Assembly (NCBI GenBank): GCA_016806715.1
Contig: CP060531.1
Coordinates: 1,783,966-1,847,965, forward strand
Source of the DNA: Thermoplasmatales archaeon
GTDB taxonomy: Archaea; Thermoplasmatota; Thermoplasmata; Thermoplasmatales; Thermoplasmataceae
Length of the DNA stretch: 64,000 nucleotides
Reading direction: 5' to 3'
Under the pieces are notes generated by a model that worked only from the letters and a program-made list of their open reading frames with translations, had not been told where the DNA came from and ran no database searches. The position numbers were made by a program, and so were the translations under genes. This document shows positions 1 to 64,000 of the stretch, in pieces. How positions within the stretch are numbered: position 1 is the stretch's first letter; each line of letters starts with the position of its first letter.

Positions 1-2
1 TA

Positions 3-509
3 ACAGTATTCTTTGCGGTTTCCCTGATAACAGGAACAAACAACCCGTATGTAACCAATCACTTTCTTGCCAGCAATGCAATAGCCAACATTTCACTGGA
101 CCATGTATTCTCAACGCTTGCTTTTTTCATGCTTTTTCTTTATGAGACAGGAAAGATTCCAGTTGAATCTTCCGGCCTTATGGAACTCGGCATGATCGAG
201 GAGGGGCTGACCTTTGAGTACAGCGGTAAGCTGCTTGCAATCTCAAAATGGTCTTCATACATGAAGCAGTACCTGCTTGGTTCTGTACTCCTCAACGTAT
301 TCCTTGTTCCGTGGGGGTTGTATTCCAGCGGATACACATTCCTGCTGGATATCCCAATAATGTTTGCAAAGTGGCTCCTGCTTATCCTGGTTGTGGTCAT
401 TGTTGAAACGACACTGGCAAAATTGCGGCTTTTCAGAATAATAGATTATCTCGCTGCGGCGTTCACTTTCTCCATTCTTTTCCTGATATTCTCTGAGGTG
501 ATATTCTGA
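3..509 (+). CDS. Hydrogenase-4/complex I membrane subunit, HyfC/NuoH-like (5' truncated)
   Basis: This is the C-terminal part of a NuoH/HyfC/HycD-type subunit, the membrane protein that joins the peripheral electron-transfer arm to the proton-pumping arm. The reading frame is open to the window edge, so the start lies outside. Just after the first visible segment is the cytoplasmic-loop signature ETGKIPVESSG followed by LMELGMIEEGLTFEYSGK, which matches the conserved acidic loop of this family. Three or more hydrophobic helices follow. It is the first visible gene of a tightly packed six-gene run. The partner in the run that should hold the NiFe centre has lost it, so the electron acceptor of this complex is unknown. 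Confidence 0.85.
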   Translation, partial: TVFFAVSLITGTNNPYVTNHFLASNAIANISLDHVFSTLAFFMLFLYETGKIPVESSGLMELGMIEEGLTFEYSGKLLAISKWSSYMKQYLLGSVLLNVFLVPWGLYSSGYTFLLDIPIMFAKWLLLILVVVIVETTLAKLRLFRIIDYLAAAFTFSILFLIFSEVIF

Positions 510-514
510 CGCTT

Positions 515-1150
515 TTGCAAACCGGAATTTATCTCATTGCCGCGCTTGTAACAATTGTGGCATTTTACATACAGGGAGAAGAGTTCATCAGGTCAATGAT
601 CAGGGGCCAATTTGTACAGTCCATGCTGATCGCAGTTATATCCTTCATTCTCGGAATCATTGAACACTCAATCGATTTCTTCATCCTGGGAATACTGCTC
701 GTGATTCTCAGGGGCTTCCTCATAAGTTATCTCCTGGAGCAGAAGATACCAGGAAGGAGCAGCATAAACGTAGAGCCTAACGTTAACCTGGCGTATTATT
801 TCCTGCTGGACCTCATTTTCATAGTCATAACGGTATTCATCATCTTCTATGTGGTTTTCTCCAGTTTCACTGTATATGGAGTCTTCGGGGGCACAGACGT
901 CCTTGTATTTCCTCTTACCCTATTCTTTCAGGGCCTCTTCCTGATAGCATCACGGAAGTCAACATTCACCGAGATTGTTGGTTATGTGGAAGAGGAAAAT
1001 GGGCTGGTGCTTTTTGCAATATTCCTACTGCCGGTACCACTGATTATTGAGGCGAGCGTATTCCTTGACGTCCTTGCCCTTGTCGTGATAACTTCAATTG
1101 TGGTATCGCAGAAGCAGACCCATGATAAAATGGAGGAACTGAAGGGATGA
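515..1150 (+). CDS. Hydrogenase-4 component E-like membrane protein
   Basis: A 211-residue, almost wholly hydrophobic protein with six or seven predicted helices. The size, hydrophobicity and position between the HyfC-like and HyfF-like genes fit HyfE, the small antiporter-associated subunit related to NuoK/MrpC. The chosen start is a TTG six bases after the upstream stop codon. An in-frame CTG at 506 would overlap the upstream gene instead. The last bases overlap the next start codon by 4 nt, indicating translational coupling. Assignment rests on context and topology more than on motifs. Confidence 0.7.
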   Translation: MQTGIYLIAALVTIVAFYIQGEEFIRSMIRGQFVQSMLIAVISFILGIIEHSIDFFILGILLVILRGFLISYLLEQKIPGRSSINVEPNVNLAYYFLLDLIFIVITVFIIFYVVFSSFTVYGVFGGTDVLVFPLTLFFQGLFLIASRKSTFTEIVGYVEEENGLVLFAIFLLPVPLIIEASVFLDVLALVVITSIVVSQKQTHDKMEELKG

Positions 1151-2487
1151 ATGCTGCTTATATCCTATCCTTACTTATCATCGCAACTCCCGGAATTGCT
1201 GCGGCTTTCTATTATTTTAACATAGCAAGAGCATCTGTGGCAGCCGGCGTAATAGTTACTGTGATGTCCGGCATCCAGTTCTTTATACGCCCATCGCCAG
1301 GGACCTTTTACATCGGGAACATCACATGGGTATTCCAGATAATGGTAACCAGTGTCTATCTTCTTTCTATTGTCTATTCAACCAGATACATAAGGGGACA
1401 TGCAAGCGGGATAAGTGAAAAAACATATTTCCTGCTGCTTAATCTCTTCACGGTTTCCATGCTGTTCAGTGTCGAGATCAACAATTACGGTCTTATGTGG
1501 GTTGGCATAGAAGCCACAACTATTTCATCTGCGCTTCTCCTGATTACGGAAAGAAGCAACGCATCACTTGAGGCAGCCTGGCGATATATAATAATAGTAT
1601 CTGCAGGGGTGACATTTGCCTTCTTCTCAGTTATTCTCATTTATTATGCCTTCGGGTCTCTTGACATATATTCGATAATCCATGGTGGGGTAACGGGTGT
1701 GCTCGCGACCAGAATTGCTGTTTCCATAGCCTTAATTGGGTTTGGTACAAAAGTAGGTGTTTTTCCTGTGCACACATGGCTGCCCGACGCACACAGCGAA
1801 GCTCCATCTCCTGTCAGCGCCATGTTTTCTGGCGTCCTGCTCCCCGTCGCGTTGTATGCCATGTACAGGGTATATGAGATAGATCCGCTTCCGGAACTGT
1901 ATGTGTGGTTTGGCGTTCTGTCAATAGCAGCCGCGTCGATATTTCTCGGATACCAGAGGCGCTACAAGAGGATGTTCGCCTATTCAACCATGGAAAATAT
2001 GAATATTGCACTGATCGGGCTCAGCATAGGTGGGCTGGGTATCCTGGGTGCGCTCCTTCTACTGATCTCCCATGGGTACGGAAAAGCGGCTGCTTTCTTC
2101 TCCTCCGGAAGCATACTCAGGGCCACCGGTACAAAGGACATTGCGGATATCACCGGACTTTCTTCCACCATGCCCATGACTGCATCCTCGTTCCTCCTGT
2201 CTTCCCTGGCCGTCACTGGTACTCCTCCATTCGGCACATTTTTTGGGGAATTCCTGATTATGCTGGGCCTGATCGCCGTTCATATGTATGCACAGTTAAC
2301 TATAATACTCATATTTCTCTTCCTCGCATTTGTCTCCGTGAATTTCAACGTGACGAGAATGATCTTTGGGAAAGGCGGGGATTACAGGGAGGCTGATCGG
2401 CTCATGTCTATTGTGGCTCTTGTTGCGTCCGCCATCCCGCTGGTTATAGGAATCGTTTTCCTGGTGGTGATGAATGAGATACTATAA
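1147..2487 (+). CDS. Hydrogenase-4 component F-like proton-conducting subunit (NuoL/M/N family)
   Basis: A 446-residue polytopic protein of the complex I/Mrp antiporter superfamily. The charged residues expected for a proton channel are visible: Glu in WVGIEATTISSALL, Lys/His in KVGVFPVHTWLPDAHSEAPS (the family hallmark), Lys in the YKRMFAYSTMENMN helix and Lys in SHGYGKAAAFF. It should therefore still pump ions even though the electron-accepting subunit of this cluster looks altered. It overlaps the upstream gene by 4 nt and the downstream large-subunit gene by 14 nt. Confidence 0.9.
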   Translation: MNAAYILSLLIIATPGIAAAFYYFNIARASVAAGVIVTVMSGIQFFIRPSPGTFYIGNITWVFQIMVTSVYLLSIVYSTRYIRGHASGISEKTYFLLLNLFTVSMLFSVEINNYGLMWVGIEATTISSALLLITERSNASLEAAWRYIIIVSAGVTFAFFSVILIYYAFGSLDIYSIIHGGVTGVLATRIAVSIALIGFGTKVGVFPVHTWLPDAHSEAPSPVSAMFSGVLLPVALYAMYRVYEIDPLPELYVWFGVLSIAAASIFLGYQRRYKRMFAYSTMENMNIALIGLSIGGLGILGALLLLISHGYGKAAAFFSSGSILRATGTKDIADITGLSSTMPMTASSFLLSSLAVTGTPPFGTFFGEFLIMLGLIAVHMYAQLTIILIFLFLAFVSVNFNVTRMIFGKGGDYREADRLMSIVALVASAIPLVIGIVFLVVMNEIL

Positions 2488-3646
2488 ATTTGGAAATCCT
2501 GCAGGAAGGTTTATTGGCTCGTCCGGGGGCATTGATGTCTACCCTGCATCAATTGTCAGAAATCCCGTGGAAGGCCAAAAATCACAGATTGCCGCTGCAC
2601 AACCCGGGGAATTCTATTTCGGCTATGGTCCATCCACCGGCGGAATGATCGAATCTGTCGGGATCGACTTTCTTACCCCGGGGGAGTTCATAACGGATGT
2701 TTCGGTTAACCCGAAATACAAGATGCGCATGATCAATGTAAGGGAAAAGAGCATCGGAGATACAATGCTTTCGATCGAACGGATCAATGCTTTCCACTGT
2801 GCATCTCACAGCATTGCATTTGCTTCTGCGGTTGAGGATGCTCTTGAGGTGGATATTCCCGAAGGTGTAATGTATGCAAGAATAGTGGCACTGGAACTGG
2901 AGAGGATCAGGAGTAATCTCCTTGTCATAGAGCGGATGTGCCAGCCTGCAGGCTTTGGGGTCCCCGGCAATCAGCTTGCCTTGTTGCGGGAGGAAATTTC
3001 CCGTTTAATCTCTGCTGCCACGGGTCATAGATACTTCCTCGGTTCTGTATCTGCCGGCGGGATCTCTATTAATTTATCCAGGGTAAGCAAAGTTACGCAG
3101 AACATTGCCAGCCAGTTTCGTAAGCTATATGACAGCTTGCTGGAAAGCAAGATATTCATGAACAGGCTCATAAATAATGGAAAAATTTCAACAGAGTCTC
3201 TTTTAGGACCTGCTGCAAGGGCATCCGGTCATGCTAACGATGCAAGGCTGGATTCCCAGACCCTTGACTATTCGGGGCTTGGGTTCTCCCCAATCCTGCG
3301 TACTGGATCGGATTCCTTCGCCCGTATGCAGGTCCGGTCAGAGGAGATAATTCAGTCTGTCGACATTATAGAGAAAGCCCTAGAGCTGGCCAGCTCATCC
3401 ATCGCCAGCTTAGGGAACCACGTAGATGGAGAAGGTGCAGGGAGGATCGAGAGCCCGCAGGGAGATGTATTCTATTATGTGCGGCTCGAGAATTCAATGC
3501 TGGCAGATGTGGTCATGGTGTCCCCGTCACTGTCAAATATTGACGCTTTCGTCAGGTCCATGAAGGGAAACATATTCACGGACTTCCATTTCAACTGGGA
3601 AAGCTTTGGTATCTGGATTTCAGAGGCTGGAGTTGAGCTCGAATGA
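2474..3646 (+). CDS. HyfG/NuoD-like large subunit lacking all NiFe ligands
   Basis: A 390-residue homologue of the hydrogenase large subunit / complex I 49-kDa subunit, without the N-terminal NuoC-like domain of HycE. The fold signature is clear: ERINAFHCASHSIAFASAVE occupies the place of the canonical ERICGICxxxHSxAxxxAVE. The two CxxC cysteines are replaced by Asn and His. At the C-terminus, where hydrogenases have DPCxxCxxR, this protein reads SFGIWISEAG and ends, with no cysteine and no cleavable maturation tail. A NiFe centre therefore cannot form in the usual way, as in complex I NuoD. It is translated in overlap with the antiporter-like gene and with the small-subunit gene. It probably forms a quinone- or other substrate-reducing module. 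Confidence 0.85.
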   Translation: MRYYKFGNPAGRFIGSSGGIDVYPASIVRNPVEGQKSQIAAAQPGEFYFGYGPSTGGMIESVGIDFLTPGEFITDVSVNPKYKMRMINVREKSIGDTMLSIERINAFHCASHSIAFASAVEDALEVDIPEGVMYARIVALELERIRSNLLVIERMCQPAGFGVPGNQLALLREEISRLISAATGHRYFLGSVSAGGISINLSRVSKVTQNIASQFRKLYDSLLESKIFMNRLINNGKISTESLLGPAARASGHANDARLDSQTLDYSGLGFSPILRTGSDSFARMQVRSEEIIQSVDIIEKALELASSSIASLGNHVDGEGAGRIESPQGDVFYYVRLENSMLADVVMVSPSLSNIDAFVRSMKGNIFTDFHFNWESFGIWISEAGVELE

Positions 3647-4266
3647 GCAATCTCTGGTTCTTCAATGGCCTGAGGAAGGGGGTGAGAACGGAAAGATTTC
3701 CTAAAGCCCCGGCTGAAGCTCCTCCGCAGTGGCCATCGAGGCTTTCCGGTTCCGGAGATGCTGTTTGCCCGGTTGGCGCCATAGAGAACGGGGTGTGGGA
3801 CATGGATAAGTGCATTTTCTGCAGGAGGTGCTTAACCACCTACGAACCGACGGGTGAACAGGATATCTTTACCATAGATAGCAGAGTTTCACTATTCCAC
3901 AGGTCTCTCTACTTATATCCACTGGACAGTGGTTCCTGTGGGGGATGCAATATCGAGCTCCTCAATATATTCACTCCATATTACGATGCTAACCGGCTCA
4001 GGATATTCATAACAAACACCCCGAGGCATGCTGATGCGATAGTCATAATGGGAGTTTACACGAAGGGAATGGAGGAGCCCCTGCGGCTTGCCTATGAGGC
4101 GATGGCGGAGCCAAAACTGGTTATAGCTCTCGGAGCCTGTGCAATCTCTGGTGGAATCGTAGGCAAACCTGCCATTGACGCTGAGAAATATAATGTGAAA
4201 ATTGCAGGATGCCCCCCTTCTCCATATACAATACTCCAGGCGCTGGATTCCGTTAGAGGTGACTGA
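3643..4266 (+). CDS. Fused ferredoxin-like and NuoB/HyfI-like small subunit
   Basis: A 207-residue fusion. Residues ~40-72 are a ferredoxin-like domain with one CPVGAI cysteine and a CIFCRRC triad, just enough for a single 4Fe-4S cluster; the other cluster of a two-cluster ferredoxin is missing. Residues ~95-205 are the small-subunit domain, with CGGCN, a later GAC and GCPPSP, which together supply the four ligands of the N2-type cluster. Electrons could therefore still travel through this protein to the interface with the NiFe-less large subunit. The gene overlaps the large-subunit gene by 4 nt. Separate HyfH and HyfI proteins are usual, so the fusion and cluster loss are noteworthy. Confidence 0.85.
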   Translation: MSNLWFFNGLRKGVRTERFPKAPAEAPPQWPSRLSGSGDAVCPVGAIENGVWDMDKCIFCRRCLTTYEPTGEQDIFTIDSRVSLFHRSLYLYPLDSGSCGGCNIELLNIFTPYYDANRLRIFITNTPRHADAIVIMGVYTKGMEEPLRLAYEAMAEPKLVIALGACAISGGIVGKPAIDAEKYNVKIAGCPPSPYTILQALDSVRGD

Positions 4267-6021
4267 TTGTACCTCTTGATACCAATTCTGTTATTTGCGT
4301 CGGCAACAATACTCTCTATATTTAACAGAAGGGTTGGATACGCTGTCGATATAGCCGGCTCGGCTGTATTCATTGTTCTCGGGTTCAATCCTTCTAACTA
4401 TTCGACATATTTTATCTTGATTGCATCAATTGTCTGGATCCTTGTCTCCCTCTTTTCCATGGGATATGACAGGAAATACGGTAGCTGGCTCTCCTCACTC
4501 ATATCTCTCACCATCATGGGTATGGCTATAATCCTGTCTTCGGAGTCTTATCTGGTTTTCATCGCCGGCTGGGAGATCATGTCCATTTCCTCTTATGCAA
4601 TAATAGGCCTAAATTCCAGGGATCGCACTCCTCCTTACGTATTCATGGTTTTTAGTGAGATCAGCACTATACTCATAATAACCGGGTCTGTCTTTGCCGT
4701 CTTCCAGCAAAGCCCCGTCGCGTTTTCATTTCTTCCCCTTAACAGTGATATCCCGCTTATCCTCATCGCTCTGGGGTGTGTTACAAAGATGGGTATAACC
4801 CCGTTCATGATAAGCGAGTGGCTTCCCATTGCCCATGGGAATGCTCCTGCCAACGCATCCGCGATGCTCAGTGCGACCATGACACTTATGGGGGTATTCA
4901 TAATTTTCAGGTTGATTTTCCTGAGCCCGCAATCCATCGCAATAGGAATATTCTTCCTTGCAATCGGGTCCATTTCAGTGCTTTTTGCTTCGATATACGC
5001 ATACATATCCGAAAACATGAAGATGCTCGGCGGGTTCAGCACAATAGAAAACAACGGTTCAATACTTTCCGCCCTCGGCTTGCTGCTGATAGTGCAGCAG
5101 GATACTTTCAGGCTTTTCATAATCTTGACTGTAGTAATGTTTTCCCTGGCTCATTCCCTGGGAAAGACCGGATTATTCATGACTGTTGGGTCATCAAGGG
5201 GTGAGTATTTCAGCCAAGTTTCACCCGGCAGTAACAAATGGTTCACAGCAGGTTCAGTAATTTCCATGGCTTCTCTTTCCGGTCTTTTTCCAACAATCGG
5301 AGGGCTTGCAACCTGGATGCTGCTGGAGTCCTTCTTCATGGAAGCATATCTTGGTGGATTCCTTGGCATAATAGCCATTATCGTTGGTTCTATAATTGCT
5401 ATAGGTGAGGGGATGGCTACGGGTGCCATGGTCAAGATGACAGCTTTTACGCGACTGTATCCCAGATCGGGCAGAAAAGACTCTGGCGGAAGGTCAATCC
5501 TCCTTACCGGTGCAATCATAGTATTGCTGTTTCTCTTATCATCACTCCTTTTCCCGGATACTCTCAAGGGCGTAATTCCAGGGACGCTGGTATTCAGTGG
5601 GTTCACAATAGAGTCAAAACTGGGCATCGCTGATTTTGGACTGATTTCCCCATTTTACGTTGCTGCCCTGATAGGAGCGTTTTCCCTGCTTGCTTATGCT
5701 ATCTTCAGGAAACCGGAGGGGAGAAACGTCCCTAACTGGAATGGGGGAAGGAGTGAAATGACTCTTTACACCTCCTACGCATACTCAAGTAACATCAGGT
5801 TGATGCTCAGGAGGGTGCTGAGGACTCACATTACGACCGGAAGCCAGCCAGTAAGTGTCGTTGACATATTCTGGAATACTATGATTGCTGTAGCCAGAAC
5901 GTACAGAAATTTTGCGAGAAGAATAACGCTGGGAATAATGAACAGCTCAATTGGTTGGTACATGCTGTACATGATAGTGGCGTTCATGATCGTTCTTCTT
6001 ATATCCGTGTACCTGATCTGA
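4267..6021 (+). CDS. Hydrogenase-4 component B-like proton-conducting subunit
   Basis: A second large antiporter-type subunit (584 residues, ~14-16 helices) related to HyfB/NuoL. Visible channel residues are Glu in FIAGWEIMSISSYA, Lys/His in KMGITPFMISEWLPIAHGN, and Lys in ENMKMLGGFSTIENNG and AHSLGKTGLF. The start is a TTG placed directly after the stop of the preceding gene, so translation is probably coupled. The C-terminal ~130 residues form a soluble stretch, which includes NVPNWNGGRSEM and several Arg-rich segments, followed by a final helix. It is the last gene of the Hyf-like operon. Confidence 0.88.
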   Translation: MYLLIPILLFASATILSIFNRRVGYAVDIAGSAVFIVLGFNPSNYSTYFILIASIVWILVSLFSMGYDRKYGSWLSSLISLTIMGMAIILSSESYLVFIAGWEIMSISSYAIIGLNSRDRTPPYVFMVFSEISTILIITGSVFAVFQQSPVAFSFLPLNSDIPLILIALGCVTKMGITPFMISEWLPIAHGNAPANASAMLSATMTLMGVFIIFRLIFLSPQSIAIGIFFLAIGSISVLFASIYAYISENMKMLGGFSTIENNGSILSALGLLLIVQQDTFRLFIILTVVMFSLAHSLGKTGLFMTVGSSRGEYFSQVSPGSNKWFTAGSVISMASLSGLFPTIGGLATWMLLESFFMEAYLGGFLGIIAIIVGSIIAIGEGMATGAMVKMTAFTRLYPRSGRKDSGGRSILLTGAIIVLLFLLSSLLFPDTLKGVIPGTLVFSGFTIESKLGIADFGLISPFYVAALIGAFSLLAYAIFRKPEGRNVPNWNGGRSEMTLYTSYAYSSNIRLMLRRVLRTHITTGSQPVSVVDIFWNTMIAVARTYRNFARRITLGIMNSSIGWYMLYMIVAFMIVLLISVYLI

Positions 6022-6065
6022 ATGCATTTGATTACGGGCTCTTGGCAGTCTTAATATTAAGCCTA

Positions 6066-6082
6066 AAAAAATAAGTATATTC
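6066..6082 (+). promoter_or_regulatory. Promoter of the citrate synthase gene
   Basis: An A-rich TATA element, centred about 27 nt before the citrate synthase ATG. This spacing predicts a leaderless transcript that starts at or next to the start codon. Confidence 0.55.
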
Positions 6083-6098
6083 CAGGCATCCAGTTTAC

Positions 6099-7253
6099 AT
6101 GGTCGAGACTAACGTAACTATTAGCAAAGGGCTCGAGGGAATTTTTATAGCTGATACCAAGTTATGCAAGATAGATGGAACAAATGGCAAGCTCTGGTAT
6201 AGAGGATACCCGATTGAAGCGCTGGCAGACAGTTCCAATTATGAGGAAGTCGCCTTCCTTCTGCTTTATGGACATCTTCCCACTAAATCCGAATACGATA
6301 TATTTCTGAAGAAACTTATTGATGAGAGAGAGGTTCCCGATTCAATTGAAGAAATTATTGCGGAATTTTCTGGGCGCACACACCCGAATGATATCCTCAG
6401 GACGTGTGTCTCAGTACTTTCAGCCTACGACACAGACATGGATGACAAAAGCACCGGGGCAAACGAGGAGAGGGCTATCAAGCTCATTTCAAAGTTACCC
6501 ACAATCGTTGCAATGATAGGCAGGTACAGGCAGGGAAAACCTGTTGTAAGACCATCTTCAAAACTCTCACACACTTCAAACTTTCTCTATATGCTTACGG
6601 GAAGGGAACCTGACAAGGACTCTGCCAAGCTGATTGACTTGATGTTTATATTGCACGCTGAACACGGTAGCAATGCATCGACTTTCTCGACCCTCGTCAC
6701 CGGTTCAACGCTTGCTGATGTTTATGCATCAGTGGTAGCTGGAATTTCAACTCTCAGGGGTCCGCTTCATGGCGGAGCGGATGAGGCTGCGCTGAAAATG
6801 ATGAAGGCCATCGGGGAGCCGGACAATACTGAAAAATACATAGAAGACGCCCTCGCCGGCAAGCAGAGGATCATGGGATTCGGACACCGTGTCTACAAGG
6901 CGTATGATCCAAGAGCCAAGATAGTCTACAATTACCTCAAGATATTCATGAAGAAAACCACTGACCCGTCCGTGGAGAAGCTTCTCGAAATTGCACTCAG
7001 GGCAGAGAAGCTGATGGAGGAAAAACTCAGCAAGACAAAAGGAATCTGGCCAAACATAGACTTCTTCTCAGGACCACTTTACACCGGGATCGACGTTCCG
7101 TCTGATCTCTTCACTCCGGTATTTGCTTCAGCCAGGGTTGTCGGATGGTGTGCCCATCTGTTTGAGTACTGGCAGAATAACAGGCTCTTCAGGCCACTAG
7201 ACAACTATACCGGTGAACTTGACATCAAATATGTGCCTATAGAGAGAAGATAG
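6099..7253 (+). CDS. gltA: Citrate synthase
   Basis: Condenses acetyl-CoA and oxaloacetate to citrate, the entry step of the TCA cycle. The 384-residue length is typical of the short archaeal/bacterial type. Catalytic and binding motifs are present: HAEHGSNAST with the first active-site His, RGPLHGGADEAALKMM with the second His, MGFGHRVYKAYDPRAK, and the C-terminal SARVVGWCAHLFEY with its substrate-binding Arg. It is monocistronic, with its own TATA box and a T-tract after the stop. Confidence 0.96.
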   Translation: MVETNVTISKGLEGIFIADTKLCKIDGTNGKLWYRGYPIEALADSSNYEEVAFLLLYGHLPTKSEYDIFLKKLIDEREVPDSIEEIIAEFSGRTHPNDILRTCVSVLSAYDTDMDDKSTGANEERAIKLISKLPTIVAMIGRYRQGKPVVRPSSKLSHTSNFLYMLTGREPDKDSAKLIDLMFILHAEHGSNASTFSTLVTGSTLADVYASVVAGISTLRGPLHGGADEAALKMMKAIGEPDNTEKYIEDALAGKQRIMGFGHRVYKAYDPRAKIVYNYLKIFMKKTTDPSVEKLLEIALRAEKLMEEKLSKTKGIWPNIDFFSGPLYTGIDVPSDLFTPVFASARVVGWCAHLFEYWQNNRLFRPLDNYTGELDIKYVPIERR

Positions 7254-7265
7254 GCACATTTCCAA

Positions 7266-7274
7266 TTTTTTTTT
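7266..7274 (+). terminator. T-tract terminator after citrate synthase
   Basis: A run of nine T residues lies 13 nt after the citrate synthase stop codon, in the 26-nt gap before the convergent dnaJ gene. Archaeal RNA polymerase terminates intrinsically at such oligo-T runs, and no stem-loop is needed. Confidence 0.55.
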
Positions 7275-7279
7275 AAAGA

Positions 7280-8368
7280 TTATCTTGACCAGAACCGTTT
7301 TTTGTCCGATTCGTCTATAAGCTGGGTTATCAATTCTTTCTGCTTTGAATTAAGGTGCTTGGGCACAACCACTTTTACCTGAACATAAAGATCACCGGAT
7401 CCCTTGTTACTCATATGAGGCATCCCTGCGTTCCTGATCTTCAGTATTTCACCCGGTTGAGTTCCAGCGGGTATCTGCAGGGTATGTTTATCTCCGTATA
7501 TGTCGATTTCGACATCATTGCCTAAAGCCGCTTCGGGGAAGCTTACTTCTCTCGATATGTACAGGTCATCCTCTTTCCGCGTAATGCCGTTTTCCTGCCT
7601 GACAGATAGTACTATGTAGAGATCACCCACATAACCATTCTGTGACTGCCCCTTTCCCTTGAACCGAATCCGCAATCCGTCTCTTGCACCAGGTGGCACA
7701 TTGACCGTCAGATCCTCATTCACAACAACAGTACCTGTTCCCTTGCAGACGGTGCATGGTTCAACTGGAATCTTCCCGCGTCCATTGCAGGTCCTGCACG
7801 TAGTAACTGAAACCATCTTGAAAAAACCCTGGCCCTGTACAACTCTCTGTTGGCCTGACCCTCCGCAGGTCTGGCATGTTACAAGCTTTCCATTCTTAGC
7901 CCCTGTTCCCTTACAGGTCTCACACGACGCATTCCTCTTATATCTGGCTTCCTTCTTTGCGCCGTGGTAAGCCTCATACATGCTTACGGTCATCCGGAGT
8001 GCCAGGTCGAGCTCCGGTTCCTGTCTTCCGAAGCCGCCAAAGCCTTGGCTCGATCCAAAATTTCCTCCGAATATCCTGCTGAATATATCTTCAAAATCGT
8101 TGAAATGGCTGAAGTTGTCCCATGTGAAATTGGATGATCCGGAGCCGAAGTCAGCACTTCCAGTCTGGTCGTACATGCGTTTCTTGTTCTCATCTGAAAG
8201 TACCTCGTACGCTTCCCCGATTTCCTTGAATTTCTCTTCCGACTCCTTCTTGTTATCAGGATTCATGTCAGGGTGGTATTTCCTGGCCAACGTCCTGAAG
8301 GCTTTCTTTATGTCCTCCTGGCTCGCATTCCTGTCCACCCCGAGTATCTGGTAATAGTCCTTAGCCAT
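7280..8368 (-). CDS. dnaJ: Chaperone DnaJ
   Basis: Hsp40 co-chaperone that stimulates DnaK ATPase and delivers clients. The J domain occupies residues 1-70, with YHPDMN containing the HPD triad. A Gly/Phe-rich linker follows (~75-115). The zinc-binding domain carries four CxxCxGxG repeats ([32 protein letters not shown]). The C-terminal substrate-binding domains include [17 protein letters not shown]. It is the last gene of grpE-dnaK-dnaJ, 17 nt after dnaK. Confidence 0.97.
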
Positions 8369-8385
8369 CTATGCTCACTAAACGC

Positions 8386-10248
8386 CTATTGCTTCTTCTC
8401 GTCCTCATCGTAAATATTTTCCTGCTTAGGCTCTCCTTCTGATGCGTTTTCTTCCTCATTTTGCTGTGAACCAGCACCCTGTGCCTGGTCTCCTGGAGGT
8501 GCCTGCTGCTGGTAGAGTTTCGCACCCATTTCCTGTATCTTTTTTGTGAGCTTTTCGGAACTGTCCCTGATCTTATCCAGGTTTTTCTCGGAAATTGCTG
8601 TCTTGGTTTCAGCCATCAGGTCCTGGACTTCCTTTATCTCGTCGGCGTTCAACTTCTCCTTATTTTCGTTTATGGTTTTTTCTACGGTATAGACAAGAGT
8701 TTCCGCCGCGTTTATAGCCTCAATCTCCTCCATCTTCTTCTTGTCCTGTTCCGCAAATTCCTCAGCCTGTTTCTTCATTTTCTCTATCTCTTCCTTGGAC
8801 AGCTTGTTAGTGGCCGAGATTGAAATGCTCTGCCTTTTCCCTGATCCCTTGTCGTGTGCGGACACGTTGATTATACCATTTGCATCAATATCGAAAGTAA
8901 CCTCAATCTGTGGAATCCCTCTGGGAGCTGGTGGGATGCCGGTTAGATTGAACATTCCAAGCGAAACATTGTCGGCGGCCATTGGTCTCTCTCCCTGCAC
9001 AACATGTATAGTTACGGCAGTCTGCATATCAGCTGCGGTCGTGAATACCTGCGATTTCTTTGATGGGATTGTGGTATTTGCAGGAATCAGCGGGGTAACA
9101 ACGCCGCCCAGTGTTTCGATTCCAAGGGTGAGTGGTGTAACATCCAGAAGGACAATATCCTTTATGTCTCCAGAAAGCACCGCTCCCTGAAGCGCAGCAC
9201 CGATTGCAACACACTCCATAGGGTCAACTCCACCCTCCTCTTTTCTTCCGAAATAGTCTTCTATGAATTTTCTAACATAGGGAATACGGGTTGGTCCGCC
9301 AACAAGAATGATCTTGGTGAGGTCGTTCTTGGTAAGCTTTGCCGACGAGATTGCATTTTCAAGTGGCTTTTCAGCCCTTTTAATTATGGGGGCTATGAGT
9401 TCCTCGAACTTAGATCTGGAAAGCGTGTACTGCAAATGCTTTGGTCCTGTCTGATTGGCAGTTATGTAAGGCAGGTTAACTTCCGAAGTCAGTGTGTTTG
9501 AGAGTTCAATCTTGGCTTTTTCCGCAGCATCCTTGAGCCTGATGTAGGCAGATCTGTCAGTGCGAAGGTCTATTCCCTCTTTCTTCTTGAAGTCGTCTGC
9601 AAGGAAATTGATTATAGCCTCGTCCATGTCGGTTCCGCCCAGTTTTGTGTCGCCGGACGTGGATACAACCTCAAATACGCCGTCGCCAAAATCCATTATG
9701 GTGACATCAAGCGTGCCTCCGCCGAGGTCAAACACAAGTATTTTTTCTGACTTTCCCTGCTTGTCAATACCATAGGCAAGCGAGGCTGCGGTAGGTTCGT
9801 TAATAATCCTCTTCACATTAAGCCCTGCAATTGACCCGGCATCCTTTGTAGCCTGTCTCTGGTTGTCATCAAAATATGCTGGAACGGTAATTACCGCCTC
9901 ACTTACAGTTTCACCAAGGAATGCTTCTGCATCACGCTTAATTTTTTGCAGAATAAAAGCCGAAATTTGCTGAGGCGTGTATTCTTTCCCATAAACCTTG
10001 AACTTGAAGTCAGATCCCATCTTCCTCTTCGCTGCGTATACCGTGCCTTCGGGGTTCAGCAGTGCCTGTCTTTTTGCCGGTTCTCCCACCAATAAATCCC
10101 CTTCCTTAGTGAAGGCGACATAGCTCGGGAAAGATTTCCCCCCGATCGATACACCTTCAGCACTGGGTATAATGGTCGATTTCCCTGAAATTACTACTGC
10201 TGCAGCTGAATTACTTGTTCCTAAATCAATTCCTATTATTTTTGACAT
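8386..10248 (-). CDS. dnaK: Chaperone DnaK (Hsp70)
   Basis: ATP-dependent Hsp70. The nucleotide-binding domain begins with [16 protein letters not shown] and contains [15 protein letters not shown] and [20 protein letters not shown]. The substrate-binding domain starts near residue 390 ([11 protein letters not shown]), followed by a helical lid and a Gln/Glu-rich C-terminal tail. Its 620 residues are normal for the family. DnaK systems in archaea are generally thought to come from bacteria by ancient transfer; base composition here is not obviously foreign. It starts 1 nt from the end of grpE. Confidence 0.97.
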
Positions 10249-10249
10249 T

Positions 10250-10789
10250 TTATTCCCTCTTTGATACTATCACTTTTGCGTAGCGAAGGACATCGCCATT
10301 TAATTTATAGCCCTTCTGTACTTCCACAACAACCTTCCCTTCGTCTCCGTCTGTAGTGGTCGCTATCACCTCATGCAAGTAAGGGTTAAAAGTTTCACCC
10401 ACAGACTTTATTGGTTCAAGTCCGGATGAAGCAAGTATATTGAGAGCCTGGTCGCGAATTGGAATCAGCCCCTTGTTTTGTTCGGAAGATTGAATGGCAG
10501 AGTCGAGCGAGTCAAGAACCTGGAGAAAGTTTTTCATAATGGTACTGTTTGCGCTCTTCCTTATTGATTGTATTTCACGGTCCTTCGCCTTGATCAGGTT
10601 TTCTGAATCCGCTCTCTCCCTTATGAACATGTCCCTGTATTTTTGCGCCTCATTCTTGGCATCATTGAGTTCCTGTTTCATCCTCTTCAATCTGGTGTCT
10701 GTAGATTTGTGAAGGTTCTGCCTGCTCATCTCAATCTCACTTTCAAAAGGCTGCAACAGGGATAAATCGTTTGTACCTGATCCTGGCAT
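10250..10789 (-). CDS. grpE: Nucleotide exchange factor GrpE
   Basis: Promotes ADP release from DnaK. Residues ~15-75 form the long N-terminal coiled coil (heptad-rich [18 protein letters not shown]). The C-terminal beta-wing region includes [15 protein letters not shown] and the ending [15 protein letters not shown], both matching the GrpE signature region. The ATG is supported by a TATA box centred ~26 nt upstream. It is first in the chaperone operon. Confidence 0.93.
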
Positions 10790-10809
10790 ATGCAGGTATA
10801 TTTGTTCTT

Positions 10810-10820
10810 CTACATAAACC
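10810..10820 (-). promoter_or_regulatory. Promoter of grpE-dnaK-dnaJ
   Basis: On the minus strand the sequence GGTTTATGTAG is centred ~26 nt upstream of the grpE ATG, which fits an archaeal TATA box for a leaderless heat-shock transcript. I see no CIRCE-type inverted repeat in the short divergent spacer. Confidence 0.5.
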
Positions 10821-10879
10821 TAACTATTTGATCCTGTTCACGCAAATGTTACCACTGCCCGACTACCGCACCGCAAATC

Positions 10880-10890
10880 GTTTAATAAAT
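10880..10890 (+). promoter_or_regulatory. Promoter deciding the start of the exonuclease gene
   Basis: The TATA-like GTTTAATAAAT is centred ~25 nt before the ATG at 10910. An earlier in-frame ATG at 10892 sits right beside the box and would lie upstream of the expected transcription start, so the later ATG is preferred. Confidence 0.6.
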
Positions 10891-10909
10891 CATGGGCTTT
10901 AGTCATCCA

Positions 10910-11554
10910 ATGAAAAGACCGGACTCAATTGAATTCCTTATGCCGGTTTTCCGCTCACTGAGAGAGCCAAGGATAATGTCAATAGACCTGGAAACTCTTA
11001 TAGAATCGAAGGAAGATTTCCTCAACAATGAGAGGATCATAGCCATTTCAATGAGTTACGGGATAGATCCAATAAGGACAAAAGTACTGGTTGCAGATGA
11101 TGATACGGTCAAATCTGAGCTGAAAATACTGAGGGACATGGATCGTTTTCTCGGGGAACTCCAGCCAAACGTCATTCTGGGATACAACCACAGCGGTTAT
11201 GACATCCCGCTGATCCAGTCCAAACTCAGGAAGCTTTCCTTTTCAGATCAGCTTTGGAATTTTAAGTATTATTCCGGTACCGCAATAGTTACTGACATGA
11301 TGTATGTCATTGCCGAGGACCTGGAAGCCGTGGGAGACTTCAAGATAAGAAAACTCAGGGATGTAGTGTCAAACCCGAGATACGCGACACTTAAACTGAG
11401 GCGCAAGAAAGAAAATGTAATCATCGATGGGATGAATGTCGGCCAGGCCATAAAACACCTCTGGCTCAATGACAGGACGAGTTTTCTGGAGTACTGTGAG
11501 GGCGATACTGAAGATGTGCTGAAGATTTTCTACCATATATTCTATAACCTGTGA
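10910..11554 (+). CDS. Stand-alone PolB-type 3'-5' exonuclease domain protein
   Basis: A 214-residue protein that looks like the DnaQ-fold proofreading domain of family B DNA polymerases without a polymerase. Exo I is MSIDLET (Asp and Glu metal ligands), Exo II is LGYNHSGYDIPLIQSK (Asn/Asp) and Exo III is YCEGDTEDVL (Tyr, Asp). All metal-binding carboxylates are therefore present and nuclease activity is likely. The substrate is unknown; DNA repair or replication-associated trimming is an inference. It is divergent from the chaperone operon and has its own leaderless promoter. Confidence 0.8.
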   Translation: MKRPDSIEFLMPVFRSLREPRIMSIDLETLIESKEDFLNNERIIAISMSYGIDPIRTKVLVADDDTVKSELKILRDMDRFLGELQPNVILGYNHSGYDIPLIQSKLRKLSFSDQLWNFKYYSGTAIVTDMMYVIAEDLEAVGDFKIRKLRDVVSNPRYATLKLRRKKENVIIDGMNVGQAIKHLWLNDRTSFLEYCEGDTEDVLKIFYHIFYNL

Positions 11555-11579
11555 CATTACTCTACGGTAAGCATGACAG

Positions 11580-12878
11580 TTATTCCGGCTCATTACTCCC
11601 GGGAGGCAGGTCAACTATGAAATCCGCACTTATGTTCCTGGTCTCTGTCCCGCGGATAAACCATAATACCGCCGCAGCTAACCCCAAAGCCCAGAGTGCA
11701 GAATTGTACACAAGTGAATACTCAAGTCCAAAGCCGCTTGTAAGGAAGATGGAGAATATGTAAGCAACCATTGGAAAAATCCTCACAAGTCCTATCATGG
11801 TCGATCTGTTCTGAGTTGCGAAAAGTTCAGGTTCCAGATTGGTACGCGATGCCCATGCGAATTCGCTGAAGAACATGTTCAGGAAAAGCAGGGGCATGAA
11901 AATGAACATGTTCCCTAGATATGCTGCAGAAAACAGGATTACCACCATGCTTACAAAACCGCCTCCGTACGCAAACAACGTATAATTTTTCCTTCCTTTT
12001 GAGATCAGCGGAACAGCCACAAATCCTGCAATTGTCGCCCCTACAAGTGCAACGAGGCTTATGGGAAGGTAAGCTGTGTTACCAAATTCGAAAGGTTCAA
12101 TTATGAATGCCATTAACCCAAAGGTCAGGTACTGTGAGATTCCCATTGCAGCCAATACCGCGAAACTGAATCTCCTGTTTGGTTCCCGGATGCGCGTTTC
12201 CAGGCCATCAATGCCCAGGTCATTCGAAATCGTTCTTGCTTCAGCGCTTCTTCCCTTTAAGTTAAGCCACCTGAATGACTCCGGCATCCTCAGTCGAGCG
12301 TAAACCAGGTACAATATAACCGTGAAAGCCGAGATCAGCAGGAATATCCTGTCCTCATAAATTCCAATGAAGGGGGAAATCATAAGCAGAGCTGCTGTGA
12401 ATGCACTTCCTGCATTGTTAAAGTTCGGTGCGAGGGTAAGTTTTCTTGATCTTTCACCGACAGGAGTGTCCTCGGCTATCAGCGACAAAGAAGGCGCTTC
12501 CTCACCACCAACTCCGAAACCTGCTATGAATAGCCCGGTGACGAACAGCCAATAACCTGTGGACATTGAAACAATGATAATTCCTATCGCATAGGATAAC
12601 ATTGTTATGAGGAATGTCCTCTTTCTTCCCACCGAATCTGCGAGTGCACCTATCAGCACATTCCCTATCAACGTGCCAATAGGGGCACAAATAAGCAGGA
12701 AAACTTTCAAGTGAATAGATATTTCCGACAGGAACGGCCATGAGAGAGACGAAGGACCAAGATCAGCTACGATTCCCCATATGAAGAAACCAAATGAAGT
12801 AGAAATAAAAAGGGATCTTCCTGTTACTTTTCGACCCTGTCCAATATTCTCTCGACCAGAAATACGTCCATCACTCAT
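11580..12878 (-). CDS. MFS transporter under TPP-riboswitch control, probable thiamine or thiamine-precursor importer
   Basis: A 432-residue major facilitator with 12 predicted helices. The loop 2-3 signature GALADSVGRKRTFLITM is present, as is a sugar-porter-like GFGVGGEEAPSLSLIAE in the fourth-fifth helix region. The ATG lies just after a TPP riboswitch, which predicts regulation by thiamine pyrophosphate. I recall comparative work linking THI elements in Thermoplasma and Ferroplasma to MFS genes predicted to carry thiamine, so that role is favoured over sugar or drug transport. The substrate is not proven by sequence. Confidence 0.8.
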   Translation of the reverse strand: MSDGRISGRENIGQGRKVTGRSLFISTSFGFFIWGIVADLGPSSLSWPFLSEISIHLKVFLLICAPIGTLIGNVLIGALADSVGRKRTFLITMLSYAIGIIIVSMSTGYWLFVTGLFIAGFGVGGEEAPSLSLIAEDTPVGERSRKLTLAPNFNNAGSAFTAALLMISPFIGIYEDRIFLLISAFTVILYLVYARLRMPESFRWLNLKGRSAEARTISNDLGIDGLETRIREPNRRFSFAVLAAMGISQYLTFGLMAFIIEPFEFGNTAYLPISLVALVGATIAGFVAVPLISKGRKNYTLFAYGGGFVSMVVILFSAAYLGNMFIFMPLLFLNMFFSEFAWASRTNLEPELFATQNRSTMIGLVRIFPMVAYIFSIFLTSGFGLEYSLVYNSALWALGLAAAVLWFIRGTETRNISADFIVDLPPGSNEPE

Positions 12879-12885
12879 GTTGCTA

Positions 12886-12965
12886 TTCCTCCGCCGGCAT
12901 TACCCGGATCAGGTTCAATGGGTCGACTTGAAAGTCCTCTCAGCCTCTTGAGCTCCCCAATGAGT
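12886..12965 (-). ncRNA. TPP riboswitch (THI element)
   Basis: Read on the minus strand, the leader contains GGGGAGCTC, then GAGGCTGAGAGG (the CTGAGA core), then ACCCATTGAACCTGATCCGG followed by GTAATGCCGGCGGAGGAA. These are the conserved J3/2 and P4-P5 core elements of the TPP aptamer, in the right order and spacing. The aptamer starts at about the predicted transcription start and ends a few bases before the MFS start codon. The 5' end ACTCATTG can pair with CAACATGAGT, which contains the ATG (one bulged C). Ligand-stabilised P1 could therefore hide the start codon. Confidence 0.93.
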
Positions 12966-12983
12966 AAAATAGTATTACGATTG

Positions 12984-12993
12984 GATATAAAGT
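12984..12993 (-). promoter_or_regulatory. Promoter of the riboswitch-MFS unit
   Basis: On the minus strand ACTTTATATC is centred ~25 nt before the first base of the aptamer. This is the normal TATA-to-start distance in archaea and places the 5' end of the mRNA at the start of the P1 stem. Confidence 0.6.
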
Positions 12994-13250
12994 CTCATCG
13001 ATGCGACCGGGATCTTGTTTTTTTCTGAATCCCTGCAGAATCAACGTATCTGATATAGCTCCTAGGCGCATGCTCGCCATTCTTGATATTCCAATTCCCT
13101 TGTTTCTGCCGATCTTCTTCACGTCCATGTCAGTTCATGATAAAGCGCCAGGCATTTTCCCTGTAATTTTCCGCTTCCCTGCAATAAAATAGAAATTGGA
13201 TAATAGTCAGAGGTCAGAAAGTTATAGCTGCTGTTGACGGGCAAAACGTT
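12994..13250. other. Spacer between the riboswitch promoter and TnpB 3' end, no gene seen
   Basis: About 260 bases. A 62-codon open frame on the minus strand (from 13128) runs into the riboswitch and has no family resemblance, so I do not call it. The part next to TnpB (13200-13250) may hold the right end of the IS200/IS605-like element and the template for a TnpB guide RNA. Confidence 0.4.
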
Positions 13251-13283
13251 TTTGACGCGCATCGATATGAGGACTTCGTCAAA
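13251..13283. repeat. Hairpin spanning the tnpB stop codon
   Basis: TTTGACG at 13251-13257 is the perfect inverse of CGTCAAA at 13277-13283, with a 19-base loop. It covers the TGA of tnpB and the first bases beyond it. Subterminal hairpins are typical of IS200/IS605-family ends, and TnpB guide RNAs (omega RNA) come from this end of the element. Either role would fit. Confidence 0.5.
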
Positions 13284-14439
13284 TAATCTTTGATATTTGA
13301 CTTCCTGCCATCTGCTCCGCATCTTTTGACTGCTTCACAGCTTCAGCTGGCAGGCCTTTAGAGGATCGTTTCAGCCTTGTCCGACCCCTGCCTGCAATGT
13401 TAATGCAGGCATTAATATCCCGGTCTATCTCAAGACCGCAGGAATCACATTTCAGCATCCTGTCATGCTCTATTCGGGTCAGTGACCCACATGCCGAGCA
13501 TTCCTTGCTGGTATTCATTGTTTCCTTTCTTGTTAATTCAATTACAGGGAGACCTTCCCATGATCCCTTGTACATGATCTGGGTTGCAAGCATACCATAT
13601 GGAAAGGCATTGTGCAGGAGGAACCTGTAATTGCTTCCTCTACCGTCGCCCTTCTTTGTAATGTTTATGAGACCCTTCACATTCTCGAGGACGATCATTT
13701 CTCTCCTCTGAAGAGCATTCATGACTATTTTTTTGCTTGTTACATGGATGATCTGTCCCGTCCTGTTCCTTTCCCTCTTCCCATACTTCGATGCAATCTT
13801 TTTCTGTATTCTTATGTCACTCCGGTGGAAATGGGATTTCTTGCTTCTGTAACGCTGCTTGATCTCAACAACCTCAGAGAGATCATGAATATCATGATGG
13901 AATTCATTCCCGACGGTGGCATTCCTCAGGTTCCGGTCAACACCGGCTGTAGTGGTGCATTCCACAGAATCGACCTCTCTCCCAATTGTGAGAGAGAGTG
14001 TGTATGCCGACAAAGCAAAGGAATGCACTTTCACCGCTGATATTGCATTACGCACGTATGCATTTAACGGGATCGATTCATGTTTCCTGGCTGCAATGGG
14101 AACCATGAGGTTACCATCAACTATCCTGAATCCGTAATATGTGGCAAGCATGGGCTTCTCGACATGAGGTATGGTTGCTTTCAGCTTTTTCTTCAGTCTC
14201 TTCCTGTATGTCTTTACAAGTGCTACTGCCTTGTTGATGGCTTCAGGATAATAGTATGACGGCATGTCATATTCCCTGAGCATGGGATAAGTTTCCCGTG
14301 TTACAGAATTCCTTGATGTGAGATTCTTCTCGATCATGATGCCAATAACGAGATTTACCATCCCGGTGAATTTATGCATCAATCCGATGAGGTTGTCAGA
14401 AGCAATGAAATCCTGCTTCACAGCCTTGTACGCATACAC
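13279..14439 (-). CDS. tnpB: TnpB (IS200/IS605-family OrfB) RNA-guided nuclease
   Basis: A 386-residue TnpB. The RuvC catalytic residues are visible: Asp in TTAGVDRNLRNA, Glu in MIVLENVKGL and Asp in EIDRDINACINIA. The C-terminal zinc ribbon is CSAC followed by CDSC. All key residues are present, so the protein should be active. No TnpA (Y1 HUH transposase) gene is adjacent, so the element is non-autonomous for movement or fixed in place. It sits between the thiamine-transporter unit and the proteasome gene. Confidence 0.93.
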   Translation of the reverse strand: MYAYKAVKQDFIASDNLIGLMHKFTGMVNLVIGIMIEKNLTSRNSVTRETYPMLREYDMPSYYYPEAINKAVALVKTYRKRLKKKLKATIPHVEKPMLATYYGFRIVDGNLMVPIAARKHESIPLNAYVRNAISAVKVHSFALSAYTLSLTIGREVDSVECTTTAGVDRNLRNATVGNEFHHDIHDLSEVVEIKQRYRSKKSHFHRSDIRIQKKIASKYGKRERNRTGQIIHVTSKKIVMNALQRREMIVLENVKGLINITKKGDGRGSNYRFLLHNAFPYGMLATQIMYKGSWEGLPVIELTRKETMNTSKECSACGSLTRIEHDRMLKCDSCGLEIDRDINACINIAGRGRTRLKRSSKGLPAEAVKQSKDAEQMAGSQISKII

Positions 14440-14577
14440 ATGTTCTTATATTCTTATCCTAAATAAATCTTCCCTGAATGATCCAAGGAAAATCAACGAA
14501 AAATTGACAAGCCCGGTATGAGAAAATATTTAATAGGATTGTTAAATCAACTCTCGTTCTTTTCTGGACGTGAAAAA

Positions 14578-15213
14578 ATGGATCAAACTTTACAAACTGG
14601 AACAACTACGGTTGGCATAACCCTGAAAGATACGGTTATAATGGGGACTGAGAGAAGAGTTACAATGGATCATTTCATCATGCACAAGGATGGCAAGAAG
14701 CTCCATCAGATAGATACCTATGCAGGGATGACAATAGCAGGTTTGGTAGGAGACGCCCAGGTGCTTGTGAGATACATGAAGGCAGAACTCGAGATTTACA
14801 GGCTTCAAAGGAAGTTCAACATGCCCATCGAAGCAGTGGCGACTTTACTGTCAAACATTCTCAACCAGTCAAAATACTATCCTTACATGGTGCAGATACT
14901 CATTGGTGGAATCGACAAGAGCCCGCATATATTCTCTGTTGACGCTGCAGGCGGATCAGTTGAGGATGTTTATGCCAGCACCGGTTCCGGCTCGCCATTT
15001 GTATACGGTGTTCTTGAAACTGGATACAGCAAGGACATGAAGGTTGATGACGGGGTCGACCTGGTCATTAGGGCTATTTCTGCTGCGAAACAGAGAGATT
15101 CTGCCTCTGGGGGCAAAATTGATATAGCGGTTATCGATAGCAAGAATGGTTATGTTGACCTCACCGAGGACGAAATAGCCGACAGAATTAAAAAACTTAA
15201 AATCCCACAATAA
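14578..15213 (+). CDS. psmB: Proteasome subunit beta
   Basis: Catalytic subunit of the archaeal 20S proteasome. Starting at ATG 14578 gives [18 protein letters not shown], which lines up with the Thermoplasma beta subunit as I remember it. Autocleavage after Gly exposes the catalytic Thr of TTTVG. Lys33 equivalent (GTERRV region), the [16 protein letters not shown] loop and [14 protein letters not shown] are conserved. An upstream in-frame ATG at 14518 would add 20 residues not seen in the family, and a TATA-like AAATATTTAATAGG lies across that region, so it is rejected. Confidence 0.96.
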
Positions 15214-15274
15214 TTATTATTTTACCTTAAAATTTCAATCCGATTTATACTAGTTTAATGGAGAGTTCGAAGTA

Positions 15275-17197
15275 ATGTCTTTTAGAGATTACCTGTCAGA
15301 AGCAAGACAAATATTTGATAAACTGTACCCGAACAACCAGATCACAGAGGTTGACTACGAGGGACCAACAATTGTAGTTTACACGAAGGACGAAAACCTG
15401 TTCTCGAAAAGGGAGGATCTGGCAAAACAGATTGCGCAGGAAATGCGTAGAAGAATTGCCATAAGGCCTGACCCGTCAATAATGATGCCCGAAAAGGAGG
15501 CAGAGGATCAGATCAAGAGTATTGTTCCAGAAAAAGCAGGGTTACAGGACGTATATTTTGAACCTGACACAGGAGAAGTTGTACTTGAGGCTGACGAACC
15601 GTCCATTATCACTTCAAGAAATTCCGACCTGATTGTACAGATAAAATCTGCCACCAGATGGTCCCCCAGGGTCGTTCGAGCTCCACCTATCAACTCAAGA
15701 ACTGTTAAAGAGATGCGAGAATTCCTGCGGGACGTAAAACAGGAGAGGAAGGAGTTCCTGCATAAACTTGGTGAGAAACTGAATATACCACCAATGCCGG
15801 GGGAAACCTGGATCAGGATTACAGCCTTAGGAGGACACAGGGAGGTCGGGAGGAGTTCAACACTGGTCAGCACCAATAACTCAAAGGTGCTGGTTGATGT
15901 TGGTATGCTAAACTCGAATGACATAGACGAACAACCGTGGGAAGGAGCACCATATCTTTACCTTCCAGAGGTGCAGCCATTTTCTTCCATTGATGCCGTG
16001 GTGCTGACACACGCTCACCTTGACCATTCCGGATTACTCCCCATACTATTCAAATACGGTTATGACGGACCTGTTTACATGACGCAGCCAACCAGGGATC
16101 TTTCGGCACTGCTTCAGAATGACTACATAAAGGTCGCACACGCAGAAGGGCACAAGGCACCCTACGAATCAAAGCACATAAGGGAAATGCTCAAGAGGAC
16201 CGTCATCCTGCGGTATAACGAAACTACAGATATCACAAGAGACATGAGGCTGACCCTGTATAACGCAGGTCATATCCTCGGCTCCTCATCTGTCCATCTG
16301 CACATAGGTGACGGACTATACAATATAGTGCTCAGTGGAGACGTGAAGTTCGAAAAATCCTGGTTATTCAACCCGGCAAACAACAAATTTCCCCGCGTTG
16401 AGACCTTCATGACCGAATCAACTTATGCAGGGAGGGATGATTATTTTTACACCAGGACCGACGCTTCTAACACTCTCATAGATATTGTCAACCGAACCTT
16501 CGACCGCGGAGGATCTGTGGTTGTGCCAGTATTCGCAGTGGGAAGAAGCCAGGAAGTCATGCTTGTACTTGAGCAGGCTATGAGGGAGGGCATGATCAAG
16601 AATGTGCCTGTCTACGTTGATGGAATGATAATGGAGGCAACTGCGATACACGCGGCATACCCTGAATTCCTGAACAAGAACCTGAGGGAAAATATCATGA
16701 TCAAGGGTGAGAACCCGTTCCTGAGTCCCATATTCAAGAAAGTTGAAACCAGGGAACAGAGGCAGAATATCTGTGACTCAGTGGATAATCAGATTGTCCT
16801 TGCGACCTCTGGAATGATGAACGGAGGACCGGTAATGGAATACTTCAAGTCTTGGTGCGAGAGCCCTAAGCATAGCCTTGTTTTCGTAGGATACCAGGCT
16901 GATGGAACACTTGGGCGGAGGATTCAGAGAGGGGCTAAGGAGATATCGCTTTCTGACGGGGGTAAGCTGACCAGGTTCCAGATAAATATGTCCATAGAGG
17001 TTGCCGAGGGGTTCTCTGGACACTCTGACAAGAAGCAACTGCTGGCATATATTGCAACTATGCAGCCAAAACCTCACAGGATACTGGTGAACCATGGTGA
17101 CGGTGAAAAGTGCTATGAGTTTGCAAAACTCATACGCAACAAGTTCGGAATTGAAGGGATAGCCCTGAAAAACCTTGAAACTGTCAGGGTATACTGA
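15275..17197 (+). CDS. KH/beta-CASP ribonuclease aCPSF1 (FttA), transcription termination factor
   Basis: A 640-residue archaeal CPSF73-like protein. Residues ~1-145 form two KH-type RNA-binding domains. The metallo-beta-lactamase domain has THAHLDHSGLLP (HxHxDH zinc motif), then HILGSSSVHL and LSGDVKFE. The beta-CASP domain contains VVPVFAVGRSQEVMLVLE, LATSGMMNGGP and EGFSGHSDKKQL. In archaea this enzyme cleaves nascent RNA at U-rich sites and terminates transcription genome-wide. The start codon follows a short leader with an A/T-rich element near 15240. Its length and domain order are normal. Confidence 0.95.
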   Translation: MSFRDYLSEARQIFDKLYPNNQITEVDYEGPTIVVYTKDENLFSKREDLAKQIAQEMRRRIAIRPDPSIMMPEKEAEDQIKSIVPEKAGLQDVYFEPDTGEVVLEADEPSIITSRNSDLIVQIKSATRWSPRVVRAPPINSRTVKEMREFLRDVKQERKEFLHKLGEKLNIPPMPGETWIRITALGGHREVGRSSTLVSTNNSKVLVDVGMLNSNDIDEQPWEGAPYLYLPEVQPFSSIDAVVLTHAHLDHSGLLPILFKYGYDGPVYMTQPTRDLSALLQNDYIKVAHAEGHKAPYESKHIREMLKRTVILRYNETTDITRDMRLTLYNAGHILGSSSVHLHIGDGLYNIVLSGDVKFEKSWLFNPANNKFPRVETFMTESTYAGRDDYFYTRTDASNTLIDIVNRTFDRGGSVVVPVFAVGRSQEVMLVLEQAMREGMIKNVPVYVDGMIMEATAIHAAYPEFLNKNLRENIMIKGENPFLSPIFKKVETREQRQNICDSVDNQIVLATSGMMNGGPVMEYFKSWCESPKHSLVFVGYQADGTLGRRIQRGAKEISLSDGGKLTRFQINMSIEVAEGFSGHSDKKQLLAYIATMQPKPHRILVNHGDGEKCYEFAKLIRNKFGIEGIALKNLETVRVY

Positions 17198-17207
17198 TCT
17201 TCTATTC

Positions 17208-17225
17208 TGGTACAATATTGTACCA
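17208..17225. promoter_or_regulatory. Perfect 18-bp palindrome upstream of the surface-protein gene
   Basis: TGGTACAATATTGTACCA reads identically on both strands with no spacer. It lies 10 nt after the aCPSF1 stop codon and 35 nt before the next start. A spacer-free palindrome of this length suits a dimeric regulator better than an RNA hairpin. It would overlap or abut the promoter of the surface-protein gene. Confidence 0.5.
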
Positions 17226-17259
17226 ATAACGAGATATGCCCCAGCTCCGATAAACCATT

Positions 17260-19014
17260 ATGCTAAAACAGTTAGCAATAGGTATGGTGATTTCCATGCT
17301 TATGCTGGGAACCGCATCCATTGCACTCGCAGATTCAAATAGCAGTGACAATGGATCCGGGAATATTTTTAAATATACCCCGCAGGCAAATGGGAATCTC
17401 AGCGGGGTAACGTATGGCAGTACGTTACTGGCGCACAGCGTGAACGCGACAGGCTATCCTCTTAGTATGACTGGCACAACCAAGACCAATACCATGACGA
17501 TTTTCAATGGAATGGAATCAGGTTCTCTTTTGCTGGCCACTGGTCATGCTTCAGGTATTTCGACAAGGGCAAACGTATCCCTTTCCTTCAATCTTGCATT
17601 AAATGCATCACTTTCGGAAATGGGAATTGATAACCTGGATATCGGTGACAACCCATATGGCATCAGTGCAAGCAACTGGGTCGTATATCAGCTTGAAACT
17701 CACAATCTTACCGGATACCTGGTATCAAATGGAAAGGTGGCAACCTCTTCAGTCAATAATATCACATTCTACAACAATGCAAGTGCACCAATGGGGGCAA
17801 CACCGCTGGTAGCAGGATTCATTTCCAGGGGAAATGCAGAAACTCTCCTTGAGAAGTATTCACTGGATCATCATGAGGACAAGTTCGCATACAACATCAC
17901 TACAGGTAATGTCACTGGAAGCTTTTTGACATTCGTGCTCAACAAGACAAACGGAAATATAACCAATTTCACATCCGTTTTGTCAAGCAGAGAAATATTC
18001 AGCAACATAAACGCCAGCGGAAATGGAACGCTTGTTCCCCGGAATGATCTTTCTGCATTCAGAACATCTGTTACGAGAGTTGGTGGCATTTTTATCTATA
18101 GCAACGGGTCTAAAATGTATGCAATACACAACAACCCAACCCTTCAGTCAAACTTCCTGGTTTACAATGGTACAGTGAGCTTTACCCTTGGGAACGGCCT
18201 TACAGCTACAAATTTCACGACGCCTGGTAACGATGAACAATACAATGCGTCGCTGCTCGGGTCAAATATGACTTACGATGAGAATAACAGCTTTGGGCTA
18301 AATCACGAATTTCAGGCTGGACATAACACAATTGCCATTTCTGGCGCAAACTTCTCCGCGTTCCTTCTCGTAAGCAATGCAAACACAACTATATCAGGTA
18401 ATACGCTGACTTTCACGTCATTGCATAACTCTATCGCAAAGGTTTCCTTCCTTACCCCTCCAGGACTGCAGGAGCTTAACAACACGCTTCAAAGTCGCCT
18501 GCACTACGCAATTAGCAACGGAAAGATAGCCAGCGAAATTTCCATATCCGACGTAAATTCAAATATTTCAAACCTTACAATGAACCTCAATGCGTCAGTC
18601 AATTTCTCGATCTCATCAATGAATGCTGGAAAAGTCTCGTTTAGAATCGCATCACTCGAACACAATGGCGCTAACCTTGCAATCTTCATTTCCAATAAGG
18701 TGATCAGTAACAACAGTAACAATGTGTATGTCTACCTTGATGGAACTCAAGTCAGCTCTTCCTCATTCAATGGAGTGATAAACTCAACAAGCGACGTTAA
18801 CGCTTACTACACGGCTGTGCATGAGAGCACAGGTGTACTGCTGATAGTGCACATACCACATTTCTCCAACCATACGCTAGTGGTCAGTTCAGCGCAAATC
18901 CCGCAAACTGGCGGACTGGGTTCAAATGATTACGTGTATGCTGCAATAGGCGGAGTTGTCGCAGCGATAGCTGCTATTGGTGCATTATCTATTGTAAAGA
19001 AAAGAAGAAAATAA
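17260..19014 (+). CDS. Secreted, membrane-anchored surface glycoprotein
   Basis: A 584-residue protein of unknown function. The N-terminus is a signal peptide (Lys at position 3, hydrophobic core, then ASIALADS). The long extracytoplasmic part is rich in Ser/Thr/Asn with dozens of N-x-S/T sequons, typical of Thermoplasmatales S-layer-like or cell-surface proteins. The C-terminus has IPQTGG, a short linker, a ~22-residue hydrophobic helix and a KKRRK tail, the layout of an LPxTG-type anchor. No adhesion or enzyme domain is recognisable. A 3' T-rich stretch (19028-19034) may terminate transcription. Confidence 0.8.
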   Translation: MLKQLAIGMVISMLMLGTASIALADSNSSDNGSGNIFKYTPQANGNLSGVTYGSTLLAHSVNATGYPLSMTGTTKTNTMTIFNGMESGSLLLATGHASGISTRANVSLSFNLALNASLSEMGIDNLDIGDNPYGISASNWVVYQLETHNLTGYLVSNGKVATSSVNNITFYNNASAPMGATPLVAGFISRGNAETLLEKYSLDHHEDKFAYNITTGNVTGSFLTFVLNKTNGNITNFTSVLSSREIFSNINASGNGTLVPRNDLSAFRTSVTRVGGIFIYSNGSKMYAIHNNPTLQSNFLVYNGTVSFTLGNGLTATNFTTPGNDEQYNASLLGSNMTYDENNSFGLNHEFQAGHNTIAISGANFSAFLLVSNANTTISGNTLTFTSLHNSIAKVSFLTPPGLQELNNTLQSRLHYAISNGKIASEISISDVNSNISNLTMNLNASVNFSISSMNAGKVSFRIASLEHNGANLAIFISNKVISNNSNNVYVYLDGTQVSSSSFNGVINSTSDVNAYYTAVHESTGVLLIVHIPHFSNHTLVVSSAQIPQTGGLGSNDYVYAAIGGVVAAIAAIGALSIVKKRRK

Positions 19015-19032
19015 ATAATTTAAATCCTTTTT

Positions 19033-19704
19033 TTATAGCGGAAATTCCCCGTTAGGGGAAACTTTTTTCCAGTCATCGAGAAATCTCTTCAGTCCCTCAT
19101 CTGTCTTGGGATGCGAGGGAAGTTTTTGAAGGACATCCATCGGGAGCGTCACAACATCTGCACCCAGTATCGCCGATCTAAGCACGTGTATGGGATTCCT
19201 TATCGATGCCACCAGGATCTTGGTCATGATGTCATAATTCACGAAAATCGTCCTTATCTCCTGGATTATCGCCATTCCGTCCTCACCTATATCATCCAGC
19301 CTGCCCACAAATGGGGAGACATATTCGGCTCCACTCTTTGCGGCAAGCAAAGCCTGGATGGGATTGAATATCAGCGTGCAGTTTACCTTTATTCCCTTTT
19401 CGCTAAGCGTTTTTATCGCTCTTAACCCATCAAGGGTCATCGGTATCTTCACGACGGCATTCTCACCAAGCGCAGCTATCTTTAAGCCCTGCTTGACCAT
19501 GTTCTCATAATCAGTAGCAACCACCTCGATGCTCACCGGGCCCGGTGTGATCTTCAGTATCTCCTTGACTATGTCTACGAATCCTCTATCCTTAGTTGCA
19601 CTTTTGGCAACGAGCGACGGATTGGTAGTGACACCATCAAGAAGGCCGTACGCTATGGCTTGCTTTATCTCTTCAACGTTTGCAGTATCAAGGAATATTT
19701 TCAT
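19033..19704 (-). CDS. tal: Transaldolase, small (fructose-6-phosphate aldolase-like) type
   Basis: A TIM-barrel class I aldolase of 223 residues that transfers dihydroxyacetone units in the pentose phosphate pathway. Signatures are [13 protein letters not shown] at the N-terminus, [29 protein letters not shown] with the Schiff-base Lys, [19 protein letters not shown] and [16 protein letters not shown]. It is the third gene after the split transketolase and overlaps tktC by 17 nt, so transketolase and transaldolase are made together. Confidence 0.95.
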
Positions 19705-20641
19705 ATCTCTCCACCCTGAAGCATTCTTCAGAAGCTTTTGCTATATCATCAGCTGCCATATGAAAGTAATCAAATAATTCCCATGCCTTGCCCGATTTGC
19801 CAAAATTATCCCTCATCCCAACGCGCCGAAGTGGTACAGGGTAGTTTTCTGACAGGATCTCAGCCACCCTGCTTCCAAGGCCATTGTAAATAGAATGCTC
19901 TTCTGCAGTAACCACTCTGCCAGTGTCCTTCGCAGCCTTTATCACGAGCTCACGGTCTATGGGCTTGATTGATGACATATTTATCACGCGGGCATCAATG
20001 CCCTTCGCTTTGAGTATTTCTTTTGCTTTTAGAGAAAAGCCGATCATTGCGCCGTAAGTCAGGATTGTAATATCGCTGCCATCTTTCAGGGTTACTCCCT
20101 TCCCTAGCCTGAACTCATAACCATGGTCATTTACAACCTCGAATTTTTCCCTGGATAATCTGACATAAAATGGTGTCTTGGTCTTTTCGTACAGATAATG
20201 AATGACACTTGTAGTCTCAATGGAATCACCTGGTACAACGACATGCATATTAGGAAGTCCGGACATAATTCCAACATCTTCAACGATCTGATGCGTCGCC
20301 CCATCTTCCCCAACGGTCAGCCCTGCGTGGGTAACGACAAACTTAACGTCCAGGTTATTATAACAGATGGATTGCCTCAACTGTTCATAGGTTCTCGTCA
20401 GGAAGACGGCGAATGTGGATGCAAACACTTTTTTTCCTGATAAAGCCAGGCCAGCCGCAGTAGTGACCATTGACTGCTCAGAAATCCCCATGTTGAAGAA
20501 TCTTTCCGGAAATGCTTTTCCGAATATCGATGTTCTGGTTGAGGACGAAAGGTCTGCGTCAAGCACTACTAGGTCTTTATGGCTCTTCCCAATATCCATG
20601 AGAGTATTTCCATATGCATCCCTCAGGCTCTCTGCTGTCAC
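19688..20641 (-). CDS. Transketolase, C-terminal section
   Basis: A 317-residue subunit carrying the pyrimidine-binding and C-terminal domains of transketolase. Visible are [24 protein letters not shown] with the catalytic Glu that activates [21 protein letters not shown] and MPNMHV-like [13 protein letters not shown]. Split transketolases are the rule in archaea. The start overlaps the stop of the N-terminal section by 4 nt, so the two halves should be produced in equal amounts. Confidence 0.95.
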
Positions 20642-21468
20642 TGGATCATCTCCGCGTCCAGTTCCCTTATTGCCTTATCGTATTCATCCTTTGATGCCGG
20701 TGGGGAACCGTGATACTTTGCAGTGTTCTCCATATAACTTACGCCCTTGCCTTTCACAGTGTTGGCGATGATAAATGTTGGTCCATCAGAAAATGATTTT
20801 GCTTCCTTGAGCGACGAAATAATCTCTTCATAATTGTGGCCATTGATCTCAATGACGTTCCAGCCGAAGCTTTCCGCCTTTGCCTTTATGTTTCCCATCG
20901 GCATTATGTCGTCGGTGAAGCCATCGAGTTGAACCCTGTTCCTGTCAAGGATAGCGATCAGATGGCTGAGCTTGTATTTCGATCCTGCCATCATGGATTC
21001 CCAAACATTTCCCTCTTCGATTTCGCCATCTCCAAGGATTACGTAAGTGTAATAATCCAGCTTGTCAAGTTTTCCCGCCAGCGCCATGCCGACCCCTATT
21101 CCAAGACCCTGTCCCAGGGAACCGGTCGAAGTTTCGACACCTGGAACACCGCGATGAACATGACCCTCAAGTTTTGAGCTGAGGCTCCTGAATCCAGCCA
21201 GCAGGGAAACCGGGAAAAATCCTCTCTCTGCAAGAGTGGCATATAGGCCGGGGGACGCGTGTCCCTTGCTCATAATCAGTCTATCCCTTTCCGGATCATC
21301 AGGATTTTCCGGGTCTATATTCATCTCCTTGAAATAAAGGACAGTCAATATGTCTGTAATACTCAGGGACCCACCAGGATGCCCGCTGTTAGCACTATAA
21401 ACCATGTCAATTATATCATGTCGTATCCGGTTTGCTATTTTTTTGAGATCTACGTTTCTATAATCCAT
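20638..21468 (-). CDS. Transketolase, N-terminal section
   Basis: A 276-residue TPP-binding half of transketolase. Motifs are YSANSGHPGGSLS, MSKGHASPGLYATLAERG, GSLGQGLGIGVGMA and the TPP/metal-binding GDGEIEEGNVWESM. A GGGGAG Shine-Dalgarno lies ~13 nt upstream of the ATG, and a TATA-like CTTAATAAG lies further up (~21528-21536), so this operon has a short leader. It depends on TPP, linking it to the riboswitch-controlled transporter. Confidence 0.95.
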   Translation of the reverse strand: MDYRNVDLKKIANRIRHDIIDMVYSANSGHPGGSLSITDILTVLYFKEMNIDPENPDDPERDRLIMSKGHASPGLYATLAERGFFPVSLLAGFRSLSSKLEGHVHRGVPGVETSTGSLGQGLGIGVGMALAGKLDKLDYYTYVILGDGEIEEGNVWESMMAGSKYKLSHLIAILDRNRVQLDGFTDDIMPMGNIKAKAESFGWNVIEINGHNYEEIISSLKEAKSFSDGPTFIIANTVKGKGVSYMENTAKYHGSPPASKDEYDKAIRELDAEMIQ

Positions 21469-21608
21469 AAAATATACTTCTCCCCTGTAAATGTGAAATT
21501 ACAAAAATGCACATATTCATACGCTTATTAAGAGCTCGGTTAAAAAAGTTTTTTAGATTCCACAGTAACAAAGAGGTTAATGGACAGAAATCAGGTTGTT
21601 TCCATTTA

Positions 21609-22700
21609 CTACCTGACGATATCTATCCCACTGTCCCCTTCTTTTCCATTTCCGCCTAGCAGTACACTGATCACATCAGATGATACACCTGTTACGACAA
21701 GCATTACCTGTACCTTTGACTCAAGTGAGGGATCTATGTTTATCCCAAGAATGATCTTTGTTGACTTGTTGGATACAGCCTTTATCATCTCGGAAGCTAT
21801 GCTTGCCTCCTGGATTTGAAGGTCCCTTCCTCCTGTGATGTTTATAATAACGCCGGATGCTGTAGAAAGGTCAGCTTTAATGAAAGGAAAATCAAGGGCG
21901 TTCTGTATTGCACTTTTTACTCTTGCTCCCGGGTCACCGTTGCCTATACCAATACCAATCATTGCCATTCCTGAATTCTTAAGGACTGTCTTAAGATCGT
22001 TGAAATCCAGATTTATGAGGCCTGGCTTTGTTATCAGTTCGGCAATTCCCTTAATGGCACGGACAATGATCTCGTCAGCATACCTGAACGCCTTCTGGAG
22101 CGAGAGTTTCGGCACCAGCTCAAGTAGTTTATCATTTGGTATTATGATTGTAGTGTCTGAATAGTTAATGACCTTCCTGAGCCCCCATCTTGCATTCTGC
22201 ATCCTTCCACTACCTTCAGACCTGAAGGGAAGAGTGACTATGGAAATTGAGATTGCTCCCAGGCTTTTTGCGATTTTTGCGATGTGGGGCGCGGAGCCTG
22301 TTCCCGTTCCACCACCCATTCCTGCAGTAATGAAAACTAGATCTGAACCCTTCAGTCTGCGGATGATTTCGCCTTCAGATTCCTTTGAAGCCTCCTCCCC
22401 CACCAGGGGATTCGCGCCGCTTCCCAGACCACGTGTCAGGTTCTCTCCAAGTAATACCTTTCCATTTGCCTTGGTTCGAAGTAAATGCTGGGCATCCGTG
22501 TTACACGCAATCAGTTCAACACCGGCTATTTTTTCCCGGGCCAACCTTGTAATTGTGTTTGATCCTGCGCCGCCTGTTCCGAATATCTTTATTTTTGGGC
22601 TCCTTTTTTCTATGATTTGCCTGAGTTCATCGTCCGATGTCATGGAAACGTCAGAATCATCTGAGTTGATTTCAGAATCCATATCTTGAAAGTAAACCAC
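21609..22700 (-). CDS. ftsZ: Cell division GTPase FtsZ
   Basis: A canonical tubulin-fold GTPase (363 residues). Visible are the first nucleotide loop GTGGAGSNTITRL, the tubulin signature AGMGGGTGTGSAPHIAKIAK, the base-contact segment TTIIIPNDKLLELVPKLSL and the T7 loop INLDFNDLK with its catalytic Asp residues. The GTG start at 22700 is backed by a TATA-like CTATTAATTTTTC (plus-strand spelling) centred ~28 nt upstream; an ATG at 22682 is an alternative. It is monocistronic. A second, degenerate FtsZ-like protein is encoded at 39.7-40.5 kb. Confidence 0.96.
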   Translation of the reverse strand: MVYFQDMDSEINSDDSDVSMTSDDELRQIIEKRSPKIKIFGTGGAGSNTITRLAREKIAGVELIACNTDAQHLLRTKANGKVLLGENLTRGLGSGANPLVGEEASKESEGEIIRRLKGSDLVFITAGMGGGTGTGSAPHIAKIAKSLGAISISIVTLPFRSEGSGRMQNARWGLRKVINYSDTTIIIPNDKLLELVPKLSLQKAFRYADEIIVRAIKGIAELITKPGLINLDFNDLKTVLKNSGMAMIGIGIGNGDPGARVKSAIQNALDFPFIKADLSTASGVIINITGGRDLQIQEASIASEMIKAVSNKSTKIILGINIDPSLESKVQVMLVVTGVSSDVISVLLGGNGKEGDSGIDIVR

Positions 22701-22794
22701 GAATCAAGTTAAGCTTTCTTACTCTATTAATTTTTCATTTCATGTTCGAGGGAAAAAAGTTTATCGACCCTGTGTATTTGCATACTAACGTAAA

Positions 22795-23772
22795 ATGAAG
22801 CGCTTCACCGGCATATTGCGAAATAGGGGGCAAGACAAGGCTGTTGCCGAGATAATAGGCACCATACTTGTTTTTGCCATAGTTGTGAGCGTATTTACGG
22901 CATTTGTTGCCTGGTATGTTCCAACGACCGGCGCTGCCAACGAACAGTCATACCAGGATTCTGCACTGGGTGCATTTTCAGACTTAGCTGCGAAACTGTC
23001 AAGCGAAGGTGTTCAGAACGGAAGCGTAATCGTGCAGTCGTTCCCTCTTGGTATAGCTGGTGTTCCCCCATTCCAACCTTCCTACCCTACCCAGGTTTCA
23101 TCCGACTCCTCTGGATCCGCATTTAATTTCAGCCTAAGATTTAATGTTTCCCTGAACTACACCGAGAATGGTAACCATCAAAACACCTCCAACATTTCCG
23201 TAAACCTCACCGGCAGAGGCTACCTGCAGGAATTTGGGCAGACAAATTTTATTTCTCCTGAATCTTTCATTATTCAGGATGGCAACATGATTGAAAGTTA
23301 TGGATTGCCCTCTCAGTCATCATCAAATGGACCAATGCCTGTTTTCATCAGCAATAATTCAGGCCAGCCTGCTTTGAGAACGTCGGCCATATCTGTCGCC
23401 GGTTCTCCTGTCACCATCTCTCAGGTTGGTTCCGCAGTGGTCTCCATGGCTGTTTCAAACTATAGCTCCTTTTCGTATAGTGTTGGGCATGACTACCTGA
23501 TAGGCGGTAACATTTCGTTGATAAACTCAATCTCCATTACAGATTACAATTACTTCATTGAAACTCCATATTACAGCCAGTGGAATTATTCCCTATACAC
23601 TTCGCTAAATAATAGCACATCGCTATTTAACCCCCATCCAGCCGGAACTTCGTGGAATGATGGAAACTTCAGCGTGAAGATCGGAAACAATTCAGTATAC
23701 CTGTCAGAAGTCAAAGGGTCATTAGAATCAATTCAGTTTCAGTCCTACGTAATACGAATTATAGGTACATGA
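22795..23772 (+). CDS. Type IV pilin-like secreted protein
   Basis: A 325-residue protein with the archaeal pilin-type N-terminus: a short basic leader (MKRFTGILRNRG), then DKAVAEIIGTILVFAIVVSV, a Glu-containing hydrophobic helix typical of archaeal pilins and archaellin-like proteins (PilD/PibD substrates). The rest is Ser/Asn-rich with many N-x-S/T sequons and no Cys, consistent with an exposed glycosylated fibre or adhesin subunit. No pilus ATPase or membrane platform gene is next to it. TATA-like AGTTTATCG lies ~33 nt upstream. Function is inferred only from the N-terminus. Confidence 0.7.
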   Translation: MKRFTGILRNRGQDKAVAEIIGTILVFAIVVSVFTAFVAWYVPTTGAANEQSYQDSALGAFSDLAAKLSSEGVQNGSVIVQSFPLGIAGVPPFQPSYPTQVSSDSSGSAFNFSLRFNVSLNYTENGNHQNTSNISVNLTGRGYLQEFGQTNFISPESFIIQDGNMIESYGLPSQSSSNGPMPVFISNNSGQPALRTSAISVAGSPVTISQVGSAVVSMAVSNYSSFSYSVGHDYLIGGNISLINSISITDYNYFIETPYYSQWNYSLYTSLNNSTSLFNPHPAGTSWNDGNFSVKIGNNSVYLSEVKGSLESIQFQSYVIRIIGT

Positions 23773-23827
23773 TGTCATTTTCATAGGAAAAGTATTTCAA
23801 TTTCCGACCGTTATAATTTTGGTTTTA

Positions 23828-25435
23828 ATGGAAGGGAATGAATTTGAACTGACAATTGGGAACTTGCTGGAAACTGCAGCAGCGAACAGCCCGGAACAAA
23901 TTATATCGTATAAAGGCAAGGAGAATTTTACATACAGGAAATTCAGCGAAAGAGTAAACTCACTTGCAAAGGCACTTGTTGAGCTTGGAGTGAAGAAGGG
24001 TGACAAAATTGGCTTCATAGACTGGGACACGAACAGGTACATGGAAGCGTACTACGCGATTCCGATGTCTGGAGCGACCTTACACACAGTCAACATAAGA
24101 TACACCCCGGAACTGATTTTTTATACAATGCAGCATGCAGAAGACAAGATCGTATTTGTCAGGGATGAATTCCTCCCAATACTTGAAAGAGCTGCAGAAG
24201 CCTTTGATTTTGTTGAGAAGTGGGTTATCTACTCTGAAACCGGAAGCTTCAAGACCATACTCCCCAACGCCTACAATTATGACGAACTGGTGAACGGAAA
24301 ACACACTGCCAGTCTTCCAGTCGTCGAAGAAAATGACATTGCAACCACATTTTACACATCCGGAACAACCGGGCTACCAAAAGGCGTCTCTTTTACACAT
24401 AGACAGCTGATCCTTCACACACTCGGGGCGGCTGCCTCACTCTCGAACCAGCCAGTGAACCTGGGCAGTACTGATGTTATGATGCCCCTTGTTCCCATGT
24501 TCCACGTTCATTCGTGGGGAGTACCATATATAGCCCTCCTTAAGGGTATGAAATACATACTTCCGGGGAAATATGATGTACTTGAAATACTAAAGACAAT
24601 AAAATCTCAGGGCGTTACTGTCAGCCTAATGGTACCAACAATCCTTTACATGATTGTGTCCCATCCAGAGTCAAGGAAATATCTGGAAGGGACGAAACTG
24701 AGAGTTGTAATCGGCGGGTCGGCTCTTCCTAGGGGACTTGCAGAAAAGGCGAAGCAGCTTGGAATTCAGACAACCACGGGATACGGAATGTCTGAGACTT
24801 GCCCGATACTCACTATTTCCACATTTACCTCAGAGGTCGAAAAACTGTCGGATGCTGAGAAATTTGATTTCAGGCTAAAGGCTGGTGTTCCAATAGGAAT
24901 GGTAAACCTTAAGGTGATTGACAAAGCTGGAAAGAGTGTTCCCAAGGATGGTAAAACAATTGGCGAGATTGTCGCTCAGGCACCATGGCTCACCAGCGGA
25001 TACGTCAAGGATGAGGAAAACTCAAAGAAGCTTTGGAAAGACGGGTGGATGCACACAGGAGACCTTGGTACTCTTGACGGAAGAGGTTACCTGAGCGTGG
25101 TTGACAGGGAAAAAGATGCCGTCAAGTCCGGAGGGGAATTTATACCTACACTGATTATTGAGGATGCAATCAGCACATGCAAGGGAGTCAAGGAGGTAGC
25201 CGTTATAGGAAGGCCTGACCCCAAGTGGGGCGAACGCCCGCTCGCATATGTTTCATCGGAGCCTGGACTTGATGCTTCAACGATAAAAAAGCATCTTGAG
25301 CTGCTGGTGGACTCTGGAAAGATAGCAAAATTCTGGATTCCTGATGAGTTTACATTTGTAAGTGAGTTCGCGAAAACCAGCACAGGGAAGATCGACAAGA
25401 AGGTCTTAAGGGAGATGCTGAAATCATCTTCATAA
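23828..25435 (+). CDS. Acyl-CoA synthetase (AMP-forming, fatty-acid type)
   Basis: ANL-superfamily ligase of 535 residues that activates a carboxylate through an acyl-AMP. The P-loop-like motif FYTSGTTGLPKGVSFTH, the A5 region TTGYGMSETCPIL, WMHTGDLGTLDGRGYLSVVDR and the C-terminal catalytic Lys in TSTGKIDKKVLREM are all intact. It most resembles medium/long-chain acyl-CoA ligases; the exact substrate cannot be told. ATG 23828 is chosen because an upstream in-frame TTG at 23819 adds only three residues. Confidence 0.92.
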   Translation: MEGNEFELTIGNLLETAAANSPEQIISYKGKENFTYRKFSERVNSLAKALVELGVKKGDKIGFIDWDTNRYMEAYYAIPMSGATLHTVNIRYTPELIFYTMQHAEDKIVFVRDEFLPILERAAEAFDFVEKWVIYSETGSFKTILPNAYNYDELVNGKHTASLPVVEENDIATTFYTSGTTGLPKGVSFTHRQLILHTLGAAASLSNQPVNLGSTDVMMPLVPMFHVHSWGVPYIALLKGMKYILPGKYDVLEILKTIKSQGVTVSLMVPTILYMIVSHPESRKYLEGTKLRVVIGGSALPRGLAEKAKQLGIQTTTGYGMSETCPILTISTFTSEVEKLSDAEKFDFRLKAGVPIGMVNLKVIDKAGKSVPKDGKTIGEIVAQAPWLTSGYVKDEENSKKLWKDGWMHTGDLGTLDGRGYLSVVDREKDAVKSGGEFIPTLIIEDAISTCKGVKEVAVIGRPDPKWGERPLAYVSSEPGLDASTIKKHLELLVDSGKIAKFWIPDEFTFVSEFAKTSTGKIDKKVLREMLKSSS

Positions 25436-25503
25436 AAAATATTAAGTAAATAACACTATTTTTTTGCTATAAAAATATTTATAACCAAATGTGATGCTAA
25501 AGG

Positions 25504-26739
25504 GTGATACTTTTCTATGTCAATTTGGCATTCATTGGGTTTGCAGTTATTTCAATTTTATACTACTTAATAAATAGTTATCATTCAATACATTACAAAC
25601 AACCCGCGGGGACTAACCCTGTTGATCCGGCGGGTGTGACCGCACTAATTCCCGTATACAATGAAGATCCACAGATATTTGCCAGGGTAGTCGGGGCAGT
25701 CAAGAATCAGGGCATAAAATTTGTCGTTGTCGGTGACTCCTCCTTTGACCCGTATAGAAAGATTACCGAAGAAAATGGTGGTAAATTCATCTACCTGCCG
25801 AAACATGGCGGGAAAAGAAAGGCGGTTTCCGAAGGGATCAGGGAGATCTCTACTGAATATGTAATGCTGGTAGACAGCGATACAGTCATACCGGCAAATA
25901 CTGTCAGGAGCATGCTATCCAAATTTGATACGGACGTGGGCGGGATTGGAGCCAATCTCTCTGTGAGCAGAAATAATAACTGGATTTCTTATAGTGCTGA
26001 ATTCGTTGAGCGGTCCAGGGAAGTCCTGTTCAGGGCGCTTTCTTCCCACGGCAGCGTAATGTTGCTCGATGGGGCCTGCGTAATGTACAGGACCGGACTC
26101 GTAAAACCTTTCATATTGTCTGAACAATACACGGATCACCGCGTGTTTGGAAAGAAGAGTCAGCTTGGGGACGACAGGCAGTTGACTGGATTCATAATAC
26201 GATCCAATTACAAGGCCATAAAGGATTATGACGTATCTGTGGAAGTAACTGCACCGAACTCTCTGGGGAAACTGGTCAGGCAGAATATAAGATGGGCAAG
26301 GTCAAACTGGGTTAATTTCTTCAGGGAACTTTTCAATGGCACTGCCAGGAAAGCGGGAAGATTTTACACATTTGACTTGCTTTATACGTATATGCTGCCA
26401 ATAATCTTTGTGGGTATAGGTTTAGCGCAGGTATACCTGTTCTTTCACATAGATTCCCGCTTTCTTTTAGATCACTTTACTTCAACAACAGGCGCAATTT
26501 CATTCAACTTTCTACTTAGAAACATGACCGGTGTGAGAGAAGTGTTTTTCCTGAGGATCCTGCTGACCTTTGTAAACTATCTGTCAACGGCAGTGTTTAC
26601 CGTAGCCATAGCATTCCGCATAGACAAGGAAAGGCTGAAGACGCTCGCCTACGGATCCATAGCAATGATTGTAATGCTGTCAACAACTCTTTACGGTCTG
26701 CTAACAATATGGAAACAAAATGGCTGGATGACAAGATAA
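25504..26739 (+). CDS. Membrane glycosyltransferase, family 2
   Basis: A 411-residue processive-type GT-A enzyme resembling hyaluronan/cellulose synthase-like transferases. Residues ~3-24 are a transmembrane helix. Catalytic motifs are GVTALIPVYNEDP, MLVDSDTVIP (DxD), GDDRQLT and QNIRWARSNW (Q/RxxRW). Three or four helices follow at the C-terminus (~295-405). It could build an exopolysaccharide or glycolipid at the membrane. The GTG start is supported by AAATATTTATA centred ~27 nt upstream, predicting a leaderless mRNA. Confidence 0.9.
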   Translation: MILFYVNLAFIGFAVISILYYLINSYHSIHYKQPAGTNPVDPAGVTALIPVYNEDPQIFARVVGAVKNQGIKFVVVGDSSFDPYRKITEENGGKFIYLPKHGGKRKAVSEGIREISTEYVMLVDSDTVIPANTVRSMLSKFDTDVGGIGANLSVSRNNNWISYSAEFVERSREVLFRALSSHGSVMLLDGACVMYRTGLVKPFILSEQYTDHRVFGKKSQLGDDRQLTGFIIRSNYKAIKDYDVSVEVTAPNSLGKLVRQNIRWARSNWVNFFRELFNGTARKAGRFYTFDLLYTYMLPIIFVGIGLAQVYLFFHIDSRFLLDHFTSTTGAISFNFLLRNMTGVREVFFLRILLTFVNYLSTAVFTVAIAFRIDKERLKTLAYGSIAMIVMLSTTLYGLLTIWKQNGWMTR

Positions 26740-26745
26740 AAAAAT

Positions 26746-27732
26746 TTATTGTGGGGTGTAGACCATTTTTACCTCTTTTACGGCAAAATCTATATTCGGG
26801 AACTTCTCTTTCACTTCCCTCATTATCTTGGTGAGTCTCATGATGAAAAGCTCTCCGGAAAAGAAGTGTATGTTCAGTACACCCGCAGACCATTCAGACC
26901 ATCTTCTGAGGTAAAACAGGTGCTCTTCCATCATCAACTGGCTGATGTAGCTTGAGAGCTTGTCTCCGAAGAATGCCCTGTAGATCTTATAATTCTTAAT
27001 GGTGGAGATATACTTGCTCTCTGTTGCCCCGATGAATGTGGTGTCCGTGATTATTTCGGGTGTCTTGCTGCCGCTGTATATGGCATAAACGTAATCTTCC
27101 ACATTGTTTACGTGAGGGAGTTTTGATTCACGTTTCCAGTTCGTGGAGTGATCGCTGTAGGCAAGAATTCCGCCCATGGACTCTGCGTGCTGCACCTCTA
27201 CCACGATTTCGTACACGCTCTGCCTCAGGTGAAGCATTTTCAGCATTGAAAGAAACCCATTTGATTTTCCGAGGTATTCAGCATAGAGGTCTATGTTGGC
27301 ATGACCGGAATCTGCCTTTGAGAGGAGAATGTCTGATATCATCTTCCTCTGTGAGCTTATAAATCTGAACGGTTGGATATACACGCCATTTTCTATCAGT
27401 CCAGGGTCAAACACAATACTCTCCACTTCCTTGAGCATGGATGTATACTGTGATAGAAGGTCAAGGTGCTTTATATCATTGATTTCCCAGGTCTCATTGT
27501 TCAATTCTGCCCCGTTGGCCTTGAGTGCAGCAATGACTTCATCATGATTTTTCTCAGGGATCCTCTGCTCCGGCAGGAAAACCTTTATTGTGATCTTACT
27601 TTCAGTCGTCGCAAACGGTACAACTACGAAGCTAAGGCCATATTTCCTGCTCATTTCACTCGCACTGTCGTCAAAAACGCCTTTCATGAAGAGCTGTGAA
27701 TCGAATACCTCATCAACGTCATCTACTTCCAT
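26746..27732 (-). CDS. Conserved-looking protein of unknown function
   Basis: I do not recognise this 328-residue soluble protein. It has no membrane segment, metal motif or nucleotide loop. The pattern of mixed alpha/beta sequence, with an N-terminal half resembling small beta-alpha-beta sensory domains and a C-terminal half rich in aromatic residues (YLRRWSEWSAG), might suggest a regulator without its DNA-binding domain, but this is weak. ATG 27732 is used; a TTG at 27744 is possible. A TATA-like CATTATAATC on the minus strand lies ~35 nt upstream. It converges on the glycosyltransferase gene with a 6-nt gap. Confidence 0.6.
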   Translation of the reverse strand: MEVDDVDEVFDSQLFMKGVFDDSASEMSRKYGLSFVVVPFATTESKITIKVFLPEQRIPEKNHDEVIAALKANGAELNNETWEINDIKHLDLLSQYTSMLKEVESIVFDPGLIENGVYIQPFRFISSQRKMISDILLSKADSGHANIDLYAEYLGKSNGFLSMLKMLHLRQSVYEIVVEVQHAESMGGILAYSDHSTNWKRESKLPHVNNVEDYVYAIYSGSKTPEIITDTTFIGATESKYISTIKNYKIYRAFFGDKLSSYISQLMMEEHLFYLRRWSEWSAGVLNIHFFSGELFIMRLTKIMREVKEKFPNIDFAVKEVKMVYTPQ

Positions 27733-27954
27733 GTATATCAGCAAATAATGTGCTGGTAAGATTATAATGTTTTGATTACTTTCATGGCTAAGGTGAATGT
27801 TTTACGATTTCATCACCCCACATTTACTCTCGCAATCGGTATAAGGAAACGCAGTTTGGTAATTGTTTTGACTGAAATCTGGCTCACTGTTGAACCTTTA
27901 AACTCTGTTTCCTCTCCTCACATCCTGACAAATCTTTTGTTAGTAAAGAATGAA

Positions 27955-27965
27955 AAATATTTAAG
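27955..27965 (+). promoter_or_regulatory. Promoter of purB
   Basis: AAATATTTAAG is centred ~27 nt before the purB ATG, predicting a leaderless transcript. Confidence 0.6.
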
Positions 27966-27986
27966 CTAACGCGACAATAATCATAC

Positions 27987-29351
27987 ATGCCTGTTTCTCC
28001 AATTGAATATAGATATGGAAGGAAGGAAGTCAAGTCCATATTCACAGATGAAGCCAGACTGCAGTACATGCTCAAAGTGGAAAGTGCCCTAGCATACGGC
28101 GAGTGGAAGAACGGGTTGATCCCGGAAGCCGCATACGCGGACATTTCAAGCGTTGTATCAAGCAATAGGGTCAAACTGGATCGTGTCAGGAAATTTGAGG
28201 AGGAAACAAGGCATGATGTGATGGCTATTATACTTGCATTGACAGAACAGTGTGGGCCAGGCGCCCCATTTGTCCATTACGGCGTAACTTCGAATGACAT
28301 CCTCGATACTGCAACCGCACTGCAGCTAAAGGACTTCTACTCCTTCCTCCTCTCCGATCTTGCAAAGATGCAGGCTGTTCTTGTGGACCTGGTAGTCAGG
28401 CACAGGGATACAGTAATGGTCGGTAGGACGCACGGACAACAGGCAAGCCCCATAACTTTTGGATTGAAGATGGCGGTTTACCTCAATGAGATCAACAGGC
28501 ATATAGAGAGGGTGAACGAGTCAAAGAGGCGTGTTCTTGTAGGAAAGATACTTGGACCCGTGGGAACCGGTGCGTCCCTGGGAGAAAAGGCACTGGAGGT
28601 ACAGGACACGGTCATGAAGTTCCTCGGTATACACGCTGAGGAGGGTGCCACGCAAGTTGTGGACAGAGATCGTTACATCGAATATTTGCAGGTTATCTCC
28701 AATATTGCAACGTCTCTTGAGAAATTTACCACGGAGATCAGGAATCTGCAAAGAACCGAGATAGATGAAGTAGAGGAGTATTTTGACGAGAAGAGACAGG
28801 TCGGATCAAGTTCCATGCCCAGCAAAAGGAACCCGGTGGATTCTGAAAATGTTACCAGCCTGGCCAGATTCATACGGTCATTAGTGTACCCTGAATACGA
28901 GGCAGCGGTGACCTGGCATGAACGGGACCTGACGAACAGTGCACTTGAGCGCTTCACCATACCATATTCAAGCATTCTCATCGATCACATTTTGAACAAG
29001 ACCGCCTCCATATTCTCAAGCCTGAAAGTCAACTCTGAGGGAATGCTTCAGACTGCACTGTCGAACGAACTGGCAATGTCCGAGAATATTGTAAAGCTGC
29101 TCGTCACGAAGGGCATGCCAAGACAGGGTGCACATGAACTGGTGCGCCTATCTTCCATGGAAGCTATTGAAAGTGGCAGGAAGGTGTCAGAGGTAATTCT
29201 TGAGAAGACAAAGATCGTTGCACAGGAGGATCTGAAACGCGCCATGAGACCGGAGTCATTTCTGGGGGTTGCAGGAGAGATATGCGATCTTTCCGTGGAA
29301 AAAGCAAGAAAATTGAGGGACTCTATGGGTGGTGATGCAAACGCCAGATGA
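27987..29351 (+). CDS. purB: Adenylosuccinate lyase
   Basis: Fumarase/aspartase-superfamily enzyme (454 residues) that releases fumarate from SAICAR and from adenylosuccinate in purine synthesis. Motifs are HYGVTSNDILDTATALQL, GRTHGQQASPITFG with the catalytic His, and the signature loop GSSSMPSKRNPVDSENV. The length is typical. The next gene starts inside its last codons, so the two are probably co-transcribed. Confidence 0.96.
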   Translation: MPVSPIEYRYGRKEVKSIFTDEARLQYMLKVESALAYGEWKNGLIPEAAYADISSVVSSNRVKLDRVRKFEEETRHDVMAIILALTEQCGPGAPFVHYGVTSNDILDTATALQLKDFYSFLLSDLAKMQAVLVDLVVRHRDTVMVGRTHGQQASPITFGLKMAVYLNEINRHIERVNESKRRVLVGKILGPVGTGASLGEKALEVQDTVMKFLGIHAEEGATQVVDRDRYIEYLQVISNIATSLEKFTTEIRNLQRTEIDEVEEYFDEKRQVGSSSMPSKRNPVDSENVTSLARFIRSLVYPEYEAAVTWHERDLTNSALERFTIPYSSILIDHILNKTASIFSSLKVNSEGMLQTALSNELAMSENIVKLLVTKGMPRQGAHELVRLSSMEAIESGRKVSEVILEKTKIVAQEDLKRAMRPESFLGVAGEICDLSVEKARKLRDSMGGDANAR

Positions 29352-29940
29352 GGAATCTCAGGGTACAGTTTGGGATAACATTATCTCCCTGCTGTCCGCG
29401 GATAGCATGTCCATATCTGCCATTGCAAAGCGCCTTTCAGAGAGGGGTACAAAACTTAATCGCCTGTTTCTTACCGGCTATCTGGAGGCAATGGTTAGAG
29501 TAGGAATATTGAATGTTAAGGAGATCAAACCTTCCAAGGTCTATTCAATGAACCCGGAGAAACACTTTGATATTTATGAGCTGGTAGGATCAATCTGCAG
29601 GCAGATTGATCCCGAGAACCCGGCAGATAGAGTACTTGAAACGCTGTATCTGCTTTTCAACAGACCGATCTTCCTCAGAGAGGTTGAGAAATGTAATGTT
29701 GATATTCCTGAAAATTACAAGAAGGCCAATTCTGTAAAGCGTTTGGAATATATCGAAAGGCTGGGGAAAATTGGCATGAAGATCCCGGAGAACAATGCCC
29801 TCCTTGAACCTACTGGGAGGGACAGAAACTCTACACTGGCAATCCTGATACAGCTACTGAAAAACAAGGTGGACTTCGATGCCTACTCTCCAGAAGACAG
29901 TGAAGGGATACAGAAGAGGCTTGATGAGCCGGAAGATTAA
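29335..29940 (+). CDS. Winged-helix-like protein of unknown function
   Basis: A 201-residue soluble protein. Residues ~12-70 have the helix pattern and spacing of a winged helix (SMSISAIAKRLSERGTK, then a recognition-helix-like LFLTGYLEAMVRVGILNV). The remainder is helical. The family is not recognised. It overlaps the end of purB by 17 nt, so it may be a purine-linked regulator or simply co-expressed. GTG codons at 29329 and 29332 are alternative starts. Confidence 0.6.
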   Translation: MQTPDEESQGTVWDNIISLLSADSMSISAIAKRLSERGTKLNRLFLTGYLEAMVRVGILNVKEIKPSKVYSMNPEKHFDIYELVGSICRQIDPENPADRVLETLYLLFNRPIFLREVEKCNVDIPENYKKANSVKRLEYIERLGKIGMKIPENNALLEPTGRDRNSTLAILIQLLKNKVDFDAYSPEDSEGIQKRLDEPED

Positions 29941-29945
29941 TGGCT

Positions 29946-31100
29946 TCAGGCATTTGGCCCGGTACTACCGGTAGTTGCTTTGCCATCCAGTACCGTATGT
30001 GAAGGATTCTCGGGCTCCTTATTGAAAAGATTCCGTGCTTCGCCCGCCAGTCCCATTATCTGGCGCGGGAAAAAGCTGTATGTGTATGAATAACCCCTAA
30101 CACAAGTCCTCACGCATCTGTTACAAGACTCAGATTTTCTTGCATAGTCAGCGAAGGCGTTGCTATGAAAGTAATCCTTGAATGACCCCTTCTTCAGGTC
30201 GTACGCGTATGTATAGTCACAGTTGTAAACCTGCTTGTCTGGCGTGACGTAAACAAACATCTTCGGGAAATGGCATGTCCATGGCTTTCCCACAACGTAG
30301 TCCTCAAGTACCCGTTCAGTTTCCATCAATGGATATCCTTCTCTCTTCAGGTCAAGCAAGGTCTGGTAAAACTCATGTAGTTTCTCGTTGCTTAGGCCTA
30401 TCTGGAAATTTGGCGTGGAGTTCTCGTCAGTCTGGCCGAAATCAAGTGACTGCTCTACTGAATTGAACGAAATTCCGACTCCGAGTGATTTTGAAAGCTC
30501 TGACATTTTACGCATGGAACCCCAGTTCAGCGTACTGATTGTCGTTACCAGTGATACCTTTGTCATGCCAATTTCCTTGAGCTTTGCTATGCCTTTCATT
30601 ACCTCATTGAAGGTTCCGGGCCTTCCCCGTATTATGTCATCATAGACATTATAATAATCCAGGGACACGAAAGCAAAATCAAGATTCTTCAGTTCCTCTG
30701 CTTTTTTTTCCAAGAATGAACCGTTGGTGTTCATAACTGTAATGAAACCTTTCTCTTTTGCATAATCTGTTATCTTTCCAATATCTCTCCTTATAAGAGG
30801 TTCTCCGCCAAACATATAATACCCGCGCATACCGGCATCATAAGCGTCATCGAGGAGCTGAAATACGCCCTCCGTTGACAGGTCCTCCTTCATCCGTGGT
30901 GTGTTCTTCCAGTAAGTGCAGCTCTTGCACCTGGAATTGCAGCCAAAAGTCATTGCATGAGCAAGGAAAAACGGGGTATGAGTAAACATTCTGGATTTCA
31001 GCATGGACCCCAGTGCACCAAGGTATCTTCCAAGGTTCTCCTGAATACCGTTCTGTGCCCCAGAATTCTGGAAATGCAATTTCCCCTCTGTAATTTCCAT
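29946..31100 (-). CDS. Radical SAM protein with SPASM-like C-terminal cysteines
   Basis: A 384-residue radical SAM enzyme. The SAM/4Fe-4S motif is CNSRCKSC near residue 55, followed by YYMFGGEPLIRRD (the GGE motif). C-terminal cysteines in WTCHFPKMF, VYNCDYTY and CNRCVRTCVRG could bind one or two extra clusters, as in SPASM or twitch proteins. Substrate is unknown; the family includes peptide- and lipid-modifying enzymes. ATG 31100 is chosen because a TATA-like element is centred ~26 nt upstream; the open frame extends 31 codons further but crosses that promoter. Confidence 0.85.
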   Translation of the reverse strand: MEITEGKLHFQNSGAQNGIQENLGRYLGALGSMLKSRMFTHTPFFLAHAMTFGCNSRCKSCTYWKNTPRMKEDLSTEGVFQLLDDAYDAGMRGYYMFGGEPLIRRDIGKITDYAKEKGFITVMNTNGSFLEKKAEELKNLDFAFVSLDYYNVYDDIIRGRPGTFNEVMKGIAKLKEIGMTKVSLVTTISTLNWGSMRKMSELSKSLGVGISFNSVEQSLDFGQTDENSTPNFQIGLSNEKLHEFYQTLLDLKREGYPLMETERVLEDYVVGKPWTCHFPKMFVYVTPDKQVYNCDYTYAYDLKKGSFKDYFHSNAFADYARKSESCNRCVRTCVRGYSYTYSFFPRQIMGLAGEARNLFNKEPENPSHTVLDGKATTGSTGPNA

Positions 31101-31299
31101 AAATAAATAATACTTATTAGAATATAATGAATATACCTTATATATAAGTGTTGAGTCCACGACAATGTTCCTGTCAGCGTTTGTATTAGCCAATATTACT
31201 TCATATTCAAGAGACCTTCACACGTCCCTTTTCGAATAATAATACGTCGGCGGCAGCTGCCACACGAATGTTATATACCCGTATAAAATGACGAATTAC

Positions 31300-32358
31300 A
31301 TGAAGAGAATGAGCGGAGGTTCAGCCTATAGCGGTAAACTTCCACTTGGATGCCAGTTATGCGCGAAAGGCGGAAAGATGGTCCTGTTCGTTTCCGGGAT
31401 ATGCGATGCAAAGTGCTTCTACTGCCCGCTATCAGAACCTAAGAAGATGAAGGACGTAATGTACGCCGATGAGATGCCGCTCAAGAATATGAAGGACGCC
31501 ATATATGAAGCGAAAATGATCAGTGCCACGGGAACTGGGATAACTGGTGGTGATCCTCTGAAGTATTATCAGCGGACTTCAGAATACATCAAGATACTAA
31601 AGGAAGAATTTGGTGTAGAACATCAAATTCACCTCTATACTATCAGCGGAACGCAGAAAGCAATAGAGACTGTTGCAAAAGCCGGCCTTGACGAGATCAG
31701 GTTTCATCCCCCGGAGGAGATCTGGTCCATGATGGACCGATCAATATTCAAGGATCGAATTAAGTGGTCAAGGGATAATGGAATGAGCGTCGGAATAGAG
31801 GTACCAAGCCTTCCAGGGAGGGTAAAGGATACCGAGGACCTTATAGAGTTCGCCAGGAAAATGGACCTTGACTTCATAAACCTTAATGAACTGGAATTCT
31901 CCGAAACTAACTATGCAAATCTCCTTGGCAGAGGATACGAGATAAAGAACGATTATGAGTCCGGTGCCACGGGGAGTCAGGCATTAGCCATAAACATGGT
32001 CAGGCAATTCCCTGATTTTACGGTGCATTACTGCTCATCAGCATTCAAGGATGGAGTGCAGCTGAAGAACAGGTTGAAGAGAAGGGCAAAGAACGTTGCA
32101 CGTGACATAGATGTGATCACGAAGGACGGGACCATCATCAGAGGTATAATAGAAGGCGCTGAAGTCACAGAAATGCGCGAGAAGCTGCTTGCTCTTGGGA
32201 TGAGCGCTGAAAGTATACATGTAAACCCGGTCAAGAAGAGGCTTGAGGTCCCGCCATGGATGCTTGAAGACCTCAAAGATTCCATAGACTACGAAATGTA
32301 TGAAGTGGAAGAATACCCAACATGGGACGCCCTTGAAGTAGAGAGAGTCAAAATCTAG
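31300..32358 (+). CDS. Uncharacterised archaeal radical SAM protein
   Basis: A 352-residue protein with a radical SAM motif CDAKCFYC near residue 36, preceded by a CQLC pair that may be part of a zinc or cluster site, and followed by TGITGGDPLKYY (the GGD/GGE motif). The C-terminal third (DIDVITKDGTIIRGIIEGAE) looks like a small beta-rich accessory domain. It resembles the uncharacterised archaeal group related to pyruvate-formate-lyase activating enzymes (COG2108 by memory). ATG 31300 is preferred because GTTATATAC is centred 26 nt upstream; an earlier ATG at 31288 is very close to the box. Confidence 0.8.
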   Translation: MKRMSGGSAYSGKLPLGCQLCAKGGKMVLFVSGICDAKCFYCPLSEPKKMKDVMYADEMPLKNMKDAIYEAKMISATGTGITGGDPLKYYQRTSEYIKILKEEFGVEHQIHLYTISGTQKAIETVAKAGLDEIRFHPPEEIWSMMDRSIFKDRIKWSRDNGMSVGIEVPSLPGRVKDTEDLIEFARKMDLDFINLNELEFSETNYANLLGRGYEIKNDYESGATGSQALAINMVRQFPDFTVHYCSSAFKDGVQLKNRLKRRAKNVARDIDVITKDGTIIRGIIEGAEVTEMREKLLALGMSAESIHVNPVKKRLEVPPWMLEDLKDSIDYEMYEVEEYPTWDALEVERVKI

Positions 32359-32987
32359 TCCCCTAATATGAGGTAACCGTGCGATCCTTCCCATTGAATC
32401 CTTGTCCGTTCTAGATTCAGATCCTCCTTTCCCGGAATGCCATAAACAAAAGACTCGTATTCCCCACCTTCCCCGGCAATATTGATCTTTCTTTTTACTG
32501 ATACCTGTTTAAGGTGTTCTATGTATTTGCTGTCAATTGTTCTACCCAGATCAAGTCTGGAAAGTCCCTCGGCTGATACAGAAACAAGCATTGCCTTGAT
32601 TCCCCTGTTAAGTATCTCATTAAGGACAAGTTCCTGATCCTTTCGCCAAAGAGGGGTGACCGAAATCAGCCCGCATTCTGTGCACAGCCTCTCTATTCTT
32701 GTTTTCTGGTAGTCGGATGCAATCGCTCCAGAAACCAGTGCCTGTATGCCCTCAGCGGCATATTTCTTCACCAATTCTGCAAGTTCATTTTCGCTGCAGA
32801 ATACAACCCTCACTCCTAGAAGGCCTGCCGGCATAGGGGACTTGCTGGCATTCGGGTAATGGTACATGGTAGAAAATTCTTCAGGTAGAACCGTTATAGC
32901 TACCTCTATTTCATAACCCGACTCCAGGGCAATCTCCATGGAAAGAAAGGAGTCTTTCCCTCCTGAGAATAAGCCAACTGCTTTAAT
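32355..32987 (-). CDS. Diphthine-ammonia ligase Dph6-like (PP-loop ATPase) with non-canonical start
   Basis: An adenine-nucleotide alpha-hydrolase that amidates diphthine on elongation factor 2. The PP-loop is GLFSGGKDSFLSMEIALESG and the C-terminal signature is INIAGEGGEYESFVYG. The first ATG (32939) falls after the PP-loop and cannot be the true start. Going upstream in frame there is no ATG, GTG or TTG before a TGA at 33003-33005. The likely starts are ATT (32987) or ATA (32990), right after a strong minus-strand GAGGTGG Shine-Dalgarno (32994-33000). About 210 residues result, normal for the family. It overlaps the convergent radical SAM gene by 4 nt. Confidence 0.85.
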   Translation of the reverse strand: MKAVGLFSGGKDSFLSMEIALESGYEIEVAITVLPEEFSTMYHYPNASKSPMPAGLLGVRVVFCSENELAELVKKYAAEGIQALVSGAIASDYQKTRIERLCTECGLISVTPLWRKDQELVLNEILNRGIKAMLVSVSAEGLSRLDLGRTIDSKYIEHLKQVSVKRKINIAGEGGEYESFVYGIPGKEDLNLERTRIQWEGSHGYLILGD

Positions 32988-33103
32988 TATAAACCACCTC
33001 AGTCACTGCCTGATATTTCCGGAGTAATAAATGGTTCTGAATTGTATACTCTTCTGACAAAGCAAGATTAAATATCAAAGTGGGATAGTCAGACGGTGTA
33101 TAA

Positions 33104-33577
33104 ATGACATTGAAAGTAGGAGATAAAGCACCTGGTTTTACGTTGCCGGATTCTAAGCTTAAGCTGAAGTCGCTTTCTGATTTCGCGGGTGAGAAGGTTG
33201 TTCTTGCCTTCTTCCCTGGCGCGTTTACCGGGGTCTGCACTAAGGAAATGTGTACATTCAGAGACTCAATGGCTAACCTCAAGAAACTTAATGCAAAGGT
33301 TGTCGGAGTTAGTGTTGATACTCCTTTTTCCCTTGCAGAGTTCGATAAGAAGAACAACCTGAATTTCGACCTGCTCAGCGATTCAACCAGGGCGGTTTCG
33401 AAGAGCTATGGTGGAATACACGAGGATTTCGTTGGTGTCAAGGGGCTTACCGCGTCAAAACGGAGTATCTTTGTGCTTGATAAGGAAGGAAAAATCAGGT
33501 ATGAGTGGGTAAGTGAAGATCCGGGAAAGGAGCCTGATTATAAGAAAATCCAGGAAGAGCTCTCCTTAATCAAATAA
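33104..33577 (+). CDS. Peroxiredoxin (AhpC/TSA, BCP-like)
   Basis: A 157-residue thiol peroxidase that reduces hydroperoxides. The peroxidatic site is [20 protein letters not shown], in which the first Cys is the peroxidatic one, preceded by the conserved Pro/Thr. A second Cys five residues on could resolve it as in atypical 2-Cys types. The Arg in the later loop ([16 protein letters not shown]) is conserved. It is divergent from dph6, with TATA-like GATTAAATATC ~30 nt upstream. Confidence 0.95.
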
Positions 33578-33589
33578 TTCTAATTTTTT

Positions 33590-34426
33590 TTATCTACCAA
33601 TAAGTGAGTATATTCCAATATTTTTATTAGCTTTTATCTTAACTGACACACTGGTTTTATCTTTCCGTTTCAGGATTTGGACGAGGTTGCTGCTCAGGTT
33701 TCTCGGCTGCTCAGCTCTGTTTTCAACCTCGAAAGTTGCCGAGTCTGCGTCAATAGAGCTCACAACGGCTAGAAGCTCATAGCCGCAGAACTTGAACGTG
33801 ATATCTCCGCCCTTCCCCGCAGACTCAATTGATTCCGGATTCTGTATCCATTCACCTCGAAGCGTTATTCCAAAGATAGTTCCGGTATTTTCTGATATTT
33901 TGTCATCAGCAGGTTTCTGCAGGTCATGCAGGTTCCGTCCTCTCAGGCTCCCAAGATAAATCTGATCCACTTTTCCCGCATTCAGCATCTTTGTATGGAA
34001 GGGAACGCCAAGGTTATCGGCAATGGTCAGTGCAAATTCCTGCAGCTCGTTGTTGCTGTTCATCTCCATAACCATCATTCCGGAGGGATCGAAAAGGTAG
34101 TATGCCGGTAAACTGGTTGCGTTGAGTAAACCCCAAAGCTCGTCTCCTGTGTCCTGAAAAACCGGAAACCCCAATTTCTGTCTTTCAATCTCTTTAAGCA
34201 GATTCGCGAAAGATTCCTGGAAATCGTACTCTGCAATATGAATTCCTATTACCGAAATCCCGCTCTCTGCTCCCAATCCTGCCAAGAACTGCAGTATTTT
34301 CAATGCATCCATACTGTCTGCGTTTGCATAGCTCCACAGTGCAACCAGGATTCTTTTGCCCTTAAATTCTCCAACATCGCCATTTACTGTGTGACCCGCG
34401 ATCCTGTCAATAATGAGTTCCAGCAT
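33590..34426 (-). CDS. Thioredoxin-fold protein lacking the CxxC motif, with a C-terminal domain
   Basis: A 278-residue protein. Residues ~1-140 have the layout of a TlpA/DipZ-type thioredoxin domain (GKRILVALWSYANADSMDAL at the active-site helix, TSLPAYYLFDPSG with the cis-Pro). The active-site position reads SYANADS, without either cysteine, so it cannot do dithiol exchange. Residues ~165-278 form a beta-rich domain. NHLRC2-type proteins share this kind of fusion, but I see no NHL repeats. The role is unknown; it may bind partners or sense redox state. It converges on the peroxiredoxin gene with 12 nt between. Confidence 0.75.
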   Translation of the reverse strand: MLELIIDRIAGHTVNGDVGEFKGKRILVALWSYANADSMDALKILQFLAGLGAESGISVIGIHIAEYDFQESFANLLKEIERQKLGFPVFQDTGDELWGLLNATSLPAYYLFDPSGMMVMEMNSNNELQEFALTIADNLGVPFHTKMLNAGKVDQIYLGSLRGRNLHDLQKPADDKISENTGTIFGITLRGEWIQNPESIESAGKGGDITFKFCGYELLAVVSSIDADSATFEVENRAEQPRNLSSNLVQILKRKDKTSVSVKIKANKNIGIYSLIGR

Positions 34427-34506
34427 AATCGTGCAGATAAATTGTATGAATATAAAAGGTCATAGTCGTTGAAAAAGATTTATGGTATCAGGCAATCCTT
34501 TTGACA

Positions 34507-34992
34507 ATGGATAAAGACACTTCAAGAAAACTTATAGCCATTGCTTTCTCAAACCGGAAAGGAACTGATCACTGCTTGAAACAGGATTTCATTACATTTC
34601 TTTCATTCAAACGAACCCTGCTTGACCCGGAATCCGTGGAAAGATTCATCTCAGGATCTGTCAAGGAGGGGTTACTCTCGGAAAAAGATGGCTTCTTTTA
34701 TCCGACATTCAGCACAGCTGGAATTATTGTTCCCCTTGATTTTACAGTAAATGTTGATGAACTTTTCAGTTCCTCAAAAGACAGGCAACTCGTAGACAGG
34801 CTGCTTGATGCTATTTCAGCATCTGGAAAGATGACGAAGAAAGAAGCAATCGCAAAGAGCAGGGAAGTGACCGCAAACCTAAAGTTGATAAATTTTGACC
34901 TTGCTCTAATGGCAGTAATGTCTGATGAGGGCATCGACTTGAAGCCTTTCATCAGTGAAATCGAGGAAACATATCTTAAAAGTCGATCCTGA
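34507..34992 (+). CDS. Small archaeal protein, tentatively DUF2240-like
   Basis: A 161-residue helical protein. The repeated pattern of a winged-helix-like N-terminal part (KQDFITFLSFKRTLL, then GLLSEKDGFFYPTF) and a helical C-terminal part (MTKKEAIAKSREVTANLKL) resembles what I recall of archaeal DUF2240. Function is unknown. A TATA-like AAGATTTATGG is centred ~30 nt before the ATG. It converges on the next gene with no gap. Confidence 0.65.
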   Translation: MDKDTSRKLIAIAFSNRKGTDHCLKQDFITFLSFKRTLLDPESVERFISGSVKEGLLSEKDGFFYPTFSTAGIIVPLDFTVNVDELFSSSKDRQLVDRLLDAISASGKMTKKEAIAKSREVTANLKLINFDLALMAVMSDEGIDLKPFISEIEETYLKSRS

Positions 34993-35736
34993 TTATTCCA
35001 CTTCGGACGATCTTTGAGCGATCTTTATTGCTTCGTCAACATTTTCCATTTCCATGGCTATGTCTGATGCCATGTCATAAATGTATGACAAGGATGTCCG
35101 GAACTCCTTCCGATCTTTCTTGTTTTTTATGTGGCTGGATATTTCATCTATCTCGTCCAGTGCCTTGAGTGCACTTGCCAATGAGTCTTCGAGGTTCCCA
35201 TTTGCCCTTACGTTTTCTATGAGTCCCCTTTTTGCTTCAAAATAGCTTTCCCAGTCCGCCTCCTTGCCTGAGGTTTCCAGAACATCGCGGTATATCTGTA
35301 AAAGTTCCTCTTCTCTGCCCTTGCGGCCACTCAGTAATTCAGCCCGTGCCAGGAGCACCATATTTACCAGGCTGCTGTCACCTGTCTCCCTAGCTATGGA
35401 AAGAGCTTTGTCCAGTTCCACTTCTGATTCCTTTGCTTTCCCGGCATCCATGAGAATATAAAAAATGTTCAGACGATCAACTATTTCGAGATCCTTGTCC
35501 CCATCCTTGGAATGAAGGTCAAGAGACATCTGTGCATATTTCATTGAATTTTCTGTATTTTTAGGCTCGAGGGCAGAATATGCCTGTGAAATTTTATAGT
35601 ATATCTCTCCAATCAATTCCCTGTTGTTGTCCTTTACCAGTTCAGCTGCTTTGAGATAATCCCGGATTGCATCAATATATTTCTCCTTGCCAAGAAACCC
35701 GTCAGCGCTTTTAATCAATGTAGAGATTTCGTCCAT
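34993..35736 (-). CDS. TPR-like helical repeat protein
   Basis: A 247-residue all-helical protein. It shows tetratricopeptide-like helix pairs at ~10-45 (IDAIRDYLKAAELVKDNN, IYYKISQAYSALEP), ~55-80, ~85-115 (ESEVELDKALSIARETGD) and ~195-240, with the Ala/Tyr spacing of TPRs. It is likely a protein-interaction scaffold in the cytoplasm; the partner is unknown. It lies 30 nt upstream-facing from HMG-CoA reductase on the same strand and may be its operon partner. Confidence 0.75.
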   Translation of the reverse strand: MDEISTLIKSADGFLGKEKYIDAIRDYLKAAELVKDNNRELIGEIYYKISQAYSALEPKNTENSMKYAQMSLDLHSKDGDKDLEIVDRLNIFYILMDAGKAKESEVELDKALSIARETGDSSLVNMVLLARAELLSGRKGREEELLQIYRDVLETSGKEADWESYFEAKRGLIENVRANGNLEDSLASALKALDEIDEISSHIKNKKDRKEFRTSLSYIYDMASDIAMEMENVDEAIKIAQRSSEVE

Positions 35737-35766
35737 TTATTTCATCATACGATTGTTAAGCTATAT

Positions 35767-37035
35767 TTATGAATTTTTACGCAGTTTTCCCAGAATTGAC
35801 ATTGCATTTGATGGAGATATATTCCCTGACCTTACCATCTCATCAACTACCTGTTCCACTTCAATATCTGAGGCACCAGCTGAAATTGCAATGTTCCTGG
35901 CGTGCAGCTTCATGTGACCTGACTGTATCCCTTCGGAACTAAGCGCTCGTATAGCGGCAAAATTCTGGGCCAGGCCCACGGATGCGAGAACACAGGCGAA
36001 TTCTCTAGCACTTTCCACATTGAGAATTTTCCTGGTTACCCTCACCTTTGGGGCTGTATTTGTCGACCCGCCAATAGTGCCAACAGCCATCGGTATCGAA
36101 ATACTCACGCTAAGGTCTCCATCCGGAAGCACGCTGTATCTGGTCAGTGACCGGTATCCATCCAGCGAGGCATATGCGTGAGCACCTGCTTCAATTGCTC
36201 TCCAGTCATTCATTGTTGCAAGCAGGACAGCGTCAATCCCGTTCATGATTCCCTTATTGTGAGTGGCTGCACGATATGGGTCGATCATGGAAAGATTGTA
36301 TGAACTCATTATATTATCCACAACTTCCTTCCCGCCTATCAAATCCTTCTTGAAAACAGCAGTGGAATAGGCCATCCTTCTGTCTGTAAGATTTGTCAGG
36401 ATCCTCAGGTTGACCTTACCGCCCGTGATTTCTTCCAGGTATGGGGCAATGAATTCGCACATGCTGTTCACTATGTTTGCACCCATTGCATCAGAAACGT
36501 CTACAAGCAAATGTATAACCAGCATCTTTTCAGGGAAGCTATACTGATAAATTTCGAGGCTCCTGGCTCCTGCACCCTTCTCTTTCAGTGTTCTACTTCT
36601 TGTGTTGGCCATGTCTATAATTTTTGATTCTGACTGCAATATCTTTATTCTGGCATCATCCAGAGAGTCCAGTTTCATTATTTGTATCTGGCCAACCATT
36701 ATGGATGCCGTGGCATAGGCGGTGAATCCGCCTGATGCTCTGCAGATCTTTGCAGCATTGGAGCATGCAGCAATAACGGAGGCCTCCTCTATCGCCATGG
36801 GAATGAGGTAGTCCTTTCCGTTGACCAGAAAATTTGTAGCTATCCCAAGCGGGATTTCCATCACAGAAATTACATTCTCCACCATCCCGTCAGCTACGTT
36901 TACCGGCATCGAACCAAATTCAGGCAATATTGATGTTTCAGACTCTGTCAGATTCGAGAACTCGGAGACAAGACGTGACCTTTCCTTTATTGATAATTTA
37001 TGGAATCCCGGGATAACCGAGCTTCTTTTTGCCAT
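35767..37035 (-). CDS. Hydroxymethylglutaryl-CoA reductase, class II type
   Basis: Makes mevalonate from HMG-CoA, the committed step to archaeal isoprenoid lipids. The protein has 422 residues. Motifs are AIEEASVIAACSNAAKICR with the catalytic Glu, SDAMGANIVNSMCEFIAPYL (nucleotide-binding DAMGxN), IDAVLLATMNDWRAIEAGAHAYAS, VGTIGGSTNTAP and LAQNFAAIRALSSEGIQSGHMKLH with the catalytic His. The short form without a membrane anchor and the HMGR-II style signatures match the class usually called degradative, which Thermoplasmatales use biosynthetically. A TATA-like CAATTAAATTATTA (plus spelling) is centred ~26 nt upstream. Confidence 0.95.
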   Translation of the reverse strand: MAKRSSVIPGFHKLSIKERSRLVSEFSNLTESETSILPEFGSMPVNVADGMVENVISVMEIPLGIATNFLVNGKDYLIPMAIEEASVIAACSNAAKICRASGGFTAYATASIMVGQIQIMKLDSLDDARIKILQSESKIIDMANTRSRTLKEKGAGARSLEIYQYSFPEKMLVIHLLVDVSDAMGANIVNSMCEFIAPYLEEITGGKVNLRILTNLTDRRMAYSTAVFKKDLIGGKEVVDNIMSSYNLSMIDPYRAATHNKGIMNGIDAVLLATMNDWRAIEAGAHAYASLDGYRSLTRYSVLPDGDLSVSISIPMAVGTIGGSTNTAPKVRVTRKILNVESAREFACVLASVGLAQNFAAIRALSSEGIQSGHMKLHARNIAISAGASDIEVEQVVDEMVRSGNISPSNAMSILGKLRKNS

Positions 37036-37259
37036 GTTTGCCTATATTATTGTCAATTAAATTATTATCCATTGTCTGGACAAAAGTTATTAAATTGCTG
37101 AACCTTAAAATCTGTTATTTTCCGATATTAGTTCATGAAATAGTTATTTGCCCGAGCGGTAAAAAAACATTGGATTACAAAATCCTTAAAAAAGTGACCA
37201 CTTACATCTTAAGTGCCTGATTTAATTATAAACTGGTAATATAAAATTAAGGTGTTAAA

Positions 37260-37841
37260 ATGACATTCGTAGATCCTTTAGCTGTAATGTTGATTGGGCT
37301 TGCAATGGGTACCCTCTTGGGGGCGTTCTACTTCTTTTTCTCCGCGAGGGGAGACAAGGAACAGATAAAGAGTCTAATTATACCCGCGTTTGGAATTGGT
37401 GCGTTTGATCTTGTAAGTGGCTTTTATATGTCTTTTGAGTGGCCAATGACAGGATTCGGCGCTGCTTATAATATGCTGTTCGGTGATCCCCTTCTACTGT
37501 TTGGACTGATATTGATGATGTCAGCTTTCATGATTTACAAGGAGATGCACCTGGGCCTGATGCCACTCCTGATTCTACTTACGGGAATTTATGTCCTGGT
37601 CGGTGCATACAGCATAGTTCAACTGAAAATGGAGAGTGGGCAGAATCTCATAACTTCAACGGGACTTTACATTTTCGACGGTATAGGTGCAGTACTGGCT
37701 CCGATCCTTTACATTAAGCCTACTACTGGAACGGGAAAAACTCTATACTATGTGGAGTGGATTGTACTGGGCATAGGCACTATATTTGCCTTGGTAATTG
37801 GCTTCATGGCCTTTAACGGTCACCTTGCCAGCCCTCCATAA
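37260..37841 (+). CDS. Six- to seven-helix membrane protein, tentatively DUF981
   Basis: A 193-residue integral membrane protein. Hydrophobic helices are visible at ~8-28, ~40-58, ~72-90, ~95-115, ~130-150 and ~165-187. The central GFYMSFEWPMTGFGAAYN and FGDPLLLFGLILM resemble what I recall of the DUF981 family. Function is unknown; channel or transporter-like behaviour is only a guess. An AAGGTG Shine-Dalgarno lies 6 nt before the ATG. Confidence 0.65.
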   Translation: MTFVDPLAVMLIGLAMGTLLGAFYFFFSARGDKEQIKSLIIPAFGIGAFDLVSGFYMSFEWPMTGFGAAYNMLFGDPLLLFGLILMMSAFMIYKEMHLGLMPLLILLTGIYVLVGAYSIVQLKMESGQNLITSTGLYIFDGIGAVLAPILYIKPTTGTGKTLYYVEWIVLGIGTIFALVIGFMAFNGHLASPP

Positions 37842-38237
37842 TCTTTTTCTTTTTTCTTCTAATTGAGTTTTCAGGAATATCTATTTATACGGCAGGAAAA
37901 GAGAACTTTTTTTCACTGCCAGACACTTTTTTCTCATGACTGAAATATAAGCTACTCTGTTGGAAATAATACTATTATGCCGTAGCAAGTACACATTGTT
38001 TTTAGCGGTATTTTTACATGGGCAGGGGTGCACATTACACTGTCCTGCCAGTGAAAACGGCTATGGATCTTTACTGGGAGGGGTAGTAAATACGCTCTCT
38101 CAACCTGAGAAATAATACCAGCCGGACGGTAAATGCATCCAGAAACACAAGTTGGTGAAATGAGTGTAACTGTTATTTCTACACTGGACAATTGGCAACC
38201 TAAACTTTTTTAATAACACTGTCGATTATGCATCCTG
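37842..38237. other. Gene-free region upstream of pyrBI with a hairpin
   Basis: About 400 bases without a credible gene. The first part is T-rich and probably terminates the upstream gene. GGCAGG (38021-38026) pairs with CCTGCC (38044-38049), with GTG/CAC inside, giving a stable hairpin. A TATA-like TTTTTTAATAA is centred ~27 nt before the pyrB ATG, so the pyrB message should be leaderless and the hairpin lies upstream of it. An unannotated small RNA or decayed gene is possible. Confidence 0.45.
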
Positions 38238-39155
38238 ATGTTGAAGAATAAAAGCATTGTTTCCATAGACGATGTCTCTGAACCTGAAATTACTGAGGTT
38301 TTTTCTGTTGCTGATAGAATGCTGAATGCACTTGAGTTAGGGAAAAAGCTTGAAATACTGAGTGGTAAAATCATGGCAACACTGTTCTATGAACCTAGCA
38401 CAAGGACAAGGCTCTCATTTGAATCCTCCATGCAGAGGCTCGGCGGATCCGTGATAAGTGTGTCAGATGTAAAGTCTTCCTCTGTTGCGAAGGGAGAAAC
38501 CCTTGCAGATACTATCCGGATGGCAGAGTCATATTCAGACGTAATAGTGATCAGGCACCCCCTTGAGGGGGCAGCAAGACTTGCATCCAAATTTTCCTCT
38601 AAGCCGGTGATCAACGCCGGCGACGGTTCTGGACAGCATCCAACGCAAACTCTGCTTGACCTTTATACAATGAGGAAATACTTCGGAAAAATTGATGGCC
38701 TGAAAATCGCTATGGTTGGGGACCTGCGGTACGGCAGGACTGTTCACTCACTTCTTCTTGCTCTCTCTAAATTCAATGTGGAAGTGACTCTGATTTCTCC
38801 CCAGATACTGAAGATGCCAGAACACATAAAAGAGAGGATCGGAAAAAATATCAAAGTAGTTTCAAGGGAAAACTTTGATGAAAACCTGGATGCTTTTGAT
38901 GTATTTTATATAACCAGAATACAAAAGGAGCGATTCACTGACCAGAACGAGTACAACAGCGTGATTGGTCTTTATTCAGTGGACGCCGGAACCGTTGCGA
39001 AAATGAAGAAAAACGCAATAATAATGCACCCCCTCCCCAGGATAGATGAAATCAAGCCGGAAGTTGATTATCTTCCGAATGCAGCCTACTTCAAGCAGGC
39101 TTTCTACGGTATTCCTGTTAGAATGGCTCTTCTTTCAATGATATTGGAGGCCTGA
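38238..39155 (+). CDS. pyrB: Aspartate carbamoyltransferase catalytic subunit
   Basis: First committed step of pyrimidine synthesis (carbamoyl phosphate plus aspartate). A 305-residue enzyme with the carbamoyl-phosphate loop FYEPSTRTRLSFESSMQRLGG, the 80s loop SSSVAKGETLADTI, HPTQTLLDLYTM and the C-terminal HPLPRIDEIKPEVD. It is followed by the regulatory subunit gene after 3 nt, so the enzyme is probably the allosteric ATCase type. Confidence 0.97.
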   Translation: MLKNKSIVSIDDVSEPEITEVFSVADRMLNALELGKKLEILSGKIMATLFYEPSTRTRLSFESSMQRLGGSVISVSDVKSSSVAKGETLADTIRMAESYSDVIVIRHPLEGAARLASKFSSKPVINAGDGSGQHPTQTLLDLYTMRKYFGKIDGLKIAMVGDLRYGRTVHSLLLALSKFNVEVTLISPQILKMPEHIKERIGKNIKVVSRENFDENLDAFDVFYITRIQKERFTDQNEYNSVIGLYSVDAGTVAKMKKNAIIMHPLPRIDEIKPEVDYLPNAAYFKQAFYGIPVRMALLSMILEA

Positions 39156-39158
39156 AAT

Positions 39159-39620
39159 ATGGAAACAACGTTGAAGGTATCGAAGATAAAGGATGGTACA
39201 GTAATTGATCACGTCCCGGCCGGAAAGGCTCTGAGAGTTGTGTCAATTCTAAAGATAGAGAATAATCCCGATGTTTCAACCACCATAGCTATGCGAGTAC
39301 AGAGTGATAAACTCGGGAGAAAGGACGTCATAAAGGTTGAAAATAAGTACCTTAACAGGGATGATCTTGACAGAATTTCACTCATAGCACCGGACGCGAC
39401 GATCAGCATAGTTAACAACTATCAGATCAAGGAGAAATTCACGGTAAAGCTTACAAAGACAGTTGTTGGAATACTAAGATGCCCGAATCAGGGTTGCATA
39501 ACCAATGTAAAGGAGCCTGTAAACAGTGAATTCTCGGTCATATCTGAAAAGCCACTCGTCCTACGCTGCTTTTACTGCGAGAGAAACATGAGTGAAAAAG
39601 AGGTAATTGCCCAATTGTAA
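39159..39620 (+). CDS. pyrI: Aspartate carbamoyltransferase regulatory subunit
   Basis: A 153-residue subunit that binds nucleotides and joins catalytic trimers. The nucleotide-binding domain begins with KVSKIKDGTVIDHVPAGKA. The zinc domain has the expected four cysteines: CPNQGC and CFYC. Its place directly after pyrB is standard in archaea. Confidence 0.97.
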   Translation: METTLKVSKIKDGTVIDHVPAGKALRVVSILKIENNPDVSTTIAMRVQSDKLGRKDVIKVENKYLNRDDLDRISLIAPDATISIVNNYQIKEKFTVKLTKTVVGILRCPNQGCITNVKEPVNSEFSVISEKPLVLRCFYCERNMSEKEVIAQL

Positions 39621-39675
39621 TCAAATCGCCGTATTTTTAAAAATAGATAATTTATTTTTATTGGAGTTTGCCAGA

Positions 39676-40467
39676 TTAGCTGGCAACCAATTTTCTCGCA
39701 TCAGCAGAAGCAGCTGAGAGCCTCATTAAGTATACCTCAACTTCCCTTGCTATCTTCGTATTAATTGTTGGCCATTGGTTCTCTGAGCTGTATCTTGTAA
39801 AGTTGCCTGCAACATTTGCTTCGAATAAATCATTATCAATTACCTTGACCTTTGCGCCGAGATTCCTGATGTCCCGTATGCCGGCCTCAGCCAGTGCTCT
39901 TTCGTGAGGATACAACCTGGACGGCTTGATTACAACGCTCAAGTTAGCGACCCCTCTTTTAATGAAGACCCTTGCAAGAGCTGTGTGCATTTTCTGGGAA
40001 TATTTTCCGCCGAAGGCGCTGAGCAGTATATACGAATCCGCTCTCTCTAATCCTGCATATATCTTTAATGCAGTTTTAGCTCTCTCTGCCTGTGAATCAC
40101 TGATATCGGATACTGTCGTCTCAAATTGAGCCCCTGTGTATTTTCCTGCTGAAAAATTCAGGTCGCCGAATCCATCGTCACCAACGTTTACCAGTTTGAC
40201 TTCCATTGGCCTGTTTGAATATATTTCCATGTAAACTGCATCGCTGCCTGAATTTCTTTCGGAGTCCACGGTGTTTCTGCCGTGATTTACCGCATGATAA
40301 AAGACCCTGGCCTCTTCAAGGGGCATTAATTTTTTTAGGACCCTTTCTCCTGCGTTGCCGATGGCTATCAGAGCGCCATCAAATCTGTCTGAACCGTACT
40401 GTCTGGCTATTTCGCAGATTTTCTCTCTCATATAGTTGTTTTCCGTTTCCACGTTTTTCCTAAACAT
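39676..40467 (-). CDS. Degenerate, half-length FtsZ/tubulin-fold protein
   Basis: A 263-residue protein whose order of segments follows the FtsZ GTPase domain. DGALIAIGNAGERVLKKL takes the place of the first nucleotide loop, SYILLSAFGGKYSQKMHTAL that of the GGGTGTG signature helix, then VANLSVVIKPSRLYPHERALAE and AKVKVIDNDLFE that of the IPNDKLLE strand. The signature glycines are mostly lost and the C-terminal domain with the T7 loop is absent, so GTP hydrolysis by the normal mechanism is unlikely. The ATG at 40467 has a minus-strand AAGGTG Shine-Dalgarno 9 nt upstream. It follows an RHH gene by 13 nt. A divergent FtsZ2-like role is inferred. Confidence 0.7.
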   Translation of the reverse strand: MFRKNVETENNYMREKICEIARQYGSDRFDGALIAIGNAGERVLKKLMPLEEARVFYHAVNHGRNTVDSERNSGSDAVYMEIYSNRPMEVKLVNVGDDGFGDLNFSAGKYTGAQFETTVSDISDSQAERAKTALKIYAGLERADSYILLSAFGGKYSQKMHTALARVFIKRGVANLSVVIKPSRLYPHERALAEAGIRDIRNLGAKVKVIDNDLFEANVAGNFTRYSSENQWPTINTKIAREVEVYLMRLSAASADARKLVAS

Positions 40468-40480
40468 TCCATAGCACCTT

Positions 40481-40906
40481 CTATAAGTCTCTATCCTGGT
40501 TCCGGGAATCTTTCGATACATGGGTATATGCCTGGTTTTCCTGCTTAAGGTCCTGCGACCTTTTCATAACTGCTTTTAGTTCGCTGTTTTTTGTATCAAT
40601 GATCTTAGATATCAAACCGCTCGATCTTGCTTCGTTAAGTATCTCCATAATGGCGTCGTTCCTGTCATTGAAGAAACCTTCCCTTATTGCAAATGAGAGT
40701 GTCTGTTCCATGATTCTGTCCAGTTTCAATGATACTTCATTTGGGCCTAGAATCCTGACCCGGTTTTGTGCAACGTATTCTAGTGCGGCAAATCTGAGAA
40801 ATTCAGACCGGCTTGAGAATCTTGGATTGTTTCGGAGAAAGCTGTCAATTTCATCGACCTCGCTTTCGGTTATTCTGATTGTCAGTTTAGTGTCTTTACT
40901 TTCCAA
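40481..40906 (-). CDS. Ribbon-helix-helix regulator with C-terminal extension (CdrS/CdrL-like)
   Basis: A 141-residue protein. Residues ~6-48 form an RHH DNA-binding domain (LTIRITESEVDEIDSFLRNN, then SRSEFLRFAALEYV). The next ~50 residues are a helical region and the end is a charged coil. In haloarchaea an RHH protein (CdrS) is encoded directly upstream of ftsZ2 and controls it; the same order with an FtsZ-like partner is seen here. Minus-strand CTTTATATAG near 40945 is a likely TATA box and lies within an AT-rich imperfect palindrome that could be an autoregulatory site. Confidence 0.85.
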   Translation of the reverse strand: MESKDTKLTIRITESEVDEIDSFLRNNPRFSSRSEFLRFAALEYVAQNRVRILGPNEVSLKLDRIMEQTLSFAIREGFFNDRNDAIMEILNEARSSGLISKIIDTKNSELKAVMKRSQDLKQENQAYTHVSKDSRNQDRDL

Positions 40907-41299
40907 CTGGATTCTCCCTTATAGTTTATATGTGATATACTATATAAAGATTTGTTTTGTATGTACATGTGGAGCTATTTGACTGAAAAGAGCAAGACAT
41001 AATATGCACACAAGAATACCGTAAGATAGCCAATTTTTGTGATTAATAAAATATAAGGTAATTATGATATTAATTTAGTTATGAATGGATGTACTATTAT
41101 ATAAGACATACACAATACTTATTAGTTTTGAACGACTTATATTGCAAGAGCTGTGCAGAATCTTTGGATTAAAAACCATTTTTATGCCGAAGGAACAGAT
41201 TGCCCTGAAATCGTACTGCAAATCTAGCTCCAGGTATCATCGTTTGGAAAATAGGGGCTTGGCATATGTTATATAAATGAAAACAATATAGAAGTATTT
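40907..41299. other. AT-rich divergent intergenic region
   Basis: About 390 bases, markedly A/T-rich, between the RHH gene and the aIF2-beta gene. It holds the RHH promoter near 40940-40950 and the aIF2-beta TATA box at 41268-41278. A 63-codon open frame in the middle (from 41085) has no family resemblance. I see no tRNA, obvious box C/D pair or strong hairpin. Confidence 0.5.
41268..41278 (+). promoter_or_regulatory. Promoter of the aIF2beta-PIN-ribK unit
   Basis: GTTATATAAAT is centred ~27 nt before the aIF2-beta ATG, predicting a leaderless transcript. Confidence 0.6.
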
Positions 41300-41917
41300 A
41301 TGTCAAATGATTATGAGGACTTACTGGATAAAGCATCAGGAATGCTTGCCAAGTCAAATACAAGTGATAGCCGGCTCAAGATACCGGACCCTGATGTCAT
41401 ATTCGAGGGCAAATCAACCATAATACGAAATTTTCTCGATATTACTGACCTGATAAACAGGGAGCCGCAGGTTATAGCAAAATACTTGATGAAGGAATTT
41501 GGAATTGGAGTAACCATAAACGGGAGAAGACTGACCATAAACAGGAAGCTCTCTGCGTCCCAGATTTCAAAAAAGTTCAGCCAGTATATGGATTCTTATG
41601 TTAAATGCTATGAATGCGGTTCGCCGGATACAGTCATAGAGAAGGTTGGAAGAATTGATCTCCTGACCTGTAAGGCATGCGGTGCGCAACACCCAATCAA
41701 GCTCACAAGAGACTCAAAATCCAGTGAGGCGGATCTGGAAGAGGGGAAACAGTACAATATCACTATAAACGAAGTCGGAAAATCAGGGGAAGGAAGATCA
41801 AGCTATAAGGGATATTCGATTATTGTCGCCGGAGGTAAAAAAGGGGAAAACCTCAGGGTTGTCATAAAGAAGATACGCAATGGAACCGCAATAGCAGAGA
41901 TAGTATCTAAATCATGA
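41300..41917 (+). CDS. Translation initiation factor aIF2 beta with C-terminal TRAM domain
   Basis: A 205-residue beta subunit of the initiator-tRNA carrier aIF2. Residues ~20-110 are the core (RNFLDITDLINREPQVIAKY), ~118-142 the zinc ribbon with CYEC and CKAC, and ~148-205 a TRAM domain (KQYNITINEVGKSGEGRSSY). The TRAM fusion is known from Thermoplasma relatives and probably adds RNA binding. It overlaps the following PIN gene by 4 nt. Confidence 0.95.
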   Translation: MSNDYEDLLDKASGMLAKSNTSDSRLKIPDPDVIFEGKSTIIRNFLDITDLINREPQVIAKYLMKEFGIGVTINGRRLTINRKLSASQISKKFSQYMDSYVKCYECGSPDTVIEKVGRIDLLTCKACGAQHPIKLTRDSKSSEADLEEGKQYNITINEVGKSGEGRSSYKGYSIIVAGGKKGENLRVVIKKIRNGTAIAEIVSKS

Positions 41918-42279
41918 AGATGATGCCTCATGCGATCATTCTGGATTCTAACGCACTGATTTACTCAGTGAAATACAAAACAGATTTGGACAAGCAGTTA
42001 TCCGGCATCGGGTTCAGCAGGATAATTGTTCCTGATTGTGTTGCAGTCGAGCTGACTGGATTATCAGGCAGAGTTCCAGAGGCACGGGCTGCCGTTTCCA
42101 TAGCCGACAGGTTTGAGAGCATACCGGTCGCGGGGAAGTGTGACTCTGCAATAGTTGATCTGGCTCAGAAAATGGATTGTGCAATCCTGACTAACGATTT
42201 GGAAATAGTTAACAACGCAAAGAGTAAAAACCTCAAGGTTTACAGTTTCAAAAGAAAAGGCATAATTGATGCTTTGTGA
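41914..42279 (+). CDS. PIN-domain protein (FCF1/UPF0129-like)
   Basis: A 121-residue single-domain PIN protein. The acidic residues of the nuclease site are AIILDSNALIY (Asp), VAVELTGL (Glu) and DCAILTNDLEIVN (two Asp). It resembles the archaeal PIN group linked to rRNA processing, not toxin VapC: no antitoxin gene is next to it, and it overlaps the aIF2-beta gene by 4 nt. A role in ribosome or RNA maturation is inferred from this context. Confidence 0.85.
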   Translation: MKMMPHAIILDSNALIYSVKYKTDLDKQLSGIGFSRIIVPDCVAVELTGLSGRVPEARAAVSIADRFESIPVAGKCDSAIVDLAQKMDCAILTNDLEIVNNAKSKNLKVYSFKRKGIIDAL

Positions 42280-42330
42280 TGAAAGATGAAGGTGTAAAGA
42301 GCTTATGTGTCCGCACAATGGGATGGAACT

Positions 42331-43017
42331 ATGACTGACAGCAAGCCCCACGATCATCAACTGTACTTTGCCCTGAAATCAATAAAGGAGCTCATAGGTA
42401 GAGATGCAAAAAGAAGCATCTCATCGGGTGAGGTGGCAAAAATAATGGGCATAAGTCAGCAGTCAGCATCCAGGCTAATGATAAAACTCTATTCAGAGAA
42501 ATATATTGACCGTACATTGGAAAACCGTAAACAGAGCGTATCCGTAACTGAAAAGGGCCTGGACCTCCTATTCACTGAACTTGATTCTCTCAATAGAATA
42601 CTAAACACAAGTGATACTTTGGACATTGAAGGGAATGTCAGCAGTGGTTTAGGTGAAGGAAAATACTATATTTCACGAAAATTCTACATAATACAGTTCC
42701 AGGAAAAACTCGGTTTCATACCATACCTTGGCACACTAAACGTAAAAGTCAGCAGCGAGTTTCAAAACGAACTCAGGAGACTGAGGAACAGTACTGGAAT
42801 ACATATAGACGGCTTCCAGACCGAGGATCGGACTTATGGGCCGGTGAAAGCTTTCAATGCGAGCATCATGGGGGTCAAGTGTGCCGCTATACTCCCTGAA
42901 AGAACAGTGTACAGCGACGTGCTTGAGTTAATCTCAAGCTACTATTTGAGAGATAAGCTGAATGTTACCGATGATTCAAGAGTGCGTGTCAGGATTGAAC
43001 TCGCTGGAAAGACCTGA
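42331..43017 (+). CDS. ribK: CTP-dependent riboflavin kinase with N-terminal HTH domain
   Basis: A 228-residue fusion. Residues ~15-85 form a winged helix (SSGEVAKIMGISQQSASRLM); residues ~95-225 are the archaeal RibK domain (EGKYYISRKFYIIQFQEKLG, IPYLGTLNVKV, GIHIDGFQTEDRTYG), which phosphorylates riboflavin with CTP to make FMN. The HTH suggests that it also represses riboflavin genes. A GTG at 42307 is a possible longer start. It is the third gene of the aIF2beta cluster. Confidence 0.9.
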   Translation: MTDSKPHDHQLYFALKSIKELIGRDAKRSISSGEVAKIMGISQQSASRLMIKLYSEKYIDRTLENRKQSVSVTEKGLDLLFTELDSLNRILNTSDTLDIEGNVSSGLGEGKYYISRKFYIIQFQEKLGFIPYLGTLNVKVSSEFQNELRRLRNSTGIHIDGFQTEDRTYGPVKAFNASIMGVKCAAILPERTVYSDVLELISSYYLRDKLNVTDDSRVRVRIELAGKT

Positions 43018-43019
43018 AG

Positions 43020-43283
43020 TCATAATCCCACATCTATTTTTCCAGACCTGACTTCACCTACTACTTTGTTGAACCTCTCGACGGCTTCCGATTCTGAAAG
43101 GCCGCATTCGTAGAGTTCCATGTATATTTCATAGGGTTCCTCATCGTCTTTCACGGTTTGGTCGACCTGAAATATCTTGGTATATCCGCAGGTCCTGTCA
43201 CCGTCAAAATTAAGCTTGTAATAAAGTTCTACCGTAACGTTCTTTTCTTCCAGCTTTTCCTGTCGCTTTACCAGATCATTCAT
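43020..43283 (-). CDS. Small acidic protein after purL, function unknown
   Basis: An 87-residue acidic soluble protein, not recognised. It follows purL by 20 nt on the same strand and has a good minus-strand Shine-Dalgarno (GAGGGG) ~6 nt before the ATG, so it is very likely translated with the purine genes. It has no metal or nucleotide motif. Purine-linked function is only positional. Confidence 0.65.
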   Translation of the reverse strand: MNDLVKRQEKLEEKNVTVELYYKLNFDGDRTCGYTKIFQVDQTVKDDEEPYEIYMELYECGLSESEAVERFNKVVGEVRSGKIDVGL

Positions 43284-43303
43284 CTAATCCCCTCAACCTC
43301 TCA

Positions 43304-45616
43304 TTATATATAATCATCAAGTCCGTGATCCCAGGCGTCCCTTAGTTCTTCGACGCCCAGATCAACGTAATTGAGGTTAACGTCATCTATGCGCAACCGA
43401 TCTCCACCAGTTTTTCCAATTTTAACAATTTTCACATCATCAAAACATTTCGAGAACTCCTGGAAATTTTCCTCTGAAATCTCAACCAGTATCCTGTTTC
43501 CAGCTTCGCTGAACATTTTCTGTGCAGTTCTACCATTTGAGACATCTGTGAGATCCATTGAAAGTCCGACGCCTCTTCCAAATGACATTTCAGCAGCAGC
43601 CATTACAATGCCGCCGCCTGAAACATCGTGTGCCGAGATTATAAGTCCAAGCTCGAAAGCCCTCATAAAGCCTGAGGATATTCTGACCAGTTCATCCAGA
43701 TCTATCGATGGAGCGTTGTATGATTCAACCCCACTGTAAAGGCTATACAGGCTTCCGGATAGATCCGGAGGGCTGCTGCCAACCAGTATTACCAGATTTC
43801 CAGCACCCTTAAAATCTGAACTCAAGGTTCTCGAAACATCCTCACAGATTCCGGCAAACATCATAGTCGGGGTCGGTATAATGCTTGAAGTGCTTGAACC
43901 ATTATACAGGCTCACGTTTCCAGCTACAACGGGAAGATTGAATTTTCTGCAGAAATCTCCCAATGCCCGGACGGATTCTACAAATTCTCCCATTGAGTCC
44001 GGTGCCTCAGGATCGCCAAAATTGAGGGAATCAACTATTGAGTGTGGTCTTGAACCTGAAACAAGTATGTTCCTGAACCCTTCGGACAGGGCGGCAAGCG
44101 TTCCCTGGTAAGGGTTAAGTGAAACGATTCTTGGTGCCGTGCCGATTGACAGGGCAAGGCCCTTCATGCTCTCCTCCAGTGGCTTTATTATTGCACAGTC
44201 AGAATGGGTTTCGTGGTTAGGGAAACCGGTGAGCGGTTTAGATATTGTATTTCCCCTCACCGTGAAATCATACTGCCTTATCACGCGAAATCGGGAACAG
44301 ACATTCGGGTCTGCCGCAAACTTCAATACAAATTCACTGAAATTCTGCGGCTCCTTCGGTAATCGTGTCTCCTTCCTGTCTATAATTTTTGACCGGTAAG
44401 GCCTGCAGTACATTGGGCCGGATGTCAGGAATGGTAGACTAAGATCCATCTCCTTTCGATCCTTGTAATAGATAACCAGGTTGTTTCCCGGTTTCACTGT
44501 TCCGATAATGGAAAACTCAATATCCCACTTTCTGAAAATATCTGAAATTTCTTCTATATTCTCCCGGGAGACAGCGACAAGCATTCTCTCCTGGCTCTCG
44601 CTGATCCAGATCTCCCATGGTTCCATGTCTGCTTCCTTCAGAAGGACGTTTTCAAGGTGAATTTCGGCCGATGTCCCGCCAGCATAGCACATCTCACCCA
44701 CGGAACTCGACATACCGCCACCCCCAAGATCCTTCATGCCGTCAATCAGGCCATGCTCGACGGCTTCCAGTATTGCGTGTATCAGCGGTTCCTTGATTAT
44801 TGGATTTCCCAGCTGGACTGCCCTTTTGTTTGATTCCAGTTCGCTGATCCTCACCGACGCAAAATTGACACCATGAATCCCGTCTCTGCCTGTTCTTCCG
44901 CCAGCAATAATGAGGAGATCGTCAACCTTTTCAATCTTGCTTCTGATTATGTGGTCTTTTCTCGCTATCCCGATGCAACCGGCGTTTACCAGTGGGTTGT
45001 TGCCGTATGACTTGTCAAAATCAACAGAACCCGCAACGTTGGGTATCCCTACGCGATTTCCATAGTCTCTGATACCATTTACAATTCCGTTGAATGTGAA
45101 TCTCTCGGTAAGGCCATGATCATTCTTTGAATTCTCCCTGATATCTCCCAGGTAAATCGAGTCCATAAGTGCAACGGGTTGGGCACCCATGCAAAGTACA
45201 TCTCGAATTATCCCTCCAACTCCCGTCGCTGCACCGCCATAAGGCTCAATTGCACTTGGATGGTTGTGGCTTTCCATCTTGACAACGTACGCATGAGTAT
45301 TGTCGAATTCAATAACTCCTGCATCATCTTCCATGGCAAGGATAGTATAATCCGTCTTTAACCCCGATAGAAATTTTTTCAGGTAAAGCTTTGATGACTT
45401 ATAGCAGCAGTGTTCACTCCATGCCTGTGCCATTGCCTCGATTTCAAGCATTGTCGGGTTCCTGCCAAGGTCCTTGAAATAATGTTTAAGCATTATCATT
45501 TCATCCGTGCTGAGCGATAGCGAAAGATCGCCACTCAGCTTCCCCAGGTCCGCGTTGAGCGTTTCAATGAGTTTCACGGTCTCGGGCTTCGCCGCCATTT
45601 TAGTTTTTCCTGGCAT
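43304..45616 (-). CDS. purL: Phosphoribosylformylglycinamidine synthase, large subunit
   Basis: ATP-dependent amidation of FGAR in purine synthesis. A 770-residue small-type PurL that needs PurS and PurQ. Motifs are WSEHCCYKSSKLYLKKFL, VVKMESHNHPSAIEPYGGAA with catalytic His, TGVGGIIRDVLCMGA, DLGGGGMSSSVGEMCYAGG and ISAHDVSGGGIVMAAAEM. The ATG at 45616 is 1 nt after the purS stop; the open frame upstream of it lies inside purS. purQ is not in the window. Confidence 0.96.
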   Translation of the reverse strand: MPGKTKMAAKPETVKLIETLNADLGKLSGDLSLSLSTDEMIMLKHYFKDLGRNPTMLEIEAMAQAWSEHCCYKSSKLYLKKFLSGLKTDYTILAMEDDAGVIEFDNTHAYVVKMESHNHPSAIEPYGGAATGVGGIIRDVLCMGAQPVALMDSIYLGDIRENSKNDHGLTERFTFNGIVNGIRDYGNRVGIPNVAGSVDFDKSYGNNPLVNAGCIGIARKDHIIRSKIEKVDDLLIIAGGRTGRDGIHGVNFASVRISELESNKRAVQLGNPIIKEPLIHAILEAVEHGLIDGMKDLGGGGMSSSVGEMCYAGGTSAEIHLENVLLKEADMEPWEIWISESQERMLVAVSRENIEEISDIFRKWDIEFSIIGTVKPGNNLVIYYKDRKEMDLSLPFLTSGPMYCRPYRSKIIDRKETRLPKEPQNFSEFVLKFAADPNVCSRFRVIRQYDFTVRGNTISKPLTGFPNHETHSDCAIIKPLEESMKGLALSIGTAPRIVSLNPYQGTLAALSEGFRNILVSGSRPHSIVDSLNFGDPEAPDSMGEFVESVRALGDFCRKFNLPVVAGNVSLYNGSSTSSIIPTPTMMFAGICEDVSRTLSSDFKGAGNLVILVGSSPPDLSGSLYSLYSGVESYNAPSIDLDELVRISSGFMRAFELGLIISAHDVSGGGIVMAAAEMSFGRGVGLSMDLTDVSNGRTAQKMFSEAGNRILVEISEENFQEFSKCFDDVKIVKIGKTGGDRLRIDDVNLNYVDLGVEELRDAWDHGLDDYI

Positions 45617-45617
45617 G

Positions 45618-45863
45618 TTAATCCCTTGCTCTCTGGATGGTAAATTTTTGTATGACCGGGTTATAGAGCAATTTGTCCGCAATTTCTCTCACGGATTGCA
45701 TTGCATTCTGTTCATTTCCTGAAATTAAAAATTCAAAGGATTTTGAGATCTTAACTTTTTCTACCCCTTCGAATCCTATTATTTTGAGATTCTTCAGGAT
45801 GGTCTCTGATTCAGGGTCCTCTACACCGTCAAGATATTCTATCCTGACTAATATTCTAGGCAT
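45618..45863 (-). CDS. purS: Phosphoribosylformylglycinamidine synthase, PurS subunit
   Basis: An 81-residue ferredoxin-fold subunit that bridges PurL and PurQ. RILVRIEYLDGVEDPESETI at the N-terminus and VEKVKISKSFEFLIS are typical of PurS. ATG 45863 is chosen because it matches the family start and has a minus-strand TATA-like element ~27 nt upstream, predicting a leaderless first gene. An ATG five codons upstream (45878) is unlikely. Confidence 0.9.
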   Translation of the reverse strand: MPRILVRIEYLDGVEDPESETILKNLKIIGFEGVEKVKISKSFEFLISGNEQNAMQSVREIADKLLYNPVIQKFTIQRARD

Positions 45864-45905
45864 ATCTGGAAAATGCAAAGGTTGAATTAAACATGTTTGT
45901 TTATA

Positions 45906-46643
45906 TTATTTTTTTATTGCAGCTATGATGGGTTCCAGTGCCGAGTAGACGTTATCAGATCTTTCAGCTATAGTTCCTGTCACAATGATATCTGCCCCGG
46001 CCATGGATACTTTCCTGGCGCATTCAGCACTCCTTATGCCTCCTCCAACCACCAGCGGTATTTCTATATTCGGCCTGACCGAAGAAATGACTGATGGGGA
46101 TACATGAAAAGACGCGCCGCTTCCCGCTTCAAAATATATTAGTTTCATGCCGAAGAACTGGGCAGCAAGAGCGTAAGACAGTGCCTGGTCCCGATCATTC
46201 TTACCAATAAGATCAACCTTTCCCACCTTCCCCACAGTCATGCCCGGCTCAAACACAAGGTAACCCATTGCGATGGTTTCAATTGCTATGCTCTTGAGGA
46301 ACTGGGATGCCTTCATCTGGTGTCTTACTATGAATTCAGGGTCTGTGGAGTTCAGCAGGGATAGAAAATATATGGCATCAGCATACCTCGAAATCATGTT
46401 CGATGAGCCTGGAAATATAATCACTTTTGTGTGTGTGTGCTTCTTTATTTCCGATATGCACTCATCCATTATTTCCTGAGTTATGCCGGTGGACCCGCCG
46501 ATCATGAAGAAGTCCGTTCCTGCCTTCTCTGCTTCTGCCGCTATTATGGAAGACCGCTCTGGACTCTGGGAGGCAGGATCAATCAATGTCATGTGAATTT
46601 TTTCTCTAGACGATTTTTTCATTATCTCTGACAGTACGTTCAT
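45906..46643 (-). CDS. Geranylgeranylglyceryl phosphate synthase
   Basis: A prenyltransferase with a TIM barrel (245 residues) that forms the first ether bond of archaeal lipids from sn-glycerol-1-phosphate and GGPP. Motifs are HMTLIDPASQS, DFFMIGGSTGIT, VIIFPGSSNMIS, YFEAGSGASFHVS and VGGGIRSAECARKVSMAGAD. A minus-strand AAGGCG lies ~9 nt before the ATG. It follows the UbiA-type gene by 15 nt, so both ether-bond steps are co-expressed. Confidence 0.95.
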   Translation of the reverse strand: MNVLSEIMKKSSREKIHMTLIDPASQSPERSSIIAAEAEKAGTDFFMIGGSTGITQEIMDECISEIKKHTHTKVIIFPGSSNMISRYADAIYFLSLLNSTDPEFIVRHQMKASQFLKSIAIETIAMGYLVFEPGMTVGKVGKVDLIGKNDRDQALSYALAAQFFGMKLIYFEAGSGASFHVSPSVISSVRPNIEIPLVVGGGIRSAECARKVSMAGADIIVTGTIAERSDNVYSALEPIIAAIKK

Positions 46644-46658
46644 CTTTTCGCCTTTTTT

Positions 46659-47522
46659 TTAGATTATGCTGGTTGGTATCACGATATTCGCGGATATGCC
46701 GCCAATCACGAATGCTGCTAGTGCAATTATCATTGCGATTTTGCTGTACTTCTGGTTCCTACCGGGGCTAAGTACCGTTTTATGTATAGACATAAGGAAT
46801 ATTATATCTGCAACTGCAACTGCAGCAAGATATGGATATGAAAAAATGCCAACAAGGTATGGAAATGGAGAGATTACGATTGCGGCAATGATGCTCACAG
46901 AAGCAATTGAGGCAGCTGTCTTTTCACCGTGCTTTCTGGGAAATGTCATCCTGTCAACATCACCTTTCACGTCCTCAATGTCCTTTATTAATTCCCGGGA
47001 AAAATTTGAAAGGGACGCAAGGACAAACAGGATCACCATGGATGCTACAGCTCCAACAGCCATTCCTCCATAGATAAATATCAGGCCGACAAGTATGCTG
47101 ACTGTTGCATTTCCCGAAAGACCGAAATTCTTTGTCCTGGTTTCGTAAGATATCAGGAGGAGCTCAGCCACAATCACTATAACGGGGATGAAAGGGGAAT
47201 AAACTCCTATGATGGTGTAGGGAAGGACAAGAATTATCGGTGCTATGAACATTGAATATGCATATATCCTGGCCGATCTTATTGATATTTGGCCGGATGG
47301 TATTGGACGATCCGGATGGTTAATCTTGTCTGTTTCGTGATCCAGAATGTCATTTAGTATATTCCCTGCCGAAGTAACCATAAATACCGAAATGGAAGCC
47401 AGCAGTATTGCTGCAGTGTGCGATGGCAGGGCGTATCCCACACCTATCAACGCTGATATCCAGGTGGCTATCAGTCCCATTAAGCCATTCACTGGCCTGA
47501 TTATGCGAATCCACGGGTTCAT
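46659..47522 (-). CDS. Digeranylgeranylglyceryl phosphate synthase (UbiA family)
   Basis: A 287-residue membrane prenyltransferase with eight to nine helices that adds the second geranylgeranyl chain. The first Asp-rich motif is NDILDHETDKINHPDRPIPS. The second is RELIKDIEDVKGDVDRMTFP. Its pairing with GGGP synthase fixes the substrate better than the sequence alone. A minus-strand TATA-like AATATATAAATC sits ~32 nt upstream of the ATG. Confidence 0.93.
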   Translation of the reverse strand: MNPWIRIIRPVNGLMGLIATWISALIGVGYALPSHTAAILLASISVFMVTSAGNILNDILDHETDKINHPDRPIPSGQISIRSARIYAYSMFIAPIILVLPYTIIGVYSPFIPVIVIVAELLLISYETRTKNFGLSGNATVSILVGLIFIYGGMAVGAVASMVILFVLASLSNFSRELIKDIEDVKGDVDRMTFPRKHGEKTAASIASVSIIAAIVISPFPYLVGIFSYPYLAAVAVADIIFLMSIHKTVLSPGRNQKYSKIAMIIALAAFVIGGISANIVIPTSII

Positions 47523-47591
47523 GTCTTGCTTGGGTAAGTAGACGATTTATATATTATTTTGATCGTAAACCAGCTTCTTACTTTTTTGCGT

Positions 47592-48635
47592 TTATCCCAG
47601 AACTGAGGTCAAGTCCCTAATATTGCAGTTGCACTTTACGCCAGTATCTGAAAATTCTGTTCTCCCAGCCTTGAACCCCGCATCACGCAGTTTTGTTATC
47701 ACCTGGGTTACCCTGGGCACCGAAGTATGGATTTGCTGGGAAATTCTTGTCAGATCATAAAACAAAATAGAAAGATCCTCAAACGGCATAAGATCGACAT
47801 ATTTCGACAGAGCCTTACCGCCAATGGATGTCCACAAACCCGAAATTCTGTCCAGAACGAATGGATCATTTAACCTGCCAGTCCACACAGGCCCTTCATC
47901 AACATCAGTATAAACGTCCCAGAGCATGTGGTTCTTATTGACATACCCAATACGATCGATAAGTTCATCAGCTTTTTTCACGCCCTTCTCCAACCTGAAA
48001 AATAGGCGGTAAAAATGCGAATTCCACAAAGACAGAAGCGGCATTGCCGCTCGATCAAAGACCGCCGCACGATGCACAACATAAGAAATCAGAAGTCTCA
48101 CACCCATCTCGTGCCGGAAAGTATCGTTAGTTATGAATGCACCATACCTTCTCCTGGTCTTTGAAGGCACAGACCCGGTAAGTGAGCTGAGGTCAGTAGC
48201 AGTGAATGCAACGTATCCTCCAGGCCTGACAGAAACCACCGCCCTGTCCACGTAAGGCACTATTGAACCGTAGGGGTCAACATCTATGTAGTCAAAAATA
48301 TCCAGGTCGCATGCTTCATGAAAACCGATATTATAAGACCCAATTTCCAGGTTATTCTGCCCTATGTTGTGGGTTATGTAATCATATGCCTTTGGATTCT
48401 GTTCTGAAATGACGACCTCTGTGTTAGTCTCCTTGGCAAGTCTTATCCCGCGGACACCGGTCCCTCCGAATGCGTCAAGGGACTTGCGTGGTTGTGTCGC
48501 TTTGACGAAAAGGACTGATATGTCTCTGTTCAATTTCTGTGAAAGGTTGTAGAAACCCGGCATCTTTTTCCCGGGTCCTCGCTGAACAAAATCATCCGGA
48601 ACTTCTAATTTTGCAGATTCTTCCTGGATTAACAA
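47592..48635 (-). CDS. trm1: tRNA (guanine(26)-N2)-dimethyltransferase
   Basis: SAM-dependent enzyme that methylates G26 of tRNA (347 residues). The class I MTase motif is LDAFGGTGVRGIRLAKE, followed by the catalytic-pocket motif YIDVDPYGSIVPYVD and AFTATDLSSLTGSVPS. The C-terminal Trm1 domain ends with KCNCNIRDLTSVLG. It abuts the upstream NTPase gene, so both are on one message with mptD. Confidence 0.95.
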   Translation of the reverse strand: MLIQEESAKLEVPDDFVQRGPGKKMPGFYNLSQKLNRDISVLFVKATQPRKSLDAFGGTGVRGIRLAKETNTEVVISEQNPKAYDYITHNIGQNNLEIGSYNIGFHEACDLDIFDYIDVDPYGSIVPYVDRAVVSVRPGGYVAFTATDLSSLTGSVPSKTRRRYGAFITNDTFRHEMGVRLLISYVVHRAAVFDRAAMPLLSLWNSHFYRLFFRLEKGVKKADELIDRIGYVNKNHMLWDVYTDVDEGPVWTGRLNDPFVLDRISGLWTSIGGKALSKYVDLMPFEDLSILFYDLTRISQQIHTSVPRVTQVITKLRDAGFKAGRTEFSDTGVKCNCNIRDLTSVLG

Positions 48636-49190
48636 TTATGGCCCTTCTTCTCCCTTCAGTACACGCATAACCTTGAATGGAAGTATATTCCTGTTGATTG
48701 GAGTTATATCAAACACGCGGATTCCTTCAAGACTCCTGATTTCCTGCAGTACGGGATTCCTGGATTTCTTATGCAGTGTAACGATCAGTGGCTTGGTAGA
48801 TTTCAGCGTCTCCTCAATCTCTTTTTGCACGTTTTTCGTCGCATTTTCAAGTTTTCCAATCTCGTCTATTACAATAATATCTGCATTTTCTCTTGCCTTC
48901 TGCAGGCTTGGGATGAGTATTTCCTCAAGGATTCTGGTGTCCACGCCGAGCTTGTCAATCTTCACTCGTGAAGTGATTCCAGTATCAGCAAAAAGAGCTT
49001 TCTTCTTTGTGTAAATGTCAAAGATTGAATAACCTGTCAGTTTTGAATTATTGGCATTTTCCGTTACCAGGAGCCCCTGAACTTCAAGGCCATCCTTCTG
49101 TAACATGTCGATTATCTTCTTAAGGGCTTCTGCTTTTATTGACCCGACCGGGCCTGTAATTCCTACCTTAACTGCCATTTTATGTTTCAA
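48636..49190 (-). CDS. THEP1-like nucleoside-triphosphatase with degenerate Walker A
   Basis: A 184-residue protein of the archaeal THEP1/NTPase family. The Walker B is intact (ADIIVIDEIGKLE) and later family segments are recognisable (KPLIVTLHKKSRNPVLQEI). The expected GxxGxGKTT loop reads GPVGSIKAEAL: the Lys is kept but the preceding Gly and the following Thr are replaced, so nucleotide binding may be weakened or changed. It overlaps mptD by 4 nt upstream and abuts trm1 downstream. Confidence 0.8.
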   Translation of the reverse strand: MKHKMAVKVGITGPVGSIKAEALKKIIDMLQKDGLEVQGLLVTENANNSKLTGYSIFDIYTKKKALFADTGITSRVKIDKLGVDTRILEEILIPSLQKARENADIIVIDEIGKLENATKNVQKEIEETLKSTKPLIVTLHKKSRNPVLQEIRSLEGIRVFDITPINRNILPFKVMRVLKGEEGP

Positions 49191-49549
49191 CCATCCAGGT
49201 GCATCAGCGGATAATCCATTTCCGGCACGTACTCAAGTCTTGCTGTAACTGCTTCTTTTCCGTATTTTATACTAAGCTTAACGTTAAGCATTTCACCGGC
49301 CAGAGTGATGTACTTGTACACTCCCTGTCGTTTCTTAACCATTTCAGGATCGATGCTGACCTCAGCATTTTCAACAAACGGCTGTACCATAACGCTTTCC
49401 CTTATTGCGTTTTCCAGTGAATTGAGGTTACTCAGGTTTATTGGGACGCCCACGTACTGGTGATATACTGTTCCCAGCTTTATTCCTGCCTCAAAAATAG
49501 CCCGTTCCCTCTCTGTACACTTGAAATAATTTGCGGCAGGGTCGTGCAT
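49187..49549 (-). CDS. mptD: Archaeal dihydroneopterin aldolase (MptD)
   Basis: A 120-residue enzyme of the DUF372/MptD family that makes 6-hydroxymethyl-7,8-dihydropterin for pterin or folate-type cofactors. The N-terminal signature YFKCTERERAIFEAGIKLGT and the central VYHQYVGVPIN match the family. It is first in the mptD-NTPase-trm1 unit and is divergent from a small membrane protein gene. Confidence 0.85.
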   Translation of the reverse strand: MHDPAANYFKCTERERAIFEAGIKLGTVYHQYVGVPINLSNLNSLENAIRESVMVQPFVENAEVSIDPEMVKKRQGVYKYITLAGEMLNVKLSIKYGKEAVTARLEYVPEMDYPLMHLDG

Positions 49550-49588
49550 AGAGAACGTTATTTCCAGAGAATAGTTAAATATATTGGT

Positions 49589-49918
49589 ATGGCGAAATTC
49601 AGATGTTCTTCCGCGTTTGCCGATAGAAACATATATTTAGCGAATCGTATTCAGCGACTGGTAACTGTTTTGTCGGATAACAATAAAATTTCGGAAACAT
49701 TGATGCGGACAGCAGGATATGTTACCGTACCGAACATACTCAGGTTCATAGGCTTGGCCCTGATAATTATAGCTGCAGGTTTCTACATTGGATGGTCAAT
49801 AATCTATGGTACATGGACAGACATTGGACTTTACTCCTTTGTTGCGCCGGTTTTTGTTTTTGGAATACTTACCCTGATGTACGTTCAGGAAAAATTTGGC
49901 CAGAAACCGCAGAACTAG
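49589..49918 (+). CDS. Small two-helix membrane protein, unknown
   Basis: About 109 residues with two hydrophobic helices (LRFIGLALIIIAAGFYIGW and FVAPVFVFGILTLMYV) joined by a short loop containing YGTWTDIG. The family is not recognised. The start is uncertain: ATG 49589 is used, while a later ATG at 49703 would retain both helices. It converges on the VirB4-like gene with a 4-nt overlap. It may be unrelated to the secretion-like operon because it is on the other strand. Confidence 0.5.
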   Translation: MAKFRCSSAFADRNIYLANRIQRLVTVLSDNNKISETLMRTAGYVTVPNILRFIGLALIIIAAGFYIGWSIIYGTWTDIGLYSFVAPVFVFGILTLMYVQEKFGQKPQN

Positions 49919-51537
49919 TTGTTGATACCGTCTATCAGATATTTTTCCCTCTCTGTACATAGTATTCTTACTTTGCGTAAATGATTTTCTGAGAATACAA
50001 CACATTCAGAATAGGGGGATGTTTTTCCTCCCATGAGCGAGGCAAAATCTACTCCCTTGAACGCCTCATTTCCTGATATTGAGTAATCTAATGCATTGGA
50101 TGACTTTGTGCGGAAACCAAAAATTCTTGAGCTGTTGAGCAGCAGGGAACGGGACCTTGGGTTGGTGAAGAAATCCTCCGGGTTCTGGGTCATGCTTATG
50201 ACAGATGTGTCATAGTGCCGTGCGTGACGAGTAATCATATCCAGGAGAGCAGCGCATGCACTGTTATCGATAAGGTTGTGTGCTTCGTCAACAAGTATAA
50301 CCTTCCTTCCCGCGGTTGATGAGATCATTGATATCAGCGACAGAAGTATGGAAACCATGGAATGTTCATTGCCTGGGTCAATGTACTGTCCAGTCCTGAA
50401 AATAATTATCCTCCTGTCGTCTGGAACCACCTCATTGAGGAAAGCCGTTGAGAGAAGTTCAGATATTATCCTGGCCGAGGCATGCCCCGAGTCTTTTGAC
50501 CTGATGAATTGAAGCAGGCCTTTCATGGTCCTGGTCCCGTCAATTTCAAGGTATTCACTCAGTATATATCTCATATTCCGGGCATCATCCATGATATCAG
50601 GATCATAATGCATCAGCATTGAGAAGATGGCATCCAGCGTCTCAGTATTATTTCGGGCATCCCTCAGCGGGTCCAGATAATCCCCCTTCCCGATATTGAT
50701 AACTGTGGAGTCCTCTGGAAAAATAGACGATCCGTATTCTCCAAGCGGGTCGATTATATAGATGTGGTCCACAGCTCCTGTTATGATTAACCTACGTAAG
50801 ATCAATTTTGAAAAGAATGATTTCCCGGAACCTGTCTCGCCGAACGAAAGTACATTGAAAGAGTTTCCGTTGAAAAGCTCTAGAAAAACAGGCTTTTCGG
50901 TCAGGTCGTCCACGCCTACCGCTATTCCTCCGGTTGGTGGAGCCTGTTCAAAATGGAGAGGCAGGATACTTGCGACGGACAGTGAATCCATCAGATATTC
51001 TTTTTTTCCGTAAAAGAACGGGGTGAGCAGAGATACTATGTGCTGCTTTGTCAGATGTTTATCAATTTTAAAGGTGAGGCCCATAAATCCCAGAGAAGAG
51101 ATTAGCCTTCTTGCCCCTCTTGATAGTTCAACCGGATGGCTGTTATCCAGGATTATCTGCAGACTAGTCTTGTAAATGCGATGGTTGTTCCCCGAAATAG
51201 ATCCGAGAAGCTGTTCCAGGCTGTGGACGTGCCTCTTGAGCTGAAGGTACCTTGTCCTGTTCCTCTTTTCTTCATATCTCATCTCTGACACTCGCGAAGC
51301 CCGCATTCGGGCTATGATCCTTTCAGATGCCTTTACCGGCAGAGGAGAAAAAGATACCCTGTGTTTCAGGCGCAGGTTTGTGGACTCGACCAGTGAACAG
51401 TACATTCCTGCGGAATCATATTCAGCATCGGTCAATGACAGGAATGCAAAACTGTTGCCGATCTTTGCCTGAGGGCCCGTGATCCTGAACTTGCGTTCAA
51501 CGGAGACTTTCGCTTTACTTTCTTCCATTTCCCTCAC
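49915..51537 (-). CDS. VirB4/CedB-like secretion or DNA-transfer ATPase
   Basis: A 540-residue P-loop motor of the VirB4/HerA superfamily. Walker A is SFGETGSGKSFFSKL (~residue 232), Walker B is KVILVDEAHNL (~residue 416), and a TQNPEDFF sensor-like stretch follows. The N-terminal ~190 residues correspond to the VirB4 N-terminal domain. VirB4-type ATPases power type IV secretion pili, and the related CedB drives DNA import in Sulfolobales. It is the last gene of a four-gene operon with pilin-like, VirB6-like and VirB3-like genes. No relaxase or coupling protein is nearby. Confidence 0.85.
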   Translation of the reverse strand: MREMEESKAKVSVERKFRITGPQAKIGNSFAFLSLTDAEYDSAGMYCSLVESTNLRLKHRVSFSPLPVKASERIIARMRASRVSEMRYEEKRNRTRYLQLKRHVHSLEQLLGSISGNNHRIYKTSLQIILDNSHPVELSRGARRLISSLGFMGLTFKIDKHLTKQHIVSLLTPFFYGKKEYLMDSLSVASILPLHFEQAPPTGGIAVGVDDLTEKPVFLELFNGNSFNVLSFGETGSGKSFFSKLILRRLIITGAVDHIYIIDPLGEYGSSIFPEDSTVINIGKGDYLDPLRDARNNTETLDAIFSMLMHYDPDIMDDARNMRYILSEYLEIDGTRTMKGLLQFIRSKDSGHASARIISELLSTAFLNEVVPDDRRIIIFRTGQYIDPGNEHSMVSILLSLISMISSTAGRKVILVDEAHNLIDNSACAALLDMITRHARHYDTSVISMTQNPEDFFTNPRSRSLLLNSSRIFGFRTKSSNALDYSISGNEAFKGVDFASLMGGKTSPYSECVVFSENHLRKVRILCTEREKYLIDGINN

Positions 51538-51573
51538 TTCCAGACATAAGTACCGCCTACCGGGTTTCCGTCT

Positions 51574-52302
51574 TCATCCCATCAAGCCCATAACCTTCTT
51601 TCCTGCCTCTGTTGTGCTGACCACTGCCGCATGGATTCCAGCGCGGAGGAGTCCCTCACTCAGATTCTTCGCATCATTGGTGAGGATATCTATTGGCGGA
51701 GCAATCGCATTATGTGTTAGGATGCTGAGAAAAAAATACGGTCTGTGAAAGACGGTGCCTGAAATCAAGAAATCTATCAGACCATCATAATCCGCTGATT
51801 CAATATCATTACTTCCGGTTGAGTAACCCATGGGGTTTGCACTCACAGGAAATGTAACAATTTCGACTTCAGAAGTCAGCTGATCTATAGTTCCAGACAC
51901 CGCGATCGCCTCCGCCGATATTTCATCGGGAGCCATCAGCTGGAATGGCGTCGCTCCGATCTCCACAACAGAAAAGAGTCTTTTACCAGACCTAAAAACA
52001 CAAATTCCACTGCTGCAGTCTATGGATACTTCAACTTTCACGCTTCCTTTTTTCCGGGATGTCAGATCAACCAGCCTGTTAAAAAAGTATACAGGAAAGA
52101 AATCTTCTCCCAGTGGAATCAGTATTAATATGACTCCGACAACAGCGATGGATATCGATGCAAGTATACTGAAATGAAATGCTATTGCAGAAAGTATAAA
52201 CAAGATAGCCAGTGAAGAAACTTTTCTGGCATCAAATCCTCCAATCCTTGGAGTAAAGTTCCTTACATTTGATGGTATCTCTAATCCCTTTTGCCGGAAC
52301 AC
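51574..52302 (-). CDS. VirB3/PrgI-like two-helix membrane protein
   Basis: A 242-residue protein with two adjacent helices at ~32-70 (SSLAILFILSAIAFHF, SIAVVGVILILIPLG) and a long cytoplasmic domain. The VirB3/PrgI-type layout just before the VirB4 gene supports the assignment; sequence likeness is weak. The start is GTG 52302, because a minus-strand GAGGTGAT Shine-Dalgarno overlaps the upstream stop codon and ends 5 nt before it. A longer frame from 52338 overlaps the upstream gene and is less likely. Confidence 0.6.
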   Translation of the reverse strand: MFRQKGLEIPSNVRNFTPRIGGFDARKVSSLAILFILSAIAFHFSILASISIAVVGVILILIPLGEDFFPVYFFNRLVDLTSRKKGSVKVEVSIDCSSGICVFRSGKRLFSVVEIGATPFQLMAPDEISAEAIAVSGTIDQLTSEVEIVTFPVSANPMGYSTGSNDIESADYDGLIDFLISGTVFHRPYFFLSILTHNAIAPPIDILTNDAKNLSEGLLRAGIHAAVVSTTEAGKKVMGLMG

Positions 52303-52306
52303 TTTA

Positions 52307-53368
52307 TCACCTCTCTCTTCTGTATTTAAGTTTCTCACTCTCGATGGATTTCCAGTCTATGCCGCCATTCGGGCGACCCTGCATTCTTAATGGACCGGAA
52401 TTGCCTTTTTCCTTGCTCCAGATTGGATATGAAAGCATATTCCCAAGAGTTGGAACAGTCACATTTCCCGAAAGTGTGGATCCGGCATACCCAACCTGAT
52501 TGATAGCTCCGGATAGAACTGATGCGGCAGACATCTCACCATATGCGGACTGAAATGATGCAAACCTGTAAATCATTGAATTTGACATTATAAGAGTGGG
52601 TACAAGGGAGGCAAGGGTCAAAAAACCAATTTGCAGAATAAAATCTCCGTAAAAAATGTGTACAAGGATAAGCAGTATGATAACAAAGGTGGGAAGAACA
52701 GCAGACTCTATGAACAATAACCATAATTTTATAGCTACTTTTGAGGAATCTTTAGTCATAAGCAGAAGGCTGAAAACAGGGAGTAATATCATCAGGAAAA
52801 TTATGATTGCCTGCCTGATGATAAGCATTCCAAGCATCGTGAAAGTCGCGATGAATAGCCAGCTAAGAAGAAAGAACTCAATCAGCGCATTAGATGCTCC
52901 AATCTGGGATAGGGGGACAGAGATGTTTGAAGATATGTTTGTTACAGAAAGCAGGCTGTACCAGTTTATGTTTCCATAACCCCATAGAATTCCATAAACG
53001 TAATACGATGCCTGCACTATAAACTGACTGATTTCCAGGCTGCCCATGAAGACTATGACTGACATTGAAAAACGGATACCTAGTTCACCGAAGCCTGAGT
53101 TTTTGCCGAAAGATGATGAAAAGAGTAAATAGATCGAAGCTGCTACAATGACAAAAGCCGCGATTTCGAAGTAAATATTGTTAAACATGTAATAATAAAA
53201 ACTCATGAACGAGCTGTCTTTGGTTAAAAGAGGAAATGCATAGGAAGGCTGTAGCCCGAATTTGACGAGAAAATACCAGAAACCTCCTATGACACCAATG
53301 TAAGCTTCGTCAGCCAGATAGATAATTACCGAGAGGATTTTCGGTATATCTGATAAAAGGGATAGCAT
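52307..53368 (-). CDS. VirB6/CedA-like polytopic membrane protein
   Basis: A 353-residue protein with about seven helices (~10-30, 63-85, 95-125, 160-185, 185-205, 210-240, 245-270) and a polar C-terminal tail of ~75 residues rich in Ser/Gly. The topology and the long periplasm-side loop fit VirB6/TrbL, the channel component of type IV secretion, and CedA of the crenarchaeal DNA importer. Its position between the pilin-like and VirB3/VirB4-like genes is the main support. Confidence 0.65.
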   Translation of the reverse strand: MLSLLSDIPKILSVIIYLADEAYIGVIGGFWYFLVKFGLQPSYAFPLLTKDSSFMSFYYYMFNNIYFEIAAFVIVAASIYLLFSSSFGKNSGFGELGIRFSMSVIVFMGSLEISQFIVQASYYVYGILWGYGNINWYSLLSVTNISSNISVPLSQIGASNALIEFFLLSWLFIATFTMLGMLIIRQAIIIFLMILLPVFSLLLMTKDSSKVAIKLWLLFIESAVLPTFVIILLILVHIFYGDFILQIGFLTLASLVPTLIMSNSMIYRFASFQSAYGEMSAASVLSGAINQVGYAGSTLSGNVTVPTLGNMLSYPIWSKEKGNSGPLRMQGRPNGGIDWKSIESEKLKYRRER

Positions 53369-53369
53369 C

Positions 53370-53660
53370 TTACTGCCCTAATGCCACGTAGTTGAAGATA
53401 GCGTATATTACACCGCTTATAGCGAGAACATAGATCAGAGTCCCAATTAGGGCATTCTTGAGCCTCCCTCGCGCCTCGAATCTCTTGTTCTCATCAGTGC
53501 TGAAAAAACTCAGTGCGATAGGTATCCACAACAGAGCAACAATTACTGCGGAGACGGAAATAACTACTTCCAGGAGCCTGCTCATGGCCCCTGATAACTG
53601 CGCTGTTGCCGTCACATAATTTAAAACCTGAGTTATACCAATATGGGTTAAAGATGCCAT
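53370..53660 (-). CDS. VirB2/CedA1-like pilin subunit
   Basis: A 96-residue protein with the VirB2/TrbC layout: a hydrophobic helix (LLEVVISVSAVIVALLWIPI), a short basic-charged loop (DENKRFEARGRLKN) and a second helix (ALIGTLIYVLAISGVIYAIF). VirB2 and CedA1 pilins have exactly this helix-charged loop-helix hairpin. There is no classical signal peptide beyond ~25 residues of polar N-terminus. It is first in the operon; a TATA box is centred ~26 nt upstream. Confidence 0.65.
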   Translation of the reverse strand: MASLTHIGITQVLNYVTATAQLSGAMSRLLEVVISVSAVIVALLWIPIALSFFSTDENKRFEARGRLKNALIGTLIYVLAISGVIYAIFNYVALGQ

Positions 53661-53680
53661 TAGTGCACTATATTAATGAG

Positions 53681-53692
53681 TTGTATAAATTG
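53681..53692 (-). promoter_or_regulatory. Promoter of the VirB-like operon
   Basis: Minus-strand CAATTTATACAA is centred ~26 nt before the ATG of the VirB2-like gene, predicting a leaderless polycistronic transcript of the four genes. Confidence 0.6.
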
Positions 53693-53789
53693 ATATTTAT
53701 GTAATTTGTTACACTGTGCATTGCATCTGATTAACTTAATGCATAATCAGCTGGAAACACGGGGTGTCTGTCTTTGCCAAGGAAGACAA

Positions 53790-54293
53790 TCAGCTTTCTA
53801 TTCTTGCGAGGCTCATTTCTTTCTTTATCTTGGAAAGACCCTCAAGCCTGGCCTTACTTCTTATCTCACCCTCGGCAAATCTTCTCTTCTCATCTTCTGT
53901 TTCCACCGAGAGCCCGGGAACAGGGGTAGGACGTCCATCCTGATCAACCGCAACGTAAGTGAGGTATGCTTTCGTAGTAAATCGTTCAGTTCCTGTCAGG
54001 CCTTCCTGGGAATTGACGTCAACCTCAATTTCCATTGTTGTCCTGGTTACAAAATTCACCCTGCCTTCCATTCTCACTATGTCCGCTATATGAATAGGTG
54101 AAAGGAAATAAAGGCTGTCTATGCTGCCTGTTACCGCTCTCCGGCGAGCATGCTTGATTGCAACAATGGAAGCTACATTATCGATCCATTCGACGAGACG
54201 CCCACCATAAAGAGCATTGAATATGTTGGTATCCGCAGGCAGTACAAGGCGTTCAATCTTTGTATAGGAGTCTTCCCATTTTCTAGTTTCCAT
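53790..54293 (-). CDS. Acyl-CoA thioesterase (hotdog fold, YciA/BACH-like)
   Basis: A 167-residue hotdog protein that hydrolyses acyl-CoA. The signature region is ADTNIFNALYGGRLVEWIDN, in which Asn/Gly/Asp form the active-site start of the long helix, followed by VTGSIDSLYFLSPIHIADIV. A charged C-terminal tail follows. It is divergent from rpiA. Confidence 0.88.
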   Translation of the reverse strand: METRKWEDSYTKIERLVLPADTNIFNALYGGRLVEWIDNVASIVAIKHARRRAVTGSIDSLYFLSPIHIADIVRMEGRVNFVTRTTMEIEVDVNSQEGLTGTERFTTKAYLTYVAVDQDGRPTPVPGLSVETEDEKRRFAEGEIRSKARLEGLSKIKKEMSLARIES

Positions 54294-54374
54294 GAATACT
54301 CCATGGAATCGGGTTCTATATGATTTTCGTGTACTTCTGCGATAATTAGTTATCCAGATCAGTTATTCACTTTC

Positions 54375-55046
54375 ATGGACCGCGTGACTGACACTGAAAA
54401 ACTGTCTGCTGCGACCAGCGCGTTAAAGCTTGTGAAAAATAACTCAACTATAGGGTTGGGGACAGGCACAACCACACATTATTTCATTGTTGGCCTTTCT
54501 GAACTTGTGAAGAATGGCCTGAACGTGCAGTGCATGGCTAGCTCAATTGATACTGAAAGAAAAGCTAAATCTCGCGGAATAAATGTAATAGACTCTTACC
54601 CGGGAATGCTTGATGCCTATTTTGACGGAGCAGACGAAGTTGAACCTGGGGGAAGCCTGATAAAAGGTGGAGGAGGTGCACTCACGCGTGAAAAGATTCT
54701 TGCATACAATAGCAGGGAATTTAACGTGATGGTCGATAGTTCTAAAATTAAGAAGCAACTTGGAGAATTTGGCGTGCCAGTGGAGATTCTAAGCTTTGGG
54801 TTGCAGTTTACAGTGTCAAACATCGAGAAACTCGGAGCGAAATGCAGAGTGAGGAATGGCTTCAAGAGCGATAATGGCAACCCCATCATTGATTGTGATT
54901 TCGGGGAAATCAGTAATCCGGCAAATCTTGAAAAGGATATAAAGAGTGTTCCGGGTGTCGTGGAAGTAGGACTATTCAATGGCATGTCCACAAGAATAAT
55001 TCAGGGAAAGGGCACGAACTGTATCGTAAAAGAAGTGGGTGATTGA
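54375..55046 (+). CDS. rpiA: Ribose-5-phosphate isomerase A
   Basis: Interconverts ribose-5-P and ribulose-5-P (223 residues). Motifs are TIGLGTGTTTHYFI, DAYFDGADEVEPGGSLIKGGGGAL with catalytic Asp and Lys, and the glutamate/Lys region REKILAYNSREFNVMVDSSK. It supplies pentoses for the transketolase/transaldolase pathway encoded at 19-21 kb and for nucleotide synthesis. Confidence 0.96.
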   Translation: MDRVTDTEKLSAATSALKLVKNNSTIGLGTGTTTHYFIVGLSELVKNGLNVQCMASSIDTERKAKSRGINVIDSYPGMLDAYFDGADEVEPGGSLIKGGGGALTREKILAYNSREFNVMVDSSKIKKQLGEFGVPVEILSFGLQFTVSNIEKLGAKCRVRNGFKSDNGNPIIDCDFGEISNPANLEKDIKSVPGVVEVGLFNGMSTRIIQGKGTNCIVKEVGD

Positions 55047-55047
55047 A

Positions 55048-55404
55048 TCACTTCTGGAACGACTTTAAACTCTCTATGTTATTGTTAATCTCGGCAATCT
55101 TGTTTGATAATTCCTGAATTATCTCATCGAGTATCTCATTAAAACTCTTGGAAAGTTTATACCCATGTATTGGTCTTCCCTTTCCCTCTTTTTTCATATT
55201 GCGCTTGTTTATCCAGCCCTTCCTGCGCAACCATTGCATGGCAATGGAAACTTCCGGCTGCCTAAGACTCGTTTCTCTTTCTATTTCTACGCTAGTTATC
55301 TCTCCTTTGTTTCTGATATAAACAAGGGTATAAGCTACACTGCGCGGAATGTCTGAAATTATTAGAAATCTGGCCAGTTTTTCACTTTCTTCTGAGAGCG
55401 GCAC
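55048..55404 (-). CDS. Winged-helix transcriptional regulator
   Basis: A 118-residue DNA-binding protein. Residues ~18-75 form a winged helix (RSVAYTLVYIRNKGEITSVE, LRQPEVSIAMQWLRRKGWIN), ending in a basic wing (KEGKGRPIHGYKL). Residues ~90-118 are a coiled coil for dimerisation. It resembles the small archaeal TrmB/ArsR-like predicted regulators. It converges on rpiA with 1 nt between; the target is unknown. Confidence 0.8.
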   Translation of the reverse strand: MPLSEESEKLARFLIISDIPRSVAYTLVYIRNKGEITSVEIERETSLRQPEVSIAMQWLRRKGWINKRNMKKEGKGRPIHGYKLSKSFNEILDEIIQELSNKIAEINNNIESLKSFQK

Positions 55405-55485
55405 GACTATCGTCTCATAATATTATAATTGTATATATATTTAACCATGCAAAATAATTTGTTAAACATGACGGAACTAAGGGCA

Positions 55486-55743
55486 TCACGATTTCGCCAG
55501 GGCCTCAAGCTTGCTGATTAATGTATATAGAGCTGCTCTGCCATGTGAAGGGACATTGGGGTCGTTGGATATTTCATCCAGCATAGAGACCGCGGTTGCA
55601 CACCTCAAGTCCAGGCTATTCTTCTGTATATTCATCTTTTCCTTCGCATCAGATGCACTCTTTCTGACATTTTTCGGCACTGATGTATCCTGCGATAGAT
55701 CATCCAGCAGGAATATCACCTCATCGAACAGATTTTTATCCAT
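55486..55743 (-). CDS. UPF0147 family protein
   Basis: An 85-residue helical protein of the archaeal UPF0147 family (VIFLLDDLSQDTSVPKNVRK, later repeated as MLDEISNDPNVPSHGRAALY, so two similar halves). Function is unknown. ATG 55743 has a minus-strand GGAGTGAT Shine-Dalgarno; a GTG at 55752 overlapping the upstream stop is the alternative. It follows the Lrp-like gene. Confidence 0.85.
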   Translation of the reverse strand: MDKNLFDEVIFLLDDLSQDTSVPKNVRKSASDAKEKMNIQKNSLDLRCATAVSMLDEISNDPNVPSHGRAALYTLISKLEALAKS

Positions 55744-55748
55744 TAAAA

Positions 55749-56063
55749 TCACTCCATTATTTTTTTACCAGATTCCTTTACGATGGAAAGGGCCATCATG
55801 GTTTTTGTTTTCTTGACTCCGGTTATTTTTCCAAGGTCTTCAACAAGGAATTTCTGAAGGCTGGAATAATCCGGGAATCTTACCTTAAGAATCAGATCGT
55901 ACTCTCCTGTAACAACGTATTCATCCTCCACATTGCTGAAGCCTGAGATTTCTTTCATTATGCTATCCACGGAATTGATGTCTGCCTCAATTCCCACTAT
56001 TGCCGTAACTATTTTCTGCCGGTAATATTCCCCCAGCGTTCCTGACATGTCTGCTATAGTCAT
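55749..56063 (-). CDS. Stand-alone AsnC/Lrp effector-binding (RAM) domain protein
   Basis: A 104-residue protein made only of the Lrp/AsnC ligand-binding domain (QKIVTAIVGIEADINSVDSI, VEDEYVVTGEYDLILKVRF, GKITGVKKTKTMMALSIV). It has no HTH, so it may sense amino acids and partner with full-length Lrp proteins. ATG 56063 is used, since the 28 residues from an upstream ATG are not domain-like. It is co-directional with UPF0147. Confidence 0.88.
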   Translation of the reverse strand: MTIADMSGTLGEYYRQKIVTAIVGIEADINSVDSIMKEISGFSNVEDEYVVTGEYDLILKVRFPDYSSLQKFLVEDLGKITGVKKTKTMMALSIVKESGKKIME

Positions 56064-56210
56064 TTTTTCACCCAAATCGATTGGCTTTAAACCGCATGGA
56101 TTTGATAAATATGCAAGATTGCGACTTTGCCTTTTCGGTTTAGGCATATATTAAAAATGAAGATAAGGATTTCGACAATACTCGGTGTGTTTGGAAATCT
56201 GTTGTATAAA

Positions 56211-56223
56211 GAAATATTTATAC
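56211..56223 (+). promoter_or_regulatory. Promoter of the tRNA-Tyr gene
   Basis: GAAATATTTATAC is centred ~31 nt before the first base of the mature tRNA, the usual place for an archaeal stable-RNA TATA box. Confidence 0.65.
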
Positions 56224-56247
56224 GCTCTGGATAATTTCCTGACATTA

Positions 56248-56346
56248 CCCGGCTTAGCTCAGTTGGTAGAGCGGCGGACTGTAGAGGGAAGACTGGCAAA
56301 AACCGCCGTTATCCGCAGGTCTCTGGTTCAAATCCGGAAGCCGGGA
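56248..56346 (+). tRNA. tRNA-Tyr (GTA) with an intron
   Basis: The acceptor stem is CCCGGCT/AGCCGGG with discriminator A and the C1-G72 pair that marks archaeal tRNA-Tyr. The D arm is GCTC-AGTTGGTA-GAGC, the anticodon stem is GCGGA/TCCGC and the T arm is TCTGG-TTCAAAT-CCGGA. The anticodon loop is interrupted: after CTGTAG comes a ~26-base insert (about 56285-56310), then A and the 3' stem. An intron between positions 37 and 38 is the canonical archaeal site, cut by the BHB endonuclease. Exact splice points may shift by a base. No CCA is encoded. Confidence 0.94.
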
Positions 56347-57069
56347 TAGATAACTTGGTATAGTTCCGACGCTATGCCAATTTAATACTCTATGTGTCTC
56401 TTTCTTGTTCGCCTGTGGCAGCTTCTCTCCACCCAGTTAAATGCCTTTGGTACAGGAATATCTGGATCCACAGGGCTTTTTCATTTCATTCCCTCCACTA
56501 TCAAAAGTAATTAATGGAACGTCCTGCATTATACCCCTCTGGATTACAATACCTTCCGACCCCAGCTGGCTCCAGAACTCCTTCCATATGCTCTTGTCAG
56601 TTTCTGGGTTAGATAAGTATCCGTGCAGAGCCCACATAATTTGAGCATTAGGCATTTTCTCAGAGTCGTACGAGAAATTGTGGAATAATATCCGGTCATA
56701 CAGTCCCCTCTCAAGTCTCTCATGTATAACATAGTACGGTTCCTGAAGGAGGAGTGCCTTCAACAAGAGAACTTCGCACAAGTTCTTACTCCCATCCTTA
56801 TTGGTATTGTTTCGGAAGAGATCCTCATCTTTGGCCTTACTGAATTTCGGTCAATCGGTCTGTCAATCTGCGGTTGAAGGTCACGCTACCTGGTGGATTC
56901 ATGCATTTCTTGGAAGTTGAAATTTCTGAATGTGGACATCGTTTCGTAAATGAAACGAGCGTGAGTTAAGGTTTCTGAAGTGATCTGTGATTTGAAAAGT
57001 GACAAATCAATAGAAAATGTCTCAAGATAATTAATTAAATGTTATATCTTATGTTCTACTTTAAGATTA
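56347..57069. other. Sparse region between tRNA-Tyr and the SIS gene
   Basis: Apart from the transposase remnant (listed separately) nothing coding is seen. TCGTTTC at 56939-56945 is inverted at 56952-56958 with a 6-base loop. The region just before 57070 is A/T-rich and probably holds the promoter of the SIS-domain gene. Confidence 0.45.
56437..56850 (-). pseudogene. IS5-type transposase remnant
   Basis: The open frame resembles the N-terminal part of IS5-group DDE transposases: a KALLLQEPYYVIHERLERGLYD segment type (here split for length: KALLLQEPYY, then ERLERGLYDRILFHNF), then IWKEFWSQLGSEGIVIQRG and MQDVPLITFDSGG, which parallels the motif carrying the first catalytic Asp. The frame has no proper start (only TTG) and stops soon after the first Asp region, so the second Asp and the Glu are missing. 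It is a truncated, inactive copy next to a tRNA gene. Confidence 0.65.
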
Positions 57070-58107
57070 ATGACTGACGATTTACCCTCGCAAAGGTCTG
57101 GACATCCATATATAATGTACGATATGCTGAAAGATTCTTATAATGGAATCAGGAGCACTATCGAAATCATGGAACAAGTTGACATGTCCGTTTTCAAGAG
57201 CCCGCTAACTATTACCGGAAATGGAACAGCTCTTCATTCAGGCATAGCGGGTTCACAGATACTCGCGAAGACCGATTTGCAATGGAATTGTATCCAGGCA
57301 TATGAACTTGAACACTACGGAAAAGGGGCTGGAACTGTAATAGGTATTTCCCATACAGGAAAGACTAAATCAACTGTGGATGCAATTGCAAAGGTCTCCA
57401 GGTATGCAACTACGTTCGGGATTTCACACTTCGCCAATATACCGCTTCTTAAGAATTCTTACCTGGGCGTTGTAATTGGAAATGGCCCAGATATGTCACT
57501 CTGCAACACGAAAGCGTTTTTTGACAATGCATTTGCGATCCTCACAGTGTCGAAATACTACGGGCATCTCCAACTGGACCTCGAGAGCCTGACCTTAAAA
57601 TTCAGATCTGTGCTTGAAAAGGCCGATTATCCCATGAAACTAATGGCAGAAAATTTAGGGAAAGTTCAAAAAATATTTGTTCTGGGAGCTGGACCGAACA
57701 TGGTAGCAGCAAGAGAAGGTGCACAGAAAATTAAAGAATCCACCCATATTCACGCAGAGGGCATAGAACTTGAGGAATTTAATCATGGTTGTACATCAGT
57801 AATCGATGACAGGTCTCTGGTCATAATCCTGAGCACAGATGAAGACCGGAAAAGAACTGACGACATCGTGAAAGCTTGCAAATTCACAGGGACGAAGACT
57901 GCTGTAATAAACGGAGAAGGCGATTTCTCGTACTCTGTTCCAGAAACAACTGATCCATACATTCAACCTATTTTCAATATGGTGCCGTTATATTACCTGG
58001 CATATTACTTGGCATTGCAGTACGGAGTGAATCCTGATTACCTGAGGTTTGAAGATAAGCGGTACTTGGATTACGACAATATTGTCTTTCCGCCTGGGGC
58101 GCATTAA
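57070..58107 (+). CDS. SIS-domain sugar-phosphate isomerase/aminotransferase-like protein
   Basis: A 345-residue protein with two SIS domains like the isomerase half of glucosamine-6-phosphate synthase but no glutaminase domain. First domain: LTITGNGTALHSGIAGSQIL and VIGISHTGKTKSTVDAI. Second: KIFVLGAGPNMVAAREGAQK, and EGIELEEFNHGCTSVIDDRS near the active site. It probably isomerises or deaminates an amino-sugar phosphate; related archaeal proteins include GlmS- and GlmD-like enzymes. The early MYDMLKDSYNGI is typical of these proteins. It stands alone. Confidence 0.85.
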   Translation: MTDDLPSQRSGHPYIMYDMLKDSYNGIRSTIEIMEQVDMSVFKSPLTITGNGTALHSGIAGSQILAKTDLQWNCIQAYELEHYGKGAGTVIGISHTGKTKSTVDAIAKVSRYATTFGISHFANIPLLKNSYLGVVIGNGPDMSLCNTKAFFDNAFAILTVSKYYGHLQLDLESLTLKFRSVLEKADYPMKLMAENLGKVQKIFVLGAGPNMVAAREGAQKIKESTHIHAEGIELEEFNHGCTSVIDDRSLVIILSTDEDRKRTDDIVKACKFTGTKTAVINGEGDFSYSVPETTDPYIQPIFNMVPLYYLAYYLALQYGVNPDYLRFEDKRYLDYDNIVFPPGAH

Positions 58108-58971
58108 ACTATTTATTTCCTCTTCCTACTATGGTTAAAATTAGAATAATGCCGGGGCAATGGTACCAAGCAGGCCCTCTATTAGCAGAATTTTTTATAG
58201 GGTAAACTCTTGGCAGGAGATGTTCCAGATATAGTGACAGATAAAAGCTATACTTGGATATTTTTCTTATCTTCCCCAGATATTGCATAAATGACTCGCT
58301 TTGTAAAAGACGCGAGCAGACAGCACAGGTCGTAACCATCTTAAAACTCTATTTGTCAACTCCTATGGGCTTATTGGCGATGGACACCAGCACCAGGTTC
58401 ATCAGGTGCAGAGATACCGATATGATCATTGACAGAAGCCCGATCAGCGTAAGAGTCTTTCCATACAGTCTGGAAATAATTCAAGAAAACCCAAGGAAGG
58501 ATGTGATTGTACCAACATTTAGGATTACCCCCTTTCTTCGCCGTCCGGTTCATTAACGCGTTATTTCTTGAGAGTGCTGAGGAAAACATGTACGCCCGGG
58601 TATCAATTGGAGTCACTTATGGTCCGGTTGCTGCAGCAAGTGGATCGGCCCGTGCTCTGTAATCGCTTGGGGCGCTTCTTCTGGTTTCAATGTAATGAAT
58701 CATTCAATTATTCGGTGATGCCTTCTTAGCTGAAGGCACCCTGTGGCATCGATCAAATCTGTCGTTTCTTTTTGCGGATCCATAAATAAAAAATTGACAG
58801 GCTAGTATCAATACAACCCCTGAATTTTTCGGGAACCTGACGTTTCCCCTCAGCCCGTGCAAGAATAATGATGGTTCAAACACTTAACTTAAGTATATCG
58901 CATACTAAGCCCCTATGTTTTTTGGGATTACGCATATCCTTAACGGAGAAATCATAAGTTAGGTAATTAAG
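58108..58971. other. Long gene-poor region with a decayed gene
   Basis: About 860 bases with no intact gene. One decayed membrane-protein frame on the minus strand (58349-58549) is listed separately. Two other short overlapping frames of 80-100 codons lie on opposite strands and look like chance. The last ~150 bases are the promoter region of the hemerythrin-like gene. Confidence 0.5.
58349..58549 (-). pseudogene. Decayed small membrane-protein gene
   Basis: Reading the minus strand in one frame gives a basic start (TGRRRKG), a hydrophobic stretch (VILNVGTITSFLGFS), one in-frame TGA at 58481-58483, then IISRLYGKTLTLIGLLSMI and a second hydrophobic run ending VSIANKPIGVDK before a TAG. Two plausible transmembrane helices on either side of a single stop suggest a recently inactivated gene. 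A programmed or sequencing-error stop cannot be excluded. No family is recognised. Confidence 0.35.
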
Positions 58972-59388
58972 ATGGAAGACAAAAATGTAGAGGAATATAA
59001 ACACTTTGTGGATGTGTACGATAATACCAACGGAGAAGACTCTCCTACTTTCATTGATCTAATTGGCATAATCACGGGTCATGTAGGGAATGAAGAGAAT
59101 TTGGTTGTCCCACTGCTGGACTACCTCAAGATGGAAGTGGATGGTCTGGAGCCGAAACGGGGGGCCATCAGGGATATAGCAAGTGAATTTTCCTCACAGT
59201 TGGAGCAAATGATGAAAGAGCACGAGGAAGGGAAAAAAGCAGCCCACAGACTTTCTGAGCTCTCTAAGGCGACGAAGAACAAGAGGGCATACAACATCTG
59301 GACGAGCATGGAAAATCACTTTCTGCTTGAAGAAAGTGCATTAAAGCTGGCAGAATCTGCAGCTAAGTCTATTCTAACCAAGGAATAA
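58972..59388 (+). CDS. Hemerythrin-like (HHE) domain protein
   Basis: A 138-residue four-helix protein. Di-iron-type ligands are visible in GHVGNEENLVVPLL (His and Glu), EHEEGKKAAHRL (two His) and MENHFLLEESAL (His and Glu), the pattern of hemerythrin HHE proteins. Such proteins bind oxygen or nitric oxide or handle iron. It is 17 nt upstream of NDH-2 on the same strand, so a link with respiration is likely. Confidence 0.8.
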   Translation: MEDKNVEEYKHFVDVYDNTNGEDSPTFIDLIGIITGHVGNEENLVVPLLDYLKMEVDGLEPKRGAIRDIASEFSSQLEQMMKEHEEGKKAAHRLSELSKATKNKRAYNIWTSMENHFLLEESALKLAESAAKSILTKE

Positions 59389-59405
59389 GACCAGGGGTGA
59401 TTTAT

Positions 59406-60704
59406 ATGAGGGCCGCAAATTATAAAAAGAATGATGAGAATAGTGGAAAAACAAGAATAGTTGTTCTAGGAACGGGATTCGCAGGTTCGGCATTTATGGA
59501 ATCTTTCAGTAGAAATTTGCCTAGAAGATACAGGGATAATGCTGATCTAATTGCTGTGAACAACACCAATTACTTGACCTTTTCTCCTCTCCTGCATGAA
59601 GTCGCGACTGGCGAGGTTTTCGAAAACCACATAACAATTCCTGTGCGTTCTGAAATCATTAACCACGGATTCAAGTTCCTAGAAGAAGAAATCGAAAAAG
59701 TGATACCTGAGCGCAATGAAGTGGTGACCGAGCACAGTAATTTAAAATACGATTATCTTGTGATGGCCCTCGGTAGTGAAAACAACGACTTTGGCATCGA
59801 TGGTGTCGCAGAACATGCAATACCTCTGAAAACAATAAAAAATGGGGAACTAATTAGAAACAAGATATTGGAATCGGTCAGAAATGCAGTCTCCACAGAG
59901 CACTCAGACGGCTCGACAAATGGCAAACTTACTTTCGCTATAATAGGCGGAGGTGCTTCCGGGGTAGAACTTGCTGCTTCCACGAAAGAATACGTGGATA
60001 ATCTTCAGTATGATTACAAGATTACTGGCCTTGTATCAAGGGTTATTTTAATTGAAGCACAGTGCCACCTGATGGAGGGATCGGGGAACGCTTTTTCAAC
60101 CAGACTCGAGAGTCTTTTAAAAGAGTCTGGAATCGAATTGTTGCTTAATACGAAAGTCACAAAAGTCACTGAAGACGAAATATTGCTTGATAACGGGAAC
60201 TTCATCAAAACCAGCAATGTTTTCTGGACAGCCGGCGTAAAAAACAGTTCCGTGGCAGCCATGATGGGTGGCAGTCATGTGAATAAAAAATCAGGCAGGA
60301 TAATTGTGGACCAATTCTTGAGGGTACCAGGGTTCGAGAACATCGCTGTAATAGGTGACAATGGGCTAGTTTTGACGCAAGTACAGAACCAATATGTTCC
60401 GCAAACTGCAGCTGCTGCAGTTCAAGAGGGAAATTACCTGGGAGAAAGGCTTGCATCTGTAGTGAGAGAGAGGAAAAATAACGTTCCATTCATTTACAGA
60501 GATAAAGGTACAATGCTTTCTCTCGGAAGATTCAATGGGCTTTACAAACTCCAAAATGGCTTTATTTTATCAGGATTCAGTGCCTGGTTAGCCTGGCGAC
60601 TCATTCACATCATCAAAATAAGCACATTCCAGAATAAGGTGGAAGTATTCTCTGATTGGTTTTCTTTGGCCTTGCACAGAAGAGATGTCATTAGGTCTCA
60701 TTGA
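59406..60704 (+). CDS. Type II NADH:quinone oxidoreductase (NDH-2)
   Basis: A 432-residue FAD protein that passes electrons from NADH to quinone without pumping protons. The FAD-binding motif is RIVVLGTGFAGSAFMESF. Further motifs are DADLIAVNNTNYLTFSPLLH, YDYLVMALGSENNDFG, the NADH-binding FAIIGGGASGVELAAS and IAVIGDNG. The C-terminal amphipathic region (SAWLAWRLIHIIKI) fits membrane attachment. ATG 59406 is preferred, with GGGGTGAT 5 nt upstream, over GTG 59397. Co-directional with the hemerythrin-like gene. Confidence 0.9.
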   Translation: MRAANYKKNDENSGKTRIVVLGTGFAGSAFMESFSRNLPRRYRDNADLIAVNNTNYLTFSPLLHEVATGEVFENHITIPVRSEIINHGFKFLEEEIEKVIPERNEVVTEHSNLKYDYLVMALGSENNDFGIDGVAEHAIPLKTIKNGELIRNKILESVRNAVSTEHSDGSTNGKLTFAIIGGGASGVELAASTKEYVDNLQYDYKITGLVSRVILIEAQCHLMEGSGNAFSTRLESLLKESGIELLLNTKVTKVTEDEILLDNGNFIKTSNVFWTAGVKNSSVAAMMGGSHVNKKSGRIIVDQFLRVPGFENIAVIGDNGLVLTQVQNQYVPQTAAAAVQEGNYLGERLASVVRERKNNVPFIYRDKGTMLSLGRFNGLYKLQNGFILSGFSAWLAWRLIHIIKISTFQNKVEVFSDWFSLALHRRDVIRSH

Positions 60705-61194
60705 AGGGGCGGTAAACCAAAATTGCCACCGTGCAACAGCAATCAAGATCCAGTTTTCTCTAGAAATATTTGAATGAATCTTACTTCGGATACATGCCAG
60801 AAAGATTCTTACACCTGTGATCCTTGATAAACGCATCTTGAAGGTTATTAATGTGATAAGCTTGTTTCCCTCTTATACATATCTGAAACAACCACTTTCC
60901 CGGGTCTACTTTGATTCAGACAGTTTTGAGAGTGGATACTGTGTTAAAAAATTATATAAATGTGAATCAGACACTCTCGCATCATTGCAGGTGAAATAAA
61001 TTTCGTAGCAGAACAACGACGGAAGACCCGAGCAAGAGACCCAAGAAATAGCAGAAGAGAATCATTACAGCATACCGTGTCTGGAACAGAAAGCATCCTC
61101 TCCGCAGTGAAGAGGAAAACGCGTTAGAATTTTTCCATCAGGTCTGTTGATAGTCTTGATATTGAGGGATACCAACGGCCCTGGGCTTACGATG

Positions 61195-61325
61195 GTATAA
61201 ACCAAGGACAAGGAGGTATAGAGGATTAAAAAGGAGGATAACGAGTAAAGAGTAATAGGAAAATATCAATAATCAGTGGGATCATGGTGGTTTATACACC
61301 CCTTGTGTTCTTGGTGTAAACCCAC
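61195..61325. repeat. Nested inverted repeats (GTATAAACC / GGTTTATAC)
   Basis: GTATAAACC (61195-61203) is exactly inverted as GGTTTATAC (61289-61297). The latter also belongs to a second, imperfect hairpin in which GTGGTTTATACACC (61287-61300) pairs with GGTGTAAACCCAC (61313-61325) around a 12-base loop. Three related copies in alternating orientation could switch between two structures, or mark the ends of a lost element. Confidence 0.5.
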
Positions 61326-61836
61326 ATTTCGCCTCGAAATCAACTGTTTACAGCCGCCTGACTTAAAACCTGTCCAAGGGACCTTCCCCACAATACTTAA
61401 TCGAAAGATCGTATATTAGGTTCCACAAATCAGAGCATCGATGCTCTTTTTCAGCTGAATGAGTGAGCTGTATTCCAGAAATACAATTCTTGGTCGCATA
61501 TGTAAAGGCGCCTGCATGGTCATGACATCATCCTTACAAATTTGCTTGATCATGGCATTGGCCAACGATCATAACATCTGGGCGCCGATGCGCGACAATT
61601 TTAAAGACTGCGGAAAAAAAGCGCGCATAGAACAAGAGCCCAAAGAACAACTATGTCTTTCTCCGACTGGCGAGTTCACTCTATTTTAATTTCAACTTTT
61701 CTTTAATGTAATCGACCATTTTTACGCGATCTCTGGTCAAAGCGTCTCAACCGGGCTGTTTGGGTTTAAATAACGATTCTAATCAGTCACCTGTCTGCTT
61801 TTGTTAGCCTTTATAGAAAGAACCTGATTCTTCAGG

Positions 61837-61856
61837 AAAACACATCCCTGTGTTTT
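61837..61856 (+). terminator. Perfect hairpin followed by T residues
   Basis: AAAACACA-TCCC-TGTGTTTT forms an 8-bp stem with a 4-base loop and runs into TTTT. It could end a transcript from the upstream gene-free region. It might also be part of the leader of the next gene, 110 nt downstream. Confidence 0.4.
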
Positions 61857-61967
61857 TACAGTTCAATTACTATTTCCGGTCTTCCAGAAAATGTAGGTTG
61901 ATATTTCGATACGATATCCCTTAAAGCGTAGGGATTAGGTAGTAGAGTAGCGAGATAATGGCATGTT

Positions 61968-62441
61968 ATGAAACCTGAAATAACACCATTAGAGGAACGC
62001 ATTGTAGAGTTGGCTGGCGAACATAGAGAGGCATGCTGTGCATTGAACAAGGCAGAAGCAGAGCTTCAATACTTTGATTACAAAGTTGGAGAGGAGGATG
62101 CAAAGAAAACCTTGAAGTTGATTTCACAGCACTCATTAAACGAACAGAAACCACTGCTGAAATACCTAAGGGAAAAATTGGGAAGGGATGGATCGGTCGA
62201 TCGTTTTCAATTGATGAGTGGTCACGCCCAGCTGATGAACACGGTCAATGATCTTACGAGGAAGATCGAGCAGGGCAGAGGGATCACGATTGACGATATT
62301 GAAGAAGTGAAGAGCGTTTTGTCGAGTCGGATTTCCAGTGAGCAGCAGCTATTCCTCAAAATCTATTCACTGCTTGATGAGGAATTAAAGGAAGAAATCA
62401 GCGACGGTTCGGACGGTGGGGCAGGGGAATCTGGCAAGTGA
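61968..62441 (+). CDS. Helical orphan protein
   Basis: A 157-residue, mostly alpha-helical, charged soluble protein (ERIVELAGEHREACCALNKA, NTVNDLTRKIEQGRGITIDD) with a Gly/Ser/Asp-rich tail. There is no membrane segment and no recognised family. Codon use looks like a real gene and it is followed by a hairpin, so I think it is expressed. His residues are scattered and do not form a hemerythrin pattern. It stands alone in the gene-poor region. Confidence 0.55.
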   Translation: MKPEITPLEERIVELAGEHREACCALNKAEAELQYFDYKVGEEDAKKTLKLISQHSLNEQKPLLKYLREKLGRDGSVDRFQLMSGHAQLMNTVNDLTRKIEQGRGITIDDIEEVKSVLSSRISSEQQLFLKIYSLLDEELKEEISDGSDGGAGESGK

Positions 62442-62451
62442 ACCTCCCAGT

Positions 62452-62475
62452 GTGCCGATACTTGTGGTTCGGCAC
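62452..62475 (+). terminator. Hairpin after the helical orphan gene
   Basis: GTGCCGA (62452-62458) pairs with TCGGCAC (62469-62475), 10 nt after the stop codon. There is no following T-tract, so it may protect the mRNA 3' end instead of causing termination. Confidence 0.35.
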
Positions 62476-62516
62476 GAGGTGAATATGAATAAATGAGACC
62501 AATATGTTTTTTTTCG

Positions 62517-62537
62517 ACCGCACGATGTTCGTGCGGT
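62517..62537. repeat. Perfect 9-bp inverted repeat after a T8 tract
   Basis: ACCGCACGA-TGT-TCGTGCGGT, a GC-rich perfect inverted repeat with a three-base spacer, follows a run of eight T residues. It may be a protein-binding site, a hairpin or the end of a lost element. The sequence context is not that of a plus-strand intrinsic terminator because the T run is on the 5' side. Confidence 0.5.
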
Positions 62538-63177
62538 TGTTTCCATTTTCTCCTAGAGTTCTGTTCTCGAAACTGATTGTGATTAAGCTCGCGCCCGCAG
62601 CGTTTATCGCCGATTATACGGATTGCAGGTGGACGCGGCACCAATTATGTGCGGTGTTGAATAAACGTTTAGCTGGACTGTAGCTTCTCGATCTCATCCT
62701 TTTCTGAAATTTAATTCCACACTTCGTGGCGGGCCTCACGCTACTCCATGATTACCTTCTGTTTCATTTTTCATTTGAGTGTAAGTTTTCACAGAACTTT
62801 CTTCCGACCTGGAATCTCCCAAGTAATCGCGTCTTTTCGTTCGAACTATATTTGACGATATGTTCGTGCTCCTCCCTGACACTCTGAAGATCATGTCTGT
62901 TTCCGACGTAAGTACATCCTTACTGAACAGACCATTCGCATTCTTCTTCGTGTGCACCTTCGAGGGGGGTTTTCTCACCCATAGCTAATTCTTTTGGTTG
63001 TCGAAATACTATATACCATTTACTAAAGAAACCTGTTTACCCAAAGAGCAGCAGGTCGTACATGAAGGCATAGTTGTTAAGTACATGCACCAGTCAACAA
63101 TCTTCCTGACTTAATTACATTTTAAAACGAGCTAAGATCATAAAAATGAAGTATTGGTTGAGAATAATATCCCCAAT

Positions 63178-64000
63178 CTAACGGGATAAGATCTCCGGGG
63201 TATAACCCACCTTTTCCCTTAGGCTGGCCATTAGGTACCCACTTGCCTGGTCGAATGTGATCCTTGGGGGATTTGGTCTTGTATTGGGATCTGTAATGGC
63301 CTCCAGCAGAAATGGACCACTGCTTTCAAACATTTTTTTCACGCCACTTGCAATCTCTGAATTCTTAGAGATTCTCAGTGATTCTATTCCATAAGCAGAT
63401 GCTATAGTGGAAAAATCAGGGTTTACGAGATCCACTCCCCATTGAGGATATCCCTCAACTTCCTGTTCAAATTTTATCATACCAAGTTTGCTGTTGTTAA
63501 ACAATAAAATTTTAACCGGGATATTATATTTACGTATTGTGGCGAGTTCCGTCATGGTCATGGCGAATCCGCCATCACCAACAGCAGAGATTACCTGCCT
63601 GTCCGTGCTCATGGCAACGCCTATCGCCCCTGGCAAACTGTTGCCCATCGATGCGAGCGCCCCTGAGAACAGGAATCTTTGTCCTTTTTTTGCCATGTAG
63701 TGTCTGGCAATCCAGACCGTTGTGTTTCCTGTATCTGTCACGATAATAGCATTCTCTTTGGTTTCTTGAGAAAGTGTATGAGCAAGGAGAGCCGGATTCA
63801 CTATCCCTGTATTCTTGCTTTCCAGATCACTCAATTCCCTTTTCCACGCGTATCCCGCAGCAACAAATTCTTCATAGTACTTGGTTGTCTTTTCTTTGAC
63901 CATGGGAAGAATTGATTTAATGAATGTGTGCGAGTCCGACAGAACAGGTATTGATACAGGGAAAACTTTGCTGAAATTTCCAGCATCAATATCAACCTGT
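63178..64000 (-). CDS. Pyruvate oxidase/dehydrogenase (PoxB-like) TPP enzyme, 5' truncated
   Basis: The last ~274 residues of a TPP-dependent enzyme; the frame is open to the window edge. The central-domain end (VDIDAGNFSKVFPVSIPVLS) is followed by the TPP-binding domain: DTGNTTVWIARHYM, SGALASMGNSLPGAIGVAM, SAVGDGGFAMTMTELATI with the GDG...N motif, and LLFNNSKLGMIKFEQEVEG. It resembles pyruvate:quinone oxidoreductase more than acetolactate synthase. If so it would feed electrons to quinone, like NDH-2. Needs TPP. Confidence 0.85.
   Translation of the reverse strand, partial: QVDIDAGNFSKVFPVSIPVLSDSHTFIKSILPMVKEKTTKYYEEFVAAGYAWKRELSDLESKNTGIVNPALLAHTLSQETKENAIIVTDTGNTTVWIARHYMAKKGQRFLFSGALASMGNSLPGAIGVAMSTDRQVISAVGDGGFAMTMTELATIRKYNIPVKILLFNNSKLGMIKFEQEVEGYPQWGVDLVNPDFSTIASAYGIESLRISKNSEIASGVKKMFESSGPFLLEAITDPNTRPNPPRITFDQASGYLMASLREKVGYTPEILSR

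Follow-up and report, generated by a model that had tools for sequence, protein, structure and literature searches.

The locus examined here raises the question of what four tightly packed genes on the minus strand of a Thermoplasmatales archaeon chromosome, recalling the parts of a type IV secretion system, might do for their host. A preliminary description of the 64,000-nucleotide stretch of DNA that was analysed (the window) had seen in them a DNA importer resembling those called Ced and Ted, and the four open reading frames stand as given there. The operon encodes a pilin of the T4SS type with two helices, a VirB6-like protein with seven, a hairpin resembling VirB3/PrgI together with half of a VirB4 N-terminal domain (NTD), and the remaining VirB4 (Table 1). 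We think it probable that these parts form a minimal type IV secretion machine that has been domesticated, is vertically inherited in Thermoplasmataceae and serves the cell-to-cell exchange of chromosomal DNA. The machine itself is well supported; that it exchanges DNA is what we infer from its parts and their history.

Table 1. Positions in the window of the operon's genes, signals and ATPase motifs.
Feature	Position	Strand	Basis
A-box (TATA) TTTATACA, leaderless promoter	53682..53689	-	read from sequence
Gene 1, putative VirB2-like pilin, 96 aa, 2 TM	53370..53660	-	PF18895, NF045849 matches
Gene 2, VirB6-like polytopic membrane protein, 353 aa, 7 TM peaks	52307..53368	-	AF2 model and Foldseek
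Shine-Dalgarno GAGGTGAT of gene 3	52306..52313	-	read from sequence
Gene 3, PrgI/VirB3-like hairpin and first half of VirB4 NTD	51574..52302	-	profile and hhalign
Gene 4, second half of VirB4 NTD and ATPase domain, 540 aa	49915..51537	-	profiles, hhalign, PDB match, tree
Walker A GETGSGKS, gene 4	50818..50841	-	conservation in 18 sequences
Walker B KVILVDEAH, gene 4	50278..50304	-	conservation in 18 sequences

The signals around the genes agree with those read beforehand. The A-box of the leaderless promoter precedes the pilin's ATG by 22-29 nt, and the block around it is kept in 4/4 aligned genomes of the genus, while the tight packing goes as far as the TGA stop of gene 2 falling within the Shine-Dalgarno of gene 3. 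The reading frame of gene 3 is open to 52338 (254 aa), and the GTG at 52302 (242 aa) is its better start.

The first two genes yield modest scores. The pilin has two helices with a charged loop between them, predicted in the model to cover residues 3-52 and 57-94, and its profile matches point to a VirB2-like protein, the layout that had been recognised earlier: it matches NF045849 (Mbov_0395 pilin-like) at 6e-5 and PF18895 (T4SS_pilin) at 3e-4, the latter below the curated cut-off for the window protein itself, and PF18895 is matched by 35 of the 38 members of the pilin family (best 3.4e-7). Foldseek of the hairpin was uninformative. For gene 2, an AF2 model (pLDDT 76) was searched against 350,542 PDB chains, and the best three matches were R388 TrwI/VirB6 (probability 0.96-1.00, E 0.018-0.030), which agrees with the VirB6 layout previously assigned to it and suggests a VirB6 polytopic channel, with a Foldseek E of about 0.02. 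Gene 2 had no sequence-profile match to VirB6, the pilin and VirB6 profiles found no meaningful match among PDB sequences, and hhalign of the two proteins against a handful of bacterial sequences was not significant. Separately, several of the bacterial proteins have an R...P motif that aligns with the invariant R185 and P197 of the VirB6-like protein.

Genes 3 and 4 together, by profile comparison, are one VirB4 in two pieces. The gene 3 profile matches the N-terminus of the fused VirB4 of relatives (E 2e-30) and is aligned by hhalign both to bacterial PrgI (85%, E 6e-6; controls <1%) and to VirB4 residues 25-190 (81%; controls <1%), and the protein carries the PrgI/VirB3 motif IPxNV...IxG. 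The VirB3/PrgI layout of the preliminary description is retained, but the protein is not merely VirB3-like, as it includes the first half of the VirB4 NTD. Gene 4 aligns to VirB4 columns 213-763 (99.9%, E 9e-33) and the fused relatives over VirB4 34-756 (E 1.4e-32); gene 4 also matches the profiles NF045975 (1e-25), TraC (9e-19) and CD1110 (1.5e-18), as well as the VirB4 structure 4ag5 in the PDB (6.6e-13). Its Walker motifs are intact, as had been noted: across 18 sequences the Walker A residues G233, E234, G236, S237, G238 and K239 and the Walker B residues E418 and H420 are invariant, with K412 and D417 conserved in at least 90%. VirB4 is fused in Thermoplasma, Ferroplasma and Cuniculiplasma, and the family's VirB4 proteins are monophyletic (97/97). 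The split and fused states alternate at least five times on the tree, the splits and fusions recurring at one point inside the N-terminal domain. Programmed read-through of the stop between genes 3 and 4 was considered and rejected: split relatives differ both in the distance between the two reading frames and in their frame relative to each other, so the two are products of a true gene split.

How, then, does the operon compare with known systems? Its nearest relatives by sequence are the VirB4 systems of Gram-positive-type conjugative elements, with CedB more distant. The MPF-FATA-type T4SS core of Gram-positive and mycoplasma conjugative elements, whose VirB4 is VirB4-CD1110/Mbov_0397, has the same order, pilin-VirB6-PrgI-VirB4, an order found in Bacillota of the VirB4-CD1110 kind; it supplies the best family matches for the operon's ATPase and pilin, and the PrgI motif IPxNV is common to both. 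The operon differs in having no relaxase, VirD4 or cell-wall hydrolase, in the joining of the VirB3 hairpin to VirB4, in the split of VirB4 within the NTD, and in being fixed in the chromosome. Ced (CedA, CedA1, CedA2, CedB and CedD; Sulfolobales/Desulfurococcales) is likewise a chromosomal, relaxase-free set of VirB2, VirB6 and VirB4, and the two-polypeptide VirB4 NTD found here is reminiscent of CedB and CedD, over which the VirB4 NTD is also distributed (PMC11868833). However, most of the operon ATPases match FATA VirB4 at 1e-22 to 1e-30 and CedB at 1e-7 at best, and gene 4 itself scores 19.3 bits against CedB NF041017 (cut-off 700) and 21.6 against CedD (cut-off 600). In addition, a VirB3/PrgI part, reported absent from archaea (PMC11868833), is present here, and the host is euryarchaeal-type. 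Ted (TedA, TedB and TedC; Thermoproteales), also domesticated, resembles the operon in that its pilin gene immediately precedes one for a VirB6-like protein of seven helices, but the 96-aa pilin here has two hydrophobic segments and no third, N-terminal one corresponding to the extra signal segment of TedC (known here by description), and there is no ParA, Rad50 or HerA in the locus; sister-family pilins do have an extra N-terminal segment. Ced and Ted comprise VirB2, VirB4 and VirB6 without a relaxase (PMC9905601), and by analogy the operon may work as they do, although we file it as neither; CedA, CedA1, TedA and TedC were compared by description. Of the original reading, the VirB2-, VirB6-, VirB3- and VirB4-type parts are supported, and the likeness to Ced is supported in part, the ATPase being nearer to Gram-positive-type VirB4 than to CedB.

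In the mechanism we propose, gene 1 subunits in the membrane would assemble into a thin pilus of the conjugative type. Gene 2 would provide the channel through the membrane and the base of the pilus, gene 3, with its VirB3/PrgI hairpin and VirB4 NTD-1, would tether the ATPase to the channel, and gene 4 (NTD-2 and ATPase) would be the motor for pilin extraction and/or for driving single-stranded DNA. Import would be the preferred direction. DNA ends would probably be prepared by the host HerA-NurA-Mre11-Rad50 set, whose operon is present in the window's genome, with no use of a relaxase, and the transferred DNA would be recombined into the chromosome, giving the machine a possible role in recombination or repair.

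Parts of type IV secretion systems serve protein secretion or adhesion too. It is conceivable, if unlikely, that the operon makes a pilus or contact organelle that serves adhesion, biofilm formation or the delivery of proteins, and in which VirB4 powers pilin extraction only: its four parts make up the minimal set for a VirB2-type pilus, no DNA-processing gene lies among them, and the Ferroplasma group and g14, which have no clear pilus-type PF00437 ATPase, keep the operon, so that it may be their only pilus. Nevertheless, conjugation ATPases are the closest homologs, the operon has no linked gene for a candidate effector or adhesin, and its archaeal relatives of known function, the Ced systems, carry DNA (PMC11868833).

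DNA could also travel outward. A chromosomal DNA exporter, that is, a conjugation donor machine working with a VirD4-family ATPase encoded elsewhere, strikes us as rather improbable, but it touches on the earlier claim that no coupling ATPase accompanies the operon, which is true only locally, since the window's genome encodes, outside the window, a TrwB/VirD4-family ATPase of 660 aa (PF10412, 1.6e-14). Most members of the family have such a VirD4-like ATPase, with which the system could act as an exporter, and in family f3 the gene directly after VirB4 encodes a second ATPase of the HerA/VirB4/VirD4 superfamily. Yet the f3 protein is weakly VirD4-like (TrwB 0.0028), the VirD4-like ATPase of the window's genus sits behind FlaI-FlaJ genes, away from the operon, the Ferroplasma/g18/g19 clade keeps the operon without any VirD4-like ATPase, and the relaxase PF03432 was found in 0/47 family genomes.

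The exchange of chromosomal DNA by a domesticated machine is a reading that accords with the operon's distribution. As the preliminary description had it, the operon is a fixed chromosomal one with housekeeping flanks, outside any relaxase, integrase or plasmid context; surveyed across the family, it is a vertically inherited fixture of Thermoplasmataceae (Thermoplasma, Ferroplasma, Cuniculiplasma and relatives) and is not plasmid-borne. Among 77 genomes sampled from the family, 73 have the ATPase and 71 the pilin (>90%), an occurrence far beyond chance. Of the 48 loci examined, about 25, spread over several genera of which Cuniculiplasma is one, have the same flanking genes, operon-gene distances correlate with those of the housekeeping genes on either side (r 0.50-0.81, p 0.001), and dN/dS values of 0.06-0.20 indicate purifying selection on the operon genes. 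The operon was not found on plasmids (80% coverage) or viral contigs. Further in favour of this reading, the Ferroplasma clade retains the operon while having neither VirD4-like nor clear pilus-type (PF00437) ATPases. Homology to conjugative elements, and the ICE of A. boonei from the same order (PMC3158045), might suggest that an integrated plasmid or conjugative element left a remnant that happens to persist, a very improbable origin that we reject in view of the shared chromosomal site, the co-divergence with neighbours and the purifying selection, to which can be added that the operon is single copy, resembles its surroundings in GC, and is accompanied by no relaxase (PF03432) or integrase. 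Least credible of all is a housekeeping translocase of the HerA/FtsK type whose membrane partners would be unrelated: DUF87 matches HerA as well as VirB4, but the idea is refuted by the tree, in which gene 4 groups with VirB4 and is separated at 100/99 from both HerA and the VirD4-like proteins, and by the presence of VirB4 NTD and PrgI parts, the genuine HerA-NurA pair lying elsewhere in the genome (HAS-barrel and NurA only at L101, apart from gene 4).

The preliminary description knew of no account of such an operon in this order, but a VirB4 cluster of the kind had already been mentioned. A type IV secretion cluster of Cuniculiplasma divulgatum, CSP5_1185-1189, was mentioned by Golyshina et al. 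2016 (PMC5155288), and is very probably the same operon. The entries for that cluster list VirB4, a multipass protein and small membrane proteins as secretion components only, and hold no pilin, VirB3, VirB4 split or fusion, fixation, comparison with Ced, or interpretation as a DNA-exchange machine.

It is tempting to go further, and to suggest tentatively that this is a third archaeal domesticated conjugation machine, which would have been derived from an MPF-FATA-like element independently of Ced and Ted, exchanged chromosomal DNA throughout the Thermoplasmataceae since their ancestor, and come to underlie the recombinant population structure of Ferroplasma and its relatives; Ferroplasma populations are recombinant mosaics (PMC2704941). 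Beltran et al. (2023) knew of no report, outside Ced and Ted, of a conjugation apparatus domesticated for DNA transfer; if our reading is true, such domestication extends to a euryarchaeal-type lineage, where it is near-universal in one family and includes a VirB3/PrgI part that archaeal systems were thought to lack. The repeated splitting and fusion of VirB4 at one point of its NTD is also relevant to the construction of the VirB3-VirB4 unit. Finally, the operon offers a concrete, deletable four-gene candidate for the free recombination of Ferroplasma and other acid-mine archaea and, if it transfers DNA as we infer, could explain the heavy gene mixing in these thermoacidophiles.

All four open reading frames of the preliminary description were found at their expected places on the minus strand (table below), together with the signals proposed for them: a TTTATACA box that ends 22 nt upstream of the pilin ATG is kept across the genus and fits a leaderless transcript, and the gene 3 Shine-Dalgarno sequence, GAGGTGAT, contains the TGA of gene 2, which makes a GTG the likelier start of gene 3.

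Features of the operon and its surroundings (positions within the window)
Feature	Position	Strand	Description
Gene 1	53370-53660	-	two hydrophobic helices with a charged loop between them
Gene 2	52307-53368	-	seven peaks of hydrophobicity
Gene 3	start likelier GTG at 52302	-	hairpin, then soluble part
Gene 4		-	no membrane helix; Walker motifs intact
Convergent ORF	49703-49918	+	short, two hydrophobic helices; its last 4 bases are shared with the end of gene 4
tRNA match	56248-56346	+	Rfam, 58 bits, 99 nt; absent from ARAGORN output; probably an archaeal tRNA with an intron

The ATPase is, as proposed, a VirB4 rather than a HerA. In a maximum-likelihood tree gene 4 groups with VirB4, apart from HerA and VirD4-like proteins (100/99), and in profile searches it matches the conjugation ATPase families Mbov_0397 (1e-25), TraC (9e-19) and CD1110 (1.5e-18), whereas matches to CedB (3.5e-4) and CedD (7.5e-5) are far weaker; its closest solved structure is 4ag5, a Thermoanaerobacter-type VirB4 entry (6.6e-13). 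The gene 1 family is strongly conserved, with 35 of its 38 members matching the T4SS_pilin model (best 3.4e-7). Gene 2 had no profile match, and the suggestion that this 353-aa protein resembles VirB6 is supported by its predicted structure (pLDDT 76): among 350,542 PDB chains the three top matches were all R388 TrwI/VirB6 (prob 0.96-1.00), with E-values that are modest (0.018-0.030), comparable scores coming otherwise from designed helical repeats alone and from no other fold.

Judged from sequence comparison, genes 3 and 4 together are a single VirB4. Their place is taken in Thermoplasma-, Ferroplasma- and Cuniculiplasma-type genomes by one protein of 631-703 aa, of which residues ~4-215 are matched by the gene-3 profile (best 2e-30) and the remainder by the gene-4 profile (best 1e-135). 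Aligned to Bacillota VirB4, gene 4 corresponds to positions 213-763 (99.9%) and the soluble part of gene 3 to positions 25-190 (81%); the gene 3 N-terminus matches PrgI/VirB3 (85%), with the motif IPxNV...IxG. In these comparisons unrelated neighbour families used as controls all gave <1%. Related Bacillota loci show the identical gene order pilin-VirB6-PrgI-VirB4. At least five changes between the split and fused states are required on the tree, and as the frame and spacing of the junction vary between split species, neither sequencing error nor read-through can account for the split.

The operon is a chromosomal fixture. Within the Thermoplasmataceae the ATPase is present in 73 of 77 genomes and the pilin in 71, and a phylum scan of genomes at least 85% complete found the operon to be near-universal in families f1, f3 and f15 and absent in most others; named hosts include Ferroplasma acidarmanus Fer1, Acidiplasma aeolicum, Thermoplasma sp. 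and Cuniculiplasma sp. Nor is it confined to one integrated plasmid: it is family-wide, it is flanked by thioesterase/rpiA/wHTH and p120/THEP1/Trm1/UbiA/GGGPS genes in about half of 48 loci (some truncated by contig ends), and no plasmid covering 80% of VirB4 was found. Viral contigs yielded no pilin, and none of 47 family genomes has a PF03432 relaxase. The Ferroplasma group carries the operon at another chromosomal place than the shared flank site. Sequence distances in the operon genes track those in their neighbours (r 0.50-0.81, p 0.001; one flanking gene compared with another gives r 0.59-0.80), dN/dS is lowest in pilin and VirB6 (0.06 each) and rises to 0.14 in gene 4 and 0.20 in gene 3, and GC resembles that of the surroundings. 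The operon is a genuine minimal T4SS, conserved widely and passed on vertically.

That no coupling ATPase accompanies the operon proved true of the window only, because a 660-aa TrwB/VirD4-like ATPase (PF10412, 1.6e-14) is encoded at 439-444 kb of the genome, behind FlaI- and FlaJ-like genes; the same genome has HerA-NurA-Mre11-Rad50 in one operon. The VirD4-like ATPase is widespread but absent from the Ferroplasma/g18/g19 clade, which is also without a clear pilus-type (PF00437) ATPase and retains the VirB operon; the operon is thus independent of both. The ATPase gene directly follows the FlaI-/FlaJ-like genes at L100:2855-8157 (G000:C1 438.9-444.2 kb, in the window's own genome), L203 and L204, an arrangement of pilus/archaellum-type cluster and DNA-pump-like ATPase seen, among the genera examined, in the window's genus only. 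After residue ~430 the C-terminal region of this ATPase (L100:6175-8157; IPDGLL...YILEAE) is reminiscent of PD-(D/E)XK or Replic_Relax nuclease domains. No clear PF00437 pilus/archaellum ATPase was found in genera g10, g18, g19 and g14, which have the VirB operon and whose sole pilus may be of VirB2 type. In the sister family f3 the operon closes with a second HerA/VirB4/VirD4-superfamily ATPase, followed at L205, L206, L085 and L089 by a small protein, that of L206 matching GINS/Sld5 (1.2e-4). An Aciduliprofundum-like genome (G080, L210:8826-13685) has five successive pilin-like-domain genes upstream of VirB6-like and VirB4 genes.

Ced and Ted have been described as domesticated T4SS composed of VirB2, VirB4 and VirB6 homologs, by authors who were aware of no other organism for which a domestication of this kind had been reported (PMC9905601); VirB3 has been said to be missing from archaea (PMC11868833). 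Guglielmini et al. noted one ICE, that of A. boonei, besides numerous VirB4 homologs in archaea (PMC3158045), VirB4 is mentioned in 'E-plasma' in a 2023 paper (PMC10354927), and Golyshina et al. 2016 (PMC5155288) report a Cuniculiplasma secretion cluster with VirB4, plus a lone TraG/VirD4 ATPase. We found no description of the operon as a domesticated DNA-exchange machine in the open-licence literature. In its working it may be likened to both Ced and Ted, but its ATPase does not classify as CedB, and the operon more nearly resembles conjugation cores of the Gram-positive type.

On the model of R388 and Ced/Ted, a pilus of VirB2 type would probably be mounted on a VirB6 base and the VirB3 hairpin would probably tether VirB4; single-stranded DNA produced by the host end-resection enzymes would probably be taken up or passed, and then recombined. 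Whereas the parts themselves are identified, we infer both DNA as the cargo and the direction of transfer. The population structure of Ferroplasma, mosaic and highly recombining (PMC2704941), offers circumstantial backing, and F. acidarmanus Fer1 has the operon. DNA exchange is a good and testable hypothesis for what the operon does.
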